Source: Luteibacter sp. UNC138MFCol5.1 (lineage in GTDB: Bacteria > Pseudomonadota > Gammaproteobacteria > Xanthomonadales > Rhodanobacteraceae). Taken from it: a stretch of DNA of 64,000 bases. A program made the position numbers and the translations under genes. Each line of letters begins with the position of its first letter. The first letter of the stretch is position 1. Below, one piece after another: positions 1-64,000 of this stretch. The notes beneath the pieces are model-generated. The model saw only the letters and a program-made list of their open reading frames with translations, did not search any database and was not told the origin of the DNA. The stretch lies in assembly GCF_900110505.1 (NCBI RefSeq), contig NZ_FODZ01000003.1, positions 621,975-685,974 on the forward strand, given 5' to 3'.

Positions 1-2063
1 CAGACGAGGCGGAACGGGATCGCGCGCATCGGCATCAGCGTGCCGAAGCTCACGGCGCCTGCGAGGAACCGCTTGGACAAGCCGCCGTCGTCGAGCTGGC
101 CGAGCCACGCTTCGCGCACGACGTCGATCGGCAGGGCTTCGTCGAACGCCGCTTCGGCGCAGGCGCGCTCCCACGCGTCGAGCGCCTCGTGCAGGCGTTC
201 GATGCGGATGCTGTCTTCGGGCTCGGCGGGGGTGAAGAAGTCGCGCAGCAACGCGCGCAGACGCAGCGCCCACGCGGCGGGCGTCGCGGGCTCGGCCAGC
301 GCGCGCCAGTGGTCGCCCAGGCGTTGCAGGAGATCGGCGAGCGGCCCGACGAGCCCCGCGTCCAGGCCGCCGACCTCGTCGTACGGTTCGATGTCGTGCC
401 AGGCGGCGCCACGTCCCACGGCGTAGCCGAGCAGCATGCGGCGCAGACCGAAGAGCCACGTGTTCTGCTCCAGCGCCGGCAGGCCGAGCGACGCGCGCTG
501 GGCGGCGTCGAGGCCCCAGCGGACGCCCGCGCCTTCGATCCAGCGGTGCAGCAGCGGCAGGTCGTCGACCGCCACGTCGAAGCGCGCGCGGATGGCCGGC
601 ACGTCGAGGAGGTCGGCGAGATCGCCGGCGGTGAAGCGCGATTCCGTCATGCCGAGGAGCATGTCGAGCGCCATCACCACGGGAACGGTGCCGCGCGAGG
701 CGCGGTCGGCGACGCTGTAGGGAATGTAGCGCGCGTCGTCGCGCGACACGCGACCGAAGACGGCGTCGATGTGCGGACCGTAGGTCTCGATGTCCGGCAC
801 CATCACGATCACGTCGCGCGGCAGGATCGGATCGCCCGCGCGCGCGGATGCCTCGAAGCGGGCCAGGAGCTGGTCGTGCAGGATTTCGACCTCGCGCTGG
901 GGCCCGTGCGCGACATGGAAAACGATGCTGGTGTCGTCGGGCGCGATGGCGCGCGGTGTGGAAGGCAGCGGTTCGAGATCGAGGATCGCGCCCTGCACCT
1001 GCGCCAGCAGCGTGTGGGCGGCGGGCTCCTCGAACAGGTCGATGCGCTGGTCCCACGCGGTGAACCGCTCGCGGTACGTCTCGGGGTGGTCGAATTCGTC
1101 GAGCATGCGGATGTAATCGCGCCCCTGCTTGCCCCACGCGGCCAGCAGCGGATTCGCATACAGGTGCATGTCGGCGTCCGACGGCAGCGCGGGCATGCCG
1201 GCTTTCTGCGCCTGGCGGCGACGCTCGGCGCGAAGCAGTTCGCGGTCGTCGACGACGTCGGCCCAATAATGACGGCAGGGGTTGAGCACCACGAGCAGCA
1301 CCTGCGACCAGCGCGCGAGCGCCGACAGGGCCTCGAGCGTCTGCCGGGGCAGCGACGACATGCCGAACACGACGATGCGCCGGGGAAGGCGTGCCGGCCG
1401 CGCGCCTTCCGCCGCCGTCGCGCGGAGGAAACGCGCATGCACCGCGGCACGGTGCCCCTCGGCCTCGCCGGGCCCCACGTCGTCGAGCAGCCGGCGCCAG
1501 AGCGCGGCCTGCCAGCGATCGCCCGGACCCATGGCCGGCGCCCCGCCACGCGCGTCGCGCAGCACGTCGCGTCCGGCGGCCCAGTCGTCCAGCCAGTCGG
1601 CTCGGTACACCTGGTACTGGTCGTATAGATCGGCGAGGCGCTCGGCGAGCTGGTGGCACTTCCGCGCGTCGCCCTCGTTACCGAGGAACCCGGCGAGCGG
1701 TTCGAAACCTTCGTCGCGCGCGAGCGTCGGCAGCAGCCGCATCAGGCGCCAGACCAGCCGCGACTTGTCGAACGGCGATTCGGGCGGCACGGCATCGTCG
1801 CCCAGTACCGCGCGATACGCCTTCCAGAGGAACCGGCCCGGCAACTGCACGTTCACCGCCGCCGCGATCCCGAGCCCCCCGGCATCCACGCCGCGCGCCA
1901 GCGCCTGCTGGAACCACTGCGCGATGCCGTTGGACTGCACCAGCACCCATTCGTCTTCGAGCGGCGCGAGCGGCGCACGGCGGAGCCACGCGACGAGCAC
2001 GTCGCGCAGTTCCTCGAGTCGATTGCCGTGCAGGACCATCAGGCCCGGCGCGATGTCGTCCAT
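1..2063 (-). CDS. recC: Exodeoxyribonuclease V gamma subunit RecC (3' part missing)
   Basis: RecC is the Chi-recognising subunit of the RecBCD helicase-nuclease that processes double-strand breaks for recombination. The visible 687 codons begin MDDIAPGLMVLHGNRLEEL, the family's typical N-terminus. They include the W-V-L-V-Q-S-N-G-I-A-Q-W segment near residue 40 and, at the left edge, F-G-T-L-M-P-M-R-A-I-P-F-R, another strongly conserved RecC stretch. The reading frame is open to base 1, so the gene continues outside the window; full-length RecC is about 1,100 aa. The ATG at 2063 was chosen because homology begins there; an in-frame TTG lies three codons upstream. recB and recD would be expected further left but cannot be seen. 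Confidence 0.93.
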   Translation of the reverse strand, partial: MDDIAPGLMVLHGNRLEELRDVLVAWLRRAPLAPLEDEWVLVQSNGIAQWFQQALARGVDAGGLGIAAAVNVQLPGRFLWKAYRAVLGDDAVPPESPFDKSRLVWRLMRLLPTLARDEGFEPLAGFLGNEGDARKCHQLAERLADLYDQYQVYRADWLDDWAAGRDVLRDARGGAPAMGPGDRWQAALWRRLLDDVGPGEAEGHRAAVHARFLRATAAEGARPARLPRRIVVFGMSSLPRQTLEALSALARWSQVLLVVLNPCRHYWADVVDDRELLRAERRRQAQKAGMPALPSDADMHLYANPLLAAWGKQGRDYIRMLDEFDHPETYRERFTAWDQRIDLFEEPAAHTLLAQVQGAILDLEPLPSTPRAIAPDDTSIVFHVAHGPQREVEILHDQLLARFEASARAGDPILPRDVIVMVPDIETYGPHIDAVFGRVSRDDARYIPYSVADRASRGTVPVVMALDMLLGMTESRFTAGDLADLLDVPAIRARFDVAVDDLPLLHRWIEGAGVRWGLDAAQRASLGLPALEQNTWLFGLRRMLLGYAVGRGAAWHDIEPYDEVGGLDAGLVGPLADLLQRLGDHWRALAEPATPAAWALRLRALLRDFFTPAEPEDSIRIERLHEALDAWERACAEAAFDEALPIDVVREAWLGQLDDGGLSKRFLAGAVSFGTLMPMRAIPFRLV

Positions 2064-2139
2064 GTCGCTCAACGGGCGGCTCCGGATCGGTTCGGACAGG
2101 AGCGGATCATCGCCCATCCGCGTCTCGCGGCGCGAGACG

Positions 2140-2559
2140 TCAGAAGGGCTTCGCCACGACGAGGTAGACGATCGCCAGCAGCACCAGCACGGGCAGTTCG
2201 TTGAACAGGCGCAGCGTCTTCGCCGGCGGCAAGGCGCCGCCCGCGATGCTCCGCTTGAGCAGGCGCCCCGACCAGACGTAGTAGCCGAGCATCACCACGA
2301 CCAGCGCGATCTTCGCGTGCAGCCAGCCGCCGGAGATGTGGAAGTACAGCCAGAGCACGAGGCCGAACAGGAACGCCAAGCCGAACATGCTGTGCCCGAA
2401 TTTGTAGAGCCGGCGCCCCATCAGTTCGAGGCGCGCCTTCACCGCCTGCTCCGCACCCGCCTCGGCGATGTTGACGAGGATCCGCGGCAGGTAGAACACC
2501 GTCGCCATCCAGGCGATGACGAAGACGATGTGCAGGGACTTGGTGAGCAGATAGGCCAC
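2140..2559 (-). CDS. hemJ: HemJ/CopD-family membrane protein, probable protoporphyrinogen IX oxidase
   Basis: The 139-aa protein consists of four predicted membrane helices with the HemJ pattern: an early K-S-L-H-I-V-F-V-I-A-W segment containing the conserved His, a Y-K-F-G-H loop, and W-L-H-A-K-I-A-L with the conserved Lys. HemJ proteins oxidise protoporphyrinogen IX to protoporphyrin IX in heme synthesis at the inner membrane and are the usual enzyme in Xanthomonadales that lack HemG/HemY. Length matches the family (about 140 aa). It lies 76 bases upstream of recC on the same strand. The family call is firm; the enzymatic role is inferred from homology. Confidence 0.82.
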   Translation of the reverse strand: MAYLLTKSLHIVFVIAWMATVFYLPRILVNIAEAGAEQAVKARLELMGRRLYKFGHSMFGLAFLFGLVLWLYFHISGGWLHAKIALVVVMLGYYVWSGRLLKRSIAGGALPPAKTLRLFNELPVLVLLAIVYLVVAKPF

Positions 2560-2650
2560 TGGCGTCGATCCGTCGATGAAAAGCGGAGTCTAGCGTACGC
2601 GTCATCGCCTGCCACGGACCGGGGACGTGGGCACCGGCCCCTCACGCCCC

Positions 2651-2676
2651 GTCATACCGGCGCACGCCGGTATCCA
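2651..2676. repeat. REP-like palindrome (GTCATACCGG type)
   Basis: A near-perfect inverted repeat, ATACCGGCG / CGCCGGTAT with a two-base loop, flanked by GTC and CCA. It has the form of the widespread GTCAT...ATCCA intergenic palindromes of proteobacteria. It lies between hemJ and the tRNA-Val terminator. It is a single copy in this window and unlike the two repeat families further right. Confidence 0.55.
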
Positions 2677-2719
2677 CGGCGACCACGTTCGATGGAGCGA
2701 CCACCCGAAACGCGGGCAC

Positions 2720-2744
2720 AAAAAAAGGAGCCCGCGGCTCCTTT
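2720..2744 (-). terminator. Rho-independent terminator of tRNA-Val
   Basis: Read on the - strand, GGAGCC-GCG-GGCTCC forms a short GC stem, extended by AAA/TTT, and is followed by a run of T residues. It lies 34 bases downstream of the tRNA-Val 3' end in the direction of transcription. Confidence 0.8.
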
Positions 2745-2777
2745 CTCGTTTCTTCGTGCCACTCCCATGAGAGGAAG

Positions 2778-2852
2778 TGGTGGGCGGTACAAGGATCGAA
2801 CTTGTGACCCCTACCATGTCAAGGTAGTGCTCTACCGCTGAGCTAACCGCCC
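2778..2852 (-). tRNA. tRNA-Val (anticodon GAC)
   Basis: The - strand folds into a complete cloverleaf: a seven-pair acceptor stem beginning GGGCGGT, D-arm GCTCAGCGGTAGAGC, anticodon loop TTGACAT with anticodon GAC, T-arm with GTTCGATCC, and encoded 3' CCA. It is followed by its own terminator at 2720-2744. Confidence 0.96.
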
Positions 2853-2942
2853 GAAGAGCTGCGCAGTTTACCGACCGTCGACGGGGTGTGCAAGGGGGTG
2901 GCCGCTTTTCCGCGAAAACCGCCCTCACGGCCGTGGACGGTG

Positions 2943-4964
<2,022 letters not shown>

Positions 4965-5092
4965 GACTGACGATATGCTGGCTCGGACCACGAGTTTAAA
5001 GCGCCGGCGCCTACGTGCCGTGACGCGGCGCACCCGCACCGGGGTGGCCCTCCGGTCGCGACGATGGCCGCCCGTCACCCCAGGACGCGACC

Positions 5093-5632
5093 ATGCGCCG
5101 GTATCGCGCCTCCCATGCGTTCACATTCGTCGAGATCCTCGCGGTCCTCGCCATCGCGGGCGTGTTGCTGGCCTGCGCCCTGCCCGCCTTCGGCGACGCG
5201 ATCGCGCGCCATCGCTTCCGCGTGGCCACCGAAGCGCTCCTCGACGCCCTCGGCCGCGCCCGGGCCGCCGCCGTATGGCGAAACCAGCCCACCACCCTCT
5301 GCGCGAGCGCGGACGGCCGCACGTGCCTCGCCTCCTCCGACTGGACCCGGGGCTGGATCGCCCGCCCCTCGCTTTCCGGCGATACGCGGCAGCCGGCGCT
5401 GGACGACCGGATCGTCCTCGTCCATCGGGACGGTCGCTCCTCGGTCGAGTTCAAACCGAACGGCACGTCGCCGGCAAGCAACCAGACGCTCGTCCTCTGC
5501 CTGCGAGGACGACCCTCCAGCGCCGTCGCGATCGTGATCGGGAATGCGGGCCTCGCACGGCGCAGAACGGCGAGAGCCGACGAGGCGTGGACCTGCGCCG
5601 CCGCACCTTCACGAAAGCGTAAAGATGCTTGA
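5093..5632 (+). CDS. FimT/GspH-family pseudopilin
   Basis: The 179-aa protein has a short basic leader, then F-T-F-V-E-I-L followed by a hydrophobic helix (residues 10-30), the class III prepilin signal with the essential Glu at +5 (E14). A GspH/FimT-like globular domain follows. Such proteins are minor pilins of type IV pili or type II secretion, processed by PilD. Two features are unusual: residue -1 is Ala instead of the usual Gly, and no other pilin gene lies nearby. Six cysteines are present, two of them in the transmembrane helix and C-terminal tail. Assembly into a pilus or pseudopilus is inferred from the family. Confidence 0.8.
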
Positions 5633-5669
5633 CAGCCCCTCCGCTCTTCCACAAAATACGTGGCTCCCC

Positions 5670-5746
5670 GCCCGAATAGCTCAGCCGGTTAGAGCACTTG
5701 ACTGTTAATCAGGGGGTCGTTGGTTCGAGTCCAACTTCGGGCGCCA
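5670..5746 (+). tRNA. tRNA-Asn (anticodon GTT)
   Basis: Full cloverleaf: acceptor GCCCGAA pairing with TTCGGGC, D-arm GCTCAGCCGGTTAGAGC, anticodon stem CTTGA/TCAGG around loop CTGTTAA (anticodon GTT), T-loop GGTTCGAGTCC, encoded CCA. A terminator follows at 5754-5787. Confidence 0.97.
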
Positions 5747-5753
5747 GGTTTTG

Positions 5754-5787
5754 AAAGGCCGTGCAGCGATGCACGGCCTTTTTCTTT
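5754..5787 (+). terminator. Rho-independent terminator of tRNA-Asn
   Basis: GGCCGTGC / GCACGGCC stem with a six-base loop, extended by an A-rich/T-rich flank and ending in TTTTTCTTT. It starts 8 bases past the tRNA CCA end. Confidence 0.9.
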
Positions 5788-5952
5788 GGTGCTCGCGGAA
5801 CACGGAGCCGCGGGTCGAGTCGCCGGCGGGCCCACGTTGCCAATGTCTTACTGCACCGTGAGCTGAACCCGACAAACAGCGTGGATTGACGGCTGCGAGC
5901 GCCCGGGGCACCATAACTGAACATCCCCGCTGGCTTCTGCCGCCGGGTCGCA

Positions 5953-5985
5953 CGCCACCCCTTCGAGGGTGGCGTTGCCTTTTCT
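5953..5985 (+). terminator. Hairpin with T-rich tail just upstream of the NYN gene
   Basis: CGCCACCC / GGGTGGCG forms an 8-bp stem with loop CTTCGA, followed by TTGCCTTTTCT. It ends only six bases before the NYN gene's first ATG, so it could act as an attenuator or as an end-of-transcript signal for anything reading in from tRNA-Asn. The tail is an imperfect T-tract, so function is uncertain. Confidence 0.4.
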
Positions 5986-5990
5986 AAGGA

Positions 5991-6653
5991 ATGGAAAAAT
6001 TGCGCACTGCCGTTTATGTCGACGGTTTCAATCTCTTTCACTCGCTGCTCGATGGCAGGCGCGGAGCCAAGTGGCTCGACCTCCATGCAATTGCTTCGGC
6101 CGCTCTTCGGCCGCACAACACGATACGGCTCGTCCGCTATTTCACGGCGCGAGTGAAAGCCACCGACGACGACCCGGGCAAGCCCACGCGCCAGGATTTC
6201 TACATTCGTGCGCTACGAGCGCGCGATGTGGTCGTCCACTGGGGAACATTCAAGGAACGGCCGAAGCGTCGGCGTTTGGTTGATCCTCCACCTCCCCCGG
6301 CTTGCAGGTATGCCGAAGTGTGGCATCGGGAGGAGAAAGGGTCGGACGTGAACCTTGCGGTCCACATGGTCAACGACGCATGGAGCAACGCTTACGACTG
6401 CGCCGTCGTCATCTCCAACGACTCGGATCTGGCGGAGGCTTGCCACCTGGTGAGATCGCTCGGCAAGGTCGTCGGGATCATCGGTTCGCCACAGCGGCCA
6501 GCCACCGAGCTGGCGCACTGCAGCGATTTCTATCGCAGAATCGACCTTGCCGTAGTGCGCCGATGCCAGCTGCCCCACGTCCTTGTGGACGCGCAGGGCC
6601 GCCAGCTCGCCTGCCCGGACAGTTGGCGGCTCGAAGAAGGCCGCGAGGAGTGA
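5991..6653 (+). CDS. NYN (DUF88-like PIN-fold) domain protein
   Basis: The 220-aa protein is a stand-alone NYN domain, a PIN-like fold that in characterised relatives is a metal-dependent ribonuclease. Visible acidic motifs are V-Y-V-D-G-F-N-L near residue 10, K-G-S-D-V-N-L-A mid-protein, and V-I-S-N-D-S-D-L, the usual acidic set. Base composition and codon use look clearly less GC-rich than in neighbouring genes. It lies directly downstream of tRNA-Asn, so acquisition by transfer is likely. The ribosome site AAGGA touches the ATG at 5991; an in-frame TTG at 6000 has normal spacing and may be the real start. The RNA target is unknown. Confidence 0.85.
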   Translation: MEKLRTAVYVDGFNLFHSLLDGRRGAKWLDLHAIASAALRPHNTIRLVRYFTARVKATDDDPGKPTRQDFYIRALRARDVVVHWGTFKERPKRRRLVDPPPPPACRYAEVWHREEKGSDVNLAVHMVNDAWSNAYDCAVVISNDSDLAEACHLVRSLGKVVGIIGSPQRPATELAHCSDFYRRIDLAVVRRCQLPHVLVDAQGRQLACPDSWRLEEGREE

Positions 6654-6657
6654 CCTG

Positions 6658-7428
6658 TCAGAGCATCATGCCCCCGGACACCTCGATGCGCTGACCGGTG
6701 ATCCAGCGGTTCGCATCGTCGAGTAGCGAGGCGACCATCGGGCCGATGTCGTCGGGCAGGCCCACGCGGCCGAGCGCCGTGTTCGCGACCACCATCTTCT
6801 GGACCTCCGGATTGTCCCTGACCACTCCGCCGCTGAAATCCGTGGCGATGGCGCCGGGGGCGACGGCGTTCACCGTGATGCCGCGCGGACCGAGTTCCTT
6901 CGCGAGGTAACGCGTGAGCACTTCCACTGCGGCCTTCATCGCGCCGTACACGGGCGTCGGCGCGCCGGCGAAGCGTGCGAGGCCGCTGGAGATGTTCACG
7001 ATGCCGCCGCCGTCGGCGATGCGCGCGAGCAGGGCCTGCGTCAGCAGGAACGGGCCCTTGAAGTGCACGTCGTAGATGCCGTCCAGCTCGGCCTCGGTCG
7101 TCTCGGCGAAAGGCTTGTGCAGCGAGGTGCCGGCGTTGTTGACCAGATAGTGGAGTTTCGCCGCGCCGAGTTCGGCCAGCGCACCGTCAACGGCATCGAC
7201 GAATCCGGCGAACGAGGCGGCGTTGCCGACGTCGAGCGGTAGCGCCACCGCGCGCGCTCCCGCCTCGCGGACGGCGGCGACGACGGCGTCGGCATCGTCG
7301 CGGCGCGACTGATAGGTCAGGATGCTGTCGACGCCGCGAGCGGCGAGCGCGAGAACCATGCTGCGACCCAGGCCGCGGCTGCCGCCGGTGACGAGGGCGA
7401 CCCGGCGGGAAGAAAGCGTGCTGTTCAT
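6658..7428 (-). CDS. Short-chain dehydrogenase/reductase family oxidoreductase
   Basis: A 256-aa classical SDR. The cofactor motif T-G-G-S-R-G-L-G is at residues 14-21, N-N-A-G follows near residue 98, and the catalytic Ser plus Y-G-A-M-K (Y-x-x-x-K) pair lies near residue 158. The C-terminal I-T-G-Q-R-I-E-V-S-G-G is typical. The substrate cannot be told from sequence. It is divergently transcribed from the AraC-family gene at 7545, the usual arrangement of an oxidoreductase and its regulator. It converges with the NYN gene, leaving only four bases between the stops. Confidence 0.9.
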   Translation of the reverse strand: MNSTLSSRRVALVTGGSRGLGRSMVLALAARGVDSILTYQSRRDDADAVVAAVREAGARAVALPLDVGNAASFAGFVDAVDGALAELGAAKLHYLVNNAGTSLHKPFAETTEAELDGIYDVHFKGPFLLTQALLARIADGGGIVNISSGLARFAGAPTPVYGAMKAAVEVLTRYLAKELGPRGITVNAVAPGAIATDFSGGVVRDNPEVQKMVVANTALGRVGLPDDIGPMVASLLDDANRWITGQRIEVSGGMML

Positions 7429-7544
7429 GGCGAGGTTCCTTGGTTGGTGGGATGCTCGCCACCATAGAAGCCGGGCGACGATCCCTGAATGCCGGAAGGC
7501 GCCCCCTTCTTGCCCGATCCTGCTCCCGACCTCCGGAGACCCCG

Positions 7545-8438
7545 ATGCCGAACGCGCTCATCGATGCCCTCACGCTCTTCACGAGCCGGCGGCCCGGCGA
7601 GAGTCCGTATGCGACCGGCGTCCCGGGCCTGACCATCCTGCGCTCGGAGACCGCGCGCATGCCGAACCTGCTGGTCTACCGGCCCGTCCTGTGCGCCGTC
7701 GCGCAGGGCTCGAAGACGGCGACGTTCGGCGAGCGGCGTGTCGATTACGGGGCCGGCCAGGCCCTGGTGGTGGGCGTCGACACGCCCGCCCTCGGCGAGG
7801 TGACCCAGGCCAGCCCGTCCGAGCCGTTTCTCGGTGCGATCGTGGAGCTGGATGTCGCCCTGCTCCACGACGTCATGTCGTCCATGGAGCCACGCCCCCG
7901 GCCTGCCCCGGACGACGAGCCCGCGGCGGCGATGATCCGGATCGACGGCCCGGTCGCGGACGCCGTGACCCGGCTGGTCCAGCTGGCCGATACCCCGGCC
8001 GCGATCCCGATCCTGCAGCCCGCGATCATGCGCGAACTCGCGGCGTGGATGCTGATGGGTCCGCAAGGCGGCGTGCTCGCGCGACTCGCGGCCAGTCACG
8101 CCACGCCGGGTCGGGTGATCGGGGCCATTCGCGTGCTGCGCGACCGCTTCGCCGAGCCCGTGCGGATCGAAGAACTCGCGTCGCTGGCGCAGCTGAGCAC
8201 CTCGGCGTTCCACCGCCAGTTCAAGCAGGTGACGTCGATGACGCCATTGCAGTACCAGAAGCAGTTGCGCCTGCACGAAGCGCGCCGGCTCATGCTCGCC
8301 GACGCCTCCAGCGCGGAAGCCGCCGCCTACGCGGTCGGCTACGAGAGCCCCTCGCAGTTCAGCCGCGAGTACGCCCGGATGTTCGGCAGCCCGCCACGTC
8401 GCGACGTCACGAATCTGCGGTCGTCCGCGTCCGTCTAG
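7545..8438 (+). CDS. AraC-family transcriptional regulator
   Basis: The 297-aa protein has an N-terminal AraC_N-type cupin effector domain (about 1-170) and a C-terminal double helix-turn-helix (about 195-290). This contains F-A-E-P-V-R-I-E-E-L-A and the A-A-Y-A-V-G-Y-E-S-P-S-Q-F-S-R-E-Y signature. The ATG at 7545 was chosen because CTCCGGAGA is well placed upstream. An upstream in-frame ATG at 7440 would place the start inside the SDR promoter region. It probably controls the divergent SDR gene. Its stop overlaps the converging histidine kinase stop at a CTAG. Confidence 0.9.
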   Translation: MPNALIDALTLFTSRRPGESPYATGVPGLTILRSETARMPNLLVYRPVLCAVAQGSKTATFGERRVDYGAGQALVVGVDTPALGEVTQASPSEPFLGAIVELDVALLHDVMSSMEPRPRPAPDDEPAAAMIRIDGPVADAVTRLVQLADTPAAIPILQPAIMRELAAWMLMGPQGGVLARLAASHATPGRVIGAIRVLRDRFAEPVRIEELASLAQLSTSAFHRQFKQVTSMTPLQYQKQLRLHEARRLMLADASSAEAAAYAVGYESPSQFSREYARMFGSPPRRDVTNLRSSASV

Positions 8439-10012
8439 GCCACGCCCGTTTCAGAGCGACGCAGCGACGCGATGAGTTCGGTGCGGCCGTAAGGCTTCTG
8501 CAGACGGGCGTGGATGCCCGGCGCGTCGCCCGGTAGCTCCGCGTAGCCGCTGGCGAGCACGACGTGCAGATCGGGGTAACGCTCGGTCACCTGCGCGGCC
8601 AGTTCGACGCCCGTCATGCCGGGCATCGCCTGGTCGGTGACCATCATCGAGATGCCCTTCGCCTCCGCGAGCAACCTGAGCGCCTGCTGCCCGGACGACA
8701 CCCCCACGGCGTCGTAACCGGCATAGCAGAGCATCTCCACCGTCGTCGCGAGAACGAGCGGATCGTCGTCGACCACGAGCACCGAGGGCGCCATGGCATC
8801 CTCCGACACAGCCGGGCCAGCATGCTCGACCTGCGCCTGCGAGCCCTGCGACATCGCGGCGGCGGTGGCGCCGGCGATGGGCAGCCAGATGTCGATGGTG
8901 GTGCCGCCGGGCTGCGAACTCTTCAGACGCATGGCCCCGCCGCACTGCTGCACGATGCCATGGACCATCGACAGGCCGAGACCCGTCCCCTTTCCCGCGC
9001 CCTTCGTCGTGAAGAACGGCTCCGTCGCGCGCGCGAGCGTCGCTTCGTCCATGCCGGTGCCATCGTCCGCCACGGAGAGACGCACGTAGCCGCCCGCGGG
9101 CAACCCGAGCACGGTGTCCTCGCTCAGTGTTTCGGGCCGCGCGGAAATCACCAGCTTGCCACCGTCCGGCATGGCGTCGCGGGCGTTGACACCCAGGTTG
9201 AGCAGGCACAGTTCCAGCTGATTGCTGTCGGCCAGCACCGGCGGAAGCGACAACGGAAAGCTCGCCTCCACGACGATGGCCGGCCCGAGCGACGTGCGCA
9301 TCAGGTCGGACATCCCGTAGACGAGGTCGGGGATGCTGACCGGCGCGAGGTGCAATTGCTGCCGGCGTGCGAACGCGAGCATGCGCTGCACGAGAGCGAC
9401 CCCTCGACGCACCCCGTTCAGCGCGTTGCCCACCAGCGTCTGGGCGCGGGCGGGAAGGTCGTCGCGATGCGTGAGGAGCTCCAGGTTGCCGTGGATCGCC
9501 ATGAGCAGATTGTTGAAGTCGTGCGCCACGCCGCCCGTGAGCTGCCCCACCGCCTCGAGCTTCTGCGACTGGAACAGCGCTTCGCGGGCCTGCTCCAGGG
9601 CGATCGCCGCGTTGCGCTTCTCGGTGACGTCGCGCGTCACCTTGGCGAAGCCGACGAACCTGCCGGACTCGTCCTCGATGCGGTCGAGGATCACGTGCGC
9701 CCAGAAACGCGTGCCGTCCTTGCGGACGCGCCAGCCTTCGGTTTCGAGCCGCCCGACCTCGCGCGCGGCGACGAGGTTGTCCCACGGCTCGCGCCGGGCG
9801 ACGTCTTCCGGCGTAAAGAACGCCGAGTAATGCGAGCCGATGATCTCGTCCGGGAGATAACCCTTGATCCGTTCCGCACCCGAATTCCAGCTGGAGACAT
9901 TGCCCTCGGGATCGAGCATGTAGATGGCGTAGTCGGCCACGCCCTGCACGAGCAATCGGAACTGCTCGTGGCTTCGACGCAGTTCGTCGAGATTGTCCTG
10001 GGTCATTTCCAC
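8435..10012 (-). CDS. Soluble hybrid histidine kinase (PAS-HisKA-HATPase-REC)
   Basis: A 525-aa sensor with no membrane segment. A PAS domain (about 15-130; Y-A-I-Y-M-L-D-P-E-G, W-N-S-G-A-E-R-I-K-G-Y) is followed by a dimerisation/H-box G-G-V-A-H-D-F-N-N-L-L (His164). The ATPase domain carries N-A-R-D-A-M-P-D-G-G, D-D-G-T-G-M and G-T-G-L-G-L-S. A C-terminal receiver has phosphoacceptor Asp460 in M-V-T-D-Q-A-M-P. It likely senses a cytoplasmic or redox/light cue through PAS, and no separate response regulator is adjacent. The GTG at 10012 and an ATG two codons later (10006) are both plausible starts. Confidence 0.92.
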   Translation of the reverse strand: MEMTQDNLDELRRSHEQFRLLVQGVADYAIYMLDPEGNVSSWNSGAERIKGYLPDEIIGSHYSAFFTPEDVARREPWDNLVAAREVGRLETEGWRVRKDGTRFWAHVILDRIEDESGRFVGFAKVTRDVTEKRNAAIALEQAREALFQSQKLEAVGQLTGGVAHDFNNLLMAIHGNLELLTHRDDLPARAQTLVGNALNGVRRGVALVQRMLAFARRQQLHLAPVSIPDLVYGMSDLMRTSLGPAIVVEASFPLSLPPVLADSNQLELCLLNLGVNARDAMPDGGKLVISARPETLSEDTVLGLPAGGYVRLSVADDGTGMDEATLARATEPFFTTKGAGKGTGLGLSMVHGIVQQCGGAMRLKSSQPGGTTIDIWLPIAGATAAAMSQGSQAQVEHAGPAVSEDAMAPSVLVVDDDPLVLATTVEMLCYAGYDAVGVSSGQQALRLLAEAKGISMMVTDQAMPGMTGVELAAQVTERYPDLHVVLASGYAELPGDAPGIHARLQKPYGRTELIASLRRSETGVA

Positions 10013-10092
10013 ACCTGTATTCCCGGACCGCCGACCGTACGCACGCGCTACTCACGGATTCGTGAAGAAACCTTCACGCTTGGGCGCATCTT

Positions 10093-10365
10093 TCAGCTTT
10101 CGATCTGCGTGATCGACCGCACGCGGCCGTCGACGACCTCGAACTGTACCGACTTGCCGCGCTGGTAATACTCGAGGCGGTACCCTTCCAGACCGCCGTG
10201 GCGGGATTCGATGGGCGTCTCCCGGTCGGGCTTGCCGGCCACCTGGCGCAGGCGGCCTTCGCTGTCGCCCGTGGAGATGACCTGCGAGCCGAACCGGTAC
10301 GTGTCGGCCGCGGCGGCGTCGACCGCGAGCAGGGCGAAGATGAGGATGGCGATGGCGCGCTTCAT
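10093..10365 (-). CDS. DUF2845 family exported protein
   Basis: The 90-aa product has a signal peptide (MKRAIAILIFALLAVDAAAA, cleavage near A-D-T). The short mature domain F-G-S-Q-V-I-S-T-G-D-S-E-G-R-L and G-K-P-D-R-E fits DUF2845, a periplasmic family of unknown role. The ATG at 10365 was preferred to an upstream in-frame start because it begins the signal peptide. It sits between the histidine kinase and the glycosylase gene on the same strand. Confidence 0.75.
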   Translation of the reverse strand: MKRAIAILIFALLAVDAAAADTYRFGSQVISTGDSEGRLRQVAGKPDRETPIESRHGGLEGYRLEYYQRGKSVQFEVVDGRVRSITQIES

Positions 10366-10431
10366 GCGGGCTCCTGGTCCGGACTTCGGGCAGAGCGTAT
10401 ATCGCGGCCCCACGCAGGCCAAGTCGAGGCC

Positions 10432-11037
10432 TCAGGCCCTCGACACGTTGGGATTGCCCGCCACGTACCAGCGCCATAGCAGGTCCGTGCCTTCGCGGAT
10501 GCCGATGCGCGCGGAGCCCGGGACGTTCTCCGGAGCGGGCATGCCGTCGTCGAGCACCGTGTAGCCCTCCTTCGCCCGCACGAGGTCGATCCCGTTCTGC
10601 TCGCCGGTGATGCCCATCGCCTGGGTCAGGCGGGCCGGACCGCTGCAAAGTTCGCGATCGCGCCGCACTTTCGGCCGGGCCTCGCGCATGCGTTCCAGCC
10701 CCGCGATCGGTTCGAGCGCGCGGATGAGGACGCCGACGCCCTCGCCGTCGTCGCCGCACACCGTGTTGCAGCACCAGTGCATGCCATAGGTGAAGTACAC
10801 ATACATATGACCCGGCGGGCCGAACATCACGGCGTTGCGTTTCGTCTTGCCGCGGAAGGTGTGTGCCGCCGGATCGAACGCGCCGCAGTACGCTTCGACT
10901 TCGACGATGCGCCCTACCCGGCCGTCGGCGCAGGCGAGCACCTTGTTGAGGAGTTCAGGGCCCACGACACGCGGGTCGCGATGGAAGAAGGCTCGGGGAA
11001 GGATGTCGCCGGGCCAGCGAGGTCGTCGTGCCGCCAT
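10432..11037 (-). CDS. DNA-3-methyladenine glycosylase (AAG/MPG family)
   Basis: The enzyme excises alkylated purines in base excision repair. The 201-aa protein shows the family core: L-P-R-A-F-F, V-E-V-E-A-Y with the catalytic Glu, H-T-F-R-G-K-T-K-R-N, Y-V-Y-F-T-Y-G-M-H-W-C-C-N and a C-terminal G-P-A-R-L-T-Q-A-M-G-I. The open frame extends 75 codons upstream, but that part is low complexity and homology starts at the ATG at 11037. The stop of a 44-codon ORF shares a base with this ATG (TGATG), suggesting coupling. Confidence 0.93.
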   Translation of the reverse strand: MAARRPRWPGDILPRAFFHRDPRVVGPELLNKVLACADGRVGRIVEVEAYCGAFDPAAHTFRGKTKRNAVMFGPPGHMYVYFTYGMHWCCNTVCGDDGEGVGVLIRALEPIAGLERMREARPKVRRDRELCSGPARLTQAMGITGEQNGIDLVRAKEGYTVLDDGMPAPENVPGSARIGIREGTDLLWRWYVAGNPNVSRA

Positions 11038-11171
11038 CACGTCTCCGGCGGCTCGCCGTCGGTATCCGGGTCGGGGCCCGGGCGCTCGACGGGTTCGTGA
11101 TCGTAGGGCGGCGGCGATGTGCCCGGCGCCTGGCGTTCGGTATCGGGTACGGGGCGATGGGGACGTGGCAT
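11037..11171 (-). CDS. Small proline-rich ORF, hypothetical
   Basis: A 44-codon frame, rich in Pro, Asp and Glu, ends in TGA overlapping the glycosylase ATG by one base. No domain is recognised and no signal or membrane segment is present. The TGATG junction supports translation as a leader for the downstream gene, but in GC-rich DNA a chance ORF of this size is possible. Confidence 0.35.
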   Translation of the reverse strand: MPRPHRPVPDTERQAPGTSPPPYDHEPVERPGPDPDTDGEPPET

Positions 11172-11248
11172 GGCGAACTCCGGCGGCGCGTCCGCTGCGC
11201 CAGCTGAAAAGCGGACCGTCGGATCGACGGTCCGCCGATTCGGATTCG

Positions 11249-11404
11249 TCAGAATACGCCAAGCAGCCAGCAGACGAGGATGATCGCGAGGATCACGCCG
11301 ATACCGCCACTGGGACCATAGCCCCAACCGCTGGAATAACCCCAGGTGGGAAGGCCGCCGATGAGGGCGAGAATCAGCACGACGATGAGAATGGTGATGA
11401 GCAT
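11249..11404 (-). CDS. DUF3309 small membrane protein
   Basis: The 51-aa protein has two hydrophobic segments, L-I-T-I-L-I-V-V-L-I-L-A-L and I-G-V-I-L-A-I-I-L-V-C-W-L-L, around a Gly/Tyr/Trp-rich turn with P-T-W-G-Y-S. This is the DUF3309 pattern found in many proteobacteria, often with stress genes. The ATG at 11404 starts the first helix. Function is unknown. Confidence 0.8.
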   Translation of the reverse strand: MLITILIVVLILALIGGLPTWGYSSGWGYGPSGGIGVILAIILVCWLLGVF

Positions 11405-11543
11405 GTGGCGTCTCCGGCAGTGGTCCCAGTTACGCGCATCGTCCGGTCGGCGCCGTGGAGACGTCGTGATGCGAAGCCACATGGCGCGCACCACATTCAG
11501 CCACCGGAAGGCCGGCGCGACAGGACGCCGCGCCGGCCGTGGA

Positions 11544-12941
11544 TCACGTCCGGACGACGTAGCACGGCTCGTACGCCGTGCCACCCGGAAGCTTCATGCG
11601 GTGCTGTTCGACGAACGCCTTCAGCAGGTCGTCGAGCGCGCGCATGATCTCGGTTTCGCCGTCGATCACGAACGGACCGTGCGCCTCGATCGCGCGCACG
11701 CCCTCTTCCTTGACGTTGCCCGCGACGATGCCCGAGAACGCGCGGCGCAGATCGGCCGCGAGTTCGTGACGCGGGCGGCCGCGATGCAACGCGAGCGACG
11801 CCATGGCCTCGTGCGTCGGACGGAACGGCCGCTGGAACGGCAGCGGAATCTCGAGCGCCCAGTTGAAGAAGAAGGCGTCCTTGTTGTCGAGGCGATGGTT
11901 GCGCACCTTGTCGACGCCGGACACCATCGCATGCGCGACGGCCGCGGGATCGTCGATGATGATGCGGTAGTGCTCCGCCACCTCGTCGCCCAGCGCGAGC
12001 CGCAGGAAGCGGTCGATCTGCTCGAAGTACGCCGCCGAGTTCTGCGGACCGGTGAAGATCAGCGGGAACGGAATGCCCTTGTTCTGCGGCAGCAGGAGGA
12101 TGCCGAGCATGTACAGGATTTCTTCCGCCGTGCCCACGCCGCCCGGGAACACGATGATGCCGTGTCCGAGGCGCACGAACGCTTCGAGACGCTTCTCGAT
12201 GTCCGGCATGATCACGAGGTTGTTGACGATCGGGTTCGGCGATTCGGCGGCGATGATGCCCGGCTCCGTGATGCCGATGTAGCGATTGCCCTTGCGACGC
12301 TGCTTGGCGTGCGCGATGGTCGCACCCTTCATCGGGCCCTTCATCGCGCCCGGGCCGCAGCCCGTGCAGATGTCCATGCCGCGCAGGCCGAGCTGGTAAC
12401 CCACCCGCTTGGTGTACTCGTACTCATCGCGCGAGATGGAATGACCACCCCAGCAGACGACGAGGTTGGGATCGACCTGCGGACGCAGGATGCGCGAATT
12501 GCGCAGGATCTCGAACACGGCGTGCGTGATGCCGACGGTGTCGTCGAGGTCGAACGCGCCGGCTTCCAGCTGCGTGGAGATGTAGACGATGTCGCGCACG
12601 ACGGCGACGAGCAGTTCGTTGATGCCGCGGATGATGCGGCCGTCGACGAACGCCTGCTCGGGCGCGTTCTTCAGTTCGATCTTGATGCCGCGGTCTTCCT
12701 GCAGCACCTGGATGTCGAAGTCCGGGTACTGCTCGAAGATCGAGCCCGGATCGTCGGAGAGGTTGCCGGAGGTGAGCACGGCGAGCGCGCAGCGGCGCAG
12801 CAGCTGGTGCAACCCGGACCCGCTGGCGTCGCGCAGGCGCGCGACCTCGTTGCGGGAAAGGATGTCGAGACCGCCGGCCGGGGAGACGCGGGCGCTGACG
12901 GTCCTGCCGCTGACCGGATCCCCGAACTGGATGGCATTCAT
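11544..12941 (-). CDS. ppnN: Nucleotide 5'-monophosphate nucleosidase PpnN (LOG family)
   Basis: PpnN (YgdH) cleaves purine and pyrimidine monophosphates to the base and ribose-5-phosphate and is a known (p)ppGpp-responsive enzyme in E. coli. The 465-aa protein carries an N-terminal DUF4478-type domain and the LOG motif F-P-G-G-V-G-T-A-E-E-I near residue 275. C-G-P-G-A-M-K-G-P-M-K-G lies before it and a C-terminal DUF3412-type region follows. Length matches the family. The ATG at 12941 was chosen on homology and the upstream ribosome site. Confidence 0.93.
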   Translation of the reverse strand: MNAIQFGDPVSGRTVSARVSPAGGLDILSRNEVARLRDASGSGLHQLLRRCALAVLTSGNLSDDPGSIFEQYPDFDIQVLQEDRGIKIELKNAPEQAFVDGRIIRGINELLVAVVRDIVYISTQLEAGAFDLDDTVGITHAVFEILRNSRILRPQVDPNLVVCWGGHSISRDEYEYTKRVGYQLGLRGMDICTGCGPGAMKGPMKGATIAHAKQRRKGNRYIGITEPGIIAAESPNPIVNNLVIMPDIEKRLEAFVRLGHGIIVFPGGVGTAEEILYMLGILLLPQNKGIPFPLIFTGPQNSAAYFEQIDRFLRLALGDEVAEHYRIIIDDPAAVAHAMVSGVDKVRNHRLDNKDAFFFNWALEIPLPFQRPFRPTHEAMASLALHRGRPRHELAADLRRAFSGIVAGNVKEEGVRAIEAHGPFVIDGETEIMRALDDLLKAFVEQHRMKLPGGTAYEPCYVVRT

Positions 12942-13075
12942 GGTGTTACGTTCCTTCTGACCGCGAATTAGCGGCGAACCCCGCCCCGGGTCGGGAGCGG
13001 ACCGCCTAGGATCACGCGAGTCGTCGGCGGGGGTCAAGTCTGGGGCCGCGTCCAGGGCAGCGACCGGACGGCCAA

Positions 13076-13108
13076 GAAAAAAGCCGGCACCCTTGCAGGT
13101 GCCGGCTT
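13076..13108 (-). terminator. Rho-independent terminator of the TonB receptor gene
   Basis: On the - strand, a 9-bp GCCGGCACC / GGTGCCGGC stem with a six-base loop is followed by TTTTTT. It starts 26 bases past the receptor's stop codon. Confidence 0.92.
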
Positions 13109-13133
13109 CTCGTCTTTCAGGCGAATCCTTCGC

Positions 13134-16100
13134 TTAGAACGTGTAGCGAACCGTCAGCATCGCCGACCAGCGGGAGACCGGGTTGACCTTGGTCGCGCTG
13201 TTGTCGGTCGGGGCGTCGTAGATCGCCTTCTGGCCCGGCTGGTAGTTGCCGTTGGCGTCGGTCGGCAGGTTGTAGATGTACTTGCCCGTCGCCGGATCCA
13301 CGCCACCGAAGTTGGCGAGGGTGCGGGTGTACGGGAAGCCGATGTACGACTGCTGGCCCCAGTCCTTGTTCACCAGGTTCAGGAAGTTGTAGACGTCGAG
13401 ACGGATCTCTCCCTTGTTGCCCTTGAAGATGCCCGGGATTTCCTGGCTCAGGCTGAGGTCGATCTGGTTGACCCAGGCCGAGGTGGCGCCGTTGCGACGA
13501 GCGACTTCGCCCTGCTTCTTGCGCAGGTAGTCGTCACCCTGGATGTAGCTGTAGAACTGGTCGACGAGCGCCTGCGAAGCGGCGGCCGAGCCGGTCGCGT
13601 TGCGGAAGATCGTGCCATCGCCACGGGTCGGGATGTACGCCAGGTCCTTCGAGTAGCTGTCGCCGTTCGAGTCGTTGCCGAAGATCCAGCTGTACGGCAC
13701 GCCGCTGTGGCCGTCGTAGAACGCGCTGATCGTCGTGGCGTAGTCGCCGAAGAAGTTGTGCTGCCACGTCAGCGAGGCGTTGAGGCGCTTCGCGATGTTG
13801 GTGTTCGACGTGGAGGCGACGTCTTCGTTCGGGTTATACCAGGCGCTGTTCGAGTAGTTCGACGTGGCCTGGCTCGAGGTGCCCGGGTTCACTTCGGTCG
13901 CGTGACCGCCGGTCGCCGCGATGCTCCATGCCCAGCCGTCGGCCATCGGCTTCGAGAACGACAGCGTGACCGTGTCCGAACCGCCCTTCTTGGTGTTCGT
14001 CAGGTAGGTGACACCCTGGGCGAAGCGACCGTTCTGGCGGAAGCGGGCGTTGGCGCCGCCGGTGTTCGCACCATTGAGGTTGTTCACACCGTTGACGACG
14101 GTCGCGCAGTTCGTGGCGGCCGGACCGTTGAGCGGCGTCGAACCGCCGATGCAGCCGGCGTACGTGTAGCGACCATCCGGCATGATGCCGGTCGGCGCGC
14201 CGAGGTTGAGGTTCTGGTACAGGATGCCATCCTGCACTTCGATGTGCTGCCACTCGATCGTGCCGATGATGCCCTGCCACGGCAGTTCACGATCGAACGC
14301 CAGCGACGACTTCCAGACGCTCGGCAACTTGAAGTTCTTGTCGACGGTATCGACGGCCTGCTGCGGGGTCACGCCCGGACCGCTGGTCGGCTGATTGAAC
14401 GGATCGGCGCTGAAGAGCGGGCAGGCGATGTTCTTCTGCGTGCCGAGGTTACAGGTGCCGTTGGCGTTGCGATCGTACGAATACGTGACGATGTTGATAC
14501 CGTTGTTCTGGTACGGGTTCGTCATCCACACGGTCGGCGGATCGGACTGGAACAGGCCGACGCCACCGCGCAGCTGCGTCTTGTATTCACTGTCGAAGGT
14601 GTAGTTGAACGAGAAGCGCGGCTCGACCAGCTTGCTGCCGTTGATCGTGTTCGCGTTGCTGAAGCCGTAGGTACGTGCGAAGTCGGCGTTGTAGAGCGGC
14701 TTGTCGTTCGTCAGGTACTTGTTGACGCGGAAGCCGAACTGCACCGAGAGAGCCTCGGTCGGCTGCCACGTGTCCTGCAGGAAGAACGTGTTGCGACGCA
14801 GCTCCCACTGGGCGGCGATGTCGTTGAGCGAGTAGCCCGGCGCCGGACGGTACAGCGAGTAGTTGCTGTACAGCCCGTTGGCGATGTTGTTCTGGCCATT
14901 GTTGCCGAACGTGTACGCACCGAACTGCGTGCGACCGAACAGGTTGTAGATGCGGTTGCGCTCCCATTCGACGCCACCCTTGATGGTGTGGTCGTCGAGG
15001 TACAGCGTGCCCGCCCACATCGCGTTGAGGCTCTTCACCGACGCGCTGTTGTAATGGCTGAACTGGTCTTCACCGAGGTTCACGGTCGGACCGGTGGCGG
15101 CCGTGCCGAAGTTCGTGTTGTTCACGCGCACGGTGATCTGCGGCTGCTGCGTGTCGACCGAGCGGTTGAGCTGGTAGTCGCTGTAACCGACCTTGGTTTC
15201 CGTCGAGAAATTGTCGGCCCAGTCGTCGAACGACTGCAGCGTGTAGTTCTTGATGTCCGAGTTGACCGTGTACCAGTAGCTGGACAGGCCGATCGAGTTG
15301 ACGCCGTTACCCTGCGGGTTGGGCTTCACTTCCTTGGTACGCGAGTACGCAAGGTTCATGCGGTGACCGTCGGTGATGTTCCAGTCGATCTTGGCGATGT
15401 AGCGCTTGTCGGTCAGCGTGCCGGCGTTGGCGGCGGTCGTGCCGGGCGAAAGACCCAGGGCATTCGCGCCGTTGATGATCTTCTGCAAGTCGTCCGGCGA
15501 CACCTTGTTGAGCGTCGAATTGGCGAGCGTCGGATCGAGGCCGTTGACGGCGCCCGAACTCAGGCCCGTGACTTCTTCCTTCTCGTAACCGGCGAAGAAG
15601 AACAGCTTGTCCTTGATGATCGGACCGCCGACGGTCGCACCGGCCTTCCAGTTACGGTCGAACTCGGTGTAGTCGCGGTTGTTGTCGAGCCAGCCGGCCT
15701 TGCCGACCATGCTGCTGGCGTTCTTGAAGCCGTAGTAGGCCGAACCGTGGAATTCGTTCGTGCCCGACTTGGTGACGGCGTTGATCTCGGCACCGACGGT
15801 GTCCGACGAGACGTCGTAGTTGGCGGTCGAGATGTTGAACGAGTCGATCGTGTCGAGCGACACCGGCGAGCCGACGGTCGGCATGCCGGTCGAGTTCAGA
15901 CCGAACGGGTCGCCGACGCCCAGGCCGTCGACCTTGATGTTGTTGAGGCGCGTGTTCTGGCCGTTGGCCGAGATGGCGCCCGTGCCGTGGTCGACGTTGA
16001 CGCGCGGATCGCGGCGCGCGATGTCGGCGATGTTGCCGCTCGGCGACGGCGCGGCCTTCAGTTCGGCCTGCGAGATGTTCGTGCCGAGACCCTTGTTCTC

Positions 16101-16514
16101 GGAGGTGAACTGACCCGACACCGCGGACACGGTGACCGCGCCCAGCGCGGTGGCATCGGCGGCGCTGGCGGCACCACCGGCGGTGAGGTTCACGGCCGTG
16201 TCGGCGCCGAGCTGGAGATAGACGTTGTCCTGGCGGACCGACGGCGTGCCTTCCTTCGACGCGGTGACGTCGAACGGACCGCCGACGCGCAGACCCTGAG
16301 CCGAATAGCGACCGGCGGCATCCGTGACGGTCGTCTTCGTCGTGCCCGAGGGCTCGTGCACGATGGTGACGGTGGCGTTGCTCACCGGCTGGCCGCTGGC
16401 GTCCAGGACGCGACCGCTGATGGTGGAGGACGTCTCCTGCGCGAACGCAGCAGGTGCCGCGAGCAGCGATGCGATCGCGAGCGGCAGAAGTTTGGCGCGG
16501 ATTCGGCTATTCAT
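13134..16514 (-). CDS. Oar-like TonB-dependent outer membrane receptor
   Basis: A 1126-aa outer membrane protein. A 25-residue signal peptide ends at A-F-A. An N-terminal carboxypeptidase-regulatory-like (CarboxypepD_reg) domain follows (about 28-115, I-S-G-R-V-L-D-A-S-G-Q-P-V). A plug domain (about 130-260) contains I-A-R-R-D-P-R-V-N-V-D and I-N-A-V-T-K-S-G-T-N-E-F-H-G. A long beta-barrel ends in the terminal aromatic, V-R-Y-T-F. This is the Oar architecture common in Xanthomonadales and Myxococcus. The ligand is unknown; peptide or carbohydrate uptake is often suggested. It is monocistronic, with its own terminator and a long AT-rich leader. Confidence 0.92.
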   Translation of the reverse strand: MNSRIRAKLLPLAIASLLAAPAAFAQETSSTISGRVLDASGQPVSNATVTIVHEPSGTTKTTVTDAAGRYSAQGLRVGGPFDVTASKEGTPSVRQDNVYLQLGADTAVNLTAGGAASAADATALGAVTVSAVSGQFTSENKGLGTNISQAELKAAPSPSGNIADIARRDPRVNVDHGTGAISANGQNTRLNNIKVDGLGVGDPFGLNSTGMPTVGSPVSLDTIDSFNISTANYDVSSDTVGAEINAVTKSGTNEFHGSAYYGFKNASSMVGKAGWLDNNRDYTEFDRNWKAGATVGGPIIKDKLFFFAGYEKEEVTGLSSGAVNGLDPTLANSTLNKVSPDDLQKIINGANALGLSPGTTAANAGTLTDKRYIAKIDWNITDGHRMNLAYSRTKEVKPNPQGNGVNSIGLSSYWYTVNSDIKNYTLQSFDDWADNFSTETKVGYSDYQLNRSVDTQQPQITVRVNNTNFGTAATGPTVNLGEDQFSHYNSASVKSLNAMWAGTLYLDDHTIKGGVEWERNRIYNLFGRTQFGAYTFGNNGQNNIANGLYSNYSLYRPAPGYSLNDIAAQWELRRNTFFLQDTWQPTEALSVQFGFRVNKYLTNDKPLYNADFARTYGFSNANTINGSKLVEPRFSFNYTFDSEYKTQLRGGVGLFQSDPPTVWMTNPYQNNGINIVTYSYDRNANGTCNLGTQKNIACPLFSADPFNQPTSGPGVTPQQAVDTVDKNFKLPSVWKSSLAFDRELPWQGIIGTIEWQHIEVQDGILYQNLNLGAPTGIMPDGRYTYAGCIGGSTPLNGPAATNCATVVNGVNNLNGANTGGANARFRQNGRFAQGVTYLTNTKKGGSDTVTLSFSKPMADGWAWSIAATGGHATEVNPGTSSQATSNYSNSAWYNPNEDVASTSNTNIAKRLNASLTWQHNFFGDYATTISAFYDGHSGVPYSWIFGNDSNGDSYSKDLAYIPTRGDGTIFRNATGSAAASQALVDQFYSYIQGDDYLRKKQGEVARRNGATSAWVNQIDLSLSQEIPGIFKGNKGEIRLDVYNFLNLVNKDWGQQSYIGFPYTRTLANFGGVDPATGKYIYNLPTDANGNYQPGQKAIYDAPTDNSATKVNPVSRWSAMLTVRYTF

Positions 16515-16960
16515 CTAATGGTCGACCCTGTGGCTTGCAACGAAAAAATCTTCGGCCGCACGAAGGGGCACTCGGCAAGGGGCCGGGTGGCGCGCTTCGC
16601 TTGGACTTCCCCAACTGGTGGCTGTGTCGTCTCTATGTGAACCCGGTCACGAGTCGTAACGCGGTGGCGACAGTTGTTAAGCCAACTTTAACGGCATTGT
16701 ATGACACTTTTGTAACGTTTTCACGCCGGTTTGATAAATACCAATTTTTCCTAGCCACCCGGCGGATGACCGCAAGCCATTGAATTTAATCACCAAGATG
16801 CCGACGGCACCGCCGTCGCGGTAACAGCCGCCTTCACGAACACCGCCGTAGGAGCGCGCCCTGCGCGCGACGTCTTTTCGCCTCGGTCAGCAAGTCCCCG
16901 CACACGCCGGCCGCGAGCCCCAGCCCCCGACCGACGCCACATCCCGGTCGGTCTGGAATA
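16515..16960. other. Intergenic region with probable TonB-receptor promoter
   Basis: This 446-base gap has no supportable gene. Bases 16670-16790 are strikingly AT-rich for this genome. They contain runs such as TTGTATGACACTTTTGTAAC and TTTGATAAATACC, so they probably hold the receptor promoter and upstream activator sites. I could not settle on one -35/-10 pair. A single REP-like half element lies at 16848-16871. The remainder shows no structure I recognise. Confidence 0.5.
16848..16871 (+). repeat. REP family A, single unit
   Basis: One copy of the GTAGGAGCGCGCCCTGCGCG-type palindrome that occurs as inverted pairs at 25745-25848 and 32893-32987. No partner in opposite orientation lies nearby. 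Confidence 0.8.
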
Positions 16961-18667
16961 TCAGACCTTGCCGAGGTACCGCGACCGCTTGGCCGGCTTG
17001 AGCGAAGCGAGATCGAGCATCACCAGGCCGTCGACGCAGCCCGAGAAGTCCGGATCTTCACCGAAGGCGAGGAACTGCACGCCCTCCGGCTCGACGAGGT
17101 CGACGTACTGGCGGTACAGCACCGGCAGCGTGACGCCCAGCGCATCGAGGCGATGCTTGAGCCGGCCGAGGCCCGCCGCGGGATCGAGGCCCGCGAGCTC
17201 GTTGCGCACGGATTCGATGGTGGCTTCCGGAATGACGAACGGTTGCCGCGCGGCGGCCAGACCCTGCACGCCGAAGAAATGCTGGTGCGCCGCCGCGATC
17301 CACTCGCGCGCTTCGCGGGGCATGCTCACCGACATGCTCACCGGCCCGAACAGGTAGCGCAGTTCGCGGTGACGCTGCAGGTAGAGGCCGATGCCCTGCC
17401 AGAGCTGGTCCAGCGCGCGGGAACGCCAGTACGCCGGCGCGATGAAGCTGCGCCCGAGCTCGAGGCCCTGCGCAAGACGCGATTCCAGCGCCGGCGAATA
17501 ATCGAAGAGGCTCGACGTGTAGAGCGAGCTCATGCCGTGTTCGGCGATCAGCCTGCCACCGTGGCCGAAGCGGTACGCGCCGACGATGCGCAGCGCCTTC
17601 GCGTCCCAGAGCACCAGGTGCTCGTAGTGCGGATCGTAGGCGTCGAGGTCGCGCCGCTTGCCGGTGCCCTCGCCGACGCGGCGGAACGTGAGCTCGCGCA
17701 GGCGGCCGATCTCGCGCAGCGCGTAGCTGTCGCTGGAGCCCTGCATCAGCAGGATCTTCTTGCCATCCGGCAGCTCGGCCAGCAGCTCGGCCTTGTCGAG
17801 TTCCGCGACGACGCGCTCGACCGGCTCGGGATGCGCCAGCGGCGTCTGCCCGCCGAAGACGAGCCCGCGCTGACGCGCCACGCGGTAGACGTGGCGACGC
17901 ATCAGCTTCGCGGCCTGCTGCGCGTTATCGCCACTGGCCTGCTTGAGTTCGTCGGCATCGACCAGCTTGCCGATGCGGAAGCCCACGCGCTGCTTGCCCG
18001 ACGTCGCTTCGCGCGGAAGCATCGCGGTGCTCAGCGGCTTGGCGAGCATGGAGAGGCCGTAGAACGCGACCGAATTGCGCGCGGCGATGTGCACCGGCAA
18101 CACCGGCACGCCCGCCCGCATGGCGAGGCGGGCGAAACCGTCGGACCACTTGCCGTCGCGCACGCCACCGGCGCGCATGCGGGACACTTCGCCAGCGGGG
18201 AACATGATGATGACTTCGCCGGCTTCGAGCGCGCGGAACACGCCGCGCATCTTCGACGAGGCGCCCTTGCCGAACACGTCGACGGGCAGCAGCAGCGGGC
18301 CGAGTTGCGGCACCGCGGAGAGCACCTCGTTGCCGAGGATGCGCACGTCGCGGCGAACGGAACCGATGAGCTGGATCAGCGCGATGGCGTCCACCATGCC
18401 CAGCGGATGGTTGGCCACCACGATGAGCGGGCCTTCGACGGGAATGTTCTCGCGCTCGCGTTCGGTGACGCGGCAGCTGACGCCGAGGTAATCGAGGGTC
18501 TTCTCGCAGAAGTCGAAACCGACCGCGTTGCCCGCGTAGGCCAGCGTGCGATTGAAGCGGTCTTCGTGCGCCAGGGTTTCCAGCATCCCGACGAGCGGCT
18601 TGCGCAGGAGCGGATGCTGCGCCAGCCAGGGCACGCGTTCCAGCAGTGTCCGATCGATGCTCAGCAT
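16961..18667 (-). CDS. Fused acyltransferase (PlsC-like + GNAT-like), OlsF-type candidate
   Basis: A 568-aa protein with two enzyme halves. The N-terminal PlsC/LPLAT domain (about 65-260) has the acyltransferase motif N-H-P-L-G-M-V-D (His87, Asp93) and F-P-A-G-E-V-S. The C-terminal half (about 290-540) resembles the N-acyltransferase OlsB/hemolysin family, with Y-D-P-H-Y-E-H-L-V-L-W-D, E-L-G-R-S-F-I and L-F-G-P-V-S-M-S. This order matches OlsF, the bifunctional enzyme of Serratia that makes ornithine lipids from ornithine in two acylations. Product identity is inferred and other aminolipids are possible. It ends next to a single REP unit. Confidence 0.78.
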   Translation of the reverse strand: MLSIDRTLLERVPWLAQHPLLRKPLVGMLETLAHEDRFNRTLAYAGNAVGFDFCEKTLDYLGVSCRVTERERENIPVEGPLIVVANHPLGMVDAIALIQLIGSVRRDVRILGNEVLSAVPQLGPLLLPVDVFGKGASSKMRGVFRALEAGEVIIMFPAGEVSRMRAGGVRDGKWSDGFARLAMRAGVPVLPVHIAARNSVAFYGLSMLAKPLSTAMLPREATSGKQRVGFRIGKLVDADELKQASGDNAQQAAKLMRRHVYRVARQRGLVFGGQTPLAHPEPVERVVAELDKAELLAELPDGKKILLMQGSSDSYALREIGRLRELTFRRVGEGTGKRRDLDAYDPHYEHLVLWDAKALRIVGAYRFGHGGRLIAEHGMSSLYTSSLFDYSPALESRLAQGLELGRSFIAPAYWRSRALDQLWQGIGLYLQRHRELRYLFGPVSMSVSMPREAREWIAAAHQHFFGVQGLAAARQPFVIPEATIESVRNELAGLDPAAGLGRLKHRLDALGVTLPVLYRQYVDLVEPEGVQFLAFGEDPDFSGCVDGLVMLDLASLKPAKRSRYLGKV

Positions 18668-18896
18668 GTCTTAGGCTCCCTGTGACGTCGAACGGTGGCT
18701 GCCGTGCCGGGCCGGTGCAGAGACGTGATTACGCATAGTGCCTTCGAACATCCTCAATGCCCCATATCAGGCCTTTCGGCCCATGCCCGGGGATAGGAGC
18801 TTCCTACCCTTCCGCGCATGCTCGCGGGCAATTATGACAGTAACCCTACCGCCACGTATGTTCCTGCGGCAATGGCCGCGGCTGAGGAAGCTCTGA

Positions 18897-19505
18897 TCAG
18901 ACCGCGATGTGCAGATAAGCGGACAGACCGCCCAGGAACATCTGCACCGAGAGGGCGATGAGCAGCATGCCCATCAGGCGTTCCAGCGCGGTGAGCACGC
19001 TTTCGCCCAGCCAGCGGAACAGGAAGGTGGAGCTGAGCAGGATCACCGAGGTGGTCAGCCAGGCGAGGAACAGCGCGATGCCCCACTCCGCCGTGCGGCC
19101 CGGCTGCGAATTGGTCAGCAGCAGGAGCGCCGCCATGGCCGACGGGCCAGCCACGCCGGGGATCGCCATCGGCACGATGAACGGCTCGCCCTCGCCCGGC
19201 TTGCCGAACACGCCGCCTTCGACCGGCGGAAAGACCATGCGGATGCCGATCAGGAACAGCACGATGCCGCCGGCGATGCTCACCGACTCCTGCCGCAGCT
19301 GCAGCACCTTGAGGATGTACTGGCCGCCCAGCAGGAAGGCCACGAGCACGCCGAGCGCGATCAGCAGCTCGCGGATCATCACCTTGCGCCGGCGCTGGGG
19401 CGGCACGTCCTTCAGCAGGGCGAGGAACAGCGGGATGTTGCCCAGCGGATCCATGATCAGGAACAGCAGGATGCCCGCGGACAACGTCGTCATCTGCGTT
19501 TCCAT
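18897..19505 (-). CDS. MarC family integral membrane protein
   Basis: The 202-aa protein has about six hydrophobic helices. It shows the MarC/UPF0056 signature M-D-P-L-G-N-I-P-L-F in the first helix and I-P-G-V-A-G-P-S-A in the middle. The function of the family is unsettled; the early link to multiple antibiotic resistance was not confirmed. The ATG at 19505 begins the conserved region. The 229 bases upstream of the acyltransferase start contain a GGCCGAAAGGCC hairpin but no gene. Confidence 0.88.
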   Translation of the reverse strand: METQMTTLSAGILLFLIMDPLGNIPLFLALLKDVPPQRRRKVMIRELLIALGVLVAFLLGGQYILKVLQLRQESVSIAGGIVLFLIGIRMVFPPVEGGVFGKPGEGEPFIVPMAIPGVAGPSAMAALLLLTNSQPGRTAEWGIALFLAWLTTSVILLSSTFLFRWLGESVLTALERLMGMLLIALSVQMFLGGLSAYLHIAV

Positions 19506-19551
19506 GGGTAGAACTCCTTCGTGCGCCCGCCCGGGAGCGGGCGGCGCGTGG

Positions 19552-20325
19552 TCAATGGGTGTGGCGGATGTCGAGGACGGTGCCGCGCGCCGGCGCGCCG
19601 GCGCCCGAGAGCAGATAGACGACGGCGTCGGCCGACGCGGTCGGCAGCGGCCGGTCGAGCGTGTTCTCACCGTAGTAGGCGGCCCGCCGCAGCGCCGTGC
19701 GCATCGGCGGCGGCAGCAAGGCGTGCACGCGCATCGCGCCACGGCCGTTCTCCGCGTGCAACACCGCGGCCATGCGCTCCACGGCGGCCTTGGACACGCC
19801 GTAGCCGCCCCAGTGCGCGCGGGAGAGCAGCTCGGGATCGTCCAGCACGAACACCACGGCGCTGTCGTCGGCCTTCGCCAGCAGCGGCATGCAGGCCTGG
19901 GTCAGCGCGAAGGGCGCGGACACGTTGACCTGCATCGCGCGCAGCCAGTCGTCGGGCTTGTGCATCGCGATGGGCGTCAGCTCGTTGAAGTGCGCCGCCG
20001 CGTGCACGATACCGTCCAGGCGACCGAACTCGTTCTCGACGCCCTCGGCGAGCGCCGCGTAGTCGGCCGGCGTGGCGCTTTCGAGATCGAGCGGATGGAT
20101 CACCGGCTCGCTGCCGCCGATGGCGACCAGTTCGTCGTAGAACTTTTCCAGGGCGCGCACCTTGCGACCCGTGATGATGACGGTGCCGCCGGCGCGCTGG
20201 ATCGCCCGGGCCGATTCGCCGCCGAGACCGCCGGTGGCGCCGGTCACGATCACGACACGACCGGCCAGCAGGCCCGGGGCCGGAGCCCAGTCGCCGGGAA
20301 GCCGAGCGGAGGGCAACGCGCTCAC
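19552..20325 (-). CDS. YciK-like short-chain dehydrogenase
   Basis: A 257-aa SDR with T-G-A-T-G-G-L-G near residue 29. H-A-A-A-H replaces the usual N-N-A-G, and Y-G-V-S-K is the catalytic Tyr/Lys pair. V-V-I-V-T-G and L-P-P-P-M-R-T resemble E. coli YciK, whose substrate is unknown. Its start overlaps the grxD stop by four bases (ATGA), so the two are co-translated. Confidence 0.85.
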   Translation of the reverse strand: MSALPSARLPGDWAPAPGLLAGRVVIVTGATGGLGGESARAIQRAGGTVIITGRKVRALEKFYDELVAIGGSEPVIHPLDLESATPADYAALAEGVENEFGRLDGIVHAAAHFNELTPIAMHKPDDWLRAMQVNVSAPFALTQACMPLLAKADDSAVVFVLDDPELLSRAHWGGYGVSKAAVERMAAVLHAENGRGAMRVHALLPPPMRTALRRAAYYGENTLDRPLPTASADAVVYLLSGAGAPARGTVLDIRHTH

Positions 20326-20645
20326 GATTCGGCTCCGGCCACGTCGGCCGCCATGCGCTTCAGCTCGCCGGCGGCGTGGAGATCCTCGACGATGTCACAG
20401 CCACCGATGAATTCCCCGAGCAGGAACAGCTGCGGGAACGTGGGCCAGTTCGAATAATGGGGCAGGCCCGCACGGATGCGCGGATCGGCCAGCACGTTGA
20501 CCGGATGGAACGTCGCGCCCGCCGCCTGCAGGGCTTTCACCGCGCGGTCGGAAAAGCCACAGGTCGGGTATTCCGGCGTGCCTTTCATGAAAAGCACGAT
20601 CGGATGGGCCGCCACGATGGCCTTGATCTCGTCTACGACGTCCAT
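20322..20645 (-). CDS. grxD: Monothiol glutaredoxin Grx4 type
   Basis: A 107-aa CGFS glutaredoxin: M-K-G-T-P-E-Y-P-T-C-G-F-S with the single active Cys, W-P-T-F-P-Q-L-F and G-G-C-D-I. These proteins bind a [2Fe-2S] cluster with glutathione and deliver or store it, often with BolA. It is divergent from sodB across a 106-base AT-richer gap, a pairing that makes sense for iron/oxidative stress control. I could not identify a convincing operator in that gap. Confidence 0.95.
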   Translation of the reverse strand: MDVVDEIKAIVAAHPIVLFMKGTPEYPTCGFSDRAVKALQAAGATFHPVNVLADPRIRAGLPHYSNWPTFPQLFLLGEFIGGCDIVEDLHAAGELKRMAADVAGAES

Positions 20646-20751
20646 AGGTCGGATTTCATCATTAGAATGCGATTAGTTACATAGTGTAGCAGCGACGGCC
20701 TGCCCCTCCCTGCCTGCGCCCATCCCCCCAGCCACCGCTAAGGAGCCCCTC

Positions 20752-21333
20752 ATGGCGTTCGAACTTCCTCCGCTTCCCTACGAGAAGAATGCCCTCGAGC
20801 CGCACATCTCGGCCGAAACGCTCGAATTCCACTACGGCAAGCACCACCAGACCTACGTCACGAACCTCAACAACCTGATCAAGGGAACGGAGTTCGAGAA
20901 CAAGACGCTCGAGGAGATCGTCAAGACCTCGTCCGGCGGCATCTTCAACAACGCCGCCCAGGTGTGGAACCACACCTTCTACTGGAACTCGATGCGTCCC
21001 GCCTCGCAGGCCGCCGAGCCGCCGGCGAAGCTCAAGGAAGCCCTCGACAAGGCCTTCGGCTCGGTCGACAAGTTCAAGGAAGAGTTCACGAAGCAGGCCA
21101 CCGGCAACTTCGGCTCGGGCTGGACCTGGCTCGTGCAGCGTCAGGATGGCTCGCTGGCCATCGTGAACACCTCGAACGCCGCCACGCCGCTCACCGGCAG
21201 CGACACGGCGCTGTTCACCGCCGACGTGTGGGAGCACGCGTACTACATCGACTACCGCAACGCGCGCCCGAAGTACCTCGAGAACTTCTGGCACCTGGTG
21301 AACTGGGAGTTCGCGGAAAAGAACCTCGCCTGA
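20752..21333 (+). CDS. sodB: Superoxide dismutase, Fe type
   Basis: The 193-aa enzyme converts superoxide to oxygen and peroxide. Metal ligands are visible in H-Y-G-K-H-H-Q (early His), N-H-T-F-Y-W (second His) and [11 protein letters not shown] (Asp and His). A-Q-V-W-N-H-T-F-Y and G-S-G-W-T-W-L favour the Fe class. TAAGGAG lies at good spacing before the ATG. A strong palindrome built from REP-like sequence follows the stop. Confidence 0.96.
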
Positions 21334-21337
21334 TCCC

Positions 21338-21364
21338 GTGGGAGCGGATCGTATCCGCTCCCAC
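21338..21364. repeat. 12-bp perfect palindrome after sodB (REP-like, possible terminator)
   Basis: GTGGGAGCGGAT / ATCCGCTCCCAC with loop CGT begins five bases after the sodB stop, between sodB and the converging purK. It has the same GTGGGAGC head as the family B repeats at 37090 and 41568. No T-tract follows, so intrinsic termination is unproven, but it may block or stabilise both transcript ends. Confidence 0.7.
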
Positions 21365-21370
21365 CTCCGG

Positions 21371-22525
21371 TCAGCCGAGCGCGTCGAGCGCCGGCGCCAC
21401 CTGCGCTTCGCGTCCCAGACCGACCGCCACTTCCGCCAGCCTCGTCCGCAGCGTGCCCGCGTCCGGGGCGCAGACCGTCGCGTGGCCGACCTTGCGGCCC
21501 TCGCGCGCTTCCTTGCCGTAGTCGTGCCAGTGGCCATCGGCCACCGACAGCACCGGTGCCGGGTCGGGCATCTGCCCGATCCAGTTGAGCATGGCGCTGC
21601 AACCACGCACGCCGGTATCGCCGAGCGGCAGGCCGAGCACGGCGCGGATATGGTTCTCGAACTGGCTGGTATGGGCGCCTTCGATCGTCCAGTGTCCCGA
21701 GTTGTGCACCCGAGGGGCCATCTCGTTGCCGAGCAGCTCGCCGCCACGCACGAAGAGCTCCAGCGCGAACACGCCGACGTAATCGAGCCGCTCGGCGATG
21801 GCCTTCGCGTGCGCGACCGCCGCCGCTTCCAGCTCGTCCGACGTCCCCGGTGCGGGCGCCAGGCTCACCGACAGCACGCCATCGACATGCCAGTTGCGCG
21901 TCAAAGGCCACGTGCGGAAGGCGCCGTCGCGTCCGCGCACGGCCACCACGGAAAGCTCGCGGTCGAACGGCACGAAGGCTTCGAGGATCAGGCCATGCTT
22001 GCCGGCCGCCTCGCCGAGCGCGGACCAGGCGGCGTCGACATCGGCGTCCGTCTTCAGGCGGAACTGCCCCTTGCCGTCGTAACCGAGACGACGGGTCTTG
22101 AGGATGGCCGGGAGGCCGATGCGGGCGACCGCGGCAACGAGGTCCTCGCGGGTGTCGACGGGCGCGAACTCCGGCGTAGCCAGGCCGGACTCCCGGAACA
22201 GGGTCTTCTCGGCCAGCCGGTCCTGGGCGACGGCGAGCGCGCCGGCATTCGGGTGTACCGGGACCTGCCCCGCCAGCCGCTCCGCCGTGGCGGCCGGCAC
22301 GTTCTCGAAATCGAAGGTCACGGCGTCGACGCGGCCGGCGAGCGCGCCGAGCGCCACCTCGTCGTCCCAACCGGCGACCGTCAGCTCGGTGACCTGCCCC
22401 GCGCAGGCGTCGGCGACGGGGTCGAAGGCGACCGTGCGGATGCCCAGCGGCGCGGCGGCGAGGGCGAGCATGCGCGCGAGCTGTCCGCCCCCGAGAATGC
22501 CGACGGTGGGGAGACGGCGCGTCAC
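21371..22525 (-). CDS. purK: 5-(carboxyamino)imidazole ribonucleotide synthase
   Basis: PurK uses ATP and bicarbonate to convert AIR to N5-CAIR in purine synthesis. The 384-aa ATP-grasp enzyme starts [13 protein letters not shown] and has [15 protein letters not shown] and [11 protein letters not shown]. Its start overlaps the purE stop by four bases, giving a purE-purK operon. Confidence 0.96.
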
Positions 22526-23037
22526 GAACGCGGATCCGGGTTGTCGAGCACGGTCTGCGTCTGCTCGGCGCGGAACGCGTCCAGCGCCGCGGCGACGGCC
22601 GGATCGTGCAGGGCGAGCACGGCGGCGGCGAGCAGCGCGGCGTTGGTCGCCCCGGCCCGGCCGATCGCGAGGGTGCCCACGGGGATGCCCGCCGGCATCT
22701 GGGCGATCGAAAGCAACGAATCCATGCCGTTCAGCGCCTTGGACTGCACGGGCACGCCGAACACGGGCAGCGGGGTCTTGGCGGCGAGCATGCCGGGCAG
22801 GTGTGCGGCGCCGCCGGCGCCCGCCACGATCACCTGGATGCCTCGCCCGCGAGCCGTGTTCGCGTAGTCGAAGAGGAGGTCGGGGGTGCGGTGGGCCGAG
22901 ACGACCCGGACCTCGTGCAGGATGCCCATGCGGGTCAGCATGCTGGAGGCGTGCTCCATCGTTTCCCAGTCCGAACGGGAGCCCATCACCACGCCCACGC
23001 GCGGCGCGCCCGCTTCGTTACCCTCGTTGGAAATCAT
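22522..23037 (-). CDS. purE: N5-CAIR mutase
   Basis: PurE rearranges N5-CAIR to CAIR. The protein (171 aa) shows V-V-M-G-S-R-S-D-W near the start, S-A-H-R-T-P and [10 protein letters not shown], the active-site loops of class I PurE. The ATG at 23037 is preferred to a TTG five codons upstream. It is divergent from the Trm112-like gene across 74 bases. Confidence 0.95.
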
Positions 23038-23111
23038 GGCCCGAGCACCCAAAAGTCGCTATTGTAAAGGCATTCCTAATTATCGGGTTGGCCGGCATCG
23101 GCCGCTTCCTC

Positions 23112-23393
23112 ATGGACAAGCGTCTCCTCGACATCCTCTGCTGCCCGGTCAGCAAGCGACCGCTGCGCCCGCTCACCGCCACCGAGCGTGAGCAGCTCAA
23201 CGCCGCCATCCGCGGCGGCACCCTCGACACCGTGGCCGGCGAGAAGGTCGCCGAGCCCATCGCCGAGGGACTGATCACCACCGACGGCCAGCTCGTGTAC
23301 CGGGTGGAAGACGGCATCCCCGTCATGCTCCCCGAAGCGGGCATCGGCACGGTGCAGCTGGGCGGCTTCACGCCGGAAACGGATCGCGCATAA
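23112..23393 (+). CDS. Trm112-like small protein
   Basis: The 93-aa protein begins M-D-K-R-L-L-D-I-L-C-C-P, the start of the Trm112/YcaR family, and ends with the typical G-I-P-V-M-L-P segment. Bacterial members are about 60-70 aa; this one has an insert of about 25 residues between the two halves, as in other Xanthomonadaceae. The role in bacteria is not established. Confidence 0.85.
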   Translation: MDKRLLDILCCPVSKRPLRPLTATEREQLNAAIRGGTLDTVAGEKVAEPIAEGLITTDGQLVYRVEDGIPVMLPEAGIGTVQLGGFTPETDRA

Positions 23394-23480
23394 AATCCGT
23401 GACGCGAGTCACGCTATAAAACATTGGTTCCCGCACAATGGCGCCTCAGGCGGGGGCCAGCTACAGATCCAGGATGTGCG

Positions 23481-25748
23481 ATGAACAATGCGAGTGAGCC
23501 GTCGAACGTCGTCGACCTCAGTCAGCGCCTCGACCCGCGCAGCGAACGCGTGGGCGCGCTGCTGGTCACCGTTCGCGGGCTGGCCACCAAGCGGCTCCAC
23601 GCACTCGCCTCGAACATGTTCGAGAACATCGACGACGCCCTCTTCGACCTCGCGGAAAAAGCCGAGAACAACGCGGCGCAGACCCAGTTCTTCGACGGCA
23701 TGCGCGAGGTTCGCAAGAAGCGCGCGATCGTCGAGCGCACGTTCCTCGGCCAGGTGGCCCGCGACCTCGCCGACTTTTCGGCCGGCCGCACGCGCGCGCC
23801 GGATGCCGACGCCTCCGCCCGGCCGCTCGCCAACATCGAGCTGAGCCTCGTCGGCGAGAACGAGCTGGAAGAATCGCTCGCCATCACCAGCATGATCGGC
23901 AAGAACGAGCAGCGCCTCGCACGCGCCCTGTTCGCGGTGACCCAGCGCCTGTCGGTCATCTGTGGCGGTGCGCGCATGGACGACGCCAGCAATCCTGTCG
24001 GTCCCGCGTCGCTCGCCGGCGCGTTCCGCCAGGCGATGCGCGAGCTGCTCGTGGAAGTGCGCGTCAAGCTGATCATCTACAAGCTCTTCGACCGCTACGT
24101 GCTCGCCGGCATCGACGAGCTGTACGACGACATCAACAACGAGCTCGCGGCAGCCGGCGTGCTGCCGCAGCTGCGGCACGAAATCTCGACGCGTCGCAGC
24201 GACGCGCCCGCCCCGATCGGTCCCGCGTCGCCCGCCGCGGCGCAGGCGGCGTATGCCACCGCGCCCGTCACCGATGCCGCGGCCGCCGAATTCATGCAGT
24301 CGCTGCATGCCCTGTTCTCCGCGCGCCGCGGCGATGTCGCCACCGGCGGCGCGAGTGGCGCGCCGATCCCGACCGGGCCGCTCCCGAGCCCCACCGAACT
24401 CCTCGGCGCGCTGACGCTGCTGCAGAGCCAGATCGCGGTGCTGCCGAGCAACGCTGCGCCGCTCGCCACGCAGGCGGACGTCACGCGCGACGTCGCCCAG
24501 CTGAAGGAACAGCTGCTCGCGCAGATCGGCCAGTTGCGCGGCCAGCAGACGGCGCACGTGTCGGGCGTCGACGAAGACACCATCGACCTGGTGGGCATGC
24601 TCTTCGAGTTCATCCTCGAAGACCACAACCTGCCGGCCGAAATGCAGGTGATGCTCGCGCGCCTGCAGATTCCCTATCTCAAGGTCGCGCTGCTCGATCG
24701 CCGGATGTTCGCGCACAAGACGCATCCGGCGCGCCAGCTGCTCGACGCCCTCGCCGACGCCGCCAAGGGCTGGTCGGCCGAGGCCGATCGCGACGGCCGC
24801 CTGTACGAGAAGGTCAAGACGATCGTCGAGCGCCTGCTGCACGATTTCGACGACGACCTCGGCATCTTCAATCGTCTCGCGACCGAACTGCAGGATTTCC
24901 TCGACATCAGCCGCAAGCGCGCGGAGCTCGCCGAGCAGCGCGTGGCCGAATCCACCCGCGGCCGCGAGAAGCTCGAGCAGGCCCGCCGCCGCGCCGCCCA
25001 GGAAATCGTCGGCCGCATCGGCGAGGCCTCGCTGCCGCCGCTGATCTACGGCGTGCTGACGCGCGCCTGGGCCAACTACATCGTGCTGACGCTGCTTCGC
25101 CAGGGCGAGGAGTCGCACGAATTCCGCGACTCGCTGCGCTTCATCGACGACTTCGTCGCCAGCGCGCGGCCCGTGCACGACACCAACGCCCGCCGCGACC
25201 TTCGCGCGATGCTGCCGGGCGTCGAGCGCGCGCTGCGCCGGGGCCTGGCGGCCGTGGCGTTCCAGGAAGCCGACACCGAACAACTCCTGGCCCAGCTGCA
25301 CGCGTTCTACCGCCAGCAGCTCGGCGAGGCCGCGCCGGAGACCGCCTCGGGCACGATCGTCGCCAGCGTGATGCCGCTGCCCGAAGCGATCCAGGCGATC
25401 GAGGAGCCCGTCCTCGCGCCCGATCCGGACGACGAGGAGGCGGCGCTGCGCGACGAGGCGTTCGACGAGACCTACCTCGCGCAGGCGCGCGAACTGAAGG
25501 TGGGTCAGTGGCTCGAGTTCGTGGCCGGCGACGGCACGACCGACCGCGCGAAGCTGTCTTGGGTATCCCCCATCAGCGGGCGCTACCTCTTCGTGAACCG
25601 CCGCGGCCTGAAGGTCGCCGACCACAGCCTCGCCGGCCTCGCGCAGGCGTTCGCCGAGGGCACCGCGCGCGTGCTCGACTCCACGCTGCTGTTCGACCGC
25701 GCTATGGACGCGATCGTCGAGAAACTGCGCCAGCCCGATAACGCGTAG
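23481..25748 (+). CDS. DUF1631 domain protein
   Basis: A 755-aa DUF1631 protein, a family widespread in gammaproteobacteria and of unknown function. It is largely helical, with charged repeats and possible coiled coil at about 480-515. An Ala/Pro linker lies near 235-330. The C-terminal domain K-V-G-Q-W-L-E-F and S-P-I-S-G-R-Y-L-F-V-N-R-R-G resembles PilZ-like beta folds. No signal or membrane segment is seen. The ATG at 23481 has a weak GGATGTGCG ribosome site. Its TAG stop is the TAG of a REP element that begins one base earlier. Confidence 0.85.
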   Translation: MNNASEPSNVVDLSQRLDPRSERVGALLVTVRGLATKRLHALASNMFENIDDALFDLAEKAENNAAQTQFFDGMREVRKKRAIVERTFLGQVARDLADFSAGRTRAPDADASARPLANIELSLVGENELEESLAITSMIGKNEQRLARALFAVTQRLSVICGGARMDDASNPVGPASLAGAFRQAMRELLVEVRVKLIIYKLFDRYVLAGIDELYDDINNELAAAGVLPQLRHEISTRRSDAPAPIGPASPAAAQAAYATAPVTDAAAAEFMQSLHALFSARRGDVATGGASGAPIPTGPLPSPTELLGALTLLQSQIAVLPSNAAPLATQADVTRDVAQLKEQLLAQIGQLRGQQTAHVSGVDEDTIDLVGMLFEFILEDHNLPAEMQVMLARLQIPYLKVALLDRRMFAHKTHPARQLLDALADAAKGWSAEADRDGRLYEKVKTIVERLLHDFDDDLGIFNRLATELQDFLDISRKRAELAEQRVAESTRGREKLEQARRRAAQEIVGRIGEASLPPLIYGVLTRAWANYIVLTLLRQGEESHEFRDSLRFIDDFVASARPVHDTNARRDLRAMLPGVERALRRGLAAVAFQEADTEQLLAQLHAFYRQQLGEAAPETASGTIVASVMPLPEAIQAIEEPVLAPDPDDEEAALRDEAFDETYLAQARELKVGQWLEFVAGDGTTDRAKLSWVSPISGRYLFVNRRGLKVADHSLAGLAQAFAEGTARVLDSTLLFDRAMDAIVEKLRQPDNA

Positions 25749-25848
25749 GAGCGCGCCCTGCGCGCGACAGCTCCTCGCGCAGCCTGCGAGCTGGCGCGCG
25801 GCCTGCGGACCGGGGCGAAAAGCTGTCGCGCGCAGGGCGCGCTCCTAC
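25745..25848. repeat. REP family A inverted pair
   Basis: A 28-base unit starting GTAGGAGCGC and ending GACAGCT is repeated in perfect inverted orientation about 50 bases later, forming a hairpin-capable doublet of REPIN type. The first unit contains the DUF1631 stop codon; the second ends 35 bases before nadC. Confidence 0.9.
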
Positions 25849-25883
25849 GGTAAGGTAGCGGCCTTTCCCTTGCCGCCCCGCCG

Positions 25884-26759
25884 ATGAGCCCTTCCGACCC
25901 GCGACACCTTGCCGACGCGCTGCCGTCGCAGACTGAGATCCTTGCCGATGTCGAGCGCGCGTTCGCCGAGGACATCGGACCCGGCGACGCCACGGCCGAC
26001 CTGCTCGACCCGAAGGCCACCGCCACGGCCGTGCTGACCTGTCGGGAAGACGCGGTGCTCTGCGGCTCGCCCTGGTTCGACGCGTGCTTTCGCAAACTCG
26101 ATCCCGACGTACGCATCGAATGGCTGGCGAACGACGGCGACCGGGTCGCCGCCGGTTCGCCGATCTGCCGGCTGGCGGGCAATGCCCGGGCACTCGTGAC
26201 CGCCGAGCGTTCCGCGCTCAACTTCCTGCAGTTGCTGTCGTCGACCGCGACCGTGACGGCGCAGTACGTCGACGCGATCGCCGGCACGCGGACACGGGTG
26301 CTCGACACCCGCAAGACCATCCCGGGCCTGCGCCGCGCGCAGAAGTACGCCGTGCGCTGCGGCGGCGGTACCAACCACCGCATCGGCCTGTTCGACGCGA
26401 TGATGCTAAAGGAAAACCACATCATCGCGGCGGGCGGCATTCCCGCGGCGGTACGCGCCGCGCGGAACACGCACCCTACCCTTCCGCTCATCGTCGAAGT
26501 GGAAAACCTCGATGAGCTCGCGCAGGCCGTGCAGGCCGGTGCCGACCGCGCGCTGCTGGACAACTTCACGCCGGCGATGCTCGCGGAGGCCGTCGCGTAC
26601 ACCGCGGGACGCATCCCCCTCGAGGTGTCCGGCAACGTCGAGATCGACACCATCCGCGCGATCGCCGAGACGGGCGTCGATTTCATTTCCAGTGGCGCGC
26701 TGACCAAGCACATCCGCGCCATCGACCTGTCGCTGCGCCTGGACGTGAAGCACCCGTAG
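25884..26759 (+). CDS. nadC: Nicotinate-nucleotide pyrophosphorylase
   Basis: NadC makes nicotinate mononucleotide from quinolinate and PRPP in NAD synthesis. The 291-aa protein has the N-terminal E-D-I-G-P-G-D-A-T, the substrate-binding T-R-K-T-I-P-G-L-R, G-G-G-T-N-H-R-I-G-L-F-D-A-M-M-L-K-E-N-H and the barrel end S-S-G-A-L-T-K. Length is typical. It is flanked on both sides by REP arrays. Confidence 0.96.
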   Translation: MSPSDPRHLADALPSQTEILADVERAFAEDIGPGDATADLLDPKATATAVLTCREDAVLCGSPWFDACFRKLDPDVRIEWLANDGDRVAAGSPICRLAGNARALVTAERSALNFLQLLSSTATVTAQYVDAIAGTRTRVLDTRKTIPGLRRAQKYAVRCGGGTNHRIGLFDAMMLKENHIIAAGGIPAAVRAARNTHPTLPLIVEVENLDELAQAVQAGADRALLDNFTPAMLAEAVAYTAGRIPLEVSGNVEIDTIRAIAETGVDFISSGALTKHIRAIDLSLRLDVKHP

Positions 26760-26781
26760 AAGCGCAACTGTAGGAGCGCCC

Positions 26782-27026
26782 TGTGGGAGCGCACCTGGGC
26801 GCGACAGCTTTTAGCCGCACCCCTGTAGCTCGCGCGCCAGCTGCATGACTGTCGCGAAAGGCTGTCGCGGCCAGGTCCGCTCCCACAAAACCCCGGATGT
26901 TGGAGCGCACCTGGGCGCGATGGCTCTTAGCCGCGAGCTCCATGACTGTGGCGAAGGGCTGTCGCGGCCAGGTCCGCTCCCACAACACCCCGACGTTGGA
27001 GCGCACCTGGGCGCGATGGCTCTTAC
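26782..27026. repeat. Tandem REP array (GGAGCGCACCTGG type)
   Basis: This fills most of the 315-base gap between nadC and the DUF3301 gene. It holds five units: three direct (about 26782, 26899, 26995; GGAGCGCACCTGGGCGCGA) and two inverted (about 26862 and 26958; GTCGCGGCCAGGTCCGCTCC). The second and third direct units start exactly 96 bases apart, so a whole direct-inverted pair has been tandemly duplicated. No gene is supportable here. Confidence 0.88.
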
Positions 27027-27074
27027 GTCGCGGCGGGACTTGTGGTCGCGCCCGCGCGGCCACACACTGCTCCC

Positions 27075-27470
27075 ATGACCTCGTTCACCGACCTCTTCTG
27101 GTTGTTCGTGCTCGCTGCCGGCGTGGCCGCGTGGTATCGGCTGACGCGCGCCCGCGAGGTGGCGGTGCGAGCGGCGATGGCGTTGTGCAAGCGCTACGGA
27201 CTGCAGCTGCTCGACCAGAGCGTCGGCCTGCGGGCGATCCGCTGGCAGGGCGTCGACGGCGCACGCCGCCTCGAGCGCTGCTACGCGTTCGAGGTTAGCG
27301 AAGATGGCCAATCGCGCCAGCCTGCCCGCCTCTGGATGACCGGAAACGAGGTCGCGAGTTTCTCGCTGCCCCATTCGGGCGCACCGGAACTCGAGACCGT
27401 CGTGGCTACCGACAGCGTGCTGGCCACGAGCAATATCATCTCGCTCGCCGACCGGCGCAGGCTGCACTGA
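27075..27470 (+). CDS. DUF3301 family protein
   Basis: The 131-aa protein has one N-terminal membrane helix (D-L-F-W-L-F-V-L-A-A-G-V-A-A-W) followed by a cytoplasmic region with A-L-C-K-R-Y-G-L-Q-L-L-D-Q-S-V. This is the DUF3301 pattern of short inner membrane proteins of unknown function. The ATG at 27075 starts the helix. It converges on sspB with a shared terminator between. Confidence 0.82.
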   Translation: MTSFTDLFWLFVLAAGVAAWYRLTRAREVAVRAAMALCKRYGLQLLDQSVGLRAIRWQGVDGARRLERCYAFEVSEDGQSRQPARLWMTGNEVASFSLPHSGAPELETVVATDSVLATSNIISLADRRRLH

Positions 27471-27493
27471 CGAACGACATCCTCGTCGACATG

Positions 27494-27519
27494 AAAAACC
27501 CGCCTTCCGGCGGGTTTTT
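27494..27519. terminator. Bidirectional rho-independent terminator
   Basis: AAAAACCCGCC-TTCC-GGCGGGTTTTT: an 11-bp symmetrical hairpin with A/T tracts on both sides, placed between the converging DUF3301 and sspB genes. It can serve both strands. Confidence 0.93.
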
Positions 27520-27521
27520 CG

Positions 27522-27980
27522 TTACTTGACGACGCGCAGATGCGGCGTGCCGCGCTTCGGACGGTCGTCGTCGCCACCCGAGGCGGGTGGCGTGTCGCCG
27601 GCCTCGCCTTCGGACTCGTCGGCGGCACCGGCGTTCAGGGCCTCGTTCTCGTCGGCCGGGAACATCATGCCCTGGCCGTTCTCCTGCGCGTACAGCGCGA
27701 GCACGGCGTGGACGGGAATGACGATCGACTGACTCACGCCCGAGAAGCGGGCCTGGAAGGCGATCCGGTCGTTGCCGAGGTCGAGGTTGGCCACGGCGCG
27801 CATGGCGAGATTGAGCACCACCTGGCCATTCTTCACCACGTGCGACGGCACCCGCACGCCCGGGAAGCCCGCATCCACGAGGACGTACGGCGTGAGGCCG
27901 TTGTCGCTGATCCAGTCGTAGATGGCGCGCAGGAGATAGGGCCGATTGGAGGTCATGCCCGCGTTTTCGTTCGTATCCAT
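27522..27980 (-). CDS. sspB: ClpXP adaptor / stringent starvation protein B
   Basis: SspB delivers ssrA-tagged peptides to ClpXP. The 152-aa protein has the conserved R-P-Y-L-L-R-A-I-Y-D-W-I-x-D-N-G-L-T-P-Y start. F-Q-A-R-F-S-G-V follows, then an acidic linker and the ClpX-binding tail L-R-V-V-K at the extreme C-terminus. The ATG at 27980 is used; one eight codons downstream is possible. It forms the end of the petABC-sspA-sspB run. Confidence 0.94.
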   Translation of the reverse strand: MDTNENAGMTSNRPYLLRAIYDWISDNGLTPYVLVDAGFPGVRVPSHVVKNGQVVLNLAMRAVANLDLGNDRIAFQARFSGVSQSIVIPVHAVLALYAQENGQGMMFPADENEALNAGAADESEGEAGDTPPASGGDDDRPKRGTPHLRVVK

Positions 27981-28092
27981 GGAATCCGTCCTCGTCGTAC
28001 CCGCCGGTCGGTCGGGAAGCACCCAAAGCCCGGCAGGGCAAGGTCTGGCGAAGAGTTTAAGGGATACGGCGTCCCGAAGGACCAAAAACGAG

Positions 28093-28737
28093 CTAAACCG
28101 GACTGAAATTGAAGTCCGGACGCATATCACGCTCTTCCGGCGTGAGGCTGCGGGCGAAGCCCTGGCTGTGGAACAGGCGCTCGCCATAGTCGACGATCGG
28201 CTTGCCGTCCTTGCCCAGATCGACGCCCAGATGCGGCAGGCGCCACACCACGGGGGCCACGAGGCAGTCGATCAGGCTCATCTCGGGATTCAGGAAGAAC
28301 CGCGAGGCCTTGAACAGGGGCACCGACATCAGCAGGTGCTCGCGCAGGCGCTTGCGGGCGCCCTCGGCGACCTTCCCGCCCTCGCCGATGGTCTCGATTT
28401 CCGGGAGCCAGTCGTTCTCGATCCGCCAGGTGCCCAGGCGCAGGCGCGCACGGGAGAGCGGGTCGATGGGCATCAGGGGCGGGTGCGGGTAGCGCTCGTC
28501 GAGGTACTCGACGACGACCGCGGGGTCGTACAACGTGAGATCGCGATCGACCAGCGTCGGCAGCGTGCCGTACGGGTTGAGGTCCAGCAGGTCGGCCGTG
28601 GGTTGATCGGACTTGAGGATGATCCGGTCGTAGGCGACGCCCTTGGCAGCCAGCACGAGGCGCGTGCGGTGACAGTGGATGTCGTCGGCGCTGGTGTAGA
28701 GCGTGAGTGCCGAGCGCGAACGTGCATTCTGGACCAT
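28093..28737 (-). CDS. sspA: Stringent starvation protein A (GST-like)
   Basis: SspA binds RNA polymerase and alters stress transcription. The 214-aa protein has a glutaredoxin-like N-terminal half (L-T-L-Y-T-S-A-D-D-I-H-C-H-R) and an all-helical GST C-terminal half (F-L-N-P-E-M-S-L-I-D-C). It also has the surface motif with P-H-P-P-L-M-P conserved in SspA. It sits directly upstream of sspB and downstream of petC. Confidence 0.94.
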   Translation of the reverse strand: MVQNARSRSALTLYTSADDIHCHRTRLVLAAKGVAYDRIILKSDQPTADLLDLNPYGTLPTLVDRDLTLYDPAVVVEYLDERYPHPPLMPIDPLSRARLRLGTWRIENDWLPEIETIGEGGKVAEGARKRLREHLLMSVPLFKASRFFLNPEMSLIDCLVAPVVWRLPHLGVDLGKDGKPIVDYGERLFHSQGFARSLTPEERDMRPDFNFSPV

Positions 28738-28807
28738 GCTTTCGATCTCCCTCCCTGCTGCCTGAACGATGACGGGGCGACCCGTGGCCGCCCCGCCAGG
28801 ACGTCAA

Positions 28808-29563
28808 TCAGTGACTATCGTGAACGTCCTTCCAGTACTCGTGCTTCAGAAGGTACAGGAGGAAGGTCAGGCCAGCCAAGAACAGGATGACCCAGACGCC
28901 GATCGACTGGCGCTCGAGGGCGGCCGGCTCGGCCGTGTACTCGAGGAAGGTGGCCAGGTCGCGGGTGGCGCCGCGGAACTGTTCCGGGGTCATGCGGCCG
29001 GGGGTGGTGATCTCCAGCTTCTCGACCGCGGCTTCCTGGCCCGGAGCGGCCTCGCCGTGAACGGCGGTCTGCAGGCCCTGCAGTTCCCACAGCACGTTGG
29101 GCATCGAGGCGTTCGGGAAGACCGTGTTATTCCAGCCCACCGGGCGGCTCGGGTCCAGGTAGAACGAGTTCAGGTAGTTGTAGATGAAGTCCACGCCCTT
29201 GGCGCGGGCTTCGAGCGAGAGATCCGGCGGATCCTTGCCGAACCAGGCCTTGGCGTCGTCGGCCGGCATGTGCGAGATGACCGGCTCGCCGAACTTGGCG
29301 CCCGTGAAGTTGAAGTTCGTCATCACCTCTTCCTCGGACAGGCCGAGGTCGGAGGCGAGGCGCGAATACCGCACGTATTTCAGCGAGTGGCAGCCGACGC
29401 AGTAGTTGAAGAAGAGCTTCGCGCCACGCTGCAGCGATGCGCGGTCGGCGACGTTGGTACCGGCGGGCGCCAGTCCCTCGCCACCTTCGTTGGCGAGGGC
29501 GGGAATCGTGGCGACCGCAAGGCCCAGCGCCAGGGCGATGGAGGAGATAGCGCGCTTAATCAT
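28808..29563 (-). CDS. petC: Cytochrome c1 of the bc1 complex
   Basis: The 251-aa membrane-bound c-type cytochrome accepts electrons from the Rieske protein. A signal peptide precedes A-L-A. The heme motif C-V-G-C-H follows near residue 55 and the axial Met appears within M-P-A-D-D-A-K-A-W-F or a later Met. A C-terminal helix (V-W-V-I-L-F-L-A-G-L-T-F-L-L-Y) anchors it. Its start overlaps petB by eight bases. Confidence 0.95.
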   Translation of the reverse strand: MIKRAISSIALALGLAVATIPALANEGGEGLAPAGTNVADRASLQRGAKLFFNYCVGCHSLKYVRYSRLASDLGLSEEEVMTNFNFTGAKFGEPVISHMPADDAKAWFGKDPPDLSLEARAKGVDFIYNYLNSFYLDPSRPVGWNNTVFPNASMPNVLWELQGLQTAVHGEAAPGQEAAVEKLEITTPGRMTPEQFRGATRDLATFLEYTAEPAALERQSIGVWVILFLAGLTFLLYLLKHEYWKDVHDSH

Positions 29564-30857
29564 GCATCGTCACCCGTTCCGGAACCGGCTTGGTCTTCTC
29601 GAAGCCAAAGCGCGTGTAGACCCAAAGGAATACGAAGAACCCGAAGTAGCCCAGCACCATCAGGCGGCCGAAGGCGTTCTCCCACGTGGTGACGTCCGCA
29701 TGCGGGAACCACGCCGGGATGAGCTCCGCGGTGACGCCCGCGCCGACGAGGCCGAGGGCGAGGAAGCTGACGACGAGGACGGCCAGCGCGATGCGGAAGC
29801 CCAGGCCGCGGTAGCGCACGGAGCGGACCTCGCCCTTGTCGATCCACGGCAGCAGCGCCAGCAGCAGGATCGCGCCGAACATGCCGATCACGCCCCAGAT
29901 CGCCGTGCCGAAGAACGACGGGATCATGCGCAGGATCGCGTAGAACGGCGTGAAGTACCACGACGGCTTGATGTGGCTCGGCGTGACGAGGTTGTTCGCC
30001 GGCGTGAAGTTGTCGTGCTCCAGGAACCAGCCACCGAACGTCGGCGCGAAGAAGATGATGAACGCCGCGATCGTGAGGAAGAAACCGGTGCCGAAGAGAT
30101 CCTTCACCGTGTAGTACGGGTGGAAGGGGATGGCATCGGCCGGCTTCTCGGCATCCCAGCGATTGCCCTTCGGGCCGTGCTTCACGTCGACGCCGTCGGG
30201 GTTGTTCGAACCCACCTCGTGCAGCGCCGCGAGATGCAGCACCACCAGGAGCAGCAGCACCAGAGGCAGCGCGATGACGTGCAGCGCGAAGAAGCGGTTG
30301 AGGGTGGCATCGGCAGGCAGGAAGTCGCCCATGATCCACTGCACCAGCGCGTCGCCGATGAAGGGAATGGTGCCGAACAGCGAGATGATGACCTTCGCGC
30401 CCCAGAACGACATGTTGCCCCAGGGCAGCACGTAACCCATGAACGCCTCGGCCATCAGCACGAGGAAGATCAGCATGCCGAGGATCCAGACCAGCTCGCG
30501 CGGACGCTTGAACGAGCCGTACATGATTCCGCGGAACATGTGCAGGAACACGACCACGAAGAACAGCGATGCGCCCGTGGAGTGCATGTAGCGGATGAGC
30601 CAGCCCCACTCGACGTCACGCATGATGTACTCGACCGAGTTGAACGCTTCCAGCGCACTCGTCTTGTAGTTCATGGTGAGGAAGATGCCGGTCACGATCT
30701 GGTTGACCAGGACCAGCAGCGCCAGCGAACCGAAGTAGTACCAGATGTTGAAGTTCTTCGGCGCGTAGTACTCGGTCATGTGCTTCCGGTACATGGGCGC
30801 GAGGCCCGGGGCGCGCTCGTTGACCCAACCGGCGATGTTCGAGAATACGTTGGCCAT
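29556..30857 (-). CDS. petB: Cytochrome b of the bc1 complex
   Basis: This 433-aa inner membrane protein carries both b hemes and the quinol sites. It shows the paired histidines on helices II and IV (R-Y-M-H-S-T-G-A and H-V-I-A-L-P-L), the P-E-W-like Qo loop in the form K-P-S-W-Y-F-T-P-F-Y-A-I-L-R and eight or more helices. Its start ATG shares its A with the petA stop (TGATG type). Confidence 0.96.
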   Translation of the reverse strand: MANVFSNIAGWVNERAPGLAPMYRKHMTEYYAPKNFNIWYYFGSLALLVLVNQIVTGIFLTMNYKTSALEAFNSVEYIMRDVEWGWLIRYMHSTGASLFFVVVFLHMFRGIMYGSFKRPRELVWILGMLIFLVLMAEAFMGYVLPWGNMSFWGAKVIISLFGTIPFIGDALVQWIMGDFLPADATLNRFFALHVIALPLVLLLLVVLHLAALHEVGSNNPDGVDVKHGPKGNRWDAEKPADAIPFHPYYTVKDLFGTGFFLTIAAFIIFFAPTFGGWFLEHDNFTPANNLVTPSHIKPSWYFTPFYAILRMIPSFFGTAIWGVIGMFGAILLLALLPWIDKGEVRSVRYRGLGFRIALAVLVVSFLALGLVGAGVTAELIPAWFPHADVTTWENAFGRLMVLGYFGFFVFLWVYTRFGFEKTKPVPERVTMHD

Positions 30858-31456
30858 CAGCCTGCCTCCTGCGGATCGACGCCGATCTGGATGTGCGTGT
30901 CGTCCACGAAGTGGTACGGCGGCACGGGGAGGTTCTTAGGCGCCGGAACGCCGCTGAAGACGCGGCCCGACAGGTCGTACCGTGACTTATGGCAGGGGCA
31001 GTAAAACCCGCCCTTCCAGTTCGCGTCGAACGGCTCCGGCTTGATGTCGGGAACGAAGTCAGGCACGCAGCCCAGGTGGGTGCACAGGCCGATGACGACG
31101 AGCCACTCGGGCTTGATGGAACGCGTTTCGTTGGTCGCGTACTTGGGCTGCTGCGCCGCGTCCTTCGACTCGGGGTCGAGCAGGCGCGAATCCAGGCCCT
31201 TCAGCTGGGCCAGCTGATCCTTGGTGCGATTGACGACGAAGACCGGAAGGCTGCGCCAGGCGTAGGTGACTTTCTGACCGGCCTCGATGGCACTGATATC
31301 GACCGTGACAGGCGCCCCCGCTGCCTTTGCCCTTGCGCTCGGTTCCCACGACTTGATGAAGGGCACAACCGCAGCGACCACTCCCGCACCGCCGACAACT
31401 GCTGTCGTCACGGTAAGAAAGCGACGGCGGCCATGATCGACGACTTCGTTCGCCAT
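30857..31456 (-). CDS. petA: Ubiquinol-cytochrome c reductase Rieske iron-sulfur subunit
   Basis: The 199-aa protein starts with a Tat-like G-R-R-R-F-L and a single N-terminal helix ([13 protein letters not shown]). It carries both [2Fe-2S] boxes, C-T-H-L-G-C and C-P-C-H-K-S. It is the first gene of petABC; the promoter should lie in the 236 bases shared with the divergent DegS-like protease gene. Confidence 0.97.
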
Positions 31457-31692
31457 CAGGCTCTCCGGAACTTATGCCATTGAGGATGCGGACCCCTATC
31501 GCCGGTTCTTCGGAAATCGGCTTCCGCAAATCGCGTCAGTGTAACGTCAGCACCAGCCACGTACAATAAAATGAACTTAGCCCTGTCCGGCGTCCCGGCG
31601 GAGGGCTGCCAAGGAACCGCCCGGAAGCGGAAAAACAGGTTCGCGCTTCGTTGGCAAGGCGACGCGACGACGACAGGACCCCGCGCTCTTAC

Positions 31693-32877
31693 ATGAAACA
31701 CGCCGCCCGCACGCTCGCCTTCATCGCTCGTTTCGTCGTGCTCGGCCTTGCGGTCGCCTTCGTCGTGGGACTCTTCTGGCCGGGTAGCGGCGCCTTCCTC
31801 CGGCACCGGCTCGCCGGCACGCAGGAGGCGGCCGAGACGCCTGCCGCCCCCCTGCCCGCGCCGGGCGCGGCACCCGCCTCGTACGCGGACGCGGTGGCGA
31901 AGGCCGCGCCGTCGGTCGTCAACATCTACGCCAACAAGCTGGTCACCGAGCAGCCGCGCGAGCTCTACTCCGATCCGGTGCTGCAGCGCATCTTCAGCGT
32001 GCCGAGCGGGCCCGTGCGCACGCGGCGCCAGCAGAACCTCGGCTCGGGCGTCATCGTCAGCGACGATGGCTACGTGTTGACCAACAACCACGTCATCGCC
32101 AACGCCGACGACATCCAGCTGCTGCTCTACGACGGTCGCGTGGCGAAGGCCCGCGTGGTCGGTTCGGACGACGAAACGGACCTGGCGGTGCTGAAGGTCG
32201 ACGCGGGCAACCTGCCCGCCATCCGCATGACCGACGCCGAGACGCGGCCACGCGTCGGCGACGTCGTCCTCGCGATCGGCAACCCGTTCGGCATCGGACA
32301 GACGGTCACCATGGGCATCGTCAGCGCCATCGGCCGGCAGCTCAACCTGTCGAGCCTGGAGAACTTCATCCAGACGGATGCCGCGATCAACTTCGGCAAC
32401 TCCGGCGGCGCGCTGGTCAACGCGCACGGCGAACTCGTGGGCATCAACACCTCGCTGATCGGACAGGCCGTCGGTGCCGAGGGCATCGGCTTCGCGATTC
32501 CGGCGCAGAGCGCGCGCGACGTGCTCGACCAGATCGTGAAGACGGGCCATGTCGTCCGCGGCTGGATCGGTGCCGACTACGGCGCGGTGCCGGTGTCGGC
32601 CGATAGCGGCCTGCCCTCCGCGGCGCGCGGCGTCGTGGTCAACGAGCTTTCGCCGGGCGGTCCGGCGGCGCTCGCCGGCATCCAGCAACGCGACGTGCTG
32701 CTGAAGCTCGGCGACGAGGACATCCTGGATACCTCGGACCTGCGCCGCCACGAGGCGTCGCTGAAGCCTGGCGTACCCGTGACGATATCGGGCCTTCGCT
32801 ACGGCGCCCCGTTCACCGCGACCATCACCCCGACGCAGCGCCCGCCGAGCGCGCCGATGCAGCCGTTGCGCCCCTAG
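31693..32877 (+). CDS. DegS-like trypsin-fold serine protease with one PDZ domain
   Basis: A 394-aa protease with an N-terminal membrane anchor (about 8-27), a protease domain and a single PDZ domain (about 285-380). His133 (N-N-H-V), Asp163 (D-L-A-V-L-K) and Ser237 (G-N-S-G-G-A-L) form the triad. One PDZ plus one anchor is the DegS plan: a periplasmic stress sensor that cleaves the RseA-type anti-sigma factor. The ATG at 31693 was chosen because the anchor follows; the frame is open 14 codons further. It is divergent from petA and followed by a REP pair. Confidence 0.88.
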   Translation: MKHAARTLAFIARFVVLGLAVAFVVGLFWPGSGAFLRHRLAGTQEAAETPAAPLPAPGAAPASYADAVAKAAPSVVNIYANKLVTEQPRELYSDPVLQRIFSVPSGPVRTRRQQNLGSGVIVSDDGYVLTNNHVIANADDIQLLLYDGRVAKARVVGSDDETDLAVLKVDAGNLPAIRMTDAETRPRVGDVVLAIGNPFGIGQTVTMGIVSAIGRQLNLSSLENFIQTDAAINFGNSGGALVNAHGELVGINTSLIGQAVGAEGIGFAIPAQSARDVLDQIVKTGHVVRGWIGADYGAVPVSADSGLPSAARGVVVNELSPGGPAALAGIQQRDVLLKLGDEDILDTSDLRRHEASLKPGVPVTISGLRYGAPFTATITPTQRPPSAPMQPLRP

Positions 32878-32892
32878 CCGCTCCGGCGCTCC

Positions 32893-32987
32893 GTAGGAGC
32901 GCGCCCTGCGCGCGACATGTGTTGGAGCCGTGCAGCGGGCCCTGATGCGCCCCGCGAAAAGATGTCGCGCACAGGGTGCGCTCCTAC
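32893..32987. repeat. REP family A inverted pair
   Basis: GTAGGAGCGCGCCC... at 32893 is mirrored by ...GGGTGCGCTCCTAC ending at 32987. It lies between the converging protease and transglycosylase genes. The right unit contains the transglycosylase stop codon (TAG on the - strand at 32984-32986). Confidence 0.9.
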
Positions 32988-34123
32988 GGGGCGCCGCGGA
33001 TGGCCAGGGGCGTGCCGGGCGCCGGGCGCTGCCGCAGCGTTTCCGCGTAGCGCTTGCGCAGCACTCCCACGCGCTCGACGTAGACCTGCGTCTCGTCGTA
33101 AGGCGGCACGCCGTTGTATTTCTGCACCGCGCCGGGCCCGGCGTTGTACGCCGCGGCCGCCAGGCGCTCGTTGCCGTTGAAGTTGCGCAGCAGCAGGGCC
33201 AGATACCGCGCACCGCCGCGAATGTTCTGGTCGACGTTGAAGGCATCCAGCACGCCCATGTCCCGCGCCGTGCCCGGAATCAGCTGCATGAGCCCCTGCG
33301 CGCCGGCGACGGACAACGCGCGCGGATTGAACGCGCTCTCTGCATGGATCACGGCCCGCAGCAACGCCTCGTCGACGCCGAACTCGCTGCTCGCCGAACG
33401 GATGGTGTCGCCGAACGAGGTGATGTTGAGCGCCACGCTGCTCCAGTCGATCTTCGAATGGACGTCGCAGGCGGCGCATGTCGCGATATAGGTAAAGAGC
33501 ATCTTGATGCTCTGGCCCCTGGCCCCGCCGCCGGGCGGAATGTTCGTGTACTCCACCCCGCCGTCAGCCCGGGTGATCCGGTAGACGGCCCCGCGCAGCA
33601 CCCGAGAGCCTTTCGGCGCCGCCGGCGCTTCGGCGGTGGCGAGGTCCGCGCTGGCCGATTCCCGGTAATCCCAGCTGCCCTTCGGCGCGGTGACGGGTGG
33701 CAGCACCGGCGGTTCCGGCGTGTTCCCCTCGGCTCCGCCCACCACGCCGCCGGTCACACCCGCGAACGAGGCGGCGGTCGACGGAGCCAGCGCCACCGAC
33801 CCGATCACACCCTCCAGCGAGGCCTTGCCCGGCACGTCCTCGAACACGGCCGTGGGAACGGCGGGTGCCGCGGGCCGGGCGGCGCGGGCCGGCCCGGTGC
33901 TGCCGATGCGCTTGCAGTCCTTGTAACCGGCCGCGCTGCTGGAAAAGACGGTCTCGCCCGTGCTGCCGGTGCAGCGGTAGAGCGCCCCGGCCACGGCCGG
34001 ACCGGCGCAAACGCCAGCCAGCAGGACGCACGCCGCCGCGGCCCTTCGCAGGACCGTGCGGACACGCGGGAAACGGCGGGCGGCATGGCCGGCGCTTTCC
34101 CCTGGCGACGCGTCGTTGACCAT
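32984..34123 (-). CDS. Lytic transglycosylase (SLT family) with N-terminal DUF4124-like part
   Basis: A 379-aa exported murein hydrolase. A signal peptide (about 25-45, V-L-L-A-G-V-C-A-G-P-A-V-A) is followed by L-Y-R-C-T-G-S-T-G-E-T-V-F-S, resembling DUF4124. A Pro/Ala linker leads to the C-terminal SLT domain, with catalytic Glu in H-A-E-S-A-F-N-P, then G-L-M-Q-L-I-P-G-T-A and A-A-A-Y-N-A-G-P-G-A-V. It cleaves peptidoglycan to anhydro-muropeptides. The ATG at 34123 is preferred to a TTG twelve codons upstream. Its stop codon is supplied by the REP element at its end. Confidence 0.9.
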   Translation of the reverse strand: MVNDASPGESAGHAARRFPRVRTVLRRAAAACVLLAGVCAGPAVAGALYRCTGSTGETVFSSSAAGYKDCKRIGSTGPARAARPAAPAVPTAVFEDVPGKASLEGVIGSVALAPSTAASFAGVTGGVVGGAEGNTPEPPVLPPVTAPKGSWDYRESASADLATAEAPAAPKGSRVLRGAVYRITRADGGVEYTNIPPGGGARGQSIKMLFTYIATCAACDVHSKIDWSSVALNITSFGDTIRSASSEFGVDEALLRAVIHAESAFNPRALSVAGAQGLMQLIPGTARDMGVLDAFNVDQNIRGGARYLALLLRNFNGNERLAAAAYNAGPGAVQKYNGVPPYDETQVYVERVGVLRKRYAETLRQRPAPGTPLAIRGAP

Positions 34124-34283
34124 GGGCGCGAGTGTGCCCGAAGCCCCCTCCGGAGCCAAGCAGGGATAGCGTGACCATCTTCACGCAAGTCATTGATCCA
34201 CGGCGCCCATCTGGCAACGGAGGGACCGGCGGCGTAAACTGCGCGGTTCGGTGATCCACCACGAAACCACGGTACCCCGGCCC

Positions 34284-35633
34284 ATGAGCGGCAAGCTTTT
34301 CATCAAGACCCACGGCTGCCAGATGAACGAGTACGACTCGGCCAAGATGGCCGACGTGCTGCTGGCGTCGCACGGGCTGGAACTGACGCAGGACGAGGCC
34401 GAGGCCGACGTCATCCTGGTCAACACCTGCTCGATCCGCGAGAAGGCCCAGGAAAAAGTCTTCAGCCAGCTCGGCCGGTGGAAGGCGCACAAGCAGGGCG
34501 GCAAGCCCGTGCTCATCGGCGTCGGCGGCTGCGTGGCCTCGCAGGAAGGCGACGCGATCATCAAGCGCGCGCCGTTCGTCGACCTCGTCTTCGGCCCGCA
34601 GACGCTGCATCGCCTCCCGGAAATGATCGAAGCCCAGCGTGCCAGCGGCAAGGCGCAGGTGGACATCAGCTTCCCGGAGATCGAGAAGTTCGACAGCCTG
34701 CCCGAGCCCCGCGCGGAAGGCCCCACCGCCTTCGTGTCGATCATGGAAGGCTGCTCGAAGTACTGCTCGTACTGCGTCGTGCCGTACACGCGTGGCGAGG
34801 AGATCAGCCGCCCGTTCGACGACGTCGTCGTCGAAGTGGCGCAGCTCGCCGCGCAGGGCGTCCGCGAGGTCAACCTGCTCGGCCAGAACGTCAACGCGTA
34901 TCGCGGCCCCATGCACGACGGCGGCACCGCCGACCTCGCGGTGCTGATCCACGCCATCGCGCAGATCGACGGCATCGGCCGCATCCGCTTCACCACGTCG
35001 CATCCGCTGGAGTTCTCGGACTCGCTGATCGAGGCCTATGCGAACGTGCCGCAGCTGGCGAACTACCTGCACCTTCCCGTGCAGGCCGGTTCGGATCGCA
35101 TCCTCGCGGCGATGAAGCGCGGCTACACGGCGCTGGAATTCAAGCAGAAGATCCGCAAGCTGCGCGCCGTGCGTCCGGACATCTGCATCTCGTCGGACTT
35201 CATCGTGGGCTTCCCCGGCGAAACCGACGACGACTTCGAAAAGACGATGAAGCTGATCGACGACGTCGGCTTCGACCAGAGCTTCTCCTTCATCTTTTCC
35301 TCGCGCCCCGGCACGCCGGCCGCCAACCTGCCGGACGACACGTCCGACGAGGTCAAGCACGCGCGCCTGTCGCGCCTGCAGGCCGCGATCAACGAGAACG
35401 CCCGCCGGATCAACGAGGCCATGGTCGGCACCGTCCAGCGCGTGCTCGTCGAGAAGCCCAGCCGCAAGAACCCGAACGAAATGACCGGACGCACCGAAAA
35501 CATGCGCTACGTGAATTTCCCCGGTCATGCCCGCATGATCGGCCAGTTCATCGACGTGACGATCACCGAGGCCATGAGCAATTCGCTCCGCGGCCGCGTG
35601 GTCCTCGGCGACGAGGTCGCCCTCGCCTCGTGA
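34284..35633 (+). CDS. miaB: tRNA-2-methylthio-N6-isopentenyladenosine synthase
   Basis: MiaB is a radical-SAM methylthiotransferase that modifies A37 of tRNAs reading U-starting codons. The 449-aa protein has the N-terminal UPF0004 cysteines ([23 protein letters not shown]), the SAM cluster G-C-S-K-Y-C-S-Y-C and a TRAM domain at the end. The ATG at 34284 fits homology; a GTG eleven codons upstream is possible. It heads the miaB-phoH-ybeY-corC-DUF4105 run. Confidence 0.96.
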
Positions 35634-35638
35634 ATGCC

Positions 35639-36619
35639 ATGAGCCAGCTTTCCCAACGCGATTTCGCCCTCGATCCCGAGGACAACGCCCGCCTCGCCAA
35701 CCTGTGCGGTCCGCTCGACGAGCACATCCGCCAGATCGAGCTGCGGCTCGGCATCGAGGTCGACCACCGTGGCAGCCTCTTCCGCGTGATCGGCGACGAA
35801 GCCGCCGCGAAAGCCGGCGAGCACGTGCTGCGCGCGCTCTACGACGCGACCGAGCACGAGACGCTCAACGGCCAGGTGATCAACCTCCGCCTGGCCGAAT
35901 CCGGCATCGACGCCCTGAACGAGCAGGCGGCGGAGTCGGCGCAGGAGGTCGTGATCAAGGTCAAGCGTGGCGTGATCAAGGGCCGCGGCCCCAACCAGGC
36001 CCGCTACCTCCACGCCATCACCACGCACGACATCAACTTCGGCGTCGGCCCGGCCGGTACCGGCAAGACCTACCTCGCCGTCGCCAGCGCCGTCGAGGCG
36101 CTCGAGGCCAACCGCGTCCAGCGCGTCCTGCTGGTGCGCCCCGCGGTCGAGGCCGGCGAGAAGCTCGGCTTCCTGCCCGGCGACCTCAGCCAGAAGATCG
36201 ATCCGTACCTGCGTCCGCTGTACGACGCCCTGTACGAGATGGTGGGCTTCGAGAAGGTGTCCAAGCTGATCGAGCGCAACGTGATCGAGATCGCGCCGCT
36301 CGCGTACATGCGCGGCCGCACGCTCAACGATGCCTACGTGATCCTCGACGAGGCGCAGAACACCACCGTCGAGCAGATGAAGATGTTCCTGACCCGCATC
36401 GGCTTCGGCTCCGTGGCGGTGATCACGGGCGACGTCTCGCAGGTCGACCTGCCCCGTCACATCCGCTCCGGACTGCGTCACGCCATCGAGGTGCTGCGCG
36501 GCGTGGACGGCATCAGCTTCACGTTCTTCACCTCGCGCGACGTGGTGCGCCATCCGCTGGTGGCCAAGATCGTGCGCGCCTACGAGGCCTTCGAGCAGAA
36601 GCAGGACGAGGCGCAATGA
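35639..36619 (+). CDS. PhoH-like ATPase (YbeZ type)
   Basis: A 326-aa P-loop ATPase with Walker A G-P-A-G-T-G-K-T near residue 140 and Walker B V-I-L-D-E-A-Q-N. An N-terminal KH-like region precedes them. YbeZ works with YbeY in ribosome/RNA quality control. It starts five bases after miaB and its stop overlaps ybeY by four bases (ATGA). Confidence 0.94.
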
Positions 36620-37077
36620 GCCGTGTCGAGGTCGCGGTCGGCTACGCCGCGCCGCGCAAGGGCGTGCCAGCCCCGGCGAGCTTCCGTCGCTGGGTCGAGG
36701 CCGCGCTGAAGGGCGCGCGTCGCCGCAAGGCGTCGGAAGTGGCGATCCGCATCGTCGACGCCGACGAGGGCCAGGCCCTGAACCTGCAGTACCGGGGCCG
36801 CGATTACGCGACCAACGTCCTGTCGTTTCCCGCCGATCTGCCGCCCGGCGTCGATCTTCCGCTGATCGGCGATCTGGTGATCTGCGCCCCCGTGGTGGCC
36901 CGCGAGGCCGCCGAACAGGGTAAGAAACCCGCCGACCACTGGGCCCACCTCACCGTCCACGGCACCCTGCACCTGCTGGGCTACGACCACATCGACGAGG
37001 CCGAGGCCGAGGCGATGGAAGCCCTGGAGACGAAGGTGCTGGCCGGACTCGGCATCGCCGACCCGTACCTGGCCTGA
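36616..37077 (+). CDS. ybeY: Endoribonuclease YbeY
   Basis: A 153-aa zinc-dependent RNase for rRNA maturation. The metal motif is [15 protein letters not shown] (three His), with N-V-L-S-F-P and G-D-L-V-I before it. It overlaps phoH and is separated from corC by a family B REP pair. Confidence 0.95.
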
Positions 37078-37089
37078 TCGCGAACCCGG

Positions 37090-37166
37090 ATCGCCGATGC
37101 GATCGGCTCCCACCCCTTCCGCCGTCACCTTGCCACCGAAGGGTGGGAGCCGATCGTATCGGCGAT
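37090..37166. repeat. REP family B inverted pair
   Basis: ATCGCCGATGCGATCGGCTC... is mirrored by ...GAGCCGATCGTATCGGCGAT with a 25-base spacer ending CACCGAA. The same arrangement recurs at 41568-41652. It lies between ybeY and corC inside an apparent operon. Confidence 0.9.
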
Positions 37167-37260
37167 TCGCGGCGGAGCCGCGACCCGGCGCCCTGAACCG
37201 TCACGTAAATTCCGCTAGACTGACCCTTCCGCCCCCTGCTGGGCTGAACCACAAAGAGTA

Positions 37261-38109
37261 ATGAACGAGGACCCTGGTAGTACCAACGGCCCGGCTCACC
37301 GATCCTGGTGGGACCGACTGGGCCACATGTTTTCCGGCGAGCCCCGCAACCGCGACGAACTGATCGAGGAACTGCGGACCGCCCAGGCCAACGGCCTGCT
37401 TTCGAACGACACCCTGACCATGGTCGAGGGTGCGATCAAGGTCACCGAGCTCAGCGTCGACGATGTCATGGTGCCGCGCGCCCAGATCGTCAGCCTCCCC
37501 GCCGACGCCCCCCTCCCCGACATCCTCGCGACCGTGGTCGAATCCGGCCATTCGCGCTTCCCCGTGCATGGCGAAGACAAGGACGAGGTGCTGGGCATCC
37601 TGCTCGCGAAAGACCTCCTGAAGTACTTCGGCCAGAGCGAAGGCTGCGACGTGCGCGCCCTGCTCCGTCCCGCCGTCCTGATCCCGGAATCGATGCGCCT
37701 GAACGTGCTGCTGGCGGAATTCCGCCTGACGCGCAATCACATGGCGCTCGTGGTCGACGAGTACGGCGGTGTCGCCGGGCTCATCACCATCGAGGACGTC
37801 CTCGAGCAGATCGTCGGTGAGATCGACGACGAGCACGACGACGAGGAAGACCCGGTGCTGGTGCAGGCCCTCGACGGGGGCGGCTTCGCGGTCAGCGCGC
37901 TCACGCCGATCGCCGATTTCAACGAGATCGCCGGCGCCCATTTCTCGGACGAGGAATTCGACACCGTCGGCGGCATGATCACCTCGGAGTTCGGCCATCT
38001 GCCGGCCGTGGGCGAGGAGATCGGCGTGGGCAACTTCCTCTTCCGTGTCACGGAGGCCGACGACCGCCGCGTCCAGGCGTTCCACGTCACCCGCGCGAAC
38101 GGCGGCTGA
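37261..38109 (+). CDS. corC: CorC/HlyC-family CBS-domain protein
   Basis: A 282-aa soluble protein: two CBS domains (about 65-190; V-M-V-P-R-A-Q-I at the start, G-G-V-A-G-L-I-T-I-E-D-V-L-E-Q-I-V-G-E-I at the end) and a C-terminal CorC/HlyC transporter-associated domain. It is linked to Mg/Co efflux in enteric bacteria. The gene order ybeY-corC is conserved; lnt usually follows, but here a DUF4105 gene overlaps the stop by one base (TGATG). Confidence 0.93.
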   Translation: MNEDPGSTNGPAHRSWWDRLGHMFSGEPRNRDELIEELRTAQANGLLSNDTLTMVEGAIKVTELSVDDVMVPRAQIVSLPADAPLPDILATVVESGHSRFPVHGEDKDEVLGILLAKDLLKYFGQSEGCDVRALLRPAVLIPESMRLNVLLAEFRLTRNHMALVVDEYGGVAGLITIEDVLEQIVGEIDDEHDDEEDPVLVQALDGGGFAVSALTPIADFNEIAGAHFSDEEFDTVGGMITSEFGHLPAVGEEIGVGNFLFRVTEADDRRVQAFHVTRANGG

Positions 38110-39317
38110 TGCGGTTCGTCCTGTTCCTCCTGATCACCCTGTGCTTCACCCCGCTCGCGAGGGCGGGGATCGTCGACGCGCCCGCGGCGAGCCTCGAAGT
38201 CTCGCTGATGACCTACGGCCCGGGCGACATCTACTGGGAGCGTTTCGGTCACGACGCGCTGGAGATCCGCGACACGGTCAGCGGCGAGTCGATCGCGTTC
38301 AACTGGGGCGTGTTCGACTTCGACCAGAAGGGTTTCCTGCTCAATTTCGCGCGCGGCATCATGGCTTACCGCATGGACGCGGAGACGACGCAGTCGGACG
38401 TCGATTTCTACGCCAGCGAAGGCCGCTACGTCCGCCGGCAGCGCCTGGCCCTCGACGACGCGCAGAAGCAGATCCTGCGGCGCGCGGTCCTGTGGAACAT
38501 CCGGCCCGAGAACGCCGGCTACCACTACGATTACTACGTGGACAACTGCACCACGCGCGTGCGCGACATGCTGGACAACGCGCTCGGCGGCGCGCTGAGC
38601 GAGCAGTGGACCGGCACGCCTGGCGGCATGACCTACCGCGAGCAGACCGCGCGCCTGATGAGCAACCAGGCGTGGCTCATGCTCGGCATGGACCTCGGCC
38701 TCGGCCCGTTCGCCGACCAGCCGATGACGGCCTGGACCGAAGCCTTCCTGCCGATGACGCTCGAAGAACAGATCCGCCACGTCCGCATCGGCGAAGGCGC
38801 TGCCTCCCGCGCGCTGGTGATCGACGAGGCCACGCTGTCGCCGAACCGCCTCGTGCCGCCGCCCGACACGGCGCCCGACCTGCGCTGGCCGCTGCTGGGC
38901 GCGGGCGTGGCGCTCGCCGTCCTCCTCGCGCTGCCGGTGTTCACCCGCCAGCGCGCCGCACGCACCGTGTTCGCCGTCGCGGCGACCGCCTTCGTCGTCT
39001 TCGCCGGTCTCGCGGGCCTGTTCATGCTCGGCCTGTGGACGTTGACGCTGCATCGCTCGGCGTGGGGCAATTTCAACCTCCTCGCCTATCAGCCGCTCGC
39101 GCTGCTGCTGATCCCGGGCATCTGGCGCCTGCGTCGTGCCGGCCGCCCCATGGGCCGTTTCACGCCGCGCATCGCGGCGATCTCGTTCGCGGCCGCCGTG
39201 ATCGGCCTGCTGCTGCATCTGTGGCCGGAGTTCCCGCAACGGAACATGCCCTGGCTGCTTTTCGCGGTGCCGTGCTGGGCGGCGCTGTTCGCGAGCTTCT
39301 GCCGGCGGCACGACTGA
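38109..39317 (+). CDS. DUF4105 membrane protein, possible lipoprotein N-acyltransferase analogue
   Basis: A 402-aa protein with a signal peptide (ends L-A-R-A-G), a periplasmic DUF4105 domain (about 30-260) and four to five C-terminal membrane helices (about 258-400). Conserved His48 in R-F-G-H-D-A and Cys147 in Y-Y-V-D-N-C-T-T-R recall NlpC/P60-type catalytic residues. Members of DUF4105 in Bacteroides (Lnb) have been reported as apolipoprotein N-acyltransferases, as I recall. The gene is overlapped by corC, the position of lnt in many gammaproteobacteria. The enzymatic role here is an inference. Confidence 0.8.
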   Translation: MRFVLFLLITLCFTPLARAGIVDAPAASLEVSLMTYGPGDIYWERFGHDALEIRDTVSGESIAFNWGVFDFDQKGFLLNFARGIMAYRMDAETTQSDVDFYASEGRYVRRQRLALDDAQKQILRRAVLWNIRPENAGYHYDYYVDNCTTRVRDMLDNALGGALSEQWTGTPGGMTYREQTARLMSNQAWLMLGMDLGLGPFADQPMTAWTEAFLPMTLEEQIRHVRIGEGAASRALVIDEATLSPNRLVPPPDTAPDLRWPLLGAGVALAVLLALPVFTRQRAARTVFAVAATAFVVFAGLAGLFMLGLWTLTLHRSAWGNFNLLAYQPLALLLIPGIWRLRRAGRPMGRFTPRIAAISFAAAVIGLLLHLWPEFPQRNMPWLLFAVPCWAALFASFCRRHD

Positions 39318-39587
39318 CGCTCGCTCGCCAGCACATTCGCGCACGCTCCGCCTCGCTCGATTGGGGGATTCCCCGAAGGCGCATCCATGGCACTAATGGA
39401 CGTCCATTCCGCATGGAAGGCGACAGCGAGACGCATCCCCGACGTCGCTGACGCCTGTCCGTAAAAACTGCGGACCACGTCACGAAACACCACGTTGCCA
39501 GCGCGTCGTTCGGGACGCACATGGATAGTGCGCCCTCGCCGAACGTCCTGCATTCGTCCCCACGGGTGCCTGGCACACCGCCAATCG

Positions 39588-40574
39588 ATGAATCTGAAAC
39601 CGAGCGACCTTCCCCTGCTGGTCTCCCTCGACATGCTGCTCGAAGAGCGGAACGTCACGCGTGCCGCCTCGAAACTGCATGTCAGCCAGCCCGCGCTGTC
39701 CGCCCAGCTCGCGCGGCTGCGGCGTCTGTTCAAGGATCCCCTGCTCGTCCCGTCCGAAACGGGCCGCGGCATGGTGCCCACGCCCAAGGCCGAGGAAATG
39801 GCCACGGCCCTGCGCGACGCGTTGTCCCAGCTTGGCGCGCTGGGCGATCCCAGCGATACGTTCGATCCCTCCACCGACGGAGCCACGTTCCGCATCGGTG
39901 GCTCGTTCAGCGCGATCGGCACGTTCGCGAAACCCCTGATCGCGGCGTTGCACGCGTGGCGGAACAGCGACCTCCGCATCACGTTCCGCACCGGTTGCGA
40001 GATCGCGGACGTGCTCGCGCGCTTCGAGAACGGCGAGGTCGACATCCTCCTCGCGCCCAACGAGCAGATCCCGTCGTCGCTGAAGATGCGCCCGTTGATG
40101 GCCGACGAGTTCGTCATGCTCCAGCGCAAGGGCCATCCGCGCGGTACGGCACCCGTCACCCTCGACGAATACTGCTCCCTCGGGCATCTCGTCATCTCGG
40201 ACTCCGGACGGACGACCGGACTCATGGACGACCGCCTGAAAGAGATCGGCCGTTCGCGCGACGTGCTCGTCTCCGCGCCGGTGGGCGATTCGATCGGCCC
40301 CATCCTCAATGCGACCGACCTCGTCTGCACGCTGCCGCAAAGCATGGTGGAAGCGGTGGGCCCGGGCGTCGAGGCCTATGCCATTCCCTTCGACATGCCC
40401 GACATGTCCCTGGCGATGGCCTGGCACAGCCGCCTGGACAAACAGCCCGCCCACCGCTGGCTGCGCGACGAGTTGATCCGCGTCAGCCGCACGCTGCATC
40501 CCACGCGCCACGTGGAGCCGCAGAAGAGCCTCCTTCCGATGATCATCGACCGAGTACGCGATGGATACCATTGA
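39588..40574 (+). CDS. LysR-family transcriptional regulator
   Basis: A 328-aa LTTR: winged helix-turn-helix at about 5-65 (N-V-T-R-A-A-S-K-L-H-V-S-Q-P-A-L-S-A-Q-L) and a periplasmic-binding-like effector domain. The ATG at 39588 fits the family start N-L-K-P-S-D-L-P-L-L. The open frame extends 31 codons upstream without homology. Its last 14 bases overlap tssA, so the two are probably one transcript. This makes it a candidate T6SS regulator. Confidence 0.9.
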   Translation: MNLKPSDLPLLVSLDMLLEERNVTRAASKLHVSQPALSAQLARLRRLFKDPLLVPSETGRGMVPTPKAEEMATALRDALSQLGALGDPSDTFDPSTDGATFRIGGSFSAIGTFAKPLIAALHAWRNSDLRITFRTGCEIADVLARFENGEVDILLAPNEQIPSSLKMRPLMADEFVMLQRKGHPRGTAPVTLDEYCSLGHLVISDSGRTTGLMDDRLKEIGRSRDVLVSAPVGDSIGPILNATDLVCTLPQSMVEAVGPGVEAYAIPFDMPDMSLAMAWHSRLDKQPAHRWLRDELIRVSRTLHPTRHVEPQKSLLPMIIDRVRDGYH

Positions 40575-41568
40575 CACCCCGCTCATGCCCATCGAGGCCG
40601 ACGCCCCGTGCGGACCGAACCTCGAATACGACGCGGCCTTTCTCGCGCTCGAGACGCTGGCCGCGCCACGGGGCGAACGCGCCATCGGCGACACGGTGAA
40701 GCAGGCCGAGGAACCCGAGTGGCGCGATGTCGCCCGGCAGGCGGAGCAGCTCGCGACACGCACGCACGATCTGCGCGTCGCGATCCATCTCGCCACGGCA
40801 CGCCTGCGTACCGAGGGATGGGAGGCGTGGGCCGCGACCATCGCGCACGTGCGAGGTTTGCTCGAACGTTATTGGGACGACGTGCATCCCGCGCTCGACG
40901 ACGGCGACGCCATGGAGCGCGTCAGCGCCCTCGCCGCGCTCTCCGCGCCGGAGGCCATGCTCGGGCAACTGCGTCAGGCGCCCCTGCTCGCCGCCGAGCG
41001 GGTCGGCGCCTTTTCGCTTCGCGACCTTCGCGTGTTGAGCGGCGCGCTCAAGCCGGGTGACGGGATCTCGGTCGTCACGCAGGAGCATGTCGACGCCGTG
41101 ATGCAGCAGGTCGACACCGATGCGTTGGTCCGCCTCCACGCGGCCGTCGTCGGTGCGCTCGACGACGCGCGAGCCGTCGCCGCGACGTTCGACGAACGCA
41201 CGCCCGGCACGGGCCCGGAGCTCGATCCCCTGCTGCGCGACCTGCGCGAGGTGCAGACGTTCCTTCAGCCGTATCTCGCCGTGCGCGCACCGGCATCCAT
41301 CGAAGGCATCGCTCCGGTTTCCGACGAGCCGGGTGCGGTGGCTGCCACGACGGCCGACGCGCGCGGACCGATCCGCGGCACCGCGGACGTGGTCCGCCTG
41401 CTCGACGAGATCTGCGCGTGGTACGCGACGCACGAACCGTCCAGTCCGATTCCCGCGCTGTTGCAACGCGCGAAAGGTCTGGTCGGACTCGGCTTCACCG
41501 ACCTGCTCAAGGCACTCGCACCGGGTGGGTTGTCGGAGTTCCAGGTGCTGGCGGGTGACGGCGACTGA
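40561..41568 (+). CDS. tssA: Type VI secretion protein TssA
   Basis: TssA caps and primes sheath assembly at the baseplate. The 335-aa protein has the ImpA_N domain at its N-terminus (P-I-E-A-D-A-P-C-G-P-N-L-E-Y-D, E-P-E-W-R-D-V) and a shorter C-terminal region (about 250-335) ending L-A-P-G-G-L-S-E-F-Q. The length suggests the short TssA class. It is on the opposite strand to the main T6SS operon and converges with it. Confidence 0.92.
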   Translation: MDTIDTPLMPIEADAPCGPNLEYDAAFLALETLAAPRGERAIGDTVKQAEEPEWRDVARQAEQLATRTHDLRVAIHLATARLRTEGWEAWAATIAHVRGLLERYWDDVHPALDDGDAMERVSALAALSAPEAMLGQLRQAPLLAAERVGAFSLRDLRVLSGALKPGDGISVVTQEHVDAVMQQVDTDALVRLHAAVVGALDDARAVAATFDERTPGTGPELDPLLRDLREVQTFLQPYLAVRAPASIEGIAPVSDEPGAVAATTADARGPIRGTADVVRLLDEICAWYATHEPSSPIPALLQRAKGLVGLGFTDLLKALAPGGLSEFQVLAGDGD

Positions 41569-41652
41569 TCGCCGATACGATCGGCTCCCACTCCTCCGGT
41601 AGTAAGGTTCGGGCATTTCTACCGAAGGGTGGGAGCCGATCGTATCGGCGAT
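41568..41652. repeat. REP family B inverted pair between convergent T6SS units
   Basis: ATCGCCGATACGATCGGCTC starts at the last base of the tssA stop codon and is mirrored by GAGCCGATCGTATCGGCGAT ending at 41652. The spacer carries CCGGTAG/CTACCG. It lies 17 bases from the stop of the last gene of the opposite operon and probably acts as a boundary or terminator for both. Confidence 0.9.
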
Positions 41653-41669
41653 AGACGCCGCAGGAGCCC

Positions 41670-41960
41670 TCAGAGATAGACGCGCAGCGACGCCGCCGCG
41701 GCCAGCAGGATCGCGCCGGCCCACCACGCCCACGAGGTCCATCGACGCTCGCGCGGGGGTACGACAGACCGCACCGGCAACACCGTCACCACCGCGCCGG
41801 CGGGGCGCCGCAACGTATGCGTCGCACCGCCCCGGCGCCGTGCGAGCGAGCGCAGCAGCATCCGTCGACGCAGCCGGTACTCCGGCGTGTCGATACGGCG
41901 ACCGCTGTGCGCCGCGTTGAGCGCGGCGAGTTCCCCGTCGACGCTGGCTTCCCAGTCCAT
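41670..41960 (-). CDS. Small tail-anchored protein at the end of the T6SS operon
   Basis: A 96-aa product, no recognised family. A charged, Arg-rich N-terminal part (M-D-W-E-A-S-V-D-G-E-L-A-A-L-N-A) is followed by one C-terminal helix (W-A-W-W-A-G-A-I-L-L-A-A-A-A-S-L). Its ATG overlaps the ppkA stop by one base, so it is translated with the kinase. It could be a membrane partner of PpkA; this is only context-based. Confidence 0.65.
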   Translation of the reverse strand: MDWEASVDGELAALNAAHSGRRIDTPEYRLRRRMLLRSLARRRGGATHTLRRPAGAVVTVLPVRSVVPPRERRWTSWAWWAGAILLAAAASLRVYL

Positions 41961-44866
41961 CAGCGAATCTCCCGGACGAGACGGAAACCGACATCGCGCT
42001 GCGCCGTGCCGTCGCTGTCGCGCACGGTGTCGACGGAACACGCGTCGCCCCCGCTGCGATAGCTGCCGCCGCGCATGACGACGCCACGGCCCTTCGTGGT
42101 CCACTCCCACACGCTGCCGGTGAGATCCACGAGCCCCCACGGGTTGGCGCTACCGTGGGCGCTGAAATCGGGCGCCTTCACCAGGCGGCCGAGGCCGGAC
42201 GAATCGGCGCCGCAGTTGCCGTCCTTGCTGTCCCAGTTGCCCTTCGCGTGGGCGGCGAGCAGCCATTCCTCGTCGGTCGGCAAGCGATACACGTGCCCGC
42301 TGACCTGCGTCAGCCAGGCGGCGTAGCGCTGCGCGAAGGCGACCGGAATCGACCGCGCCGGCTCCGTCGCCGCGACGCCGCGCGAGACCGCGCAGGTGCG
42401 CGTGGCGCGACAGAACTGGTCGAGGTTGGCGATCGTGATCTCCGTGCGCGTCATCGCAAAGGGCTTCGGCGAGCGCGGTATCACGACCATCGCCGGCCCG
42501 TACGCGCCGACCGCGAACGTGTCGAAGCATTCGCGCGCCGAACCCGCCAGGCCGCGGCGGCCACAGGGATCCGGAGGCGTCGTCGCGACCGGATGCATCT
42601 TGCCGATCACGGCGGACAGCGATCCCTCGGGCAGCAGCTTCGACGTGACCATCGCGGCTTCGAGGTCCTTGAGGCCCTGCGGGTCCGTGGTCTGCACGGC
42701 CGCCAAGCGCTTGCGCAGATCGTCCTGCGCGGCGGGAGCGACACCGGGCGCTTTCGCCGCGGTCATCACGGCGACCGCGAGGTCGTAGCGCGTCTGCGCG
42801 CGACGCAGGTCGTCCCGTTCGCCGATCACCGACAGCGCGTTGTCGATGCGCTCCGCGGCGTCTTTCCAGTGACCCGCTCGGCATGCCTCGCGAGCCGCGT
42901 CGAGATACGCGCCCGTGAGCAGGTTGGCGGCCTCGTCGTCGGTCTCGACGGCACCCCCGTCGATACGGCGAAGGTCCTGGAAGCTTTCTACGGCCTTGGG
43001 CAGGTCGCCCGCCGCCGCCGCGTGGCGCAGCGATTCGAGGCGTGCCTCGTGCTCGGCATGCTGCAGGTCCGGTGCCGCGGCCGTCGACGCCGCGGCGGGC
43101 GCGGCAGCCAGAGGGCCAGCCACCGACGCGGCTTTCGCGGGTGCCGTCGCATCGGCGAGCGCGATGGCTCGCGCCGCGAGCCGCGTGGATGACGGATACA
43201 CCCGGCGCGCGATCGCCAGGCGTTGTCCGGCGGTCTGCATGTCTCCGGCCGCCATGCTCTCGCCCACGGCCATGTCGAGCTTGAGCTCGAGTTCGGGGTT
43301 CGTCAGCAGGCGGCTCGCCGGGTCGATCCGGCGGATGCGCGCCAGGATCGCGGGCACGTCGTCGCTGGCATCGCCGAACAGGCGGCCGCCGAGGATCGCC
43401 TGGCTCAACGCCGTGTCGAGCCGGTTCAGCGCGTCGTCGCGTTCGTGCGTCACCTCCTCGCGCCGTCGATCCAGTTTCGGCGCGAAGCTCTTCAGGTCCG
43501 CGCGTAGCGCGAAGGTGCGCGTCGCGCCCGGGTAATCGAACTGGCCTTTCGCCGGATCCCAGTGCGTCGCCACGAGACGGACGAGGAAGCCGTCGATCGC
43601 GTCGGCGCCATCGACCACGACGCGCCGGCGCTCGTCGCCGTCGAGCGCCGCGAGCGCCGTGCGCAGGTCGTCCTCGTTGCGATAGCCATCGGGCTGGCCC
43701 GGCGCGAGGCGACGCAGCGTGTCGGCCACATGATGTCGCTCGGCCTGCGCGGACGCGAACCACGCGCCACCACCGGCGAGCGCGACGGCGACCGCGGCGG
43801 CGACGAGCCACGGCGTCGCGCGTTCGCGCCAGCGGCGCGGACGCAGCGCGGCGAGCAGCACGCCGATGTCGCTGCCCCGCCGGGCTCCGTCGAAGGCGAC
43901 GGCATCGCACAGCGCCTTGTACTGACGCTTGTCGAGTCCGGGCACGGCCGGTGGCCGGCGGCCGTGCGCGAGCGCTTCCTCCGCGCTCTCCTTGTCGAAC
44001 GGGTGGCGGCCCGTGAGCAGTTCGAACACGACGCAGCCGAACGCGTAGATGTCGTCGGCGGGCGACGGTGGCTTGCCCTGCAGCATCTCCAGGCTCGCAT
44101 AGGCCGGCGTCATCGCACCGAGCGTGCCGGCGTCGAACACGGTGCGGTCGTCGCCGCCTTCCGCGCCGATCTTGCCGGCGCGCGCGATCCCGAAATCGAA
44201 GACCTTGGCGACGCCCGCCGACGTCACCATGACGTTGCCCGGCTTGAAGTCCGAGTGCACGATGCCGGCGCCGTGCGCGCGACCCAGCGCTTCACCCATG
44301 CCCGCGATGAGCGGCCACGCCTCGGCGAACGGCATGCCGTCGCGCGCCTTGCCACGGATCAGCGCGCGAAGGTCGCTGCCTTCGACGTACTCCATCGTCA
44401 TGAAGACGTTGGTGCCGTCCTTGTCGAAATCGTAGACGCGCACGATGTGGTCGTTGGCGACCTGCTGCGCGCGCCGTGCTTCGCGCTGCAACGCGACCAG
44501 CGCGTCCGGGTGCTTGCGGAAGTCGTCGTTGAGCACCTTGACCGCCACGTACGGGTCGCGGTCGCGCGCCTCCACCTTGCGCTCGTCGCGCGCCAGGTAC
44601 ACCACGCCCATGCCGCCACGCCCGAGCTCGCGCTCCATGAAGAAGCGCCCCTTGAGCAGGCTGCCCACGCCGATGCGTTCGCCCTGCGCCATGTCGGCGA
44701 TGCGCCGCCATCCGCTTTCGCCCGTGCCTCGCGAGGCCGTGCCGGTCGCCGTGCCTTCCGCCGTCGCGCCGTGCAGCGGCTTGACGACCGTGGCATCGTC
44801 CTGGGCGCCCGCGGCGGAGCCGCGCAGCGGATCGACGCGGGTCGCGTCGTCGTCGTGTTCGTTCAT
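41960..44866 (-). CDS. ppkA: T6SS serine/threonine kinase PpkA with C-terminal FGE-sulfatase domain
   Basis: A 968-aa membrane kinase. The N-terminal tail has D-D-A-T motifs at Thr9 and Thr26. The kinase domain spans about 75-340: G-R-G-G-M-G at 82, catalytic Lys110, H-S-D-F-K-P-G-N (Asp206; Arg of HRD replaced by Ser), D-F-G at 224. A membrane helix lies at about 353-373, then a long periplasmic part and a C-terminal formylglycine-enzyme-like domain (about 780-968; R-L-P-T-D-E-E-W, G-S-V-W-E-W, M-R-G-G-S-Y). PpkA phosphorylates T6SS parts to activate secretion. The ATG at 44866 overlaps pppA by four bases. Confidence 0.92.
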   Translation of the reverse strand: MNEHDDDATRVDPLRGSAAGAQDDATVVKPLHGATAEGTATGTASRGTGESGWRRIADMAQGERIGVGSLLKGRFFMERELGRGGMGVVYLARDERKVEARDRDPYVAVKVLNDDFRKHPDALVALQREARRAQQVANDHIVRVYDFDKDGTNVFMTMEYVEGSDLRALIRGKARDGMPFAEAWPLIAGMGEALGRAHGAGIVHSDFKPGNVMVTSAGVAKVFDFGIARAGKIGAEGGDDRTVFDAGTLGAMTPAYASLEMLQGKPPSPADDIYAFGCVVFELLTGRHPFDKESAEEALAHGRRPPAVPGLDKRQYKALCDAVAFDGARRGSDIGVLLAALRPRRWRERATPWLVAAAVAVALAGGGAWFASAQAERHHVADTLRRLAPGQPDGYRNEDDLRTALAALDGDERRRVVVDGADAIDGFLVRLVATHWDPAKGQFDYPGATRTFALRADLKSFAPKLDRRREEVTHERDDALNRLDTALSQAILGGRLFGDASDDVPAILARIRRIDPASRLLTNPELELKLDMAVGESMAAGDMQTAGQRLAIARRVYPSSTRLAARAIALADATAPAKAASVAGPLAAAPAAASTAAAPDLQHAEHEARLESLRHAAAAGDLPKAVESFQDLRRIDGGAVETDDEAANLLTGAYLDAAREACRAGHWKDAAERIDNALSVIGERDDLRRAQTRYDLAVAVMTAAKAPGVAPAAQDDLRKRLAAVQTTDPQGLKDLEAAMVTSKLLPEGSLSAVIGKMHPVATTPPDPCGRRGLAGSARECFDTFAVGAYGPAMVVIPRSPKPFAMTRTEITIANLDQFCRATRTCAVSRGVAATEPARSIPVAFAQRYAAWLTQVSGHVYRLPTDEEWLLAAHAKGNWDSKDGNCGADSSGLGRLVKAPDFSAHGSANPWGLVDLTGSVWEWTTKGRGVVMRGGSYRSGGDACSVDTVRDSDGTAQRDVGFRLVREIR

Positions 44867-45588
44867 CGTGTTTCCTCGAAATCGTCGAGCCGTACCACCA
44901 CGGCGGACACGTTGTCGCGGCCCGCGCGTGCCAGCGCGCCGTCCATCAGTTCGCCCACCACCGCGTCCGGCCTCGCATGGCGCCGGCAACAGGCTTCGAT
45001 GTCCGCGTCGCCGAGTTCCTTGTTGATCCCGTCCGAGCACAGCACGAAGGACATCCCGCGACGCCTCGGCACGATCTTCCAGTCCACGTAGAGGCGGTCT
45101 TCCGCGCCGACCGCGCGGGTGAGCACGCCCGCCGCCGCGTGCGCCGGGTACGCGCCGAAGCGCGTCTCGTCGCCGCGATCGCCATGCACGTGATCGCGCG
45201 TGAGCAGGCGCAGGCGGTCGTTCTCGAAGCAGTACGCGCGGCTGTCGCCGACCCACCCGCAGAGCATCGCGTCGCGCGTGTGCACGAGGATCACCACAGT
45301 CGACGCGATCGCATCGACGTGCCGCTCGGCGGCCATCCTTCGTAGCGCGTGATTGACGCGAAGCAGCTCGTCCTCGATCGCGTCGATGCGGTCCGCGACG
45401 TCGTCCACCATCGGCAGCGCGCGCAGCCGATCGACGACGAGACGGCTGGCCACGTCGCCGGCCGCGTGGCCGCCCAGGCCGTCGGCCACCGCCCAGAGCC
45501 CCAGTTCGGGGGCATCGAGGATGGCGTCTTCGTTATGCCGGCGAACGTGACCGGTTTCGGTCCGGCCCGCCGATCGGAACAGGGTCAT
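44863..45588 (-). CDS. pppA: T6SS PP2C-family phosphatase PppA
   Basis: A 241-aa PP2C phosphatase that opposes PpkA. Metal-binding motifs: R-R-H-N-E-D-A, V-A-D-G-L-G-G-H, G-D-S-R-A-Y, C-S-D-G and R-D-N-V-S-A-V-V. The ATG at 45588 overlaps the tagF stop by four bases, and its stop overlaps ppkA by four bases. Confidence 0.93.
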   Translation of the reverse strand: MTLFRSAGRTETGHVRRHNEDAILDAPELGLWAVADGLGGHAAGDVASRLVVDRLRALPMVDDVADRIDAIEDELLRVNHALRRMAAERHVDAIASTVVILVHTRDAMLCGWVGDSRAYCFENDRLRLLTRDHVHGDRGDETRFGAYPAHAAAGVLTRAVGAEDRLYVDWKIVPRRRGMSFVLCSDGINKELGDADIEACCRRHARPDAVVGELMDGALARAGRDNVSAVVVRLDDFEETR

Positions 45589-46142
45589 GCGATGCTTTCC
45601 TCGTTGAAATCGGGCATCCCGCGCGTGAACACGCCGGCTTCCGGATCGTCGCCCCGCCACCCGAGAGCCCGCGCGGCATCGGGTGGTGGCGTGTTCCACG
45701 CTCGCGACGTCGCGGAAGGCTCGGGCAGCGACGACACCGCGATATCGAACGCCTCGGGCCCGACATCGCCGACGGCGTCGCGCAGCGCGTCCTCGGCCAT
45801 GCGGAACCACATGCCACCGGGCAGCGGTGGCCAACCATCGGCGGCGGACGGCTGGGACGCGGCGATCACCAGCGGATAGACGCGACCGGCGCGATCGCGC
45901 GACGGTGCGACGACGCCGACCCACGCGCGCGGACCACAGACATGGGATGCGAGCGCGAAACGCGTGGCGGGTATCGCGAGAAAGCGCTCGCGCCAATCGT
46001 CGCCATCGCGATCCGCCATCGCCGCGAGGCGCATCTGCCAATACCGGTCCCATGGCTCGACGAAGTCGCCCGGCACGCGGCGCTGGACGAAGTCGCCGAC
46101 GCCAGGCAACTTGCCATGGAAGCCCGCCATCGGCCGCGTCAT
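45585..46142 (-). CDS. tagF: T6SS-associated protein TagF
   Basis: A 185-aa TagF/ImpM protein: G-F-H-G-K-L-P-G-V-G-D-F-V and E-P-W-D-R-Y-W are family hallmarks. TagF represses T6SS assembly post-translationally, in some species by binding the FHA protein; in Agrobacterium it is fused to PppA, and here the two are separate but overlap by four bases. The ATG at 46142 is favoured because it overlaps the tssM stop (ATGA); a second ATG lies four codons later. Confidence 0.92.
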   Translation of the reverse strand: MTRPMAGFHGKLPGVGDFVQRRVPGDFVEPWDRYWQMRLAAMADRDGDDWRERFLAIPATRFALASHVCGPRAWVGVVAPSRDRAGRVYPLVIAASQPSAADGWPPLPGGMWFRMAEDALRDAVGDVGPEAFDIAVSSLPEPSATSRAWNTPPPDAARALGWRGDDPEAGVFTRGMPDFNEESIA

Positions 46143-49100
46143 GCCGGGCACCGGAAACGGTGCACGCTGCCATCGCCGAAGGGATTGCGCAGGCTCGCCG
46201 CTTCGATGTCGACATTGGCACGCGCCGAGCCGAAACCGAACGTCGCACCGAAGCGTGTCTCCGTGCGCCGTTGCAGCGACGCCGCGTCGAGCGCATGGAA
46301 CAGGCCCCACTCGCCCGGATAGCTCAGCGTCGGAAGCGGCTCGCCAGACGTATCCCATGCGCTGACGCGCGTCGCGCCCGGCTTCGGTCCCGGCCACTGC
46401 ATCGCCAAGGGCTGCGCAGGCTCGCCGGCCTTGTATTCGAACGTCTGGCCGTCGATGTCGACGGTCAGGCGCCCGATGCCTTCGGGCGGCGTGGTGATCG
46501 ACACGGTGAAGCCGACCTGCGGCTGCGGGCCGTCGCGGAAATACGTCTGGCGGATCGCGTCGGCGACCTGCGCCTGCGCCAGCACGCCCGCCGCGCCGTT
46601 GGCGGACGTCGCGTCCCGGAAGCGCCAGGCCGTTCCGCTCGTATTGACGACGCGTGACAACGACTGGCGGAAGAACGCGTCGAAGCGTCCACCGTTGCCG
46701 AACAGTGCCGCGAAATCCTGCACCGGAATATCGTCGCGGCTGCCCGCGACGAAGGGATAGCGGCCCTTTACGAATCGGTCGCAGTCGGCGCCCGCCGCCT
46801 GGCGGAAGCCGTCGGCGAGCGCACCGCTCGCGCCCTTCCCCACCAGCGCCTCGCTGTTGCCGGCGAGTCCGCCCAGCCACGACGACAGGGGTGGCGGCAG
46901 TTGCGCGGCCTCCTGGCGAGCGGTCGCCAGAGCGGGGTCCGTCTGGCCGATGCTGTCCGCACCGGGGCGCACCGTGAGCAGCGTCTTGCTGAGCTGCTCG
47001 AGCGTCGCCATCGTCCGGTCCAGCGGCGTCGCTCCCGCGCCGCCGTCCGTGAGGCGGTTGATCGCCGCGAAATGCTCGACGATGGGCGCATCCGCCGGCG
47101 CCGCCGACCGAATGTTCGCGGGGCGCGCGCCTTCGGCGATCACGCGCGCGATCTCGTTCCGGCTGCCGACGCGCTGCGTCGCGCGCGCCTTCGCCGCATC
47201 GGCGATCCGGTCCGCGGGATCGGTCGAAGGTGCTGGCGCGCGCAACAGATCGGTCGTGTTGTCGCGCACCAGAAGGAGCAGCGCCTTGAGTGGCGAGCCT
47301 GGGCCGGCGAGGCGCGAGGCGACTCCGCTGGCTTCCTGCACGGTCGCCACCGGCTGAATCTCGAGACCGCCGATCAGACCATCCCACGCCCGGATGTAAT
47401 CGTCGACATAGAGGCCGCGCACCTGCATCGCGAGCGACGCACGGCGCAACGGATCGGCCGCGGTGGCGCCGAAGACCCAGTCGTCCTTCACGAAGCGGTC
47501 GACGGCTTGCGCGATGCGTCCGGGCGGCGTCTCGCTGACCATGCTGGCGAACACCGGGCGCGTGTAGAGCGCGGGCAACGGTTTCGCCAGGGAGGTACCG
47601 TCGCGACGGCGGAACACCTCGCCCAGCAATCCGAGCGTGCGGTCGAGACGCACGGGTGCGTCGCCGCTGGCCGCCTCGTCGATCTTCAGTCCTCCATAGA
47701 TCAGCGTCGCCAGGTCGGCCGCCCGCAGGGTCGCGCGCGCCGACTCCACGAGCCCGCCGTCGACCGGCAGCGCGCGCAGCGTATCCTGCCCCTCGAAGAG
47801 GACGCGGAAGTGGTCTTCAAGCGCCTGCACCAGGGTGTCTTCGTCCGGGAACACCTCGCGCCAGCGTTCGCCGGCGAACAGCACCAGTTGCGCATCGTCC
47901 CGGTGCGCGGGCTCGCCGAGCATGAGGTATCCCTTGAGGATGGTGTACAGGCGCTGCGGATCGTCCGCCGCGTCCCTCAGCCCGTCGCGGAACTGCAGCG
48001 CCAGACCGGGCAGCACGCTCGCCTGGAATTCGCGCGCGCGTGCCGCACGCGTTTCGGCGAACACCGCGTCGCCCTGGTACAGGCCGAAGCGCATCGACCA
48101 CGGGGTATCGCCGCGCACCTCGTTCGCCACCTGTTCCGCGCGTGCGAGCACGTCGAGACGTTGCAGCGCCTGCGCGTAGTACGGTCGCAACGAAGCCGTC
48201 GCCGCGGGTGCCGCGTCGGGGTAATCGCGCAACGCCTCCGCGACGCGTGCGACGTAGTCGGCGTTGCGACCGTAGCTGACCGCCATGCCGACCAGCAGCG
48301 CGGCCGTCGCCGTGCCGATGCCCGCGATCGCGGCCGCCTCGGCGATGCGGCGACGACGCAGCGCCTGCGGATCCGATCCCACGAAGCCCGCTTCCGGCAG
48401 GATCGTCTCCTTCATCAGCCGGGAAACGAAGTACGCGCGTCGCTGCGCCCGCGTGGACGGGGTCGCGGCGGCATGCATGCCGAACGAGCGCCCGACCACC
48501 GAGAGCACGCGGTCGATCGGCGTGCCCTCCTGCGTGCCCGAGGTCATGTAGACGCCCCGCAGCAGCGGCGAGCGACCGTAGGCGTGGCGGCCGAACACGG
48601 TCGCTACCAGCGGCAGCGCGAGCTCGCGGAGTCCACGCACCTGCTGCGGAAAGGCGAGCACCTGCGCGCGGCGGCGCACGTCGCGTTCGGCATGCATGCG
48701 TCCGAGCACGCGCTCGTCGAGACGCGCCAGCAACGCGTCGAACTCGTCGCCGAGGCGTGCGGGCGCGCTGCCGTCGAGGCTCTGCTCCGCCGTGAACGTC
48801 GCACCCCAGACCTGCTCCCGTGCGGCGGCGTCGAGCCCGTCGAAGAACGCGAGGAACCCATCGACGAGGTCGCACTTGGTGAACACGAGGTACACCGGCA
48901 CCGCGATGCCCAGGCGGGTGCCGATGTCGTCGAGGCGCTCGCGCAGCACCGTCGCATGCCGCTGCCGCCCGGCCTCGTCCATCGTCAGCAGTTCCGACGC
49001 GCTCACGGTGAGCACGATGCCGTTGACGGGCCGACGACGGCGGTGGCGACGCAGCAGCTGCAGGAATCCATCCCATGCCGAGGCGTCCGCCCGCGGGTCG

Positions 49101-49672
49101 GAATCCTGCGTCGTGTAGCGGCCCGCGGTGTCGAGGAATACGGCGGTATCCGTGAACCACCAGTCGCAGTGACGTGTGCCACCGATGCCGGCTACCGAGC
49201 GCTTACCGGTGCCGCCCTGGATCGGAAACTCGAGACCCGAATGCTCGAGCAGGGTGCTCTTGCCCGAGCCGGGAGCGCCGATGAGCAGGTACCACGGCAG
49301 GTCTTCGAGATGGCCGCCGCCAGTGCGACGCTTGCGCAGGAGGGCCAGCGCTTCCGCGAAACGCGCTCGGAGCACCTCGTGCTCGGCGCGCGCGCGAAGG
49401 TCCGAGTCGGCGCGCGCGGCGTCGGACCCGGCGAGTTCGGCACCCATCCGTTCGTCGCGGCGGGCGGCGAGGCGTCGACGGAACAGCAGCGCGCCGATCC
49501 AGACGACAGCGACGACGACGATCGCCACGACGCGCGCGGCGACGCTCGCCAGCGGCTGCGTGTCGCCGATGCCCAGGTACGGGCCACCGAAACCGATCAG
49601 CAGTGCGCAACACAGGATGCCGATCGCGGCATGGAACCACGGATGGCGAAGCAGCTCGGTCGCGGACTTCAT
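46139..49672 (-). CDS. tssM: Type VI secretion membrane subunit TssM (IcmF)
   Basis: A 1177-aa inner membrane protein of the T6SS trans-envelope complex. Two N-terminal helices (about 14-31, 46-65) and a third near 425-445 flank a cytoplasmic GTPase-like domain with Walker A G-A-P-G-S-G-K-S-T (132-140) and D-T-A-G-R-Y. The large periplasmic region ends with a TssM C-terminal domain (F-R-D-G-P-Q-P-Q-V-G-F-T-V). It normally contacts TssJ and TssL. Length is typical. Confidence 0.96.
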   Translation of the reverse strand: MKSATELLRHPWFHAAIGILCCALLIGFGGPYLGIGDTQPLASVAARVVAIVVVAVVWIGALLFRRRLAARRDERMGAELAGSDAARADSDLRARAEHEVLRARFAEALALLRKRRTGGGHLEDLPWYLLIGAPGSGKSTLLEHSGLEFPIQGGTGKRSVAGIGGTRHCDWWFTDTAVFLDTAGRYTTQDSDPRADASAWDGFLQLLRRHRRRRPVNGIVLTVSASELLTMDEAGRQRHATVLRERLDDIGTRLGIAVPVYLVFTKCDLVDGFLAFFDGLDAAAREQVWGATFTAEQSLDGSAPARLGDEFDALLARLDERVLGRMHAERDVRRRAQVLAFPQQVRGLRELALPLVATVFGRHAYGRSPLLRGVYMTSGTQEGTPIDRVLSVVGRSFGMHAAATPSTRAQRRAYFVSRLMKETILPEAGFVGSDPQALRRRRIAEAAAIAGIGTATAALLVGMAVSYGRNADYVARVAEALRDYPDAAPAATASLRPYYAQALQRLDVLARAEQVANEVRGDTPWSMRFGLYQGDAVFAETRAARAREFQASVLPGLALQFRDGLRDAADDPQRLYTILKGYLMLGEPAHRDDAQLVLFAGERWREVFPDEDTLVQALEDHFRVLFEGQDTLRALPVDGGLVESARATLRAADLATLIYGGLKIDEAASGDAPVRLDRTLGLLGEVFRRRDGTSLAKPLPALYTRPVFASMVSETPPGRIAQAVDRFVKDDWVFGATAADPLRRASLAMQVRGLYVDDYIRAWDGLIGGLEIQPVATVQEASGVASRLAGPGSPLKALLLLVRDNTTDLLRAPAPSTDPADRIADAAKARATQRVGSRNEIARVIAEGARPANIRSAAPADAPIVEHFAAINRLTDGGAGATPLDRTMATLEQLSKTLLTVRPGADSIGQTDPALATARQEAAQLPPPLSSWLGGLAGNSEALVGKGASGALADGFRQAAGADCDRFVKGRYPFVAGSRDDIPVQDFAALFGNGGRFDAFFRQSLSRVVNTSGTAWRFRDATSANGAAGVLAQAQVADAIRQTYFRDGPQPQVGFTVSITTPPEGIGRLTVDIDGQTFEYKAGEPAQPLAMQWPGPKPGATRVSAWDTSGEPLPTLSYPGEWGLFHALDAASLQRRTETRFGATFGFGSARANVDIEAASLRNPFGDGSVHRFRCPA

Positions 49673-50958
49673 CCGGCCTCCGGAACGAAAAGAATGTCGA
49701 CGCGGCGGTTACGCGCGCGATTGGCGGGCACGTCGGCCGGCGTGGCCACCGGCTGGGACGCGCCGGCGCCGCTGGTTTCGATGCGCCGCGGGTCGGTGAG
49801 GTCGCGGGCGAGCACCGCGCCGACGTTGCGGGCACGCGCGGCCGAAAGTTCCATGTTGTCCTTGAAGCGCAGCGATCGGATTGGCTGGTCGTCGGTGTGG
49901 CCGACGACCACGACGCGCCCGCGCACCTGGTTCAGCGCCCGCGCGATGCGCGAGAGCAACGCGGCACGGTCGGCGGCGACATCGGCGCCGCCCGACGGGA
50001 ACATCTCCGTGCCGGCCAGGCGCAGGACGGCCTGGCCATCGGGTTTCTCGTCGATGCCGAGCGCCCCGCTCCGCTCGTCCTCGGCGAGCAGCGCGCGCAG
50101 GCTCGCCGGTTGCCTCTTCGCCGGTGCCGCGTTCGCGGGAAGCGGCACGCCCTGCAGGCCGATCGCCGCGAGACGCGCGCCCACCGGTTCGGCCACACCG
50201 TTGAGGCGGCCGTGCAGGACGATCCATACGACGACGAGCAGGCACGCGGCCCCGAGTGCCGCCATCCACACCGGCAGGCCGCGACGGACGCGCAGCGGGC
50301 GGTCCAGACCGCGCCACCGCGGCGACAGCTCGGTCGCCACGCCGGAACGGTACGCCGTGATGCGCCGATAGACGTCCTCGCGGCGGTCGGCCAGCCGTGC
50401 CACACCGCCGGGCTCGACGAGGTAGCGCCCGCCGAAGCCGAGCGCGAGGCAGAGGTACATCAGTTCCACGAGGTCGGCGTGGCGCACCATGTCCTGCGTC
50501 AGGCGGTCCAGCAGGACGAAGAACTTCTCGCCGCCGTAGGCCTCGCCATGGAACGTGACCAGGAGCGTCTGCCGCTGCCAGCCGGTGCGCTCGCCCCAGG
50601 GCGACTCGAGCACCGCCTCGTCGAGCATCGTGCACAGCACATAGCGCGCGGTCACGCTCGTCTGCCCGTCCACGCCCGCGCGCGCCAGCGTATCGTCGAA
50701 CCGACGGATGCCGGCGATCGCGCGCTCGCGCAGCACCGTCGGATCGGGCGCGTCGCCGCTGTGGCGAAGCTGCGCGGCGAGCAGCAGGAGCGGATTCGCG
50801 GCGCGCAGGATCGGACTCCCCGCCGCCGACGGAAGCATCTGCGTCACGGCGTCGATCGACGCTGGCGCGGGACGCGCGGCCACGGGTTCCGGCGCCGACG
50901 CGCTCGGCCGCACGATCGTGGCGTCGTCGTTCACGCCCGGACGGTCGTCGCGCCTCAT
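49669..50958 (-). CDS. tssL: TssL (DotU) with OmpA-like peptidoglycan-binding domain
   Basis: A 429-aa evolved TssL. The N-terminal tail carries D-D-A-T-I-V-R-P with Thr14. The DotU cytoplasmic domain (about 55-220) includes M-L-D-E-A-V-L, E-K-F-F and L-C-L-A-L-G-F-G-G. One membrane helix (228-250) leads to a C-terminal OmpA domain (about 325-425; V-V-V-G-H-T-D-D-Q-P and S-A-A-R-A-R-N-V). The OmpA part would anchor the complex to peptidoglycan, which some systems need TagL for. The ATG at 50958 overlaps the tssK stop by four bases. Confidence 0.95.
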   Translation of the reverse strand: MRRDDRPGVNDDATIVRPSASAPEPVAARPAPASIDAVTQMLPSAAGSPILRAANPLLLLAAQLRHSGDAPDPTVLRERAIAGIRRFDDTLARAGVDGQTSVTARYVLCTMLDEAVLESPWGERTGWQRQTLLVTFHGEAYGGEKFFVLLDRLTQDMVRHADLVELMYLCLALGFGGRYLVEPGGVARLADRREDVYRRITAYRSGVATELSPRWRGLDRPLRVRRGLPVWMAALGAACLLVVVWIVLHGRLNGVAEPVGARLAAIGLQGVPLPANAAPAKRQPASLRALLAEDERSGALGIDEKPDGQAVLRLAGTEMFPSGGADVAADRAALLSRIARALNQVRGRVVVVGHTDDQPIRSLRFKDNMELSAARARNVGAVLARDLTDPRRIETSGAGASQPVATPADVPANRARNRRVDILFVPEAG

Positions 50959-52301
50959 GACGACGCCCTCACCGCCCACAGTTCGAGATCAAGCCCGTCG
51001 AACCCGTTACCGAAATGCAGCGCGACGCCACCCGACGTGCGCAACGTCTTCCACATGGGCGAGGCCTTATCCAGTTCGAAGTACTGGTAGCCGCTCCGGT
51101 AAGGAATCTGGCGCGGGGCGCTGGGCAACGACGCCACCGCGATACCCGGCAGCTGAAGGTTGACCAGGTCGCGGATCTTCTCCACCGGCCCGATCTTCGA
51201 TTGCGTGGGCAGGCGGCGGCGCATCTCGGCGGCCGCGATGTCCGCCTTGGCCGCGAGCACGAAACTGGCGCCGTCGAGCAGGCTCGCATCCGCCAGCGTT
51301 CCCACCCATACGCCGAACTTGCGCTGTTGCAGCGGCACGGGAATGGCCGTCTGCTCCAGCACCGCGCTCAGGCTCGTGCGCAGGGCGGCGATCACGGGCT
51401 CGAACGATTCGCGCAGGCGGTCGTGACGGTACGGCGGAAACGCCTCGCTCCGCTTGCCGGGCGCGGTGAACGTCGCCAGTTCACCCGCCATGCCAAGCAG
51501 GAGGCGATAGAGGTCCTCCGGATGCAGCAGCGGCGCCTCGGCGAGATGCGCCAGCTGCGGCTGGCTGCGATTGACGATCTGCAGCATAAGGAAGTCGGCG
51601 AGCTCGGCCGTGCTCGTGCGATCCGTGCCGGCCACGCGCGCGGCGAGCGCCTCGCCGCGCTGGTGCAGGAGTCCCAGCAATTCCGTGATGAAGAGGGACA
51701 GCGGGTTCGCCGCGCGGCACGACAACGCCGTCGGGATGAACCCATCGTCGAGCACGACGCGACGATCCGCGCGGCACTCCACGAGGTGCGCCATGGGCAG
51801 CTCGACCAGACCCTCCCGCGCCTGCGAACCGACCAGCAGGCGTGCGTCCAGCCCGCCGACCTCGAGTACGACGGTACCCGTGGTGCTCCCGGACGCGTCG
51901 CCGACCTCCGCCTCGCGCACGCGGAAGCGCGACAGCTGACCGGACGGCGACGCGTCGGGCCAGCGGCTCTCGGGCTGCGTCGCTTCTCGCAACGGCAGCG
52001 TCAGGTACACCGGCTGGTCGCGCCAGTTCGCGTCGATATCGAGCGGTGGCGGCAGCGGGTCGCGATCCGGCATGGAGAACGGCGTGCCGTCGGGAAACAC
52101 GCCGCGCGCGCGGCGGATGCCCAGCTTGCCGATCGCGAGGAGGTCGCGCTCGATCTCCAGCTCGTCGAACCCCCAGGGATGCGGGCGCAGCGTCGCGGCG
52201 CGAAGCTCGATGTAGCGCTCCGTGTAGCGGTCCTGCTGCTGCATGTGCTGCGGGCGAAGGAACAGGCCCTCGCTCCACACCACCTTGTTGAATGCGGTCA
52301 T
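50955..52301 (-). CDS. tssK: Type VI baseplate subunit TssK
   Basis: TssK (448 aa) connects the baseplate to the TssLM membrane complex. The start V-V-W-S-E-G-L-F-L-R-P-Q-H-M-Q-Q-Q-D-R is diagnostic. A-L-S-C-R-A-A-N-P-L-S-L and the C-terminal Q-Y-F-E-L are also family features. The ATG at 52301 overlaps the FHA gene stop by four bases. Confidence 0.96.
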   Translation of the reverse strand: MTAFNKVVWSEGLFLRPQHMQQQDRYTERYIELRAATLRPHPWGFDELEIERDLLAIGKLGIRRARGVFPDGTPFSMPDRDPLPPPLDIDANWRDQPVYLTLPLREATQPESRWPDASPSGQLSRFRVREAEVGDASGSTTGTVVLEVGGLDARLLVGSQAREGLVELPMAHLVECRADRRVVLDDGFIPTALSCRAANPLSLFITELLGLLHQRGEALAARVAGTDRTSTAELADFLMLQIVNRSQPQLAHLAEAPLLHPEDLYRLLLGMAGELATFTAPGKRSEAFPPYRHDRLRESFEPVIAALRTSLSAVLEQTAIPVPLQQRKFGVWVGTLADASLLDGASFVLAAKADIAAAEMRRRLPTQSKIGPVEKIRDLVNLQLPGIAVASLPSAPRQIPYRSGYQYFELDKASPMWKTLRTSGGVALHFGNGFDGLDLELWAVRASS

Positions 52302-53581
52302 CGCGTGGCTCCGTCGCGCTTGAAGCGCGCCAGCTGGTCTTCGTAGGCACGGGCGAACTCGTCGCCGAAGAGGCGACGGAACCGCTCCTCGGGGTCGGCG
52401 GCGAGTCCCTCGTGGAATGCCCGGTATCGCTCCCAGGGGCCTTTCGCCGCGCCGAACGCGAAGCGGGAGCGACGCGCGCCACCCTCTTCGAAGCGGGCCG
52501 GGTCGATCTGGGCGATCAGGTCGTCGAACGCCGCGCGCACTCCCGCGAGCAGCGCGACCTGGTGCAACCGGATATCGTCCATCGCGTCGGCGACGGCGGC
52601 GTCGCCGGAAAGAAACGCGTCGTTCGGTGCCGCCAGCAGTCGATCCAGCGCTTCCGTCGCGGTAGGCGCGAACTTCAGTGGGTTGTTCTCCGAACGGCGG
52701 ATCAGCGTCGCCGGCATGCGGAAACCGTTCTTCAGTTCGGCACGCGCGCGCAGGACGTCCATCACACCGTCGAGCATGCGCAGGAAAAGCGGTTCGAGCC
52801 CGGCACGTGCCGGCGCCGGAGCCTCGCGTTCCAGCGAGGGCGCCGGTGCGGCTGGCGGCACCGATGCGACGGAAGCCGGCTCGCTCGCCGCCGGCGCGGG
52901 CACGGCGGACGTGTCCGGCATCACGAACACGCTGCGCGTGCTGTCCCAGTGCTCGGGCAATACCGCCCCTGCCGAGGGCGTTGCGGCGGTGTCGACGCGC
53001 GGCGGTGCGAGGTGATCTTCCATCGGCGACGCGTGGGCCCACGACGGTGCGTCGCCGGACGTCGCGCGTGGCTCGCCGGTCACGGGCAGCATCGTCTGGA
53101 ACCACGCGAGCGGATCGACCGATCCGCCTGGCCCGGCCTCCCCGATCAGCGCGTCGACCGGCGAGCGCAGGGGCGACGCGACCGGCGGCGCCGGTCGCAC
53201 CGTCCGCGCGGTGTCGGCCGATGCCCGGCGTGCCGTCGTGTGCGCGATGTCGACGGGGGATTCGACCGTGGCCAGCACTTCGAACGTATCGATCTGGATC
53301 ACGTCGCCGTCGCGCAACACCGCGGGTTCGCCGCGCAGCGCCTCGCCGTTGAGGAGCATGCCGTTGGTGCTGCGGTCCTCGAGGAAATACATGCCGTTGA
53401 GGAAGCGCACGATCGCGTGCTGACGCGACACGCCCTGGGCGTGCAGCACCCAGTCGCACTGGTCGGCGCGGCCGATGGTCAGCGCCTCGCCTTCCACGCG
53501 GACCGACGTGCGCTCCGCGATGTCGTCGACATGCGTGCCGAGCACGGAAAGGACCAGGCTCGGTCCGTTGAAACGATTCAT
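52298..53581 (-). CDS. tagH: T6SS FHA-domain protein (TagH/Fha type)
   Basis: A 427-aa soluble protein with an N-terminal FHA domain (about 20-100; T-I-G-R-A-D, V-S-R-Q-H-A, D-R-S-T-N-G-M-L-L-N-G), a Pro/Ala-rich linker (about 110-265) and a C-terminal TagH-like region (about 270-427; S-E-N-N-P-L-K-F). It reads phosphothreonine written by PpkA. ATG at 53581 overlaps the DUF6931-like gene stop by four bases. Confidence 0.93.
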   Translation of the reverse strand: MNRFNGPSLVLSVLGTHVDDIAERTSVRVEGEALTIGRADQCDWVLHAQGVSRQHAIVRFLNGMYFLEDRSTNGMLLNGEALRGEPAVLRDGDVIQIDTFEVLATVESPVDIAHTTARRASADTARTVRPAPPVASPLRSPVDALIGEAGPGGSVDPLAWFQTMLPVTGEPRATSGDAPSWAHASPMEDHLAPPRVDTAATPSAGAVLPEHWDSTRSVFVMPDTSAVPAPAASEPASVASVPPAAPAPSLEREAPAPARAGLEPLFLRMLDGVMDVLRARAELKNGFRMPATLIRRSENNPLKFAPTATEALDRLLAAPNDAFLSGDAAVADAMDDIRLHQVALLAGVRAAFDDLIAQIDPARFEEGGARRSRFAFGAAKGPWERYRAFHEGLAADPEERFRRLFGDEFARAYEDQLARFKRDGATR

Positions 53582-54108
53582 GGTGAGTCCTCCGGGGCGA
53601 GCAGGGGCATGCCGGCGGCGACGAGGGCACGACAGCGCCCGGCGAAGTCGTCGTCCGCCATGGCCAGGGTCAGGAGCGCGCCGGCGGCGACGACGGCCAT
53701 GAGGTGCGCGGCGACGGGCGCCACTTCGTTGCCGTCGGCGTCGAGCAGGAATCCCTCGGACCAACCCGCGCTCGCGGCGATCAGGGCACCCGCGCCCACG
53801 TAGTGGCGTTCGGCCGCGTGCGCCAGCGCGGCGCGGCGGTTCGCTTCGGCGCGATCGCGCATCCACGCCTCGGCCAGGCGCAGCCCGTCGCGCTCGGTCT
53901 CGTCGAGCTCGCTCCCGGCGGCGCACTGGCACAGCCATGGCACGACATAGCCGCGCGGAAGGAGACGTACGAGCAGTCGAAGCGCCTGGGCGGGAAGATC
54001 GGCGTCGGTGAGCGCGCGCACCGCCGCGCGCGCGGTCAGGCCGTCGCGCAGGAGTCGTAACGCGTCCGCCTCGAGCGCCATCTCGCGCGCCGCGATAAGG
54101 ATGTTCAT
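53578..54108 (-). CDS. DUF6931-like T6SS-linked protein
   Basis: A 176-aa helical protein, Ala-rich, with L-R-L-L-V-R-L-L-P-R-G-Y-V-V-P-W-L-C and a hydrophobic C-terminal segment (A-H-L-M-A-V-V-A-A-G-A-L-L-T-L). I recognise it as the DUF6931 type found beside T6SS FHA genes; this family link is moderately sure. Function is unknown. It follows vgrG by ten bases and overlaps the FHA gene by four bases. Confidence 0.7.
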   Translation of the reverse strand: MNILIAAREMALEADALRLLRDGLTARAAVRALTDADLPAQALRLLVRLLPRGYVVPWLCQCAAGSELDETERDGLRLAEAWMRDRAEANRRAALAHAAERHYVGAGALIAASAGWSEGFLLDADGNEVAPVAAHLMAVVAAGALLTLAMADDDFAGRCRALVAAGMPLLAPEDSP

Positions 54109-54118
54109 CGTCGCTCCG

Positions 54119-56083
54119 TCACAGGATCAGGGGTGGCATGCCCTTGAGCACGGCCGGACCCAGCGTGGAAGAAAGCATCAGCGCCGCACCGCTGGTCACC
54201 GTGATCGCGGCGGTCGCGTTGACGGCGACCGTCGCACCGGCGGTGATCGATACCGCGGCGCCGGACGTGATCGAGGTGGCCCCGCCCGACGACAGGTTGA
54301 TCGCCCCCGCGCCGGTCACGCGCAACGTCGTACCGAAGATCTGCACCTCGCCCGTACGCTTCATGACGATGCGGGCGAGACCCGTGACGAGCTCGATCTC
54401 CTCCCCCGCCTCGATGCGCAGCCGACGGCCGACGTGCAAGGTGTCGTCGCGCGCCACGTCGTGGCTGCGGTCGCGGCCGATCGACGCCGTCTCGTCGCGG
54501 TCGATGGTGCTGAAGTGGTCGTTCTCCGCCTCGTGGCGAAGATCGCGCTGCGCATGCAGCAGCAGCTCCTCGGCACCCTTGCGGTCCTCGAAGCGCACTT
54601 CGTTCGCCTCGCCTTGCGCACCGCGCAGGCTGCGGCTGACGAAGCCGCTGCGCGTCTTCTCGCCGGGCAGCGCGTACGGCGGCAGGTGGTCCTGGTTGTA
54701 GACGGAGCCGATGACGAGCGGCCGGTCGGGGTCGCCTTCGAGGAAGCCGACGATCACTTCCTGACCGACGCGCGGAATGAACTGAGCGCCCCAGCGCTTG
54801 CCCGCCCATGACGTACCGACACGCACGGGGCACGACTGGTCGGCCTTCGGTTTGCCCGGCGGATTCCAGAAGAACGTCACCTGCACGCGCCCGAGGCTGT
54901 CGACCTCGATGTCCTCGTCGACTTCGCCGTGGACGACGGCCGTCTGCACACCGGCGATGCGCGGCCACGGCGTGGTCTGCGCGGCGCGGAACGGCTGGCG
55001 CGCGCGGATGGCACGGAAGCGGCAGGCGAATGGCGCTTCGTCGGCGTCCGGCTCGATGCCACCGGCCTGGTAGTCCACTTCGACGAGCCGCGTCGTCGCC
55101 CCGATCACCAGGTATTCGCGGTTCGCCTCCCGCAGCGGGAAGTCGCGCAGGGTGAACAGCGCGCCCGTCGCGAGGCCCACGGCGTCCGTGACGGCCTCGC
55201 TCGTGGCGGCCGGCACGTTCAGCGCGTCGACGCGCACCTGCGCGAATCGCTGGCCGGTCGATACCTGCTGCGCATGACCGACCGATCCATACGGGTAATC
55301 GTAGATCTCCAGACCGGACACCGGATGCACGTCGGCGGCGTCGGTCACCTGCTCGTTCGCGAGCAGGCTCGCCTTGGGTCGCTGGTAGTCGTAGTCGTCG
55401 AGTCGCACGCGTGTCGGGTTGACGGACAGCGCGCTCGTCCATTCGGTGATCGACGCCTTGACCCGATGGCCGCGCTCGGTCGGCGGCGCATAGGGAATGG
55501 ATTCGAAACCGGGAACGGGCGCGTGAGCACCCAGCGCGTCGGCGAGCACCATCGTGTGGCTCCCCTGCGCGTGGGTGAAGTAGTAATAGATGCCCTCCTG
55601 CTCCATCAGCCGACTGATGAAGTCGAAGTAGCTTTCGCGGTACTGCACGCAGTACTCGCGGGCCGTGTAGTTGCCGGTCAGGCTGAGCCGCACGTCGCTG
55701 TACCCGAACTCGGCCAGGACCTCCCGAACGATCTGCGGCACGGACTTGCCCTTGTAGATCCGGCAGTCCGAGGTCTGCCGGAGCAGCCACGGCTTCGGTC
55801 GCACGGTGAACGCGTATACGGCGTACCTGACGTTATCGATGGCGACGAAACCACCCTGCTCCGCCTCCACCGCGATGCCGTGGAAGTGCCGCGTGTATCC
55901 CTGCGGAGTCTTCAGGGTCACCGTCATGGACGTGCCGAGCAGCGCGCGCAGGTCGACCTGCGCGTTCTTGCTGATCGCCTCGATGCGGAAGGCGAACAGC
56001 CGACCGAGCTCCTCCGTCGCCGTCATGCTGGCGAAGCGCAGGGTGTCGCCCAGCGACGATGCGAGGGTGATGGCGTGTGCCAT
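54119..56083 (-). CDS. vgrG: Type VI spike protein VgrG (TssI)
   Basis: A 654-aa spike trimer subunit. gp27-like N-terminal half (F-R-I-E-A-I-S-K-N-A-Q-V-D-L), E-Y-C-V-Q-Y-R-E-S-Y-F-D-F-I-S-R-L-M-E-Q-E-G-I-Y, OB-fold and the DUF2345-like beta-prism ending in small repeats (G-A-A-V-S-I-T-A-G-A-T-V). It stops at A-V-L-K-G-M-P-P-L-I-L with no extra C-terminal toxin domain, so effectors must be carried by separate proteins. It lies three bases after the unknown gene at 56087. Confidence 0.95.
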   Translation of the reverse strand: MAHAITLASSLGDTLRFASMTATEELGRLFAFRIEAISKNAQVDLRALLGTSMTVTLKTPQGYTRHFHGIAVEAEQGGFVAIDNVRYAVYAFTVRPKPWLLRQTSDCRIYKGKSVPQIVREVLAEFGYSDVRLSLTGNYTAREYCVQYRESYFDFISRLMEQEGIYYYFTHAQGSHTMVLADALGAHAPVPGFESIPYAPPTERGHRVKASITEWTSALSVNPTRVRLDDYDYQRPKASLLANEQVTDAADVHPVSGLEIYDYPYGSVGHAQQVSTGQRFAQVRVDALNVPAATSEAVTDAVGLATGALFTLRDFPLREANREYLVIGATTRLVEVDYQAGGIEPDADEAPFACRFRAIRARQPFRAAQTTPWPRIAGVQTAVVHGEVDEDIEVDSLGRVQVTFFWNPPGKPKADQSCPVRVGTSWAGKRWGAQFIPRVGQEVIVGFLEGDPDRPLVIGSVYNQDHLPPYALPGEKTRSGFVSRSLRGAQGEANEVRFEDRKGAEELLLHAQRDLRHEAENDHFSTIDRDETASIGRDRSHDVARDDTLHVGRRLRIEAGEEIELVTGLARIVMKRTGEVQIFGTTLRVTGAGAINLSSGGATSITSGAAVSITAGATVAVNATAAITVTSGAALMLSSTLGPAVLKGMPPLIL

Positions 56084-56086
56084 GGA

Positions 56087-56737
56087 TCATCCCGCTCCGC
56101 TCGCCGGCGCGAACCAGCCCGGGCCCAGGCCCTTGCCCAACGTCGCCTTCCAGCCGGACTCGCTCTTGGCGTAATCGTAGTTCTGCAGCTGCAGGTCCAG
56201 GCGCAGCTCAATCAGCCATTTCGCGGTGTCCTTCGTCAGGGCTCCGCGAATGAACTTCTCGATCTCGAGGCAAAGCGTCCGCCGCCCTTCCGCCGACCGC
56301 GGCGCCAGCGACTGCGAGCTTCCCGCGACGAACCGCTCCATCGCCGCATGATCCACCCCGGCGTTCACCAGCTGGCGCCAGGCCGCCATGGGATTGTCGC
56401 GGTCCCCGCCCATCGCCCAGTCCACCACCGCGCTCCGGAATGCGGCCGCGGCTTCGCCGAAGGCGCCCGAGTTCTCGTCGTTCGCCGCGACGACCGCATC
56501 GTCCTGCACCCAATGGATCTCCGCGATACGCGGATGCGATCGGATCACCAACAGCGACGGATACGACCGCGTGAACTTCGAATCCATGAACGTCCTGGCG
56601 GGAGCGACCGGCCCGCCGCTGCCGTTGAGCGCGCGCAGGTGCGCACCGCCCTCGCCGCCCATCTTGGCGAGGACATCGGCGAACGCCGATGCGATGCAGC
56701 CGTCGAAATCGTTGAATACGTGGTTGCCCTTGGCCAT
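56087..56737 (-). CDS. Unrecognised soluble protein between tssH and vgrG (unknown B)
   Basis: A 216-aa product matching no family I know. It starts M-A-K-G-N-H-V-F-N-D-F-D-G-C, is mixed alpha/beta in appearance and has no signal peptide or membrane segment. Its C-terminus carries K-S-E-S-G-W-K-A-T-L-G-K-G-L-G-P-G-W. AGGAACCGAG precedes the ATG. It stops three bases before vgrG, so it is co-translated with the spike; a VgrG cargo, adaptor or chaperone role is plausible but unproven. Confidence 0.75.
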   Translation of the reverse strand: MAKGNHVFNDFDGCIASAFADVLAKMGGEGGAHLRALNGSGGPVAPARTFMDSKFTRSYPSLLVIRSHPRIAEIHWVQDDAVVAANDENSGAFGEAAAAFRSAVVDWAMGGDRDNPMAAWRQLVNAGVDHAAMERFVAGSSQSLAPRSAEGRRTLCLEIEKFIRGALTKDTAKWLIELRLDLQLQNYDYAKSESGWKATLGKGLGPGWFAPASGAG

Positions 56738-56774
56738 CTCGGTTCCTGGTAAGTCGCTGGGACGCTACGGTTGC

Positions 56775-57227
56775 TTACGGCCAGCCCTGGCCCGCCTGCC
56801 ACTGGTCGAAGCCGGGGTCGGACGCGGTGTCGAGACCTTCGATGAAAATCCAGCGGCGATCGATGGAGCCCTTGTATGCCCACGCGCCGTTCGTCGACGG
56901 ACCCTGCGGCGGGCCGTACTGCGCGGAGTCGCCCTTCAGCGTGCCGGCGATGAACCGGCCGGATTCGGTCAGCTCCGGCCAGTTGATCAGAACGGTGACG
57001 GTGTCGGCCGTACCGTTCTCGATGCCGCGACGACCGCGCACACCGGCCGTGGTGCCGTCCCACAGGAAGACATGCTGGTGGTGCTGCATCGCGATCATCG
57101 GCAGCGGATAGCCCGGCGGCATGCCGCGCTGCTCCTGCGTCTGCAGACCGTGCAGGGCCAGCTGGTTGCGCAGGTGCGCGACCCCGACGTTGTTCTTGTC
57201 GATGACGACGTGATAGTAGATGGCCAC
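56775..57227 (-). CDS. Unrecognised soluble protein between tssH and vgrG (unknown A)
   Basis: A 150-aa product with a GTG start at 57227 (AAGGA six bases upstream); the frame is open another 28 codons. It begins A-I-Y-Y-H-V-V-I-D-K-N-N-V-G and includes H-H-Q-H-V-F-L-W-D-G and G-F-D-Q-W-Q-A-G-Q-G-W-P at the end. No signal peptide, helix or known domain is visible. It sits 25 bases after tssH and 37 before unknown B, forming a pair. Confidence 0.7.
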   Translation of the reverse strand: MAIYYHVVIDKNNVGVAHLRNQLALHGLQTQEQRGMPPGYPLPMIAMQHHQHVFLWDGTTAGVRGRRGIENGTADTVTVLINWPELTESGRFIAGTLKGDSAQYGPPQGPSTNGAWAYKGSIDRRWIFIEGLDTASDPGFDQWQAGQGWP

Positions 57228-57252
57228 TTGGGTTCCTTCGTACCGGGAAGAG

Positions 57253-59919
57253 TCAGGCAAGCTGCGGCGCAGCGGCGTGGAAGTCGTAGGCGAACGAGCC
57301 GTCGACGACATCGATGCGAACGGCTTCGACGGGCACGCCCTCGATCGTGCGCATGAGCAGTTCGCGACTGATGTCCGGCAGCATCGTTTGAGTCAGGATC
57401 GCGTCGATCATGCGTCCGCCGGATTCGCTCTCCGTGCAGCGCGACACCACGAGGTCCACGACGGCGTCGCTCACCTCGAACGGCACGCGGTAACGCGATT
57501 CCACGCGACGCTTGATGCGATCCAATTGCAGCCTGACGATGCGGCCGAGCATGGCCTCGCTGAGCGGGTAGTACGGGATGGCGACGAGGCGGCCGAGCAG
57601 CGCGGGCGGAAATACATCCAGGAGCGGCGCGCGCAGGGCCTTGCCGATCGTGTCCGGATCGGGTGTCGGTGAGCCACTGGCACACATCCGCGCGATCACG
57701 TCGGTGCCGGCGTTGCTGGTCAGGATGATCAGCGTATTGCGGAAGTCGATGCGGCGACCCTCGCCGTCCTCCATCACGCCCTTGTCGAATACCTGGAAGA
57801 AGATCTCATGGACGTCCGGGTGGGCCTTCTCCACCTCGTCGAGCAGCACGACGGAGTACGGTCTGCGACGCACCGCCTCGGTCAGCACGCCGCCCTCGCC
57901 GTAGCCGACATACCCCGGCGGCGCGCCCTTGAGCGTGGAGACCGTGTGCGCCTCCTGGAACTCGCTCATGTTGATCGTGATGAGGTTCTGCTCGCCACCG
58001 TAGAGCGCCTCGGCGAGCGCGAGCGCCGTCTCGGTCTTGCCCACCCCCGAGGTGCCCGCGAGGAGGAAGACGCCGATGGGTTTGTCGGGGTTGTCGAGAC
58101 CGGCGCGCGAGGTCTGGATGCGCCGGGCGATGGCGTCCATCGCATGGTCCTGCCCGATGACCCGCTGTCCCATCAGCGACGCCAGGTTCATCACGGTGTC
58201 GAGTTCGCTGCGCAGCATCCGGCCGACGGGAATACCGGTCCAGTCGGCGAGCACAGCGGCGACCGCCTGGTGGTCGACCGTCGGCAGGATGAGCGGCGTT
58301 TCGCCCTGGCGCTCCGCGAGACGCGCCTGCAATGCGCGCAGCTCGACGAGGACGCCGTCGCGCTCCTCGCCCGACGGTGCCTCGTCGCGGAGCCGCGCCC
58401 GCAAGGCGAGCACGCCGTCGACCAGGGTCTTTTCCTCCGCCCAGCCGGCTTCGAGATCGGCGAGCCGGGCGCGCTCGGCGACGAGACGCGTGTCGGCATC
58501 GGTTTCGCGCTCCACCACATCGATGCCCACGGCCTTCTCGCGCGCCACGATCGCCTGCTCGGTCTCCAGCGCCTGGATCCGCTTGCGTGAATCGTCGACG
58601 GCGGCGGGCACGGCATGCTGGCTCACCGCCACGCGCGCGCACGCCGTGTCGAGCAGGCTCACCGCCTTGTCGGGCAGTTGCCGTGCCGGGATGTAGCGAT
58701 GCGACAGCTTCACGGCGGCCTCGATCGCTTCGTCGAGTACCTGCACCCCGTGGTGCGACTCCATGACGCCGGCGACCGTCCGCAACATGAGCACGCCGCG
58801 CGCCTCGTCGGGCTCGCCGACCTGCACCGTCTGGAACCGGCGCGTGAGTGCAGGATCCTTCTCGATGTGCTTCTTGTATTCGGCCCACGTCGTCGCGCCG
58901 ATGGTGCGAAGCGTGCCGCGCGCCAGCGCGGGCTTCAGCAGGTTGGCGGCGTCGCCCGTCCCTGCCGCGCCACCCGCGCCGACCAGCGTATGCGCTTCGT
59001 CGATGAAGAGGATGACCGGCTTTTCCGAGGCCTGCACCTCGTCGATCACCTGGCGGAGGCGGCTCTCGAATTCGCCCTTCATGCTCGCACCGGCCTGAAG
59101 CAGGCCGACATCCAGCGCGCGCAGCTCGACGTCGCGAAGGGCCGGCGGCACATCGCCCGCCACGATCCGCTGCGCGAAACCCTCGACCACGGCGGTCTTG
59201 CCGACGCCCGCCTCGCCGACCAGCATCGGGTTGTTCTGGCGGCGTCGCATGAGGATGTCGACGACCTGGCGGATCTCGTCGTCGCGTCCCACCACCGGGT
59301 CGATCGATCCGTCGCGCGCCTGCGCGGTGAGGTCGACCGTGTAGCGCCGCAAGCCGTCGCGACCACCGAGGGCGGCGGGAGCGTCATCGGTGGACGTCGA
59401 ACGGGCATCCATCCGGAAGCCGTCGCTCGCGGCGAGCCGGTCTTCGGGCGATCCGGCGACGATGCCGGGAAGCGTGTCGACGAAGCCTTCGGCACGCAGC
59501 TTGTCGAATTCCGGCGAGATGGCGGTCAGCACGTGGCGCAGGCGTCGTGTGCGCACGATGCCCGCGAGCAGGTAACCGGTGCGCACCTGCGCTTCGCCGA
59601 ACGTCAGCGTCGCGTACACCCATGCACGTTCCACCGCTTCCTCGATGTCGGCCGACAGGTCGCTCACCGACGTCGCGCCGCCCGGGAGACGCTCCAGCGC
59701 GTCGTCGATGTCCCGCGCGAGCCGCGAGGCGTCGATGCCGGCGTGACGCACGACGCGATGCGCGTCGGAGTCGGCCAGCTGCAGGATCTGCTGCAGCCAG
59801 TGGACGAGCTCCACCTCGCGATGCCCACGCAGGCGGCAGGCCACGGTCGCGCTCTCGATCGCCTTGTAGGCGATGGCGTTGAGCTTTCCGAAGAGCGCGG
59901 TACGGCTGATATCGGTCAC
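57253..59919 (-). CDS. tssH: Type VI AAA+ ATPase TssH (ClpV)
   Basis: ClpV disassembles the contracted sheath. The 888-aa protein has a degenerate Clp N-domain (about 1-150), AAA1 with G-E-A-G-V-G-K-T and [12 protein letters not shown], a middle coiled coil (about 400-540), and AAA2 with G-T-S-G-V-G-K-T and L-L-D-E-V-E-K-A-H. It uses a GTG start (59919, GAGGAC upstream) overlapping the tssG stop by four bases (GTGA). It ends the core-structure half of the operon. Confidence 0.95.
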
Positions 59920-60986
59920 GATGGAGTCCTCGAGCGAAGCGGGTTGGCCGTGGCCCGCGGGGCCACGGCTGGATGGGAGTCGGGCTGGAGCACGAGATCG
60001 TCCGCGTCGTCCGGGCCGGCGAAGCGGCCCATCCAGGTCGACAGGCCCATGCGGGCGCCGCGGCCGAGGTGCGCCTGTGGCACCTCGTCGCGACGCAGGA
60101 TGAGCTGGACATCCCACGCCATCGGATCGCCGACGTAGAAGCGGACGGCGGCGACCAGCACCGGAAGCGCCTCGCCACCCGGTAGGAAGCGTCTGTAGTC
60201 GGCCATCGCCATCGGTCCGAGGCGAACGCGGAAGCGGTTCTGGGCGTCGCGTACCGCGGCGCCCAGAACCGCCGTCGTGCCCAGCGCGGCCATCGCCTGC
60301 CCCATGCGTAGCCGCCCTTCGTCGGGCAGCGGCATCCAGCCCACGACGAATTCGTCCACGTGCACCGCGACGTCGAAGAACGCCGCGAGCATCGCGACCA
60401 GCCCTTCGGCATTGCGTGCCTGCGCGACGAGGCGCCCGGTCATGTAACGGCGGAAGCGGTCGGGCAGCGCGTCGCGGTCGGCGAGCGACGGCGCGTCGAT
60501 GCCCGCCAGCGCTCCGGCGTAGCGCGCGAACGCGTCGTCATCCGGTCGGTCCAGCTGCGCGGTCGGCTGGGACTCGGCCCACGCCCTGTAGAACAGGCTG
60601 AGCATGCGGTGGTGGAACACGTCGGCGAACGCGGTGAACGTCGCGTCGCGCGCCGTGCGCTCTCGCTCGAGCGTGTATTCAGTGAGGTGCAGCGGCAGCG
60701 CGCCGTTCGGACCCCAGAGCCCGAGCATCAGGCTGTGGATGCGTGGCGGACGGCCGGGCTCCGTGTCGACGCGGTCGATGGCACGAGGGGCGAACGTGAG
60801 CGACGGCGCATGCGCAAGGCGCACGGGATCGTCCGCAAGGCGCGCGGAACGGCCGAGCCGCGGGCGGTCGACGTGAACGCACTCCACCCGCCGCAGCGCA
60901 CCGAACCAGTCGAACGAACCCGGGTCGGCACGCAGCGCTTCGAAGAGCTCTACAGGATCGGGCGCGTGCCGGAGCGAGCCGTCCAC
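59916..60986 (-). CDS. tssG: Type VI baseplate subunit TssG
   Basis: A 356-aa TssG/ImpH protein: F-D-W-F-G-A-L-R-R-V-E-C near the start, then L-G-L-W-G-P-N-G-A-L-P-L-H-L-T-E-Y (family core). The GTG at 60986 is preferred, with GAGGTGG upstream; it lies 37 bases inside the end of tssF. Without this start no ATG opens the frame at the conserved N-terminus. Confidence 0.93.
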   Translation of the reverse strand: MDGSLRHAPDPVELFEALRADPGSFDWFGALRRVECVHVDRPRLGRSARLADDPVRLAHAPSLTFAPRAIDRVDTEPGRPPRIHSLMLGLWGPNGALPLHLTEYTLERERTARDATFTAFADVFHHRMLSLFYRAWAESQPTAQLDRPDDDAFARYAGALAGIDAPSLADRDALPDRFRRYMTGRLVAQARNAEGLVAMLAAFFDVAVHVDEFVVGWMPLPDEGRLRMGQAMAALGTTAVLGAAVRDAQNRFRVRLGPMAMADYRRFLPGGEALPVLVAAVRFYVGDPMAWDVQLILRRDEVPQAHLGRGARMGLSTWMGRFAGPDDADDLVLQPDSHPAVAPRATANPLRSRTPS

Positions 60987-62815
60987 CGTGCCACCTCGTT
61001 GCGTTCCAGGGTATGCAGCACCGTCTCGGTGAACGAATTCAGCGAGACGTAGCGCGAGAAGAAGTGTCGCATCACCGACCCGAAGAGGTACGCGCCCGAG
61101 CCCTCGAACGCGCGGTCCTCGCAGGTGATGCGTATCTCGAGGCCACGGCCGTACGTCGCCGGGCCCGGGATCGGAAGGCGCCGCACGATCGGCGCGGAGC
61201 GCACGTCGCGTACGCCGTCGACCAGCCGCCGCGTGGCCGCGTCGTGCTCGTCGGCGTAGAGCAGCAGCATCTCGCGCAGCGCCACGGCACCGTCGTCGTG
61301 ATCGAGCAGCGAGAGGTAGTTCAGTTGCAGGTGGCTGATCAGCTTCCACGCCGCCTGCCCTTCCGCCATCGCGCCGCGGGGCCGCGTGGGTCCGGCGAGG
61401 CAGCGGATGCTGCGCACAGGCGCCTCGGTGTCGAGCTCGAAGTCGGTGCGTCCCTTCCCGACCGGCATGTGCAGCGGCAGGTCGCGATTGCTGCAGAGCA
61501 GCTGCATGCCGACCTGGCGAAGGCTGCTCGCGTAAGGGGCCTCGCGCGCGTCGACCAGCGAGACGAACACCTCGCTTCCGCCATAGCTCGACCGCGGCCC
61601 GTCCCGGCGCTGCCGCGAGGAAAGGAGACGCGGCTCGCGGCGAAGCGTGTAGAACGCGCCGGCCGGGTCGTGCCACGTGCGGGCATCCCCGCCGTAGAAC
61701 GACCGGAACGCCTGTTCGGGCTCCTGGCTGTCGCCATAGCCCTGGACGTCGGCGATATCGACGACCTCGAAGTCGAGCGGACGCGAGCGGTCCGCCAGCA
61801 CGTGATACTCCGCGGCGCCGTCACGCAGGTAGATGCGGTCGGCCCGGCGCGGGAACAGGTTGATGGCCGGCGTGCAGAACAGACGGAGGAACGACGCGTC
61901 CACGGCCCCGTCGAGGCGAGCGACGCCGCGGTCGAACCAGACGACGATGTCGAACCCGCTGGCGGACGATTGCGCGAGCACGCGGCGCAGACCGGTGAAC
62001 GCGGCGAACTGGAAGCGCTGCGGGCACGCGAAGTATTCCTGAAGAAGCCGATAGCCGCTGAAGGACCGGTCCACCGGCGGCAGCAGCGCTTCGTCGTCGC
62101 CGAAGCCGCGCGCCTCGATGCGTGCCTGCTCGATGAAACGCGACTCCCCGTCGACGACGACGGAAAAGCCGAGCCCGTTACCGAGCACCTGCTCGTGGAG
62201 AAGCCCCGGAAGATCGCCCGTGCCCGCGAAGAACAGCGGCAACTCGTCGAAGGCCAGCGCGTCGAGTCGCGCGCCGGCGTTCAGGCCGAAGCGCAGGCGC
62301 AAGGCCGCGCGCGGCGCGGTCCCGGGTGGCACGGCGAGCCCGGCCGCCGCGATCGCCGCGGGAGTGGCGAGGTAGCGCGCCTCGCGCAGGCCCAGCGGAA
62401 GCAACGTCACGGTGTGCGCGGTGCGGTACTCGCAGGCCGTCCGCTCGCCGAAGCCGATCTGACTGCGCAGCGCGGTGCCGCGCGGCACGACGTGACCTTC
62501 GACCGGCAAGGTGCCGGCGTCGTCCGGCGTGAGCTCGACGACGGCCATCGACGGCACCGGCGCGAGGTAATGGGGATAGACCATGCGCAGCAGGTGCTGC
62601 GTGAACACCGGATGCTGCGCATCCAGCTTCATCTGCACGCGCGCGGCCATGAAGGCGAACCCTTCGAGGAGCCGCTCGACGTACGGATCGGCGCACTCGA
62701 TGCCCTCCATGCCCAGGCGGCCCGCGATCTTCGGATACGCGCGCGCGAACTCGGCGCCCGACTCGCGGACGTGCTGGAGTTCCTGGTTGTAGTAGCGAAG
62801 CAGTCGGGGATCCAT
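60950..62815 (-). CDS. tssF: Type VI baseplate subunit TssF
   Basis: A 621-aa TssF/ImpG protein beginning M-D-P-R-L-L-R-Y-Y-N-Q-E-L-Q-H-V-R-E-S-G-A-E-F-A, the family start, with P-A-I-N-L-F-P-R-R-A-D-R midway. It builds the wedge with TssE/G/K. It starts six bases after tssE and overlaps tssG. Confidence 0.95.
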   Translation of the reverse strand: MDPRLLRYYNQELQHVRESGAEFARAYPKIAGRLGMEGIECADPYVERLLEGFAFMAARVQMKLDAQHPVFTQHLLRMVYPHYLAPVPSMAVVELTPDDAGTLPVEGHVVPRGTALRSQIGFGERTACEYRTAHTVTLLPLGLREARYLATPAAIAAAGLAVPPGTAPRAALRLRFGLNAGARLDALAFDELPLFFAGTGDLPGLLHEQVLGNGLGFSVVVDGESRFIEQARIEARGFGDDEALLPPVDRSFSGYRLLQEYFACPQRFQFAAFTGLRRVLAQSSASGFDIVVWFDRGVARLDGAVDASFLRLFCTPAINLFPRRADRIYLRDGAAEYHVLADRSRPLDFEVVDIADVQGYGDSQEPEQAFRSFYGGDARTWHDPAGAFYTLRREPRLLSSRQRRDGPRSSYGGSEVFVSLVDAREAPYASSLRQVGMQLLCSNRDLPLHMPVGKGRTDFELDTEAPVRSIRCLAGPTRPRGAMAEGQAAWKLISHLQLNYLSLLDHDDGAVALREMLLLYADEHDAATRRLVDGVRDVRSAPIVRRLPIPGPATYGRGLEIRITCEDRAFEGSGAYLFGSVMRHFFSRYVSLNSFTETVLHTLERNEVARWTARSGTRPIL

Positions 62816-62821
62816 GGCGCT

Positions 62822-63325
62822 CTAACCGACGCCGTCGAACACGCTGAAGCGCGCGGTTTCGAGGTCGACTTCGGTTCTCAGGTACAGGTTCAGTGGCATG
62901 GGCTGCGCCCACATCGTCGAGACGATGCGGAACGACAGCGTGAGGCGGTCCATGCGCGACACATCCGTCTGCACGTCGACCTGCAGGCTCGCCGGGTCGA
63001 GCCGCGGTTCGAACGCGACGATCGACGCGCGAATGCGCTGCGCGAGCTCCTCGACGTCCATGCCGGCGATCGCGGCACCCGTGAGGTCGGGAATGCCGTA
63101 GCCGATGACCGAGCTCCCGACATGCGGAAGCCCGGCCTCGTCATCGCCCGCGCCGCGGCGCGTGCAGTTGAACAGCCAGCCCAGGTCGCGCACGACGTGC
63201 TCGCGCAAACGCGCCGCCGTCATCACGCGCTTCTCGCGGCTTTCCTCGGTGACGTGAGGCTCGTCGTCGCGAAGCCGGTCCAGCAGCGAGGGCTGGAGCC
63301 GTTCCTGGGTGGTCAGTTCCGCCAT
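62822..63325 (-). CDS. tssE: Type VI baseplate subunit TssE (gp25-like)
   Basis: A 167-aa gp25-like protein: L-R-E-H-V-V-R-D-L-G-W-L-F-N-C-T, G-Y-G-I-P-D-L-T-G and I-R-A-S-I-V-A-F-E-P-R-L are typical. It lies seven bases after hcp. Confidence 0.94.
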   Translation of the reverse strand: MAELTTQERLQPSLLDRLRDDEPHVTEESREKRVMTAARLREHVVRDLGWLFNCTRRGAGDDEAGLPHVGSSVIGYGIPDLTGAAIAGMDVEELAQRIRASIVAFEPRLDPASLQVDVQTDVSRMDRLTLSFRIVSTMWAQPMPLNLYLRTEVDLETARFSVFDGVG

Positions 63326-63332
63326 GCGTTAC

Positions 63333-63839
63333 TCAGGCCTGGCCCTTGACCTGCTGCATGTCGTACGTGAACTCCTTCTTGCCGCCGTCCGGCTTGCCCT
63401 TGTCGTCCTGCGGCTGGAAGGCGTACTTGAACTTGCCGAAGTGCAGCGTGATGTTCTCGGTCAGGCGCTCGTCGCCACCGCTGCCGCCGGTGGACATCGA
63501 CGTGACCATGACGCCCTCGCTCAGCTCGATCGTGACGAAATCGGTCTGCTCGCCCGTGGCGTTGGTGACGTAGAGCGTGGCGTTCTCCACGCGCGCGCCG
63601 GTGCAGCAGGCGTTGAGCAGGGCGTTGGAGCAGGAATCGACGAACTTGGTGATCGTGATGTCCTGCACGTTGGCCTTGCCGCCCGACGCGTAACCGGCAC
63701 CGGTATGCAGGTTGCCCGAGTTGCTGGCACCCCAGGCCCACGCGATGATCGGTACCTCGCCCTTGTGCTTGGCGTGGTTGGATGCGCCCTCGATCTTGAC
63801 CTGACCGGGGCCGAACTTGATGTGCATGTCGAATGCCAT
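63333..63839 (-). CDS. hcp: Type VI tube protein Hcp (TssD)
   Basis: A 168-aa hexameric tube subunit, starting M-A-F-D-M-H-I-K-F and including H-T-G-A-G-Y, T-I-T-K-F-V-D and the late beta strands (F-G-K-F-K-Y-A-F). The ATG at 63839 fits the family start. It follows tssC after a 92-base gap, wider than most other junctions in the operon, with a hairpin. Confidence 0.95.
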   Translation of the reverse strand: MAFDMHIKFGPGQVKIEGASNHAKHKGEVPIIAWAWGASNSGNLHTGAGYASGGKANVQDITITKFVDSCSNALLNACCTGARVENATLYVTNATGEQTDFVTIELSEGVMVTSMSTGGSGGDERLTENITLHFGKFKYAFQPQDDKGKPDGGKKEFTYDMQQVKGQA

Positions 63840-63886
63840 GGACGATTTCCTCGTTGACGCGTGAACGGGTGGCAAAAGGTTCCCGT

Positions 63887-63909
63887 CGCGCCCGTCGATT
63901 CAGGGCGCG
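63887..63909 (-). other. Hairpin between tssC and hcp
   Basis: CGCGCCC / GGGCGCG stem with a nine-base loop, followed on the - strand by GGGAACCTTTT. It could be a weak attenuator or RNA-processing/stability site that lets hcp be expressed differently from tssC. No function is shown. Confidence 0.35.
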
Positions 63910-63931
63910 AGGGTGTTTCAAGGTGACCGGA

Positions 63932-64000
63932 TCAGGCGGCCTTGCCGGAGGGCAGGCGCGCGACCAGACGCAGCGACACCGTGAGGCCTTCCAGCTGGTA
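63932..64000 (-). CDS. tssC: Type VI sheath subunit TssC (C-terminal end only)
   Basis: The last 22 residues, Y-Q-L-E-G-L-T-V-S-L-R-L-V-A-R-L-P-S-G-K-A-A, match the conserved C-terminus of the large sheath protein TssC. The gene continues past the right edge, and tssB is expected upstream of it. Confidence 0.9.
   Translation of the reverse strand, partial: YQLEGLTVSLRLVARLPSGKAA

Follow-up and report, generated by a model that had tools for sequence, protein, structure and literature searches.

A phospho-acceptor-like motif shared by PpkA and TssL as a candidate docking motif for the FHA protein of type VI secretion systems

Why do the kinase and a membrane-complex protein of one type VI secretion system (T6SS) carry the same short threonine motif, and could one FHA protein read both? 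The question is raised by a T6SS locus of Luteibacter sp. UNC138MFCol5.1, in a stretch of 64,000 nucleotides that was analysed as a whole (the window). The genes lie on the minus strand in the series fha, tssK, tssL, tssM, tagF, pppA and ppkA. Because each gene overlaps the next by 4 nt, which holds at every junction, the series is likely a single operon, as the initial annotation had proposed for ppkA, tssL, pppA, tagF and the FHA gene. The FHA gene had also been placed beside tssL; the two probably share the operon, but tssK separates them. The reading frame of ppkA (41960..44866, minus strand) encodes a Ser/Thr kinase of 968 amino acids, for which Pfam, a structure model and hydropathy indicate a kinase domain (residues ~71–330; Pkinase, E 7.8e-35), a single transmembrane helix (~352–372) and a C-terminal FGE-sulfatase-like domain. 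The catalytic HSDFKPGN and DFG sequences are present, as in the membrane kinase of a T6SS threonine-phosphorylation (TPP) module. The N-terminal tail is modelled with low confidence and is probably flexible; since the kinase N-lobe is also partly below pLDDT 50 in this model (pTM 0.32), disorder of the tail is suggested only. pppA (44863..45588, minus strand) encodes a PP2C-type phosphatase (Pfam PP2C_2, E 4.5e-15), as does the cognate phosphatase gene of a TPP module. tagF (45585..46142, minus strand) was identified by Pfam and a second family search. The next two frames, both on the minus strand, have relatives in 192 and 187 surveyed stretches, respectively; we take them to be tssM (46139..49672), from the operon of the initial annotation and known gene order, and tssK (50955..52301), from known gene order. 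In family searches, tssL (49669..50958, minus strand) encodes 429 amino acids with a DotU domain and a C-terminal OmpA domain. From domain order and hydropathy, the PpkA and TssL tails should both lie on the cytosolic side.

Translation of the window reading frames bears out the DDAT sequences that had been described at PpkA Thr9 and Thr26 and at TssL Thr14; D-D-A-T-x-V-x-P is common to all three sites. PpkA carries DDATRVDP (44828..44851; Thr9 codon 44840-44842) and DDATVVKP (44777..44800; Thr26 codon 44789-44791), and TssL carries DDATIVRP (50905..50928; Thr14 codon 50917-50919), all on the minus strand. Apart from these three sites, the six translated frames of the window contain DDAT only once, on the plus strand at 42077-42088, where it runs antisense to ppkA. 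A search of the own genome with GAYGAYGCNACNNNNGTNNNNCC gives four DNA matches, three of which are these PpkA and TssL sites (reversed control, one). Across 41 genomes, the DDATxVxP pattern gives 18 matches versus 12 for the reversed control, and nine of these matches lie in tssL or ppkA genes of such T6SS clusters; the match L038 is the PpkA of G015. The remaining matches lie within frames of 62 and 144 codons (L033, L034), within longer frames that are neither TssL nor PpkA (L036, L041, L039, L042), within an 82-codon frame of the G006 T6SS region (L040), or, for L037, at a place where no reading frame contained the peptide. DDATAVKP in L035 (G017) comes early in a frame of 530 codons, which continues as a hydrophobic segment, and is perhaps in the N-tail of an unrelated membrane protein.

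Conservation in relatives, on which the initial proposal had been made to depend, was found: PpkA and TssL share the motif across genera. Thr26 and Pro30 of PpkA are invariant in 12/12 and 15/15 chosen rows of two alignments, and this invariance holds for the chosen rows, because rows without the strict motif were omitted from the larger one (A4). Its six omissions out of 20 are L196, L205 and four rows without the strict motif, L186 (DDGLTVVQP), L190 (DMATVVNP), L213 (DDATVVKL) and L214 (DVATVVKV). Three of 14 listed PpkAs (L189, L193, L199), whose tails are short, were omitted from the 12-row alignment (A2), and five of 23 rows (L204, L205, L210, L213, L214) from alignment A5. In the 12-row alignment Thr9 is at least 90% conserved; it is not among the conserved positions of the 15-row set. 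The TssL alignment has the Thr14 motif in most, not all, relatives, which places an acceptor motif at the TssL N-terminus as in an Agrobacterium-type switch.

To define the motif, 207 stretches around T6SS-gene matches were surveyed: 13 from relatives, 100 hand-chosen for spread among the matches listed, 20 further ones, and the best 80 of 561 matches, which are biased to close relatives. Seven duplicates (L184, L185, L200, L210, L214, L228, L259) were removed from the pooled counts and retained in the second-sample tallies. TssL tails were taken as up to 100 upstream residues, stop to stop, and hence include untranslated codons; four of the 207 loci have no TssL tail. A kinase or FHA gene missing from a stretch may merely lie outside it, and a T6SS FHA protein was found elsewhere in the genome in four of four genomes checked. 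When TssL tails (104 non-redundant, out of 138 whose stretch contains a kinase or phosphatase gene) and PpkA linkers (104 non-redundant, out of 122) were each submitted to de novo motif discovery, both sets yielded one and the same motif, D-x-T-[VI/R]-[VIF]-x-P. An estimated 79% of the sequences carry it in either set, with conservation highest at the Thr (97% and 95%). DDAT is thus too narrow as a defining motif, being one form of D-x-T in which the residue before Thr may be A, R, K, G, S or others. The residue at +3, the classical selector for FHA domains, varies, mostly in PpkA copies. A match between the PpkA and TssL copies of one genome at the variable residues was also looked for, by eye, and was not seen (L068 has DRTQFMP in TssL and DATVVRP in PpkA).

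Strict matches occur in 36/74 TssL tails with a kinase in the stretch, 7/26 with an FHA gene only and 1/30 with neither, versus 0.27, 0.10 and 0.08 in shuffled tails; in the second sample, the TssL motif is present in three of nine loci whose stretch includes neither gene. For PpkA, 23/75 N-tails (0.28 in shuffles) and 7/75 post-kinase linkers match, and no kinase domain does (0/75). At a score of at least 5, the TssL-derived matrix finds 70/122 PpkA linkers versus 2.6 expected from shuffles, and none of 36 control kinases with unmatched linker lengths (from 2–4 kb stretches without TssL or the T6SS-FHA C-domain). Per 100,000 amino acids of coding-like frames there are 122 matches in kinases, 89 in TssL, 13 in the FHA protein and 3.8 elsewhere. 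A looser pattern gives 59/74, 10/25 and 1/31 TssL tails for kinase, FHA only and neither; its slightly widened form, set after these counts were known and used in the inspection of the remaining genome matches and in the pocket and tree tests, gives 60/74, 12/26 and 1/30. Tests with one member per cluster yielded p values of 0.029, 0.0028, 1.7e-5 and 3.6e-7 at 40, 50, 60 and 70% identity. The genome is high in GC and the tails are rich in Ala, Asp and Pro, conditions under which a chance or low-complexity likeness might arise; the shuffles and the control kinases rule this origin out and leave it a practically negligible probability.

We then considered the protein that could read the motif. 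The fha/tagH frame (52298..53581, minus strand) encodes 427 amino acids (TIGR03354, E 2.5e-85), with an FHA domain, a linker of low model confidence and a T6SS_FHA_C domain (Pfam). The FHA domain (residues 35–97; 53291..53479, minus strand) was placed by Pfam, alignment and PDB neighbours, and has the phosphothreonine-pocket residues R38, S52 and N73, as in the FHA protein of a TPP module. In the FHA-protein model (pTM 0.32), the best PDB neighbours of this domain are FHA domains, some bound to phosphopeptides. Across the survey, the R/S/N pocket is complete in 105/110 FHA loci whose TssL or PpkA bears the motif, versus 6/30 where neither does; when only loci with a kinase in the stretch are counted, the figures are 83/84 versus 4/14. 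All seven loci with a copy in PpkA only have the complete pocket. In five loci that bear the motif, the third residue of the pocket is changed. Among the six motif-less loci with a complete pocket, the motif of L212 lies beyond the 100-residue limit and L217 has only a two-residue tail, so that four remain when both are set aside. G363 and G426, of one genus, each have two systems: the Fha of the motif-bearing T6SS, assigned by nearness at 30–39 kb from tssL, has the R, the S and the GSN stretch, whereas the Fha of the second, motif-less T6SS is without that Asn.

Correction for phylogeny gave modest support for the association. When full-pocket FHA was compared with the TssL motif over 203 loci, with loci whose stretch contains no FHA gene scored as lacking the pocket, 5.8 pairs changed the same way and 0.1 the opposite way (median p 0.031, range 0.008–0.375). 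Within the 140 FHA-bearing loci alone there were 2–3 informative pairs and no significance, kinase presence versus TssL motif over all branches gave 6.2 same and 2.5 opposite (p about 0.18), and a first tree (TssL domain only, 130 rows) pointed in the same direction with too few supported pairs. Taken as a sequence-based assignment, an FHA docking motif common to PpkA and TssL is well supported. The TssL copy could instead be a structural or trafficking element unrelated to phosphorylation, with the PpkA copies separate in origin. TssL copies do often run on with R/T/M-P-G, and the two positions that follow the motif Pro are enriched in the TssL matrix; we nevertheless judge this explanation very improbable, given the prime conservation of Thr, the accompanying FHA pocket and the phosphorylation and Fha binding of the related Agrobacterium TssL Thr14 sequence, as described in the covered part of that report (PMC3953482).

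The FHA protein has a motif-related site of its own, absent from the initial annotation. Thr292 (codon 52706..52708, minus strand, in PATLIRRSENNPLKF) was located from alignments and the model in a degenerate motif copy on a low-confidence loop. It has a conserved place in the C-domain, 135 residues from the C-terminus, and 86/95 loci have a Thr of this type. By position it is probably the equivalent of P. aeruginosa Fha1-T362, with the length of Fha1 presumed to be 497. This likeness bears on a second alternative, that the motif is a PpkA substrate consensus only, FHA reads just one site (in TssL or another protein), and the PpkA copies reflect regulatory or bystander autophosphorylation. Such a consensus could by itself account for the resemblance of the sites, and linker autophosphorylation is known for bacterial kinases. 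However, seven loci without the TssL motif retain the PpkA motif and a complete pocket, five of them with an Fha-linker copy as well; strict copies per PpkA linker range from zero to four (L193, L202, L235); and in the covered part of the Acidovorax report a kinase-dead mutation weakens PpkA–Fha binding (PMC12607579). Substrate consensus alone is accordingly rated improbable, with some chance still of being right.

The initial annotation further suggested that the shared motif hands the FHA protein from the kinase to the membrane complex. Fha would dock on autophosphorylated PpkA, become phosphorylated at T292 and pass to pThr14-TssL, the sites competing through the shared motif. Both copies are found in the window and in 39/140 FHA loci, with a complete pocket in all 39; the two tails are expected on the same, cytosolic side; and GarA/OdhI–PknB is a precedent for an FHA domain that docks on the very kinase by which its own protein is phosphorylated (PDB 6i2p title). 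The losses, in contrast, are one-sided. Seven FHA-bearing Xanthomonas/Stenotrophomonas loci keep the PpkA copy without the TssL copy. Conversely, 64 FHA-bearing loci have a TssL copy without a strict PpkA copy; a kinase is present in the stretch for only 38 of these, and once the 17 with a looser PpkA copy are set aside, 21 clear TssL-only cases remain. Because either partner can be without the motif, an obligatory hand-off is disfavoured, and Agrobacterium TssL remains phosphorylated without functional Fha in the covered part of that account (PMC3953482). What stands of the earlier interpretation is the shared, conserved motif that accompanies an intact FHA pocket; the hand-off we regard as unlikely. 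In Xanthomonas, five loci without a TssL copy have DRTQVAP in the Fha linker, and L203, with both TssL and Fha-linker copies, looks like an intermediate of motif relocation.

Our preferred reading, which we consider likely, is that D-x-T-[VI/R]-[VIF]-x-P is a T6SS phospho-acceptor and docking motif, phosphorylated by PpkA in PpkA, TssL and Fha and read by the FHA domain. Points against it are the few informative pairs left after correction for phylogeny, the 64/122 PpkAs that lack a strict copy, the exceptions in both directions between motif and pocket, the TssL motif in three of nine stretches with neither kinase nor FHA gene, the varying +3 residue and the weak affinity measured in Agrobacterium. 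We infer that PpkA would phosphorylate its own flexible cytosolic tail at T9 and T26, the cytosolic tail of TssL at T14 and the related site T292 in the Fha C-domain. The FHA domain of Fha would read the phosphorylated copies, and Fha would thereby be held both at the kinase and at the TssL–TssM membrane complex. Assembly would begin where phospho-sites concentrate, and PppA would reset them. A broader version is plausible but more doubtful than not: a single phospho-code for the whole switch, in which multivalent PpkA tails with as many as four copies, TssL with one or two and the related Fha copy build an Fha scaffold or condensate gated by phosphorylation. In evolution, the copies would shift from one partner to another and the FHA domain that reads them would be retained. 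If true, this code would carry the TssL switch far beyond Rhizobiales. The common motif names exact threonines for mutation in many species, and sequence may be enough to predict which T6SSs use a phospho-switch.

The closest known system is that of Agrobacterium tumefaciens, and the facts given for it in the initial annotation were correct: TssL Thr14 is phosphorylated in a PpkA-dependent manner and bound by Fha, with a weak affinity (Kd 0.54–1.58 mM), in the covered part of the report (Lin et al. 2014, PMC3953482). Both systems have PpkA, an FHA protein and a cytosolic N-terminal TssL Thr14 that has an acidic residue close by and two aliphatic residues directly after it. The Agrobacterium site, however, reads DLPpTVVEI rather than DDAT, without the D-x-T spacing and +4 Pro of the Luteibacter DDATIVRP. 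The passages covered report the Thr14 region as unconserved beyond Agrobacterium/Rhizobium, suggest that TssL may be a wider target, describe no PpkA copy and give an Fha without a T362-type Thr (PMC3953482); here D-x-T-[VI]-[VI]-x-P occurs in many TssLs and in PpkA, and Fha has T292. In the portions of the literature covered, the FHA-domain target of a T6SS Fha is reported only for this TssL, as a site unconserved elsewhere. TssL as a kinase substrate outside Rhizobiales, as proposed here, resembles Vibrio alginolyticus, where TssL is given as a PpkA2 substrate (cited in PMC10482370, PMC5995506); another review, in its covered part, names VstR as the PpkA2 substrate (PMC6567927).

The TPP modules of P. 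aeruginosa and Serratia share PpkA, PppA, Fha, TagF and an Fha C-domain Thr with the Luteibacter locus; PpkA acts on Fha1 Thr362 and Fha Thr438, respectively, and the parts of these accounts covered do not name TssL as a substrate (PMC6082577, PMC5995506, PMC2699552). In three surveyed loci (L068, L069, L073), TssL carries DRTQFMP, and PpkA has DATVVRP or EATLVRP beyond its kinase domain. We take these to be Pseudomonas, whose T6SS may have the same PpkA/TssL arrangement. In the TssW–PpkA–Fha axis of Acidovorax citrulli, PpkA condensates recruit TssL and Fha, kinase-dead PpkA binds Fha less, and Fha foci require active PpkA but not Fha-T640; the covered part of this account names no docking motif (PMC12607579), whereas one is proposed here from sequence. 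The PpkA/TssL motif would offer an explanation for foci that depend on active PpkA and not on Fha phosphorylation. Ten named Variovorax-type loci combine ERTVIKP in TssL with a kinase gene in the stretch; among these, the PpkA tail carries DRTRVVP in five and the post-kinase segment DRTVILP in one.

As in GarA/OdhI–PknB, the FHA domain is predicted to be able to bind the kinase of its own protein. GarA and OdhI dock through their FHA domain on the kinase that phosphorylates them, at an N-terminal ETT-type phosphosite adjoining that domain, and their targets are metabolic enzymes. No such N-terminal site is found in the Luteibacter FHA protein, whose first modelled strand spans residues 8–14 with no such tail before it. 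Unlike GarA and OdhI, it combines a long linker with a C-domain specific to T6SS, and a second ligand is likely for it in the membrane complex.

The motif copies reported by the initial annotation are present in the window: DDATRVDP (Thr9) and DDATVVKP (Thr26) in PpkA and DDATIVRP (Thr14) in TssL. The corresponding genes, together with that of the FHA protein (Fha), are located on the minus strand (fha, 53581–52298; tssL, 50958–49669; ppkA, 44866–41960) within the T6SS gene order fha-tssK-tssL-tssM-tagF-pppA-ppkA, and the 4-nt overlap of each adjoining pair makes the proposed single operon likely. Family searches matched Fha to TIGR03354 and T6SS_FHA_C. TssL, of the long form, combines a DotU with an OmpA domain, and PpkA pairs its Ser/Thr kinase domain with an FGE-sulfatase-like domain at the C-terminus. 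In its own genome, the DNA pattern for DDATxVxP gave four matches, three of which are the PpkA and TssL sites (reversed control, one). The two PpkA tail sites fared differently in alignment. Thr26 and Pro30 are invariant within a variable tail among the window and 11 chosen relatives (46–84% identity), and remain so with 14 chosen relatives (identity down to 46%), but Thr9 is not among the listed conserved positions of this wider set. In another genome (L035; genome G017, contig C8:54173-54195), DDATAVKP lies early in a 530-codon frame, ahead of a hydrophobic segment and outside any T6SS match; perhaps an unrelated membrane protein carries a copy in its N-tail here.

To survey the motif, the window and 133 stretches of at most 20 kb around PpkA, TssL or FHA matches (first sample) were combined with a second sample of 80 loci, which gave 207 loci after removal of 7 duplicates. 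TssL, kinase, FHA, FHA C-domain and PppA were marked by HMMs built from the window proteins. The strict motif, [DE]-x-T-[VIRLKQYTM]-[VILF]-x-P, occurs in 36/74 first-sample TssL tails whose stretch includes a kinase, in 7/26 with FHA and no kinase and in 1/30 with neither, against shuffled-tail expectations of 0.27, 0.10 and 0.08, respectively. When one member was taken per 60%-identity cluster, a looser motif was found in 23/30 kinase-bearing, 10/19 FHA-only and 1/14 bare clusters (kinase-bearing versus bare, p = 1.7e-5). In the second sample (best 80 of 561 matches; duplicates kept, two loci outside these classes), the strict counts are 36/53, 13/16 and 3/9, a weaker contrast, with short contigs among the bare loci.

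In first-sample PpkA, the strict motif is found in 23/75 N-tails and 7/75 post-kinase linkers, and within none of the 75 kinase domains; in the second sample (best 80 of 561 matches), 32/53 PpkAs carry it. Over both samples, strict copies number one to four in 58 of the 122 PpkAs and are absent from the other 64. Their position shifts: loci of Luteibacter, Rhodanobacter and Xanthomonas have the motif in the N-tail, and L068, L069, L073 and L075, which we take to be Pseudomonas, have it directly behind the kinase domain. The PpkA tails of L193, L202 and L235, two of them Rhodanobacter records and one a proteobacterial MAG, each contain four strict copies. PpkA in L059, L060, L205 and L211 (some Stenotrophomonas, Xanthomonas, one of the genus Luteibacter) has an apparent N-terminal extension before the copies, helix-like by eye, with a length of ~72 residues in L059. 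De novo motif finding, run separately, returned D-[RA]-T-[VI]-[VI]-[RK]-P from TssL tails and D-D-D-[AR]-T-[VR]-[VFI]-x-P from PpkA linkers, each carried by an estimated 79% of the non-redundant sequences. The TssL matrix scores at least 5 in 70/122 T6SS kinase linkers and in 0/36 linkers of control kinases from relatives.

Several further features of the kinase and its surroundings were observed. The formylglycine-generating-enzyme-like domain of PpkA (residues 801–965; gene at 41960–44866) lies beyond a transmembrane helix and is therefore presumably periplasmic; it might be a signal sensor. The catalytic loop HSDFKPGN (residues 204–211; 44234–44257, minus strand) is that of a non-RD kinase. 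In the alignment, the residue before the catalytic Asp is non-Arg in 73, Arg in 47 and a gap in 2 of 122 T6SS kinases, and HRD is found in 36/36 control kinases. A 96-aa ORF (41670–41960, minus strand) begins at the ppkA stop and ends in a hydrophobic segment; a Pfam search of it gave no match, and tblastn matched it in 13 loci, directly after ppkA in two (L051, L053). The same genome encodes a second FHA domain outside the T6SS operon (contig C11:488658-488849, 286-aa frame).

The motif accompanies an intact FHA phosphothreonine pocket. Among 140 FHA loci with a TssL tail, R38, S52 and N73 are all kept in 105/110 motif-bearing loci (looser form in TssL or strict form in PpkA) versus 6/30 motif-less loci (Fisher, 8.5e-17, among loci akin to one another). 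The complete pocket is found in 83/84 versus 4/14 loci with a kinase in the stretch, and in 22/26 versus 2/16 without. A 203-row tree built on TssL, TssK and TssM gave, among pairs contrasting in the presence of a full-pocket FHA, an average of 5.8 in which the TssL motif differed in the same direction and 0.1 in which it differed in the opposite one (median p = 0.031); among FHA-bearing loci alone, independent pocket changes are too few for this test. Where the pocket is broken, the motif is absent and neither kinase nor phosphatase lies in the stretch, most loci have both R38 and S52 replaced, R38 most commonly by Ser. V. cholerae TagH has S38 at this place, and the species is reported to lack ppkA and pppA (PMC8993066).

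Seven loci keep the PpkA motif and full pocket with a motif-less TssL: L060 and L211 (Stenotrophomonas), and L204–L206, L208 and L209 (Xanthomonas). All five Xanthomonas loci carry DRTQVAP in the Fha linker, and L203 (Xanthomonas bonasiae) has copies in the Fha linker, PpkA and TssL (DATVMRP). This D-[RL]-T-Q-V-x-P interdomain copy, present in 5/34 loci without versus 1/102 with the TssL motif (both FHA parts on one frame), is confined to these six loci of one genus and therefore reflects one or two events. Judged from sequence, a PpkA (or Fha) copy can accompany an intact reader without a TssL copy. The initial annotation had read the shared motif as two docking sites between which Fha may be handed from kinase to membrane complex. 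This interpretation is supported in part: the motif is common to PpkA and TssL across genera and goes with an intact pocket. The hand-off from PpkA to TssL is conceivable but rather doubtful, and it seems not to be required everywhere.

We favor, as likely on these comparisons, that PpkA phosphorylates the TssL and PpkA motif sites and that Fha reads the phosphorylated copies. The Agrobacterium precedent named by the initial annotation was right: Lin et al. 2014 (PMC3953482) describe PpkA-dependent phosphorylation of TssL Thr14 and its binding by Fha, with Kd values of 1.58 mM for DLPpTVVEI and 0.54 mM for a 20-mer. Avidity at clusters would fit such weak single-site affinity combined with several copies. 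TagF, which binds Fha (PMC5995506), would counteract this process.

T292 of Fha, within PATLIRRSENNPLKF, is Thr in 86/95 loci that have the motif, the pocket and a kinase or phosphatase (gaps in 7/95), and it does not vary among the 19 chosen rows of an alignment. It sits in a low-confidence model loop (289–297), 135 residues from the Fha end. For a P. aeruginosa Fha1 of 497 residues, T362 would also lie 135 residues from its end. The known Fha phosphosite thus probably has T-[hydrophobic]-[VI] in common with the TssL and PpkA sites.

According to Lin et al. 2014 (PMC3953482), distant TssLs do not conserve the Thr14 site, though TssL may, they suggest, be a wider target; TssL phosphorylation in V. 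alginolyticus is cited in a review (PMC10482370) and a 2018 paper (PMC5995506), and A. citrulli Fha foci require active PpkA with Fha-T640 dispensable (PMC12607579). Among the open-licence papers listed by the literature searches, titles and abstract openings yielded no description of a motif common to PpkA and TssL. The shared motif is more general than could be known from the window.
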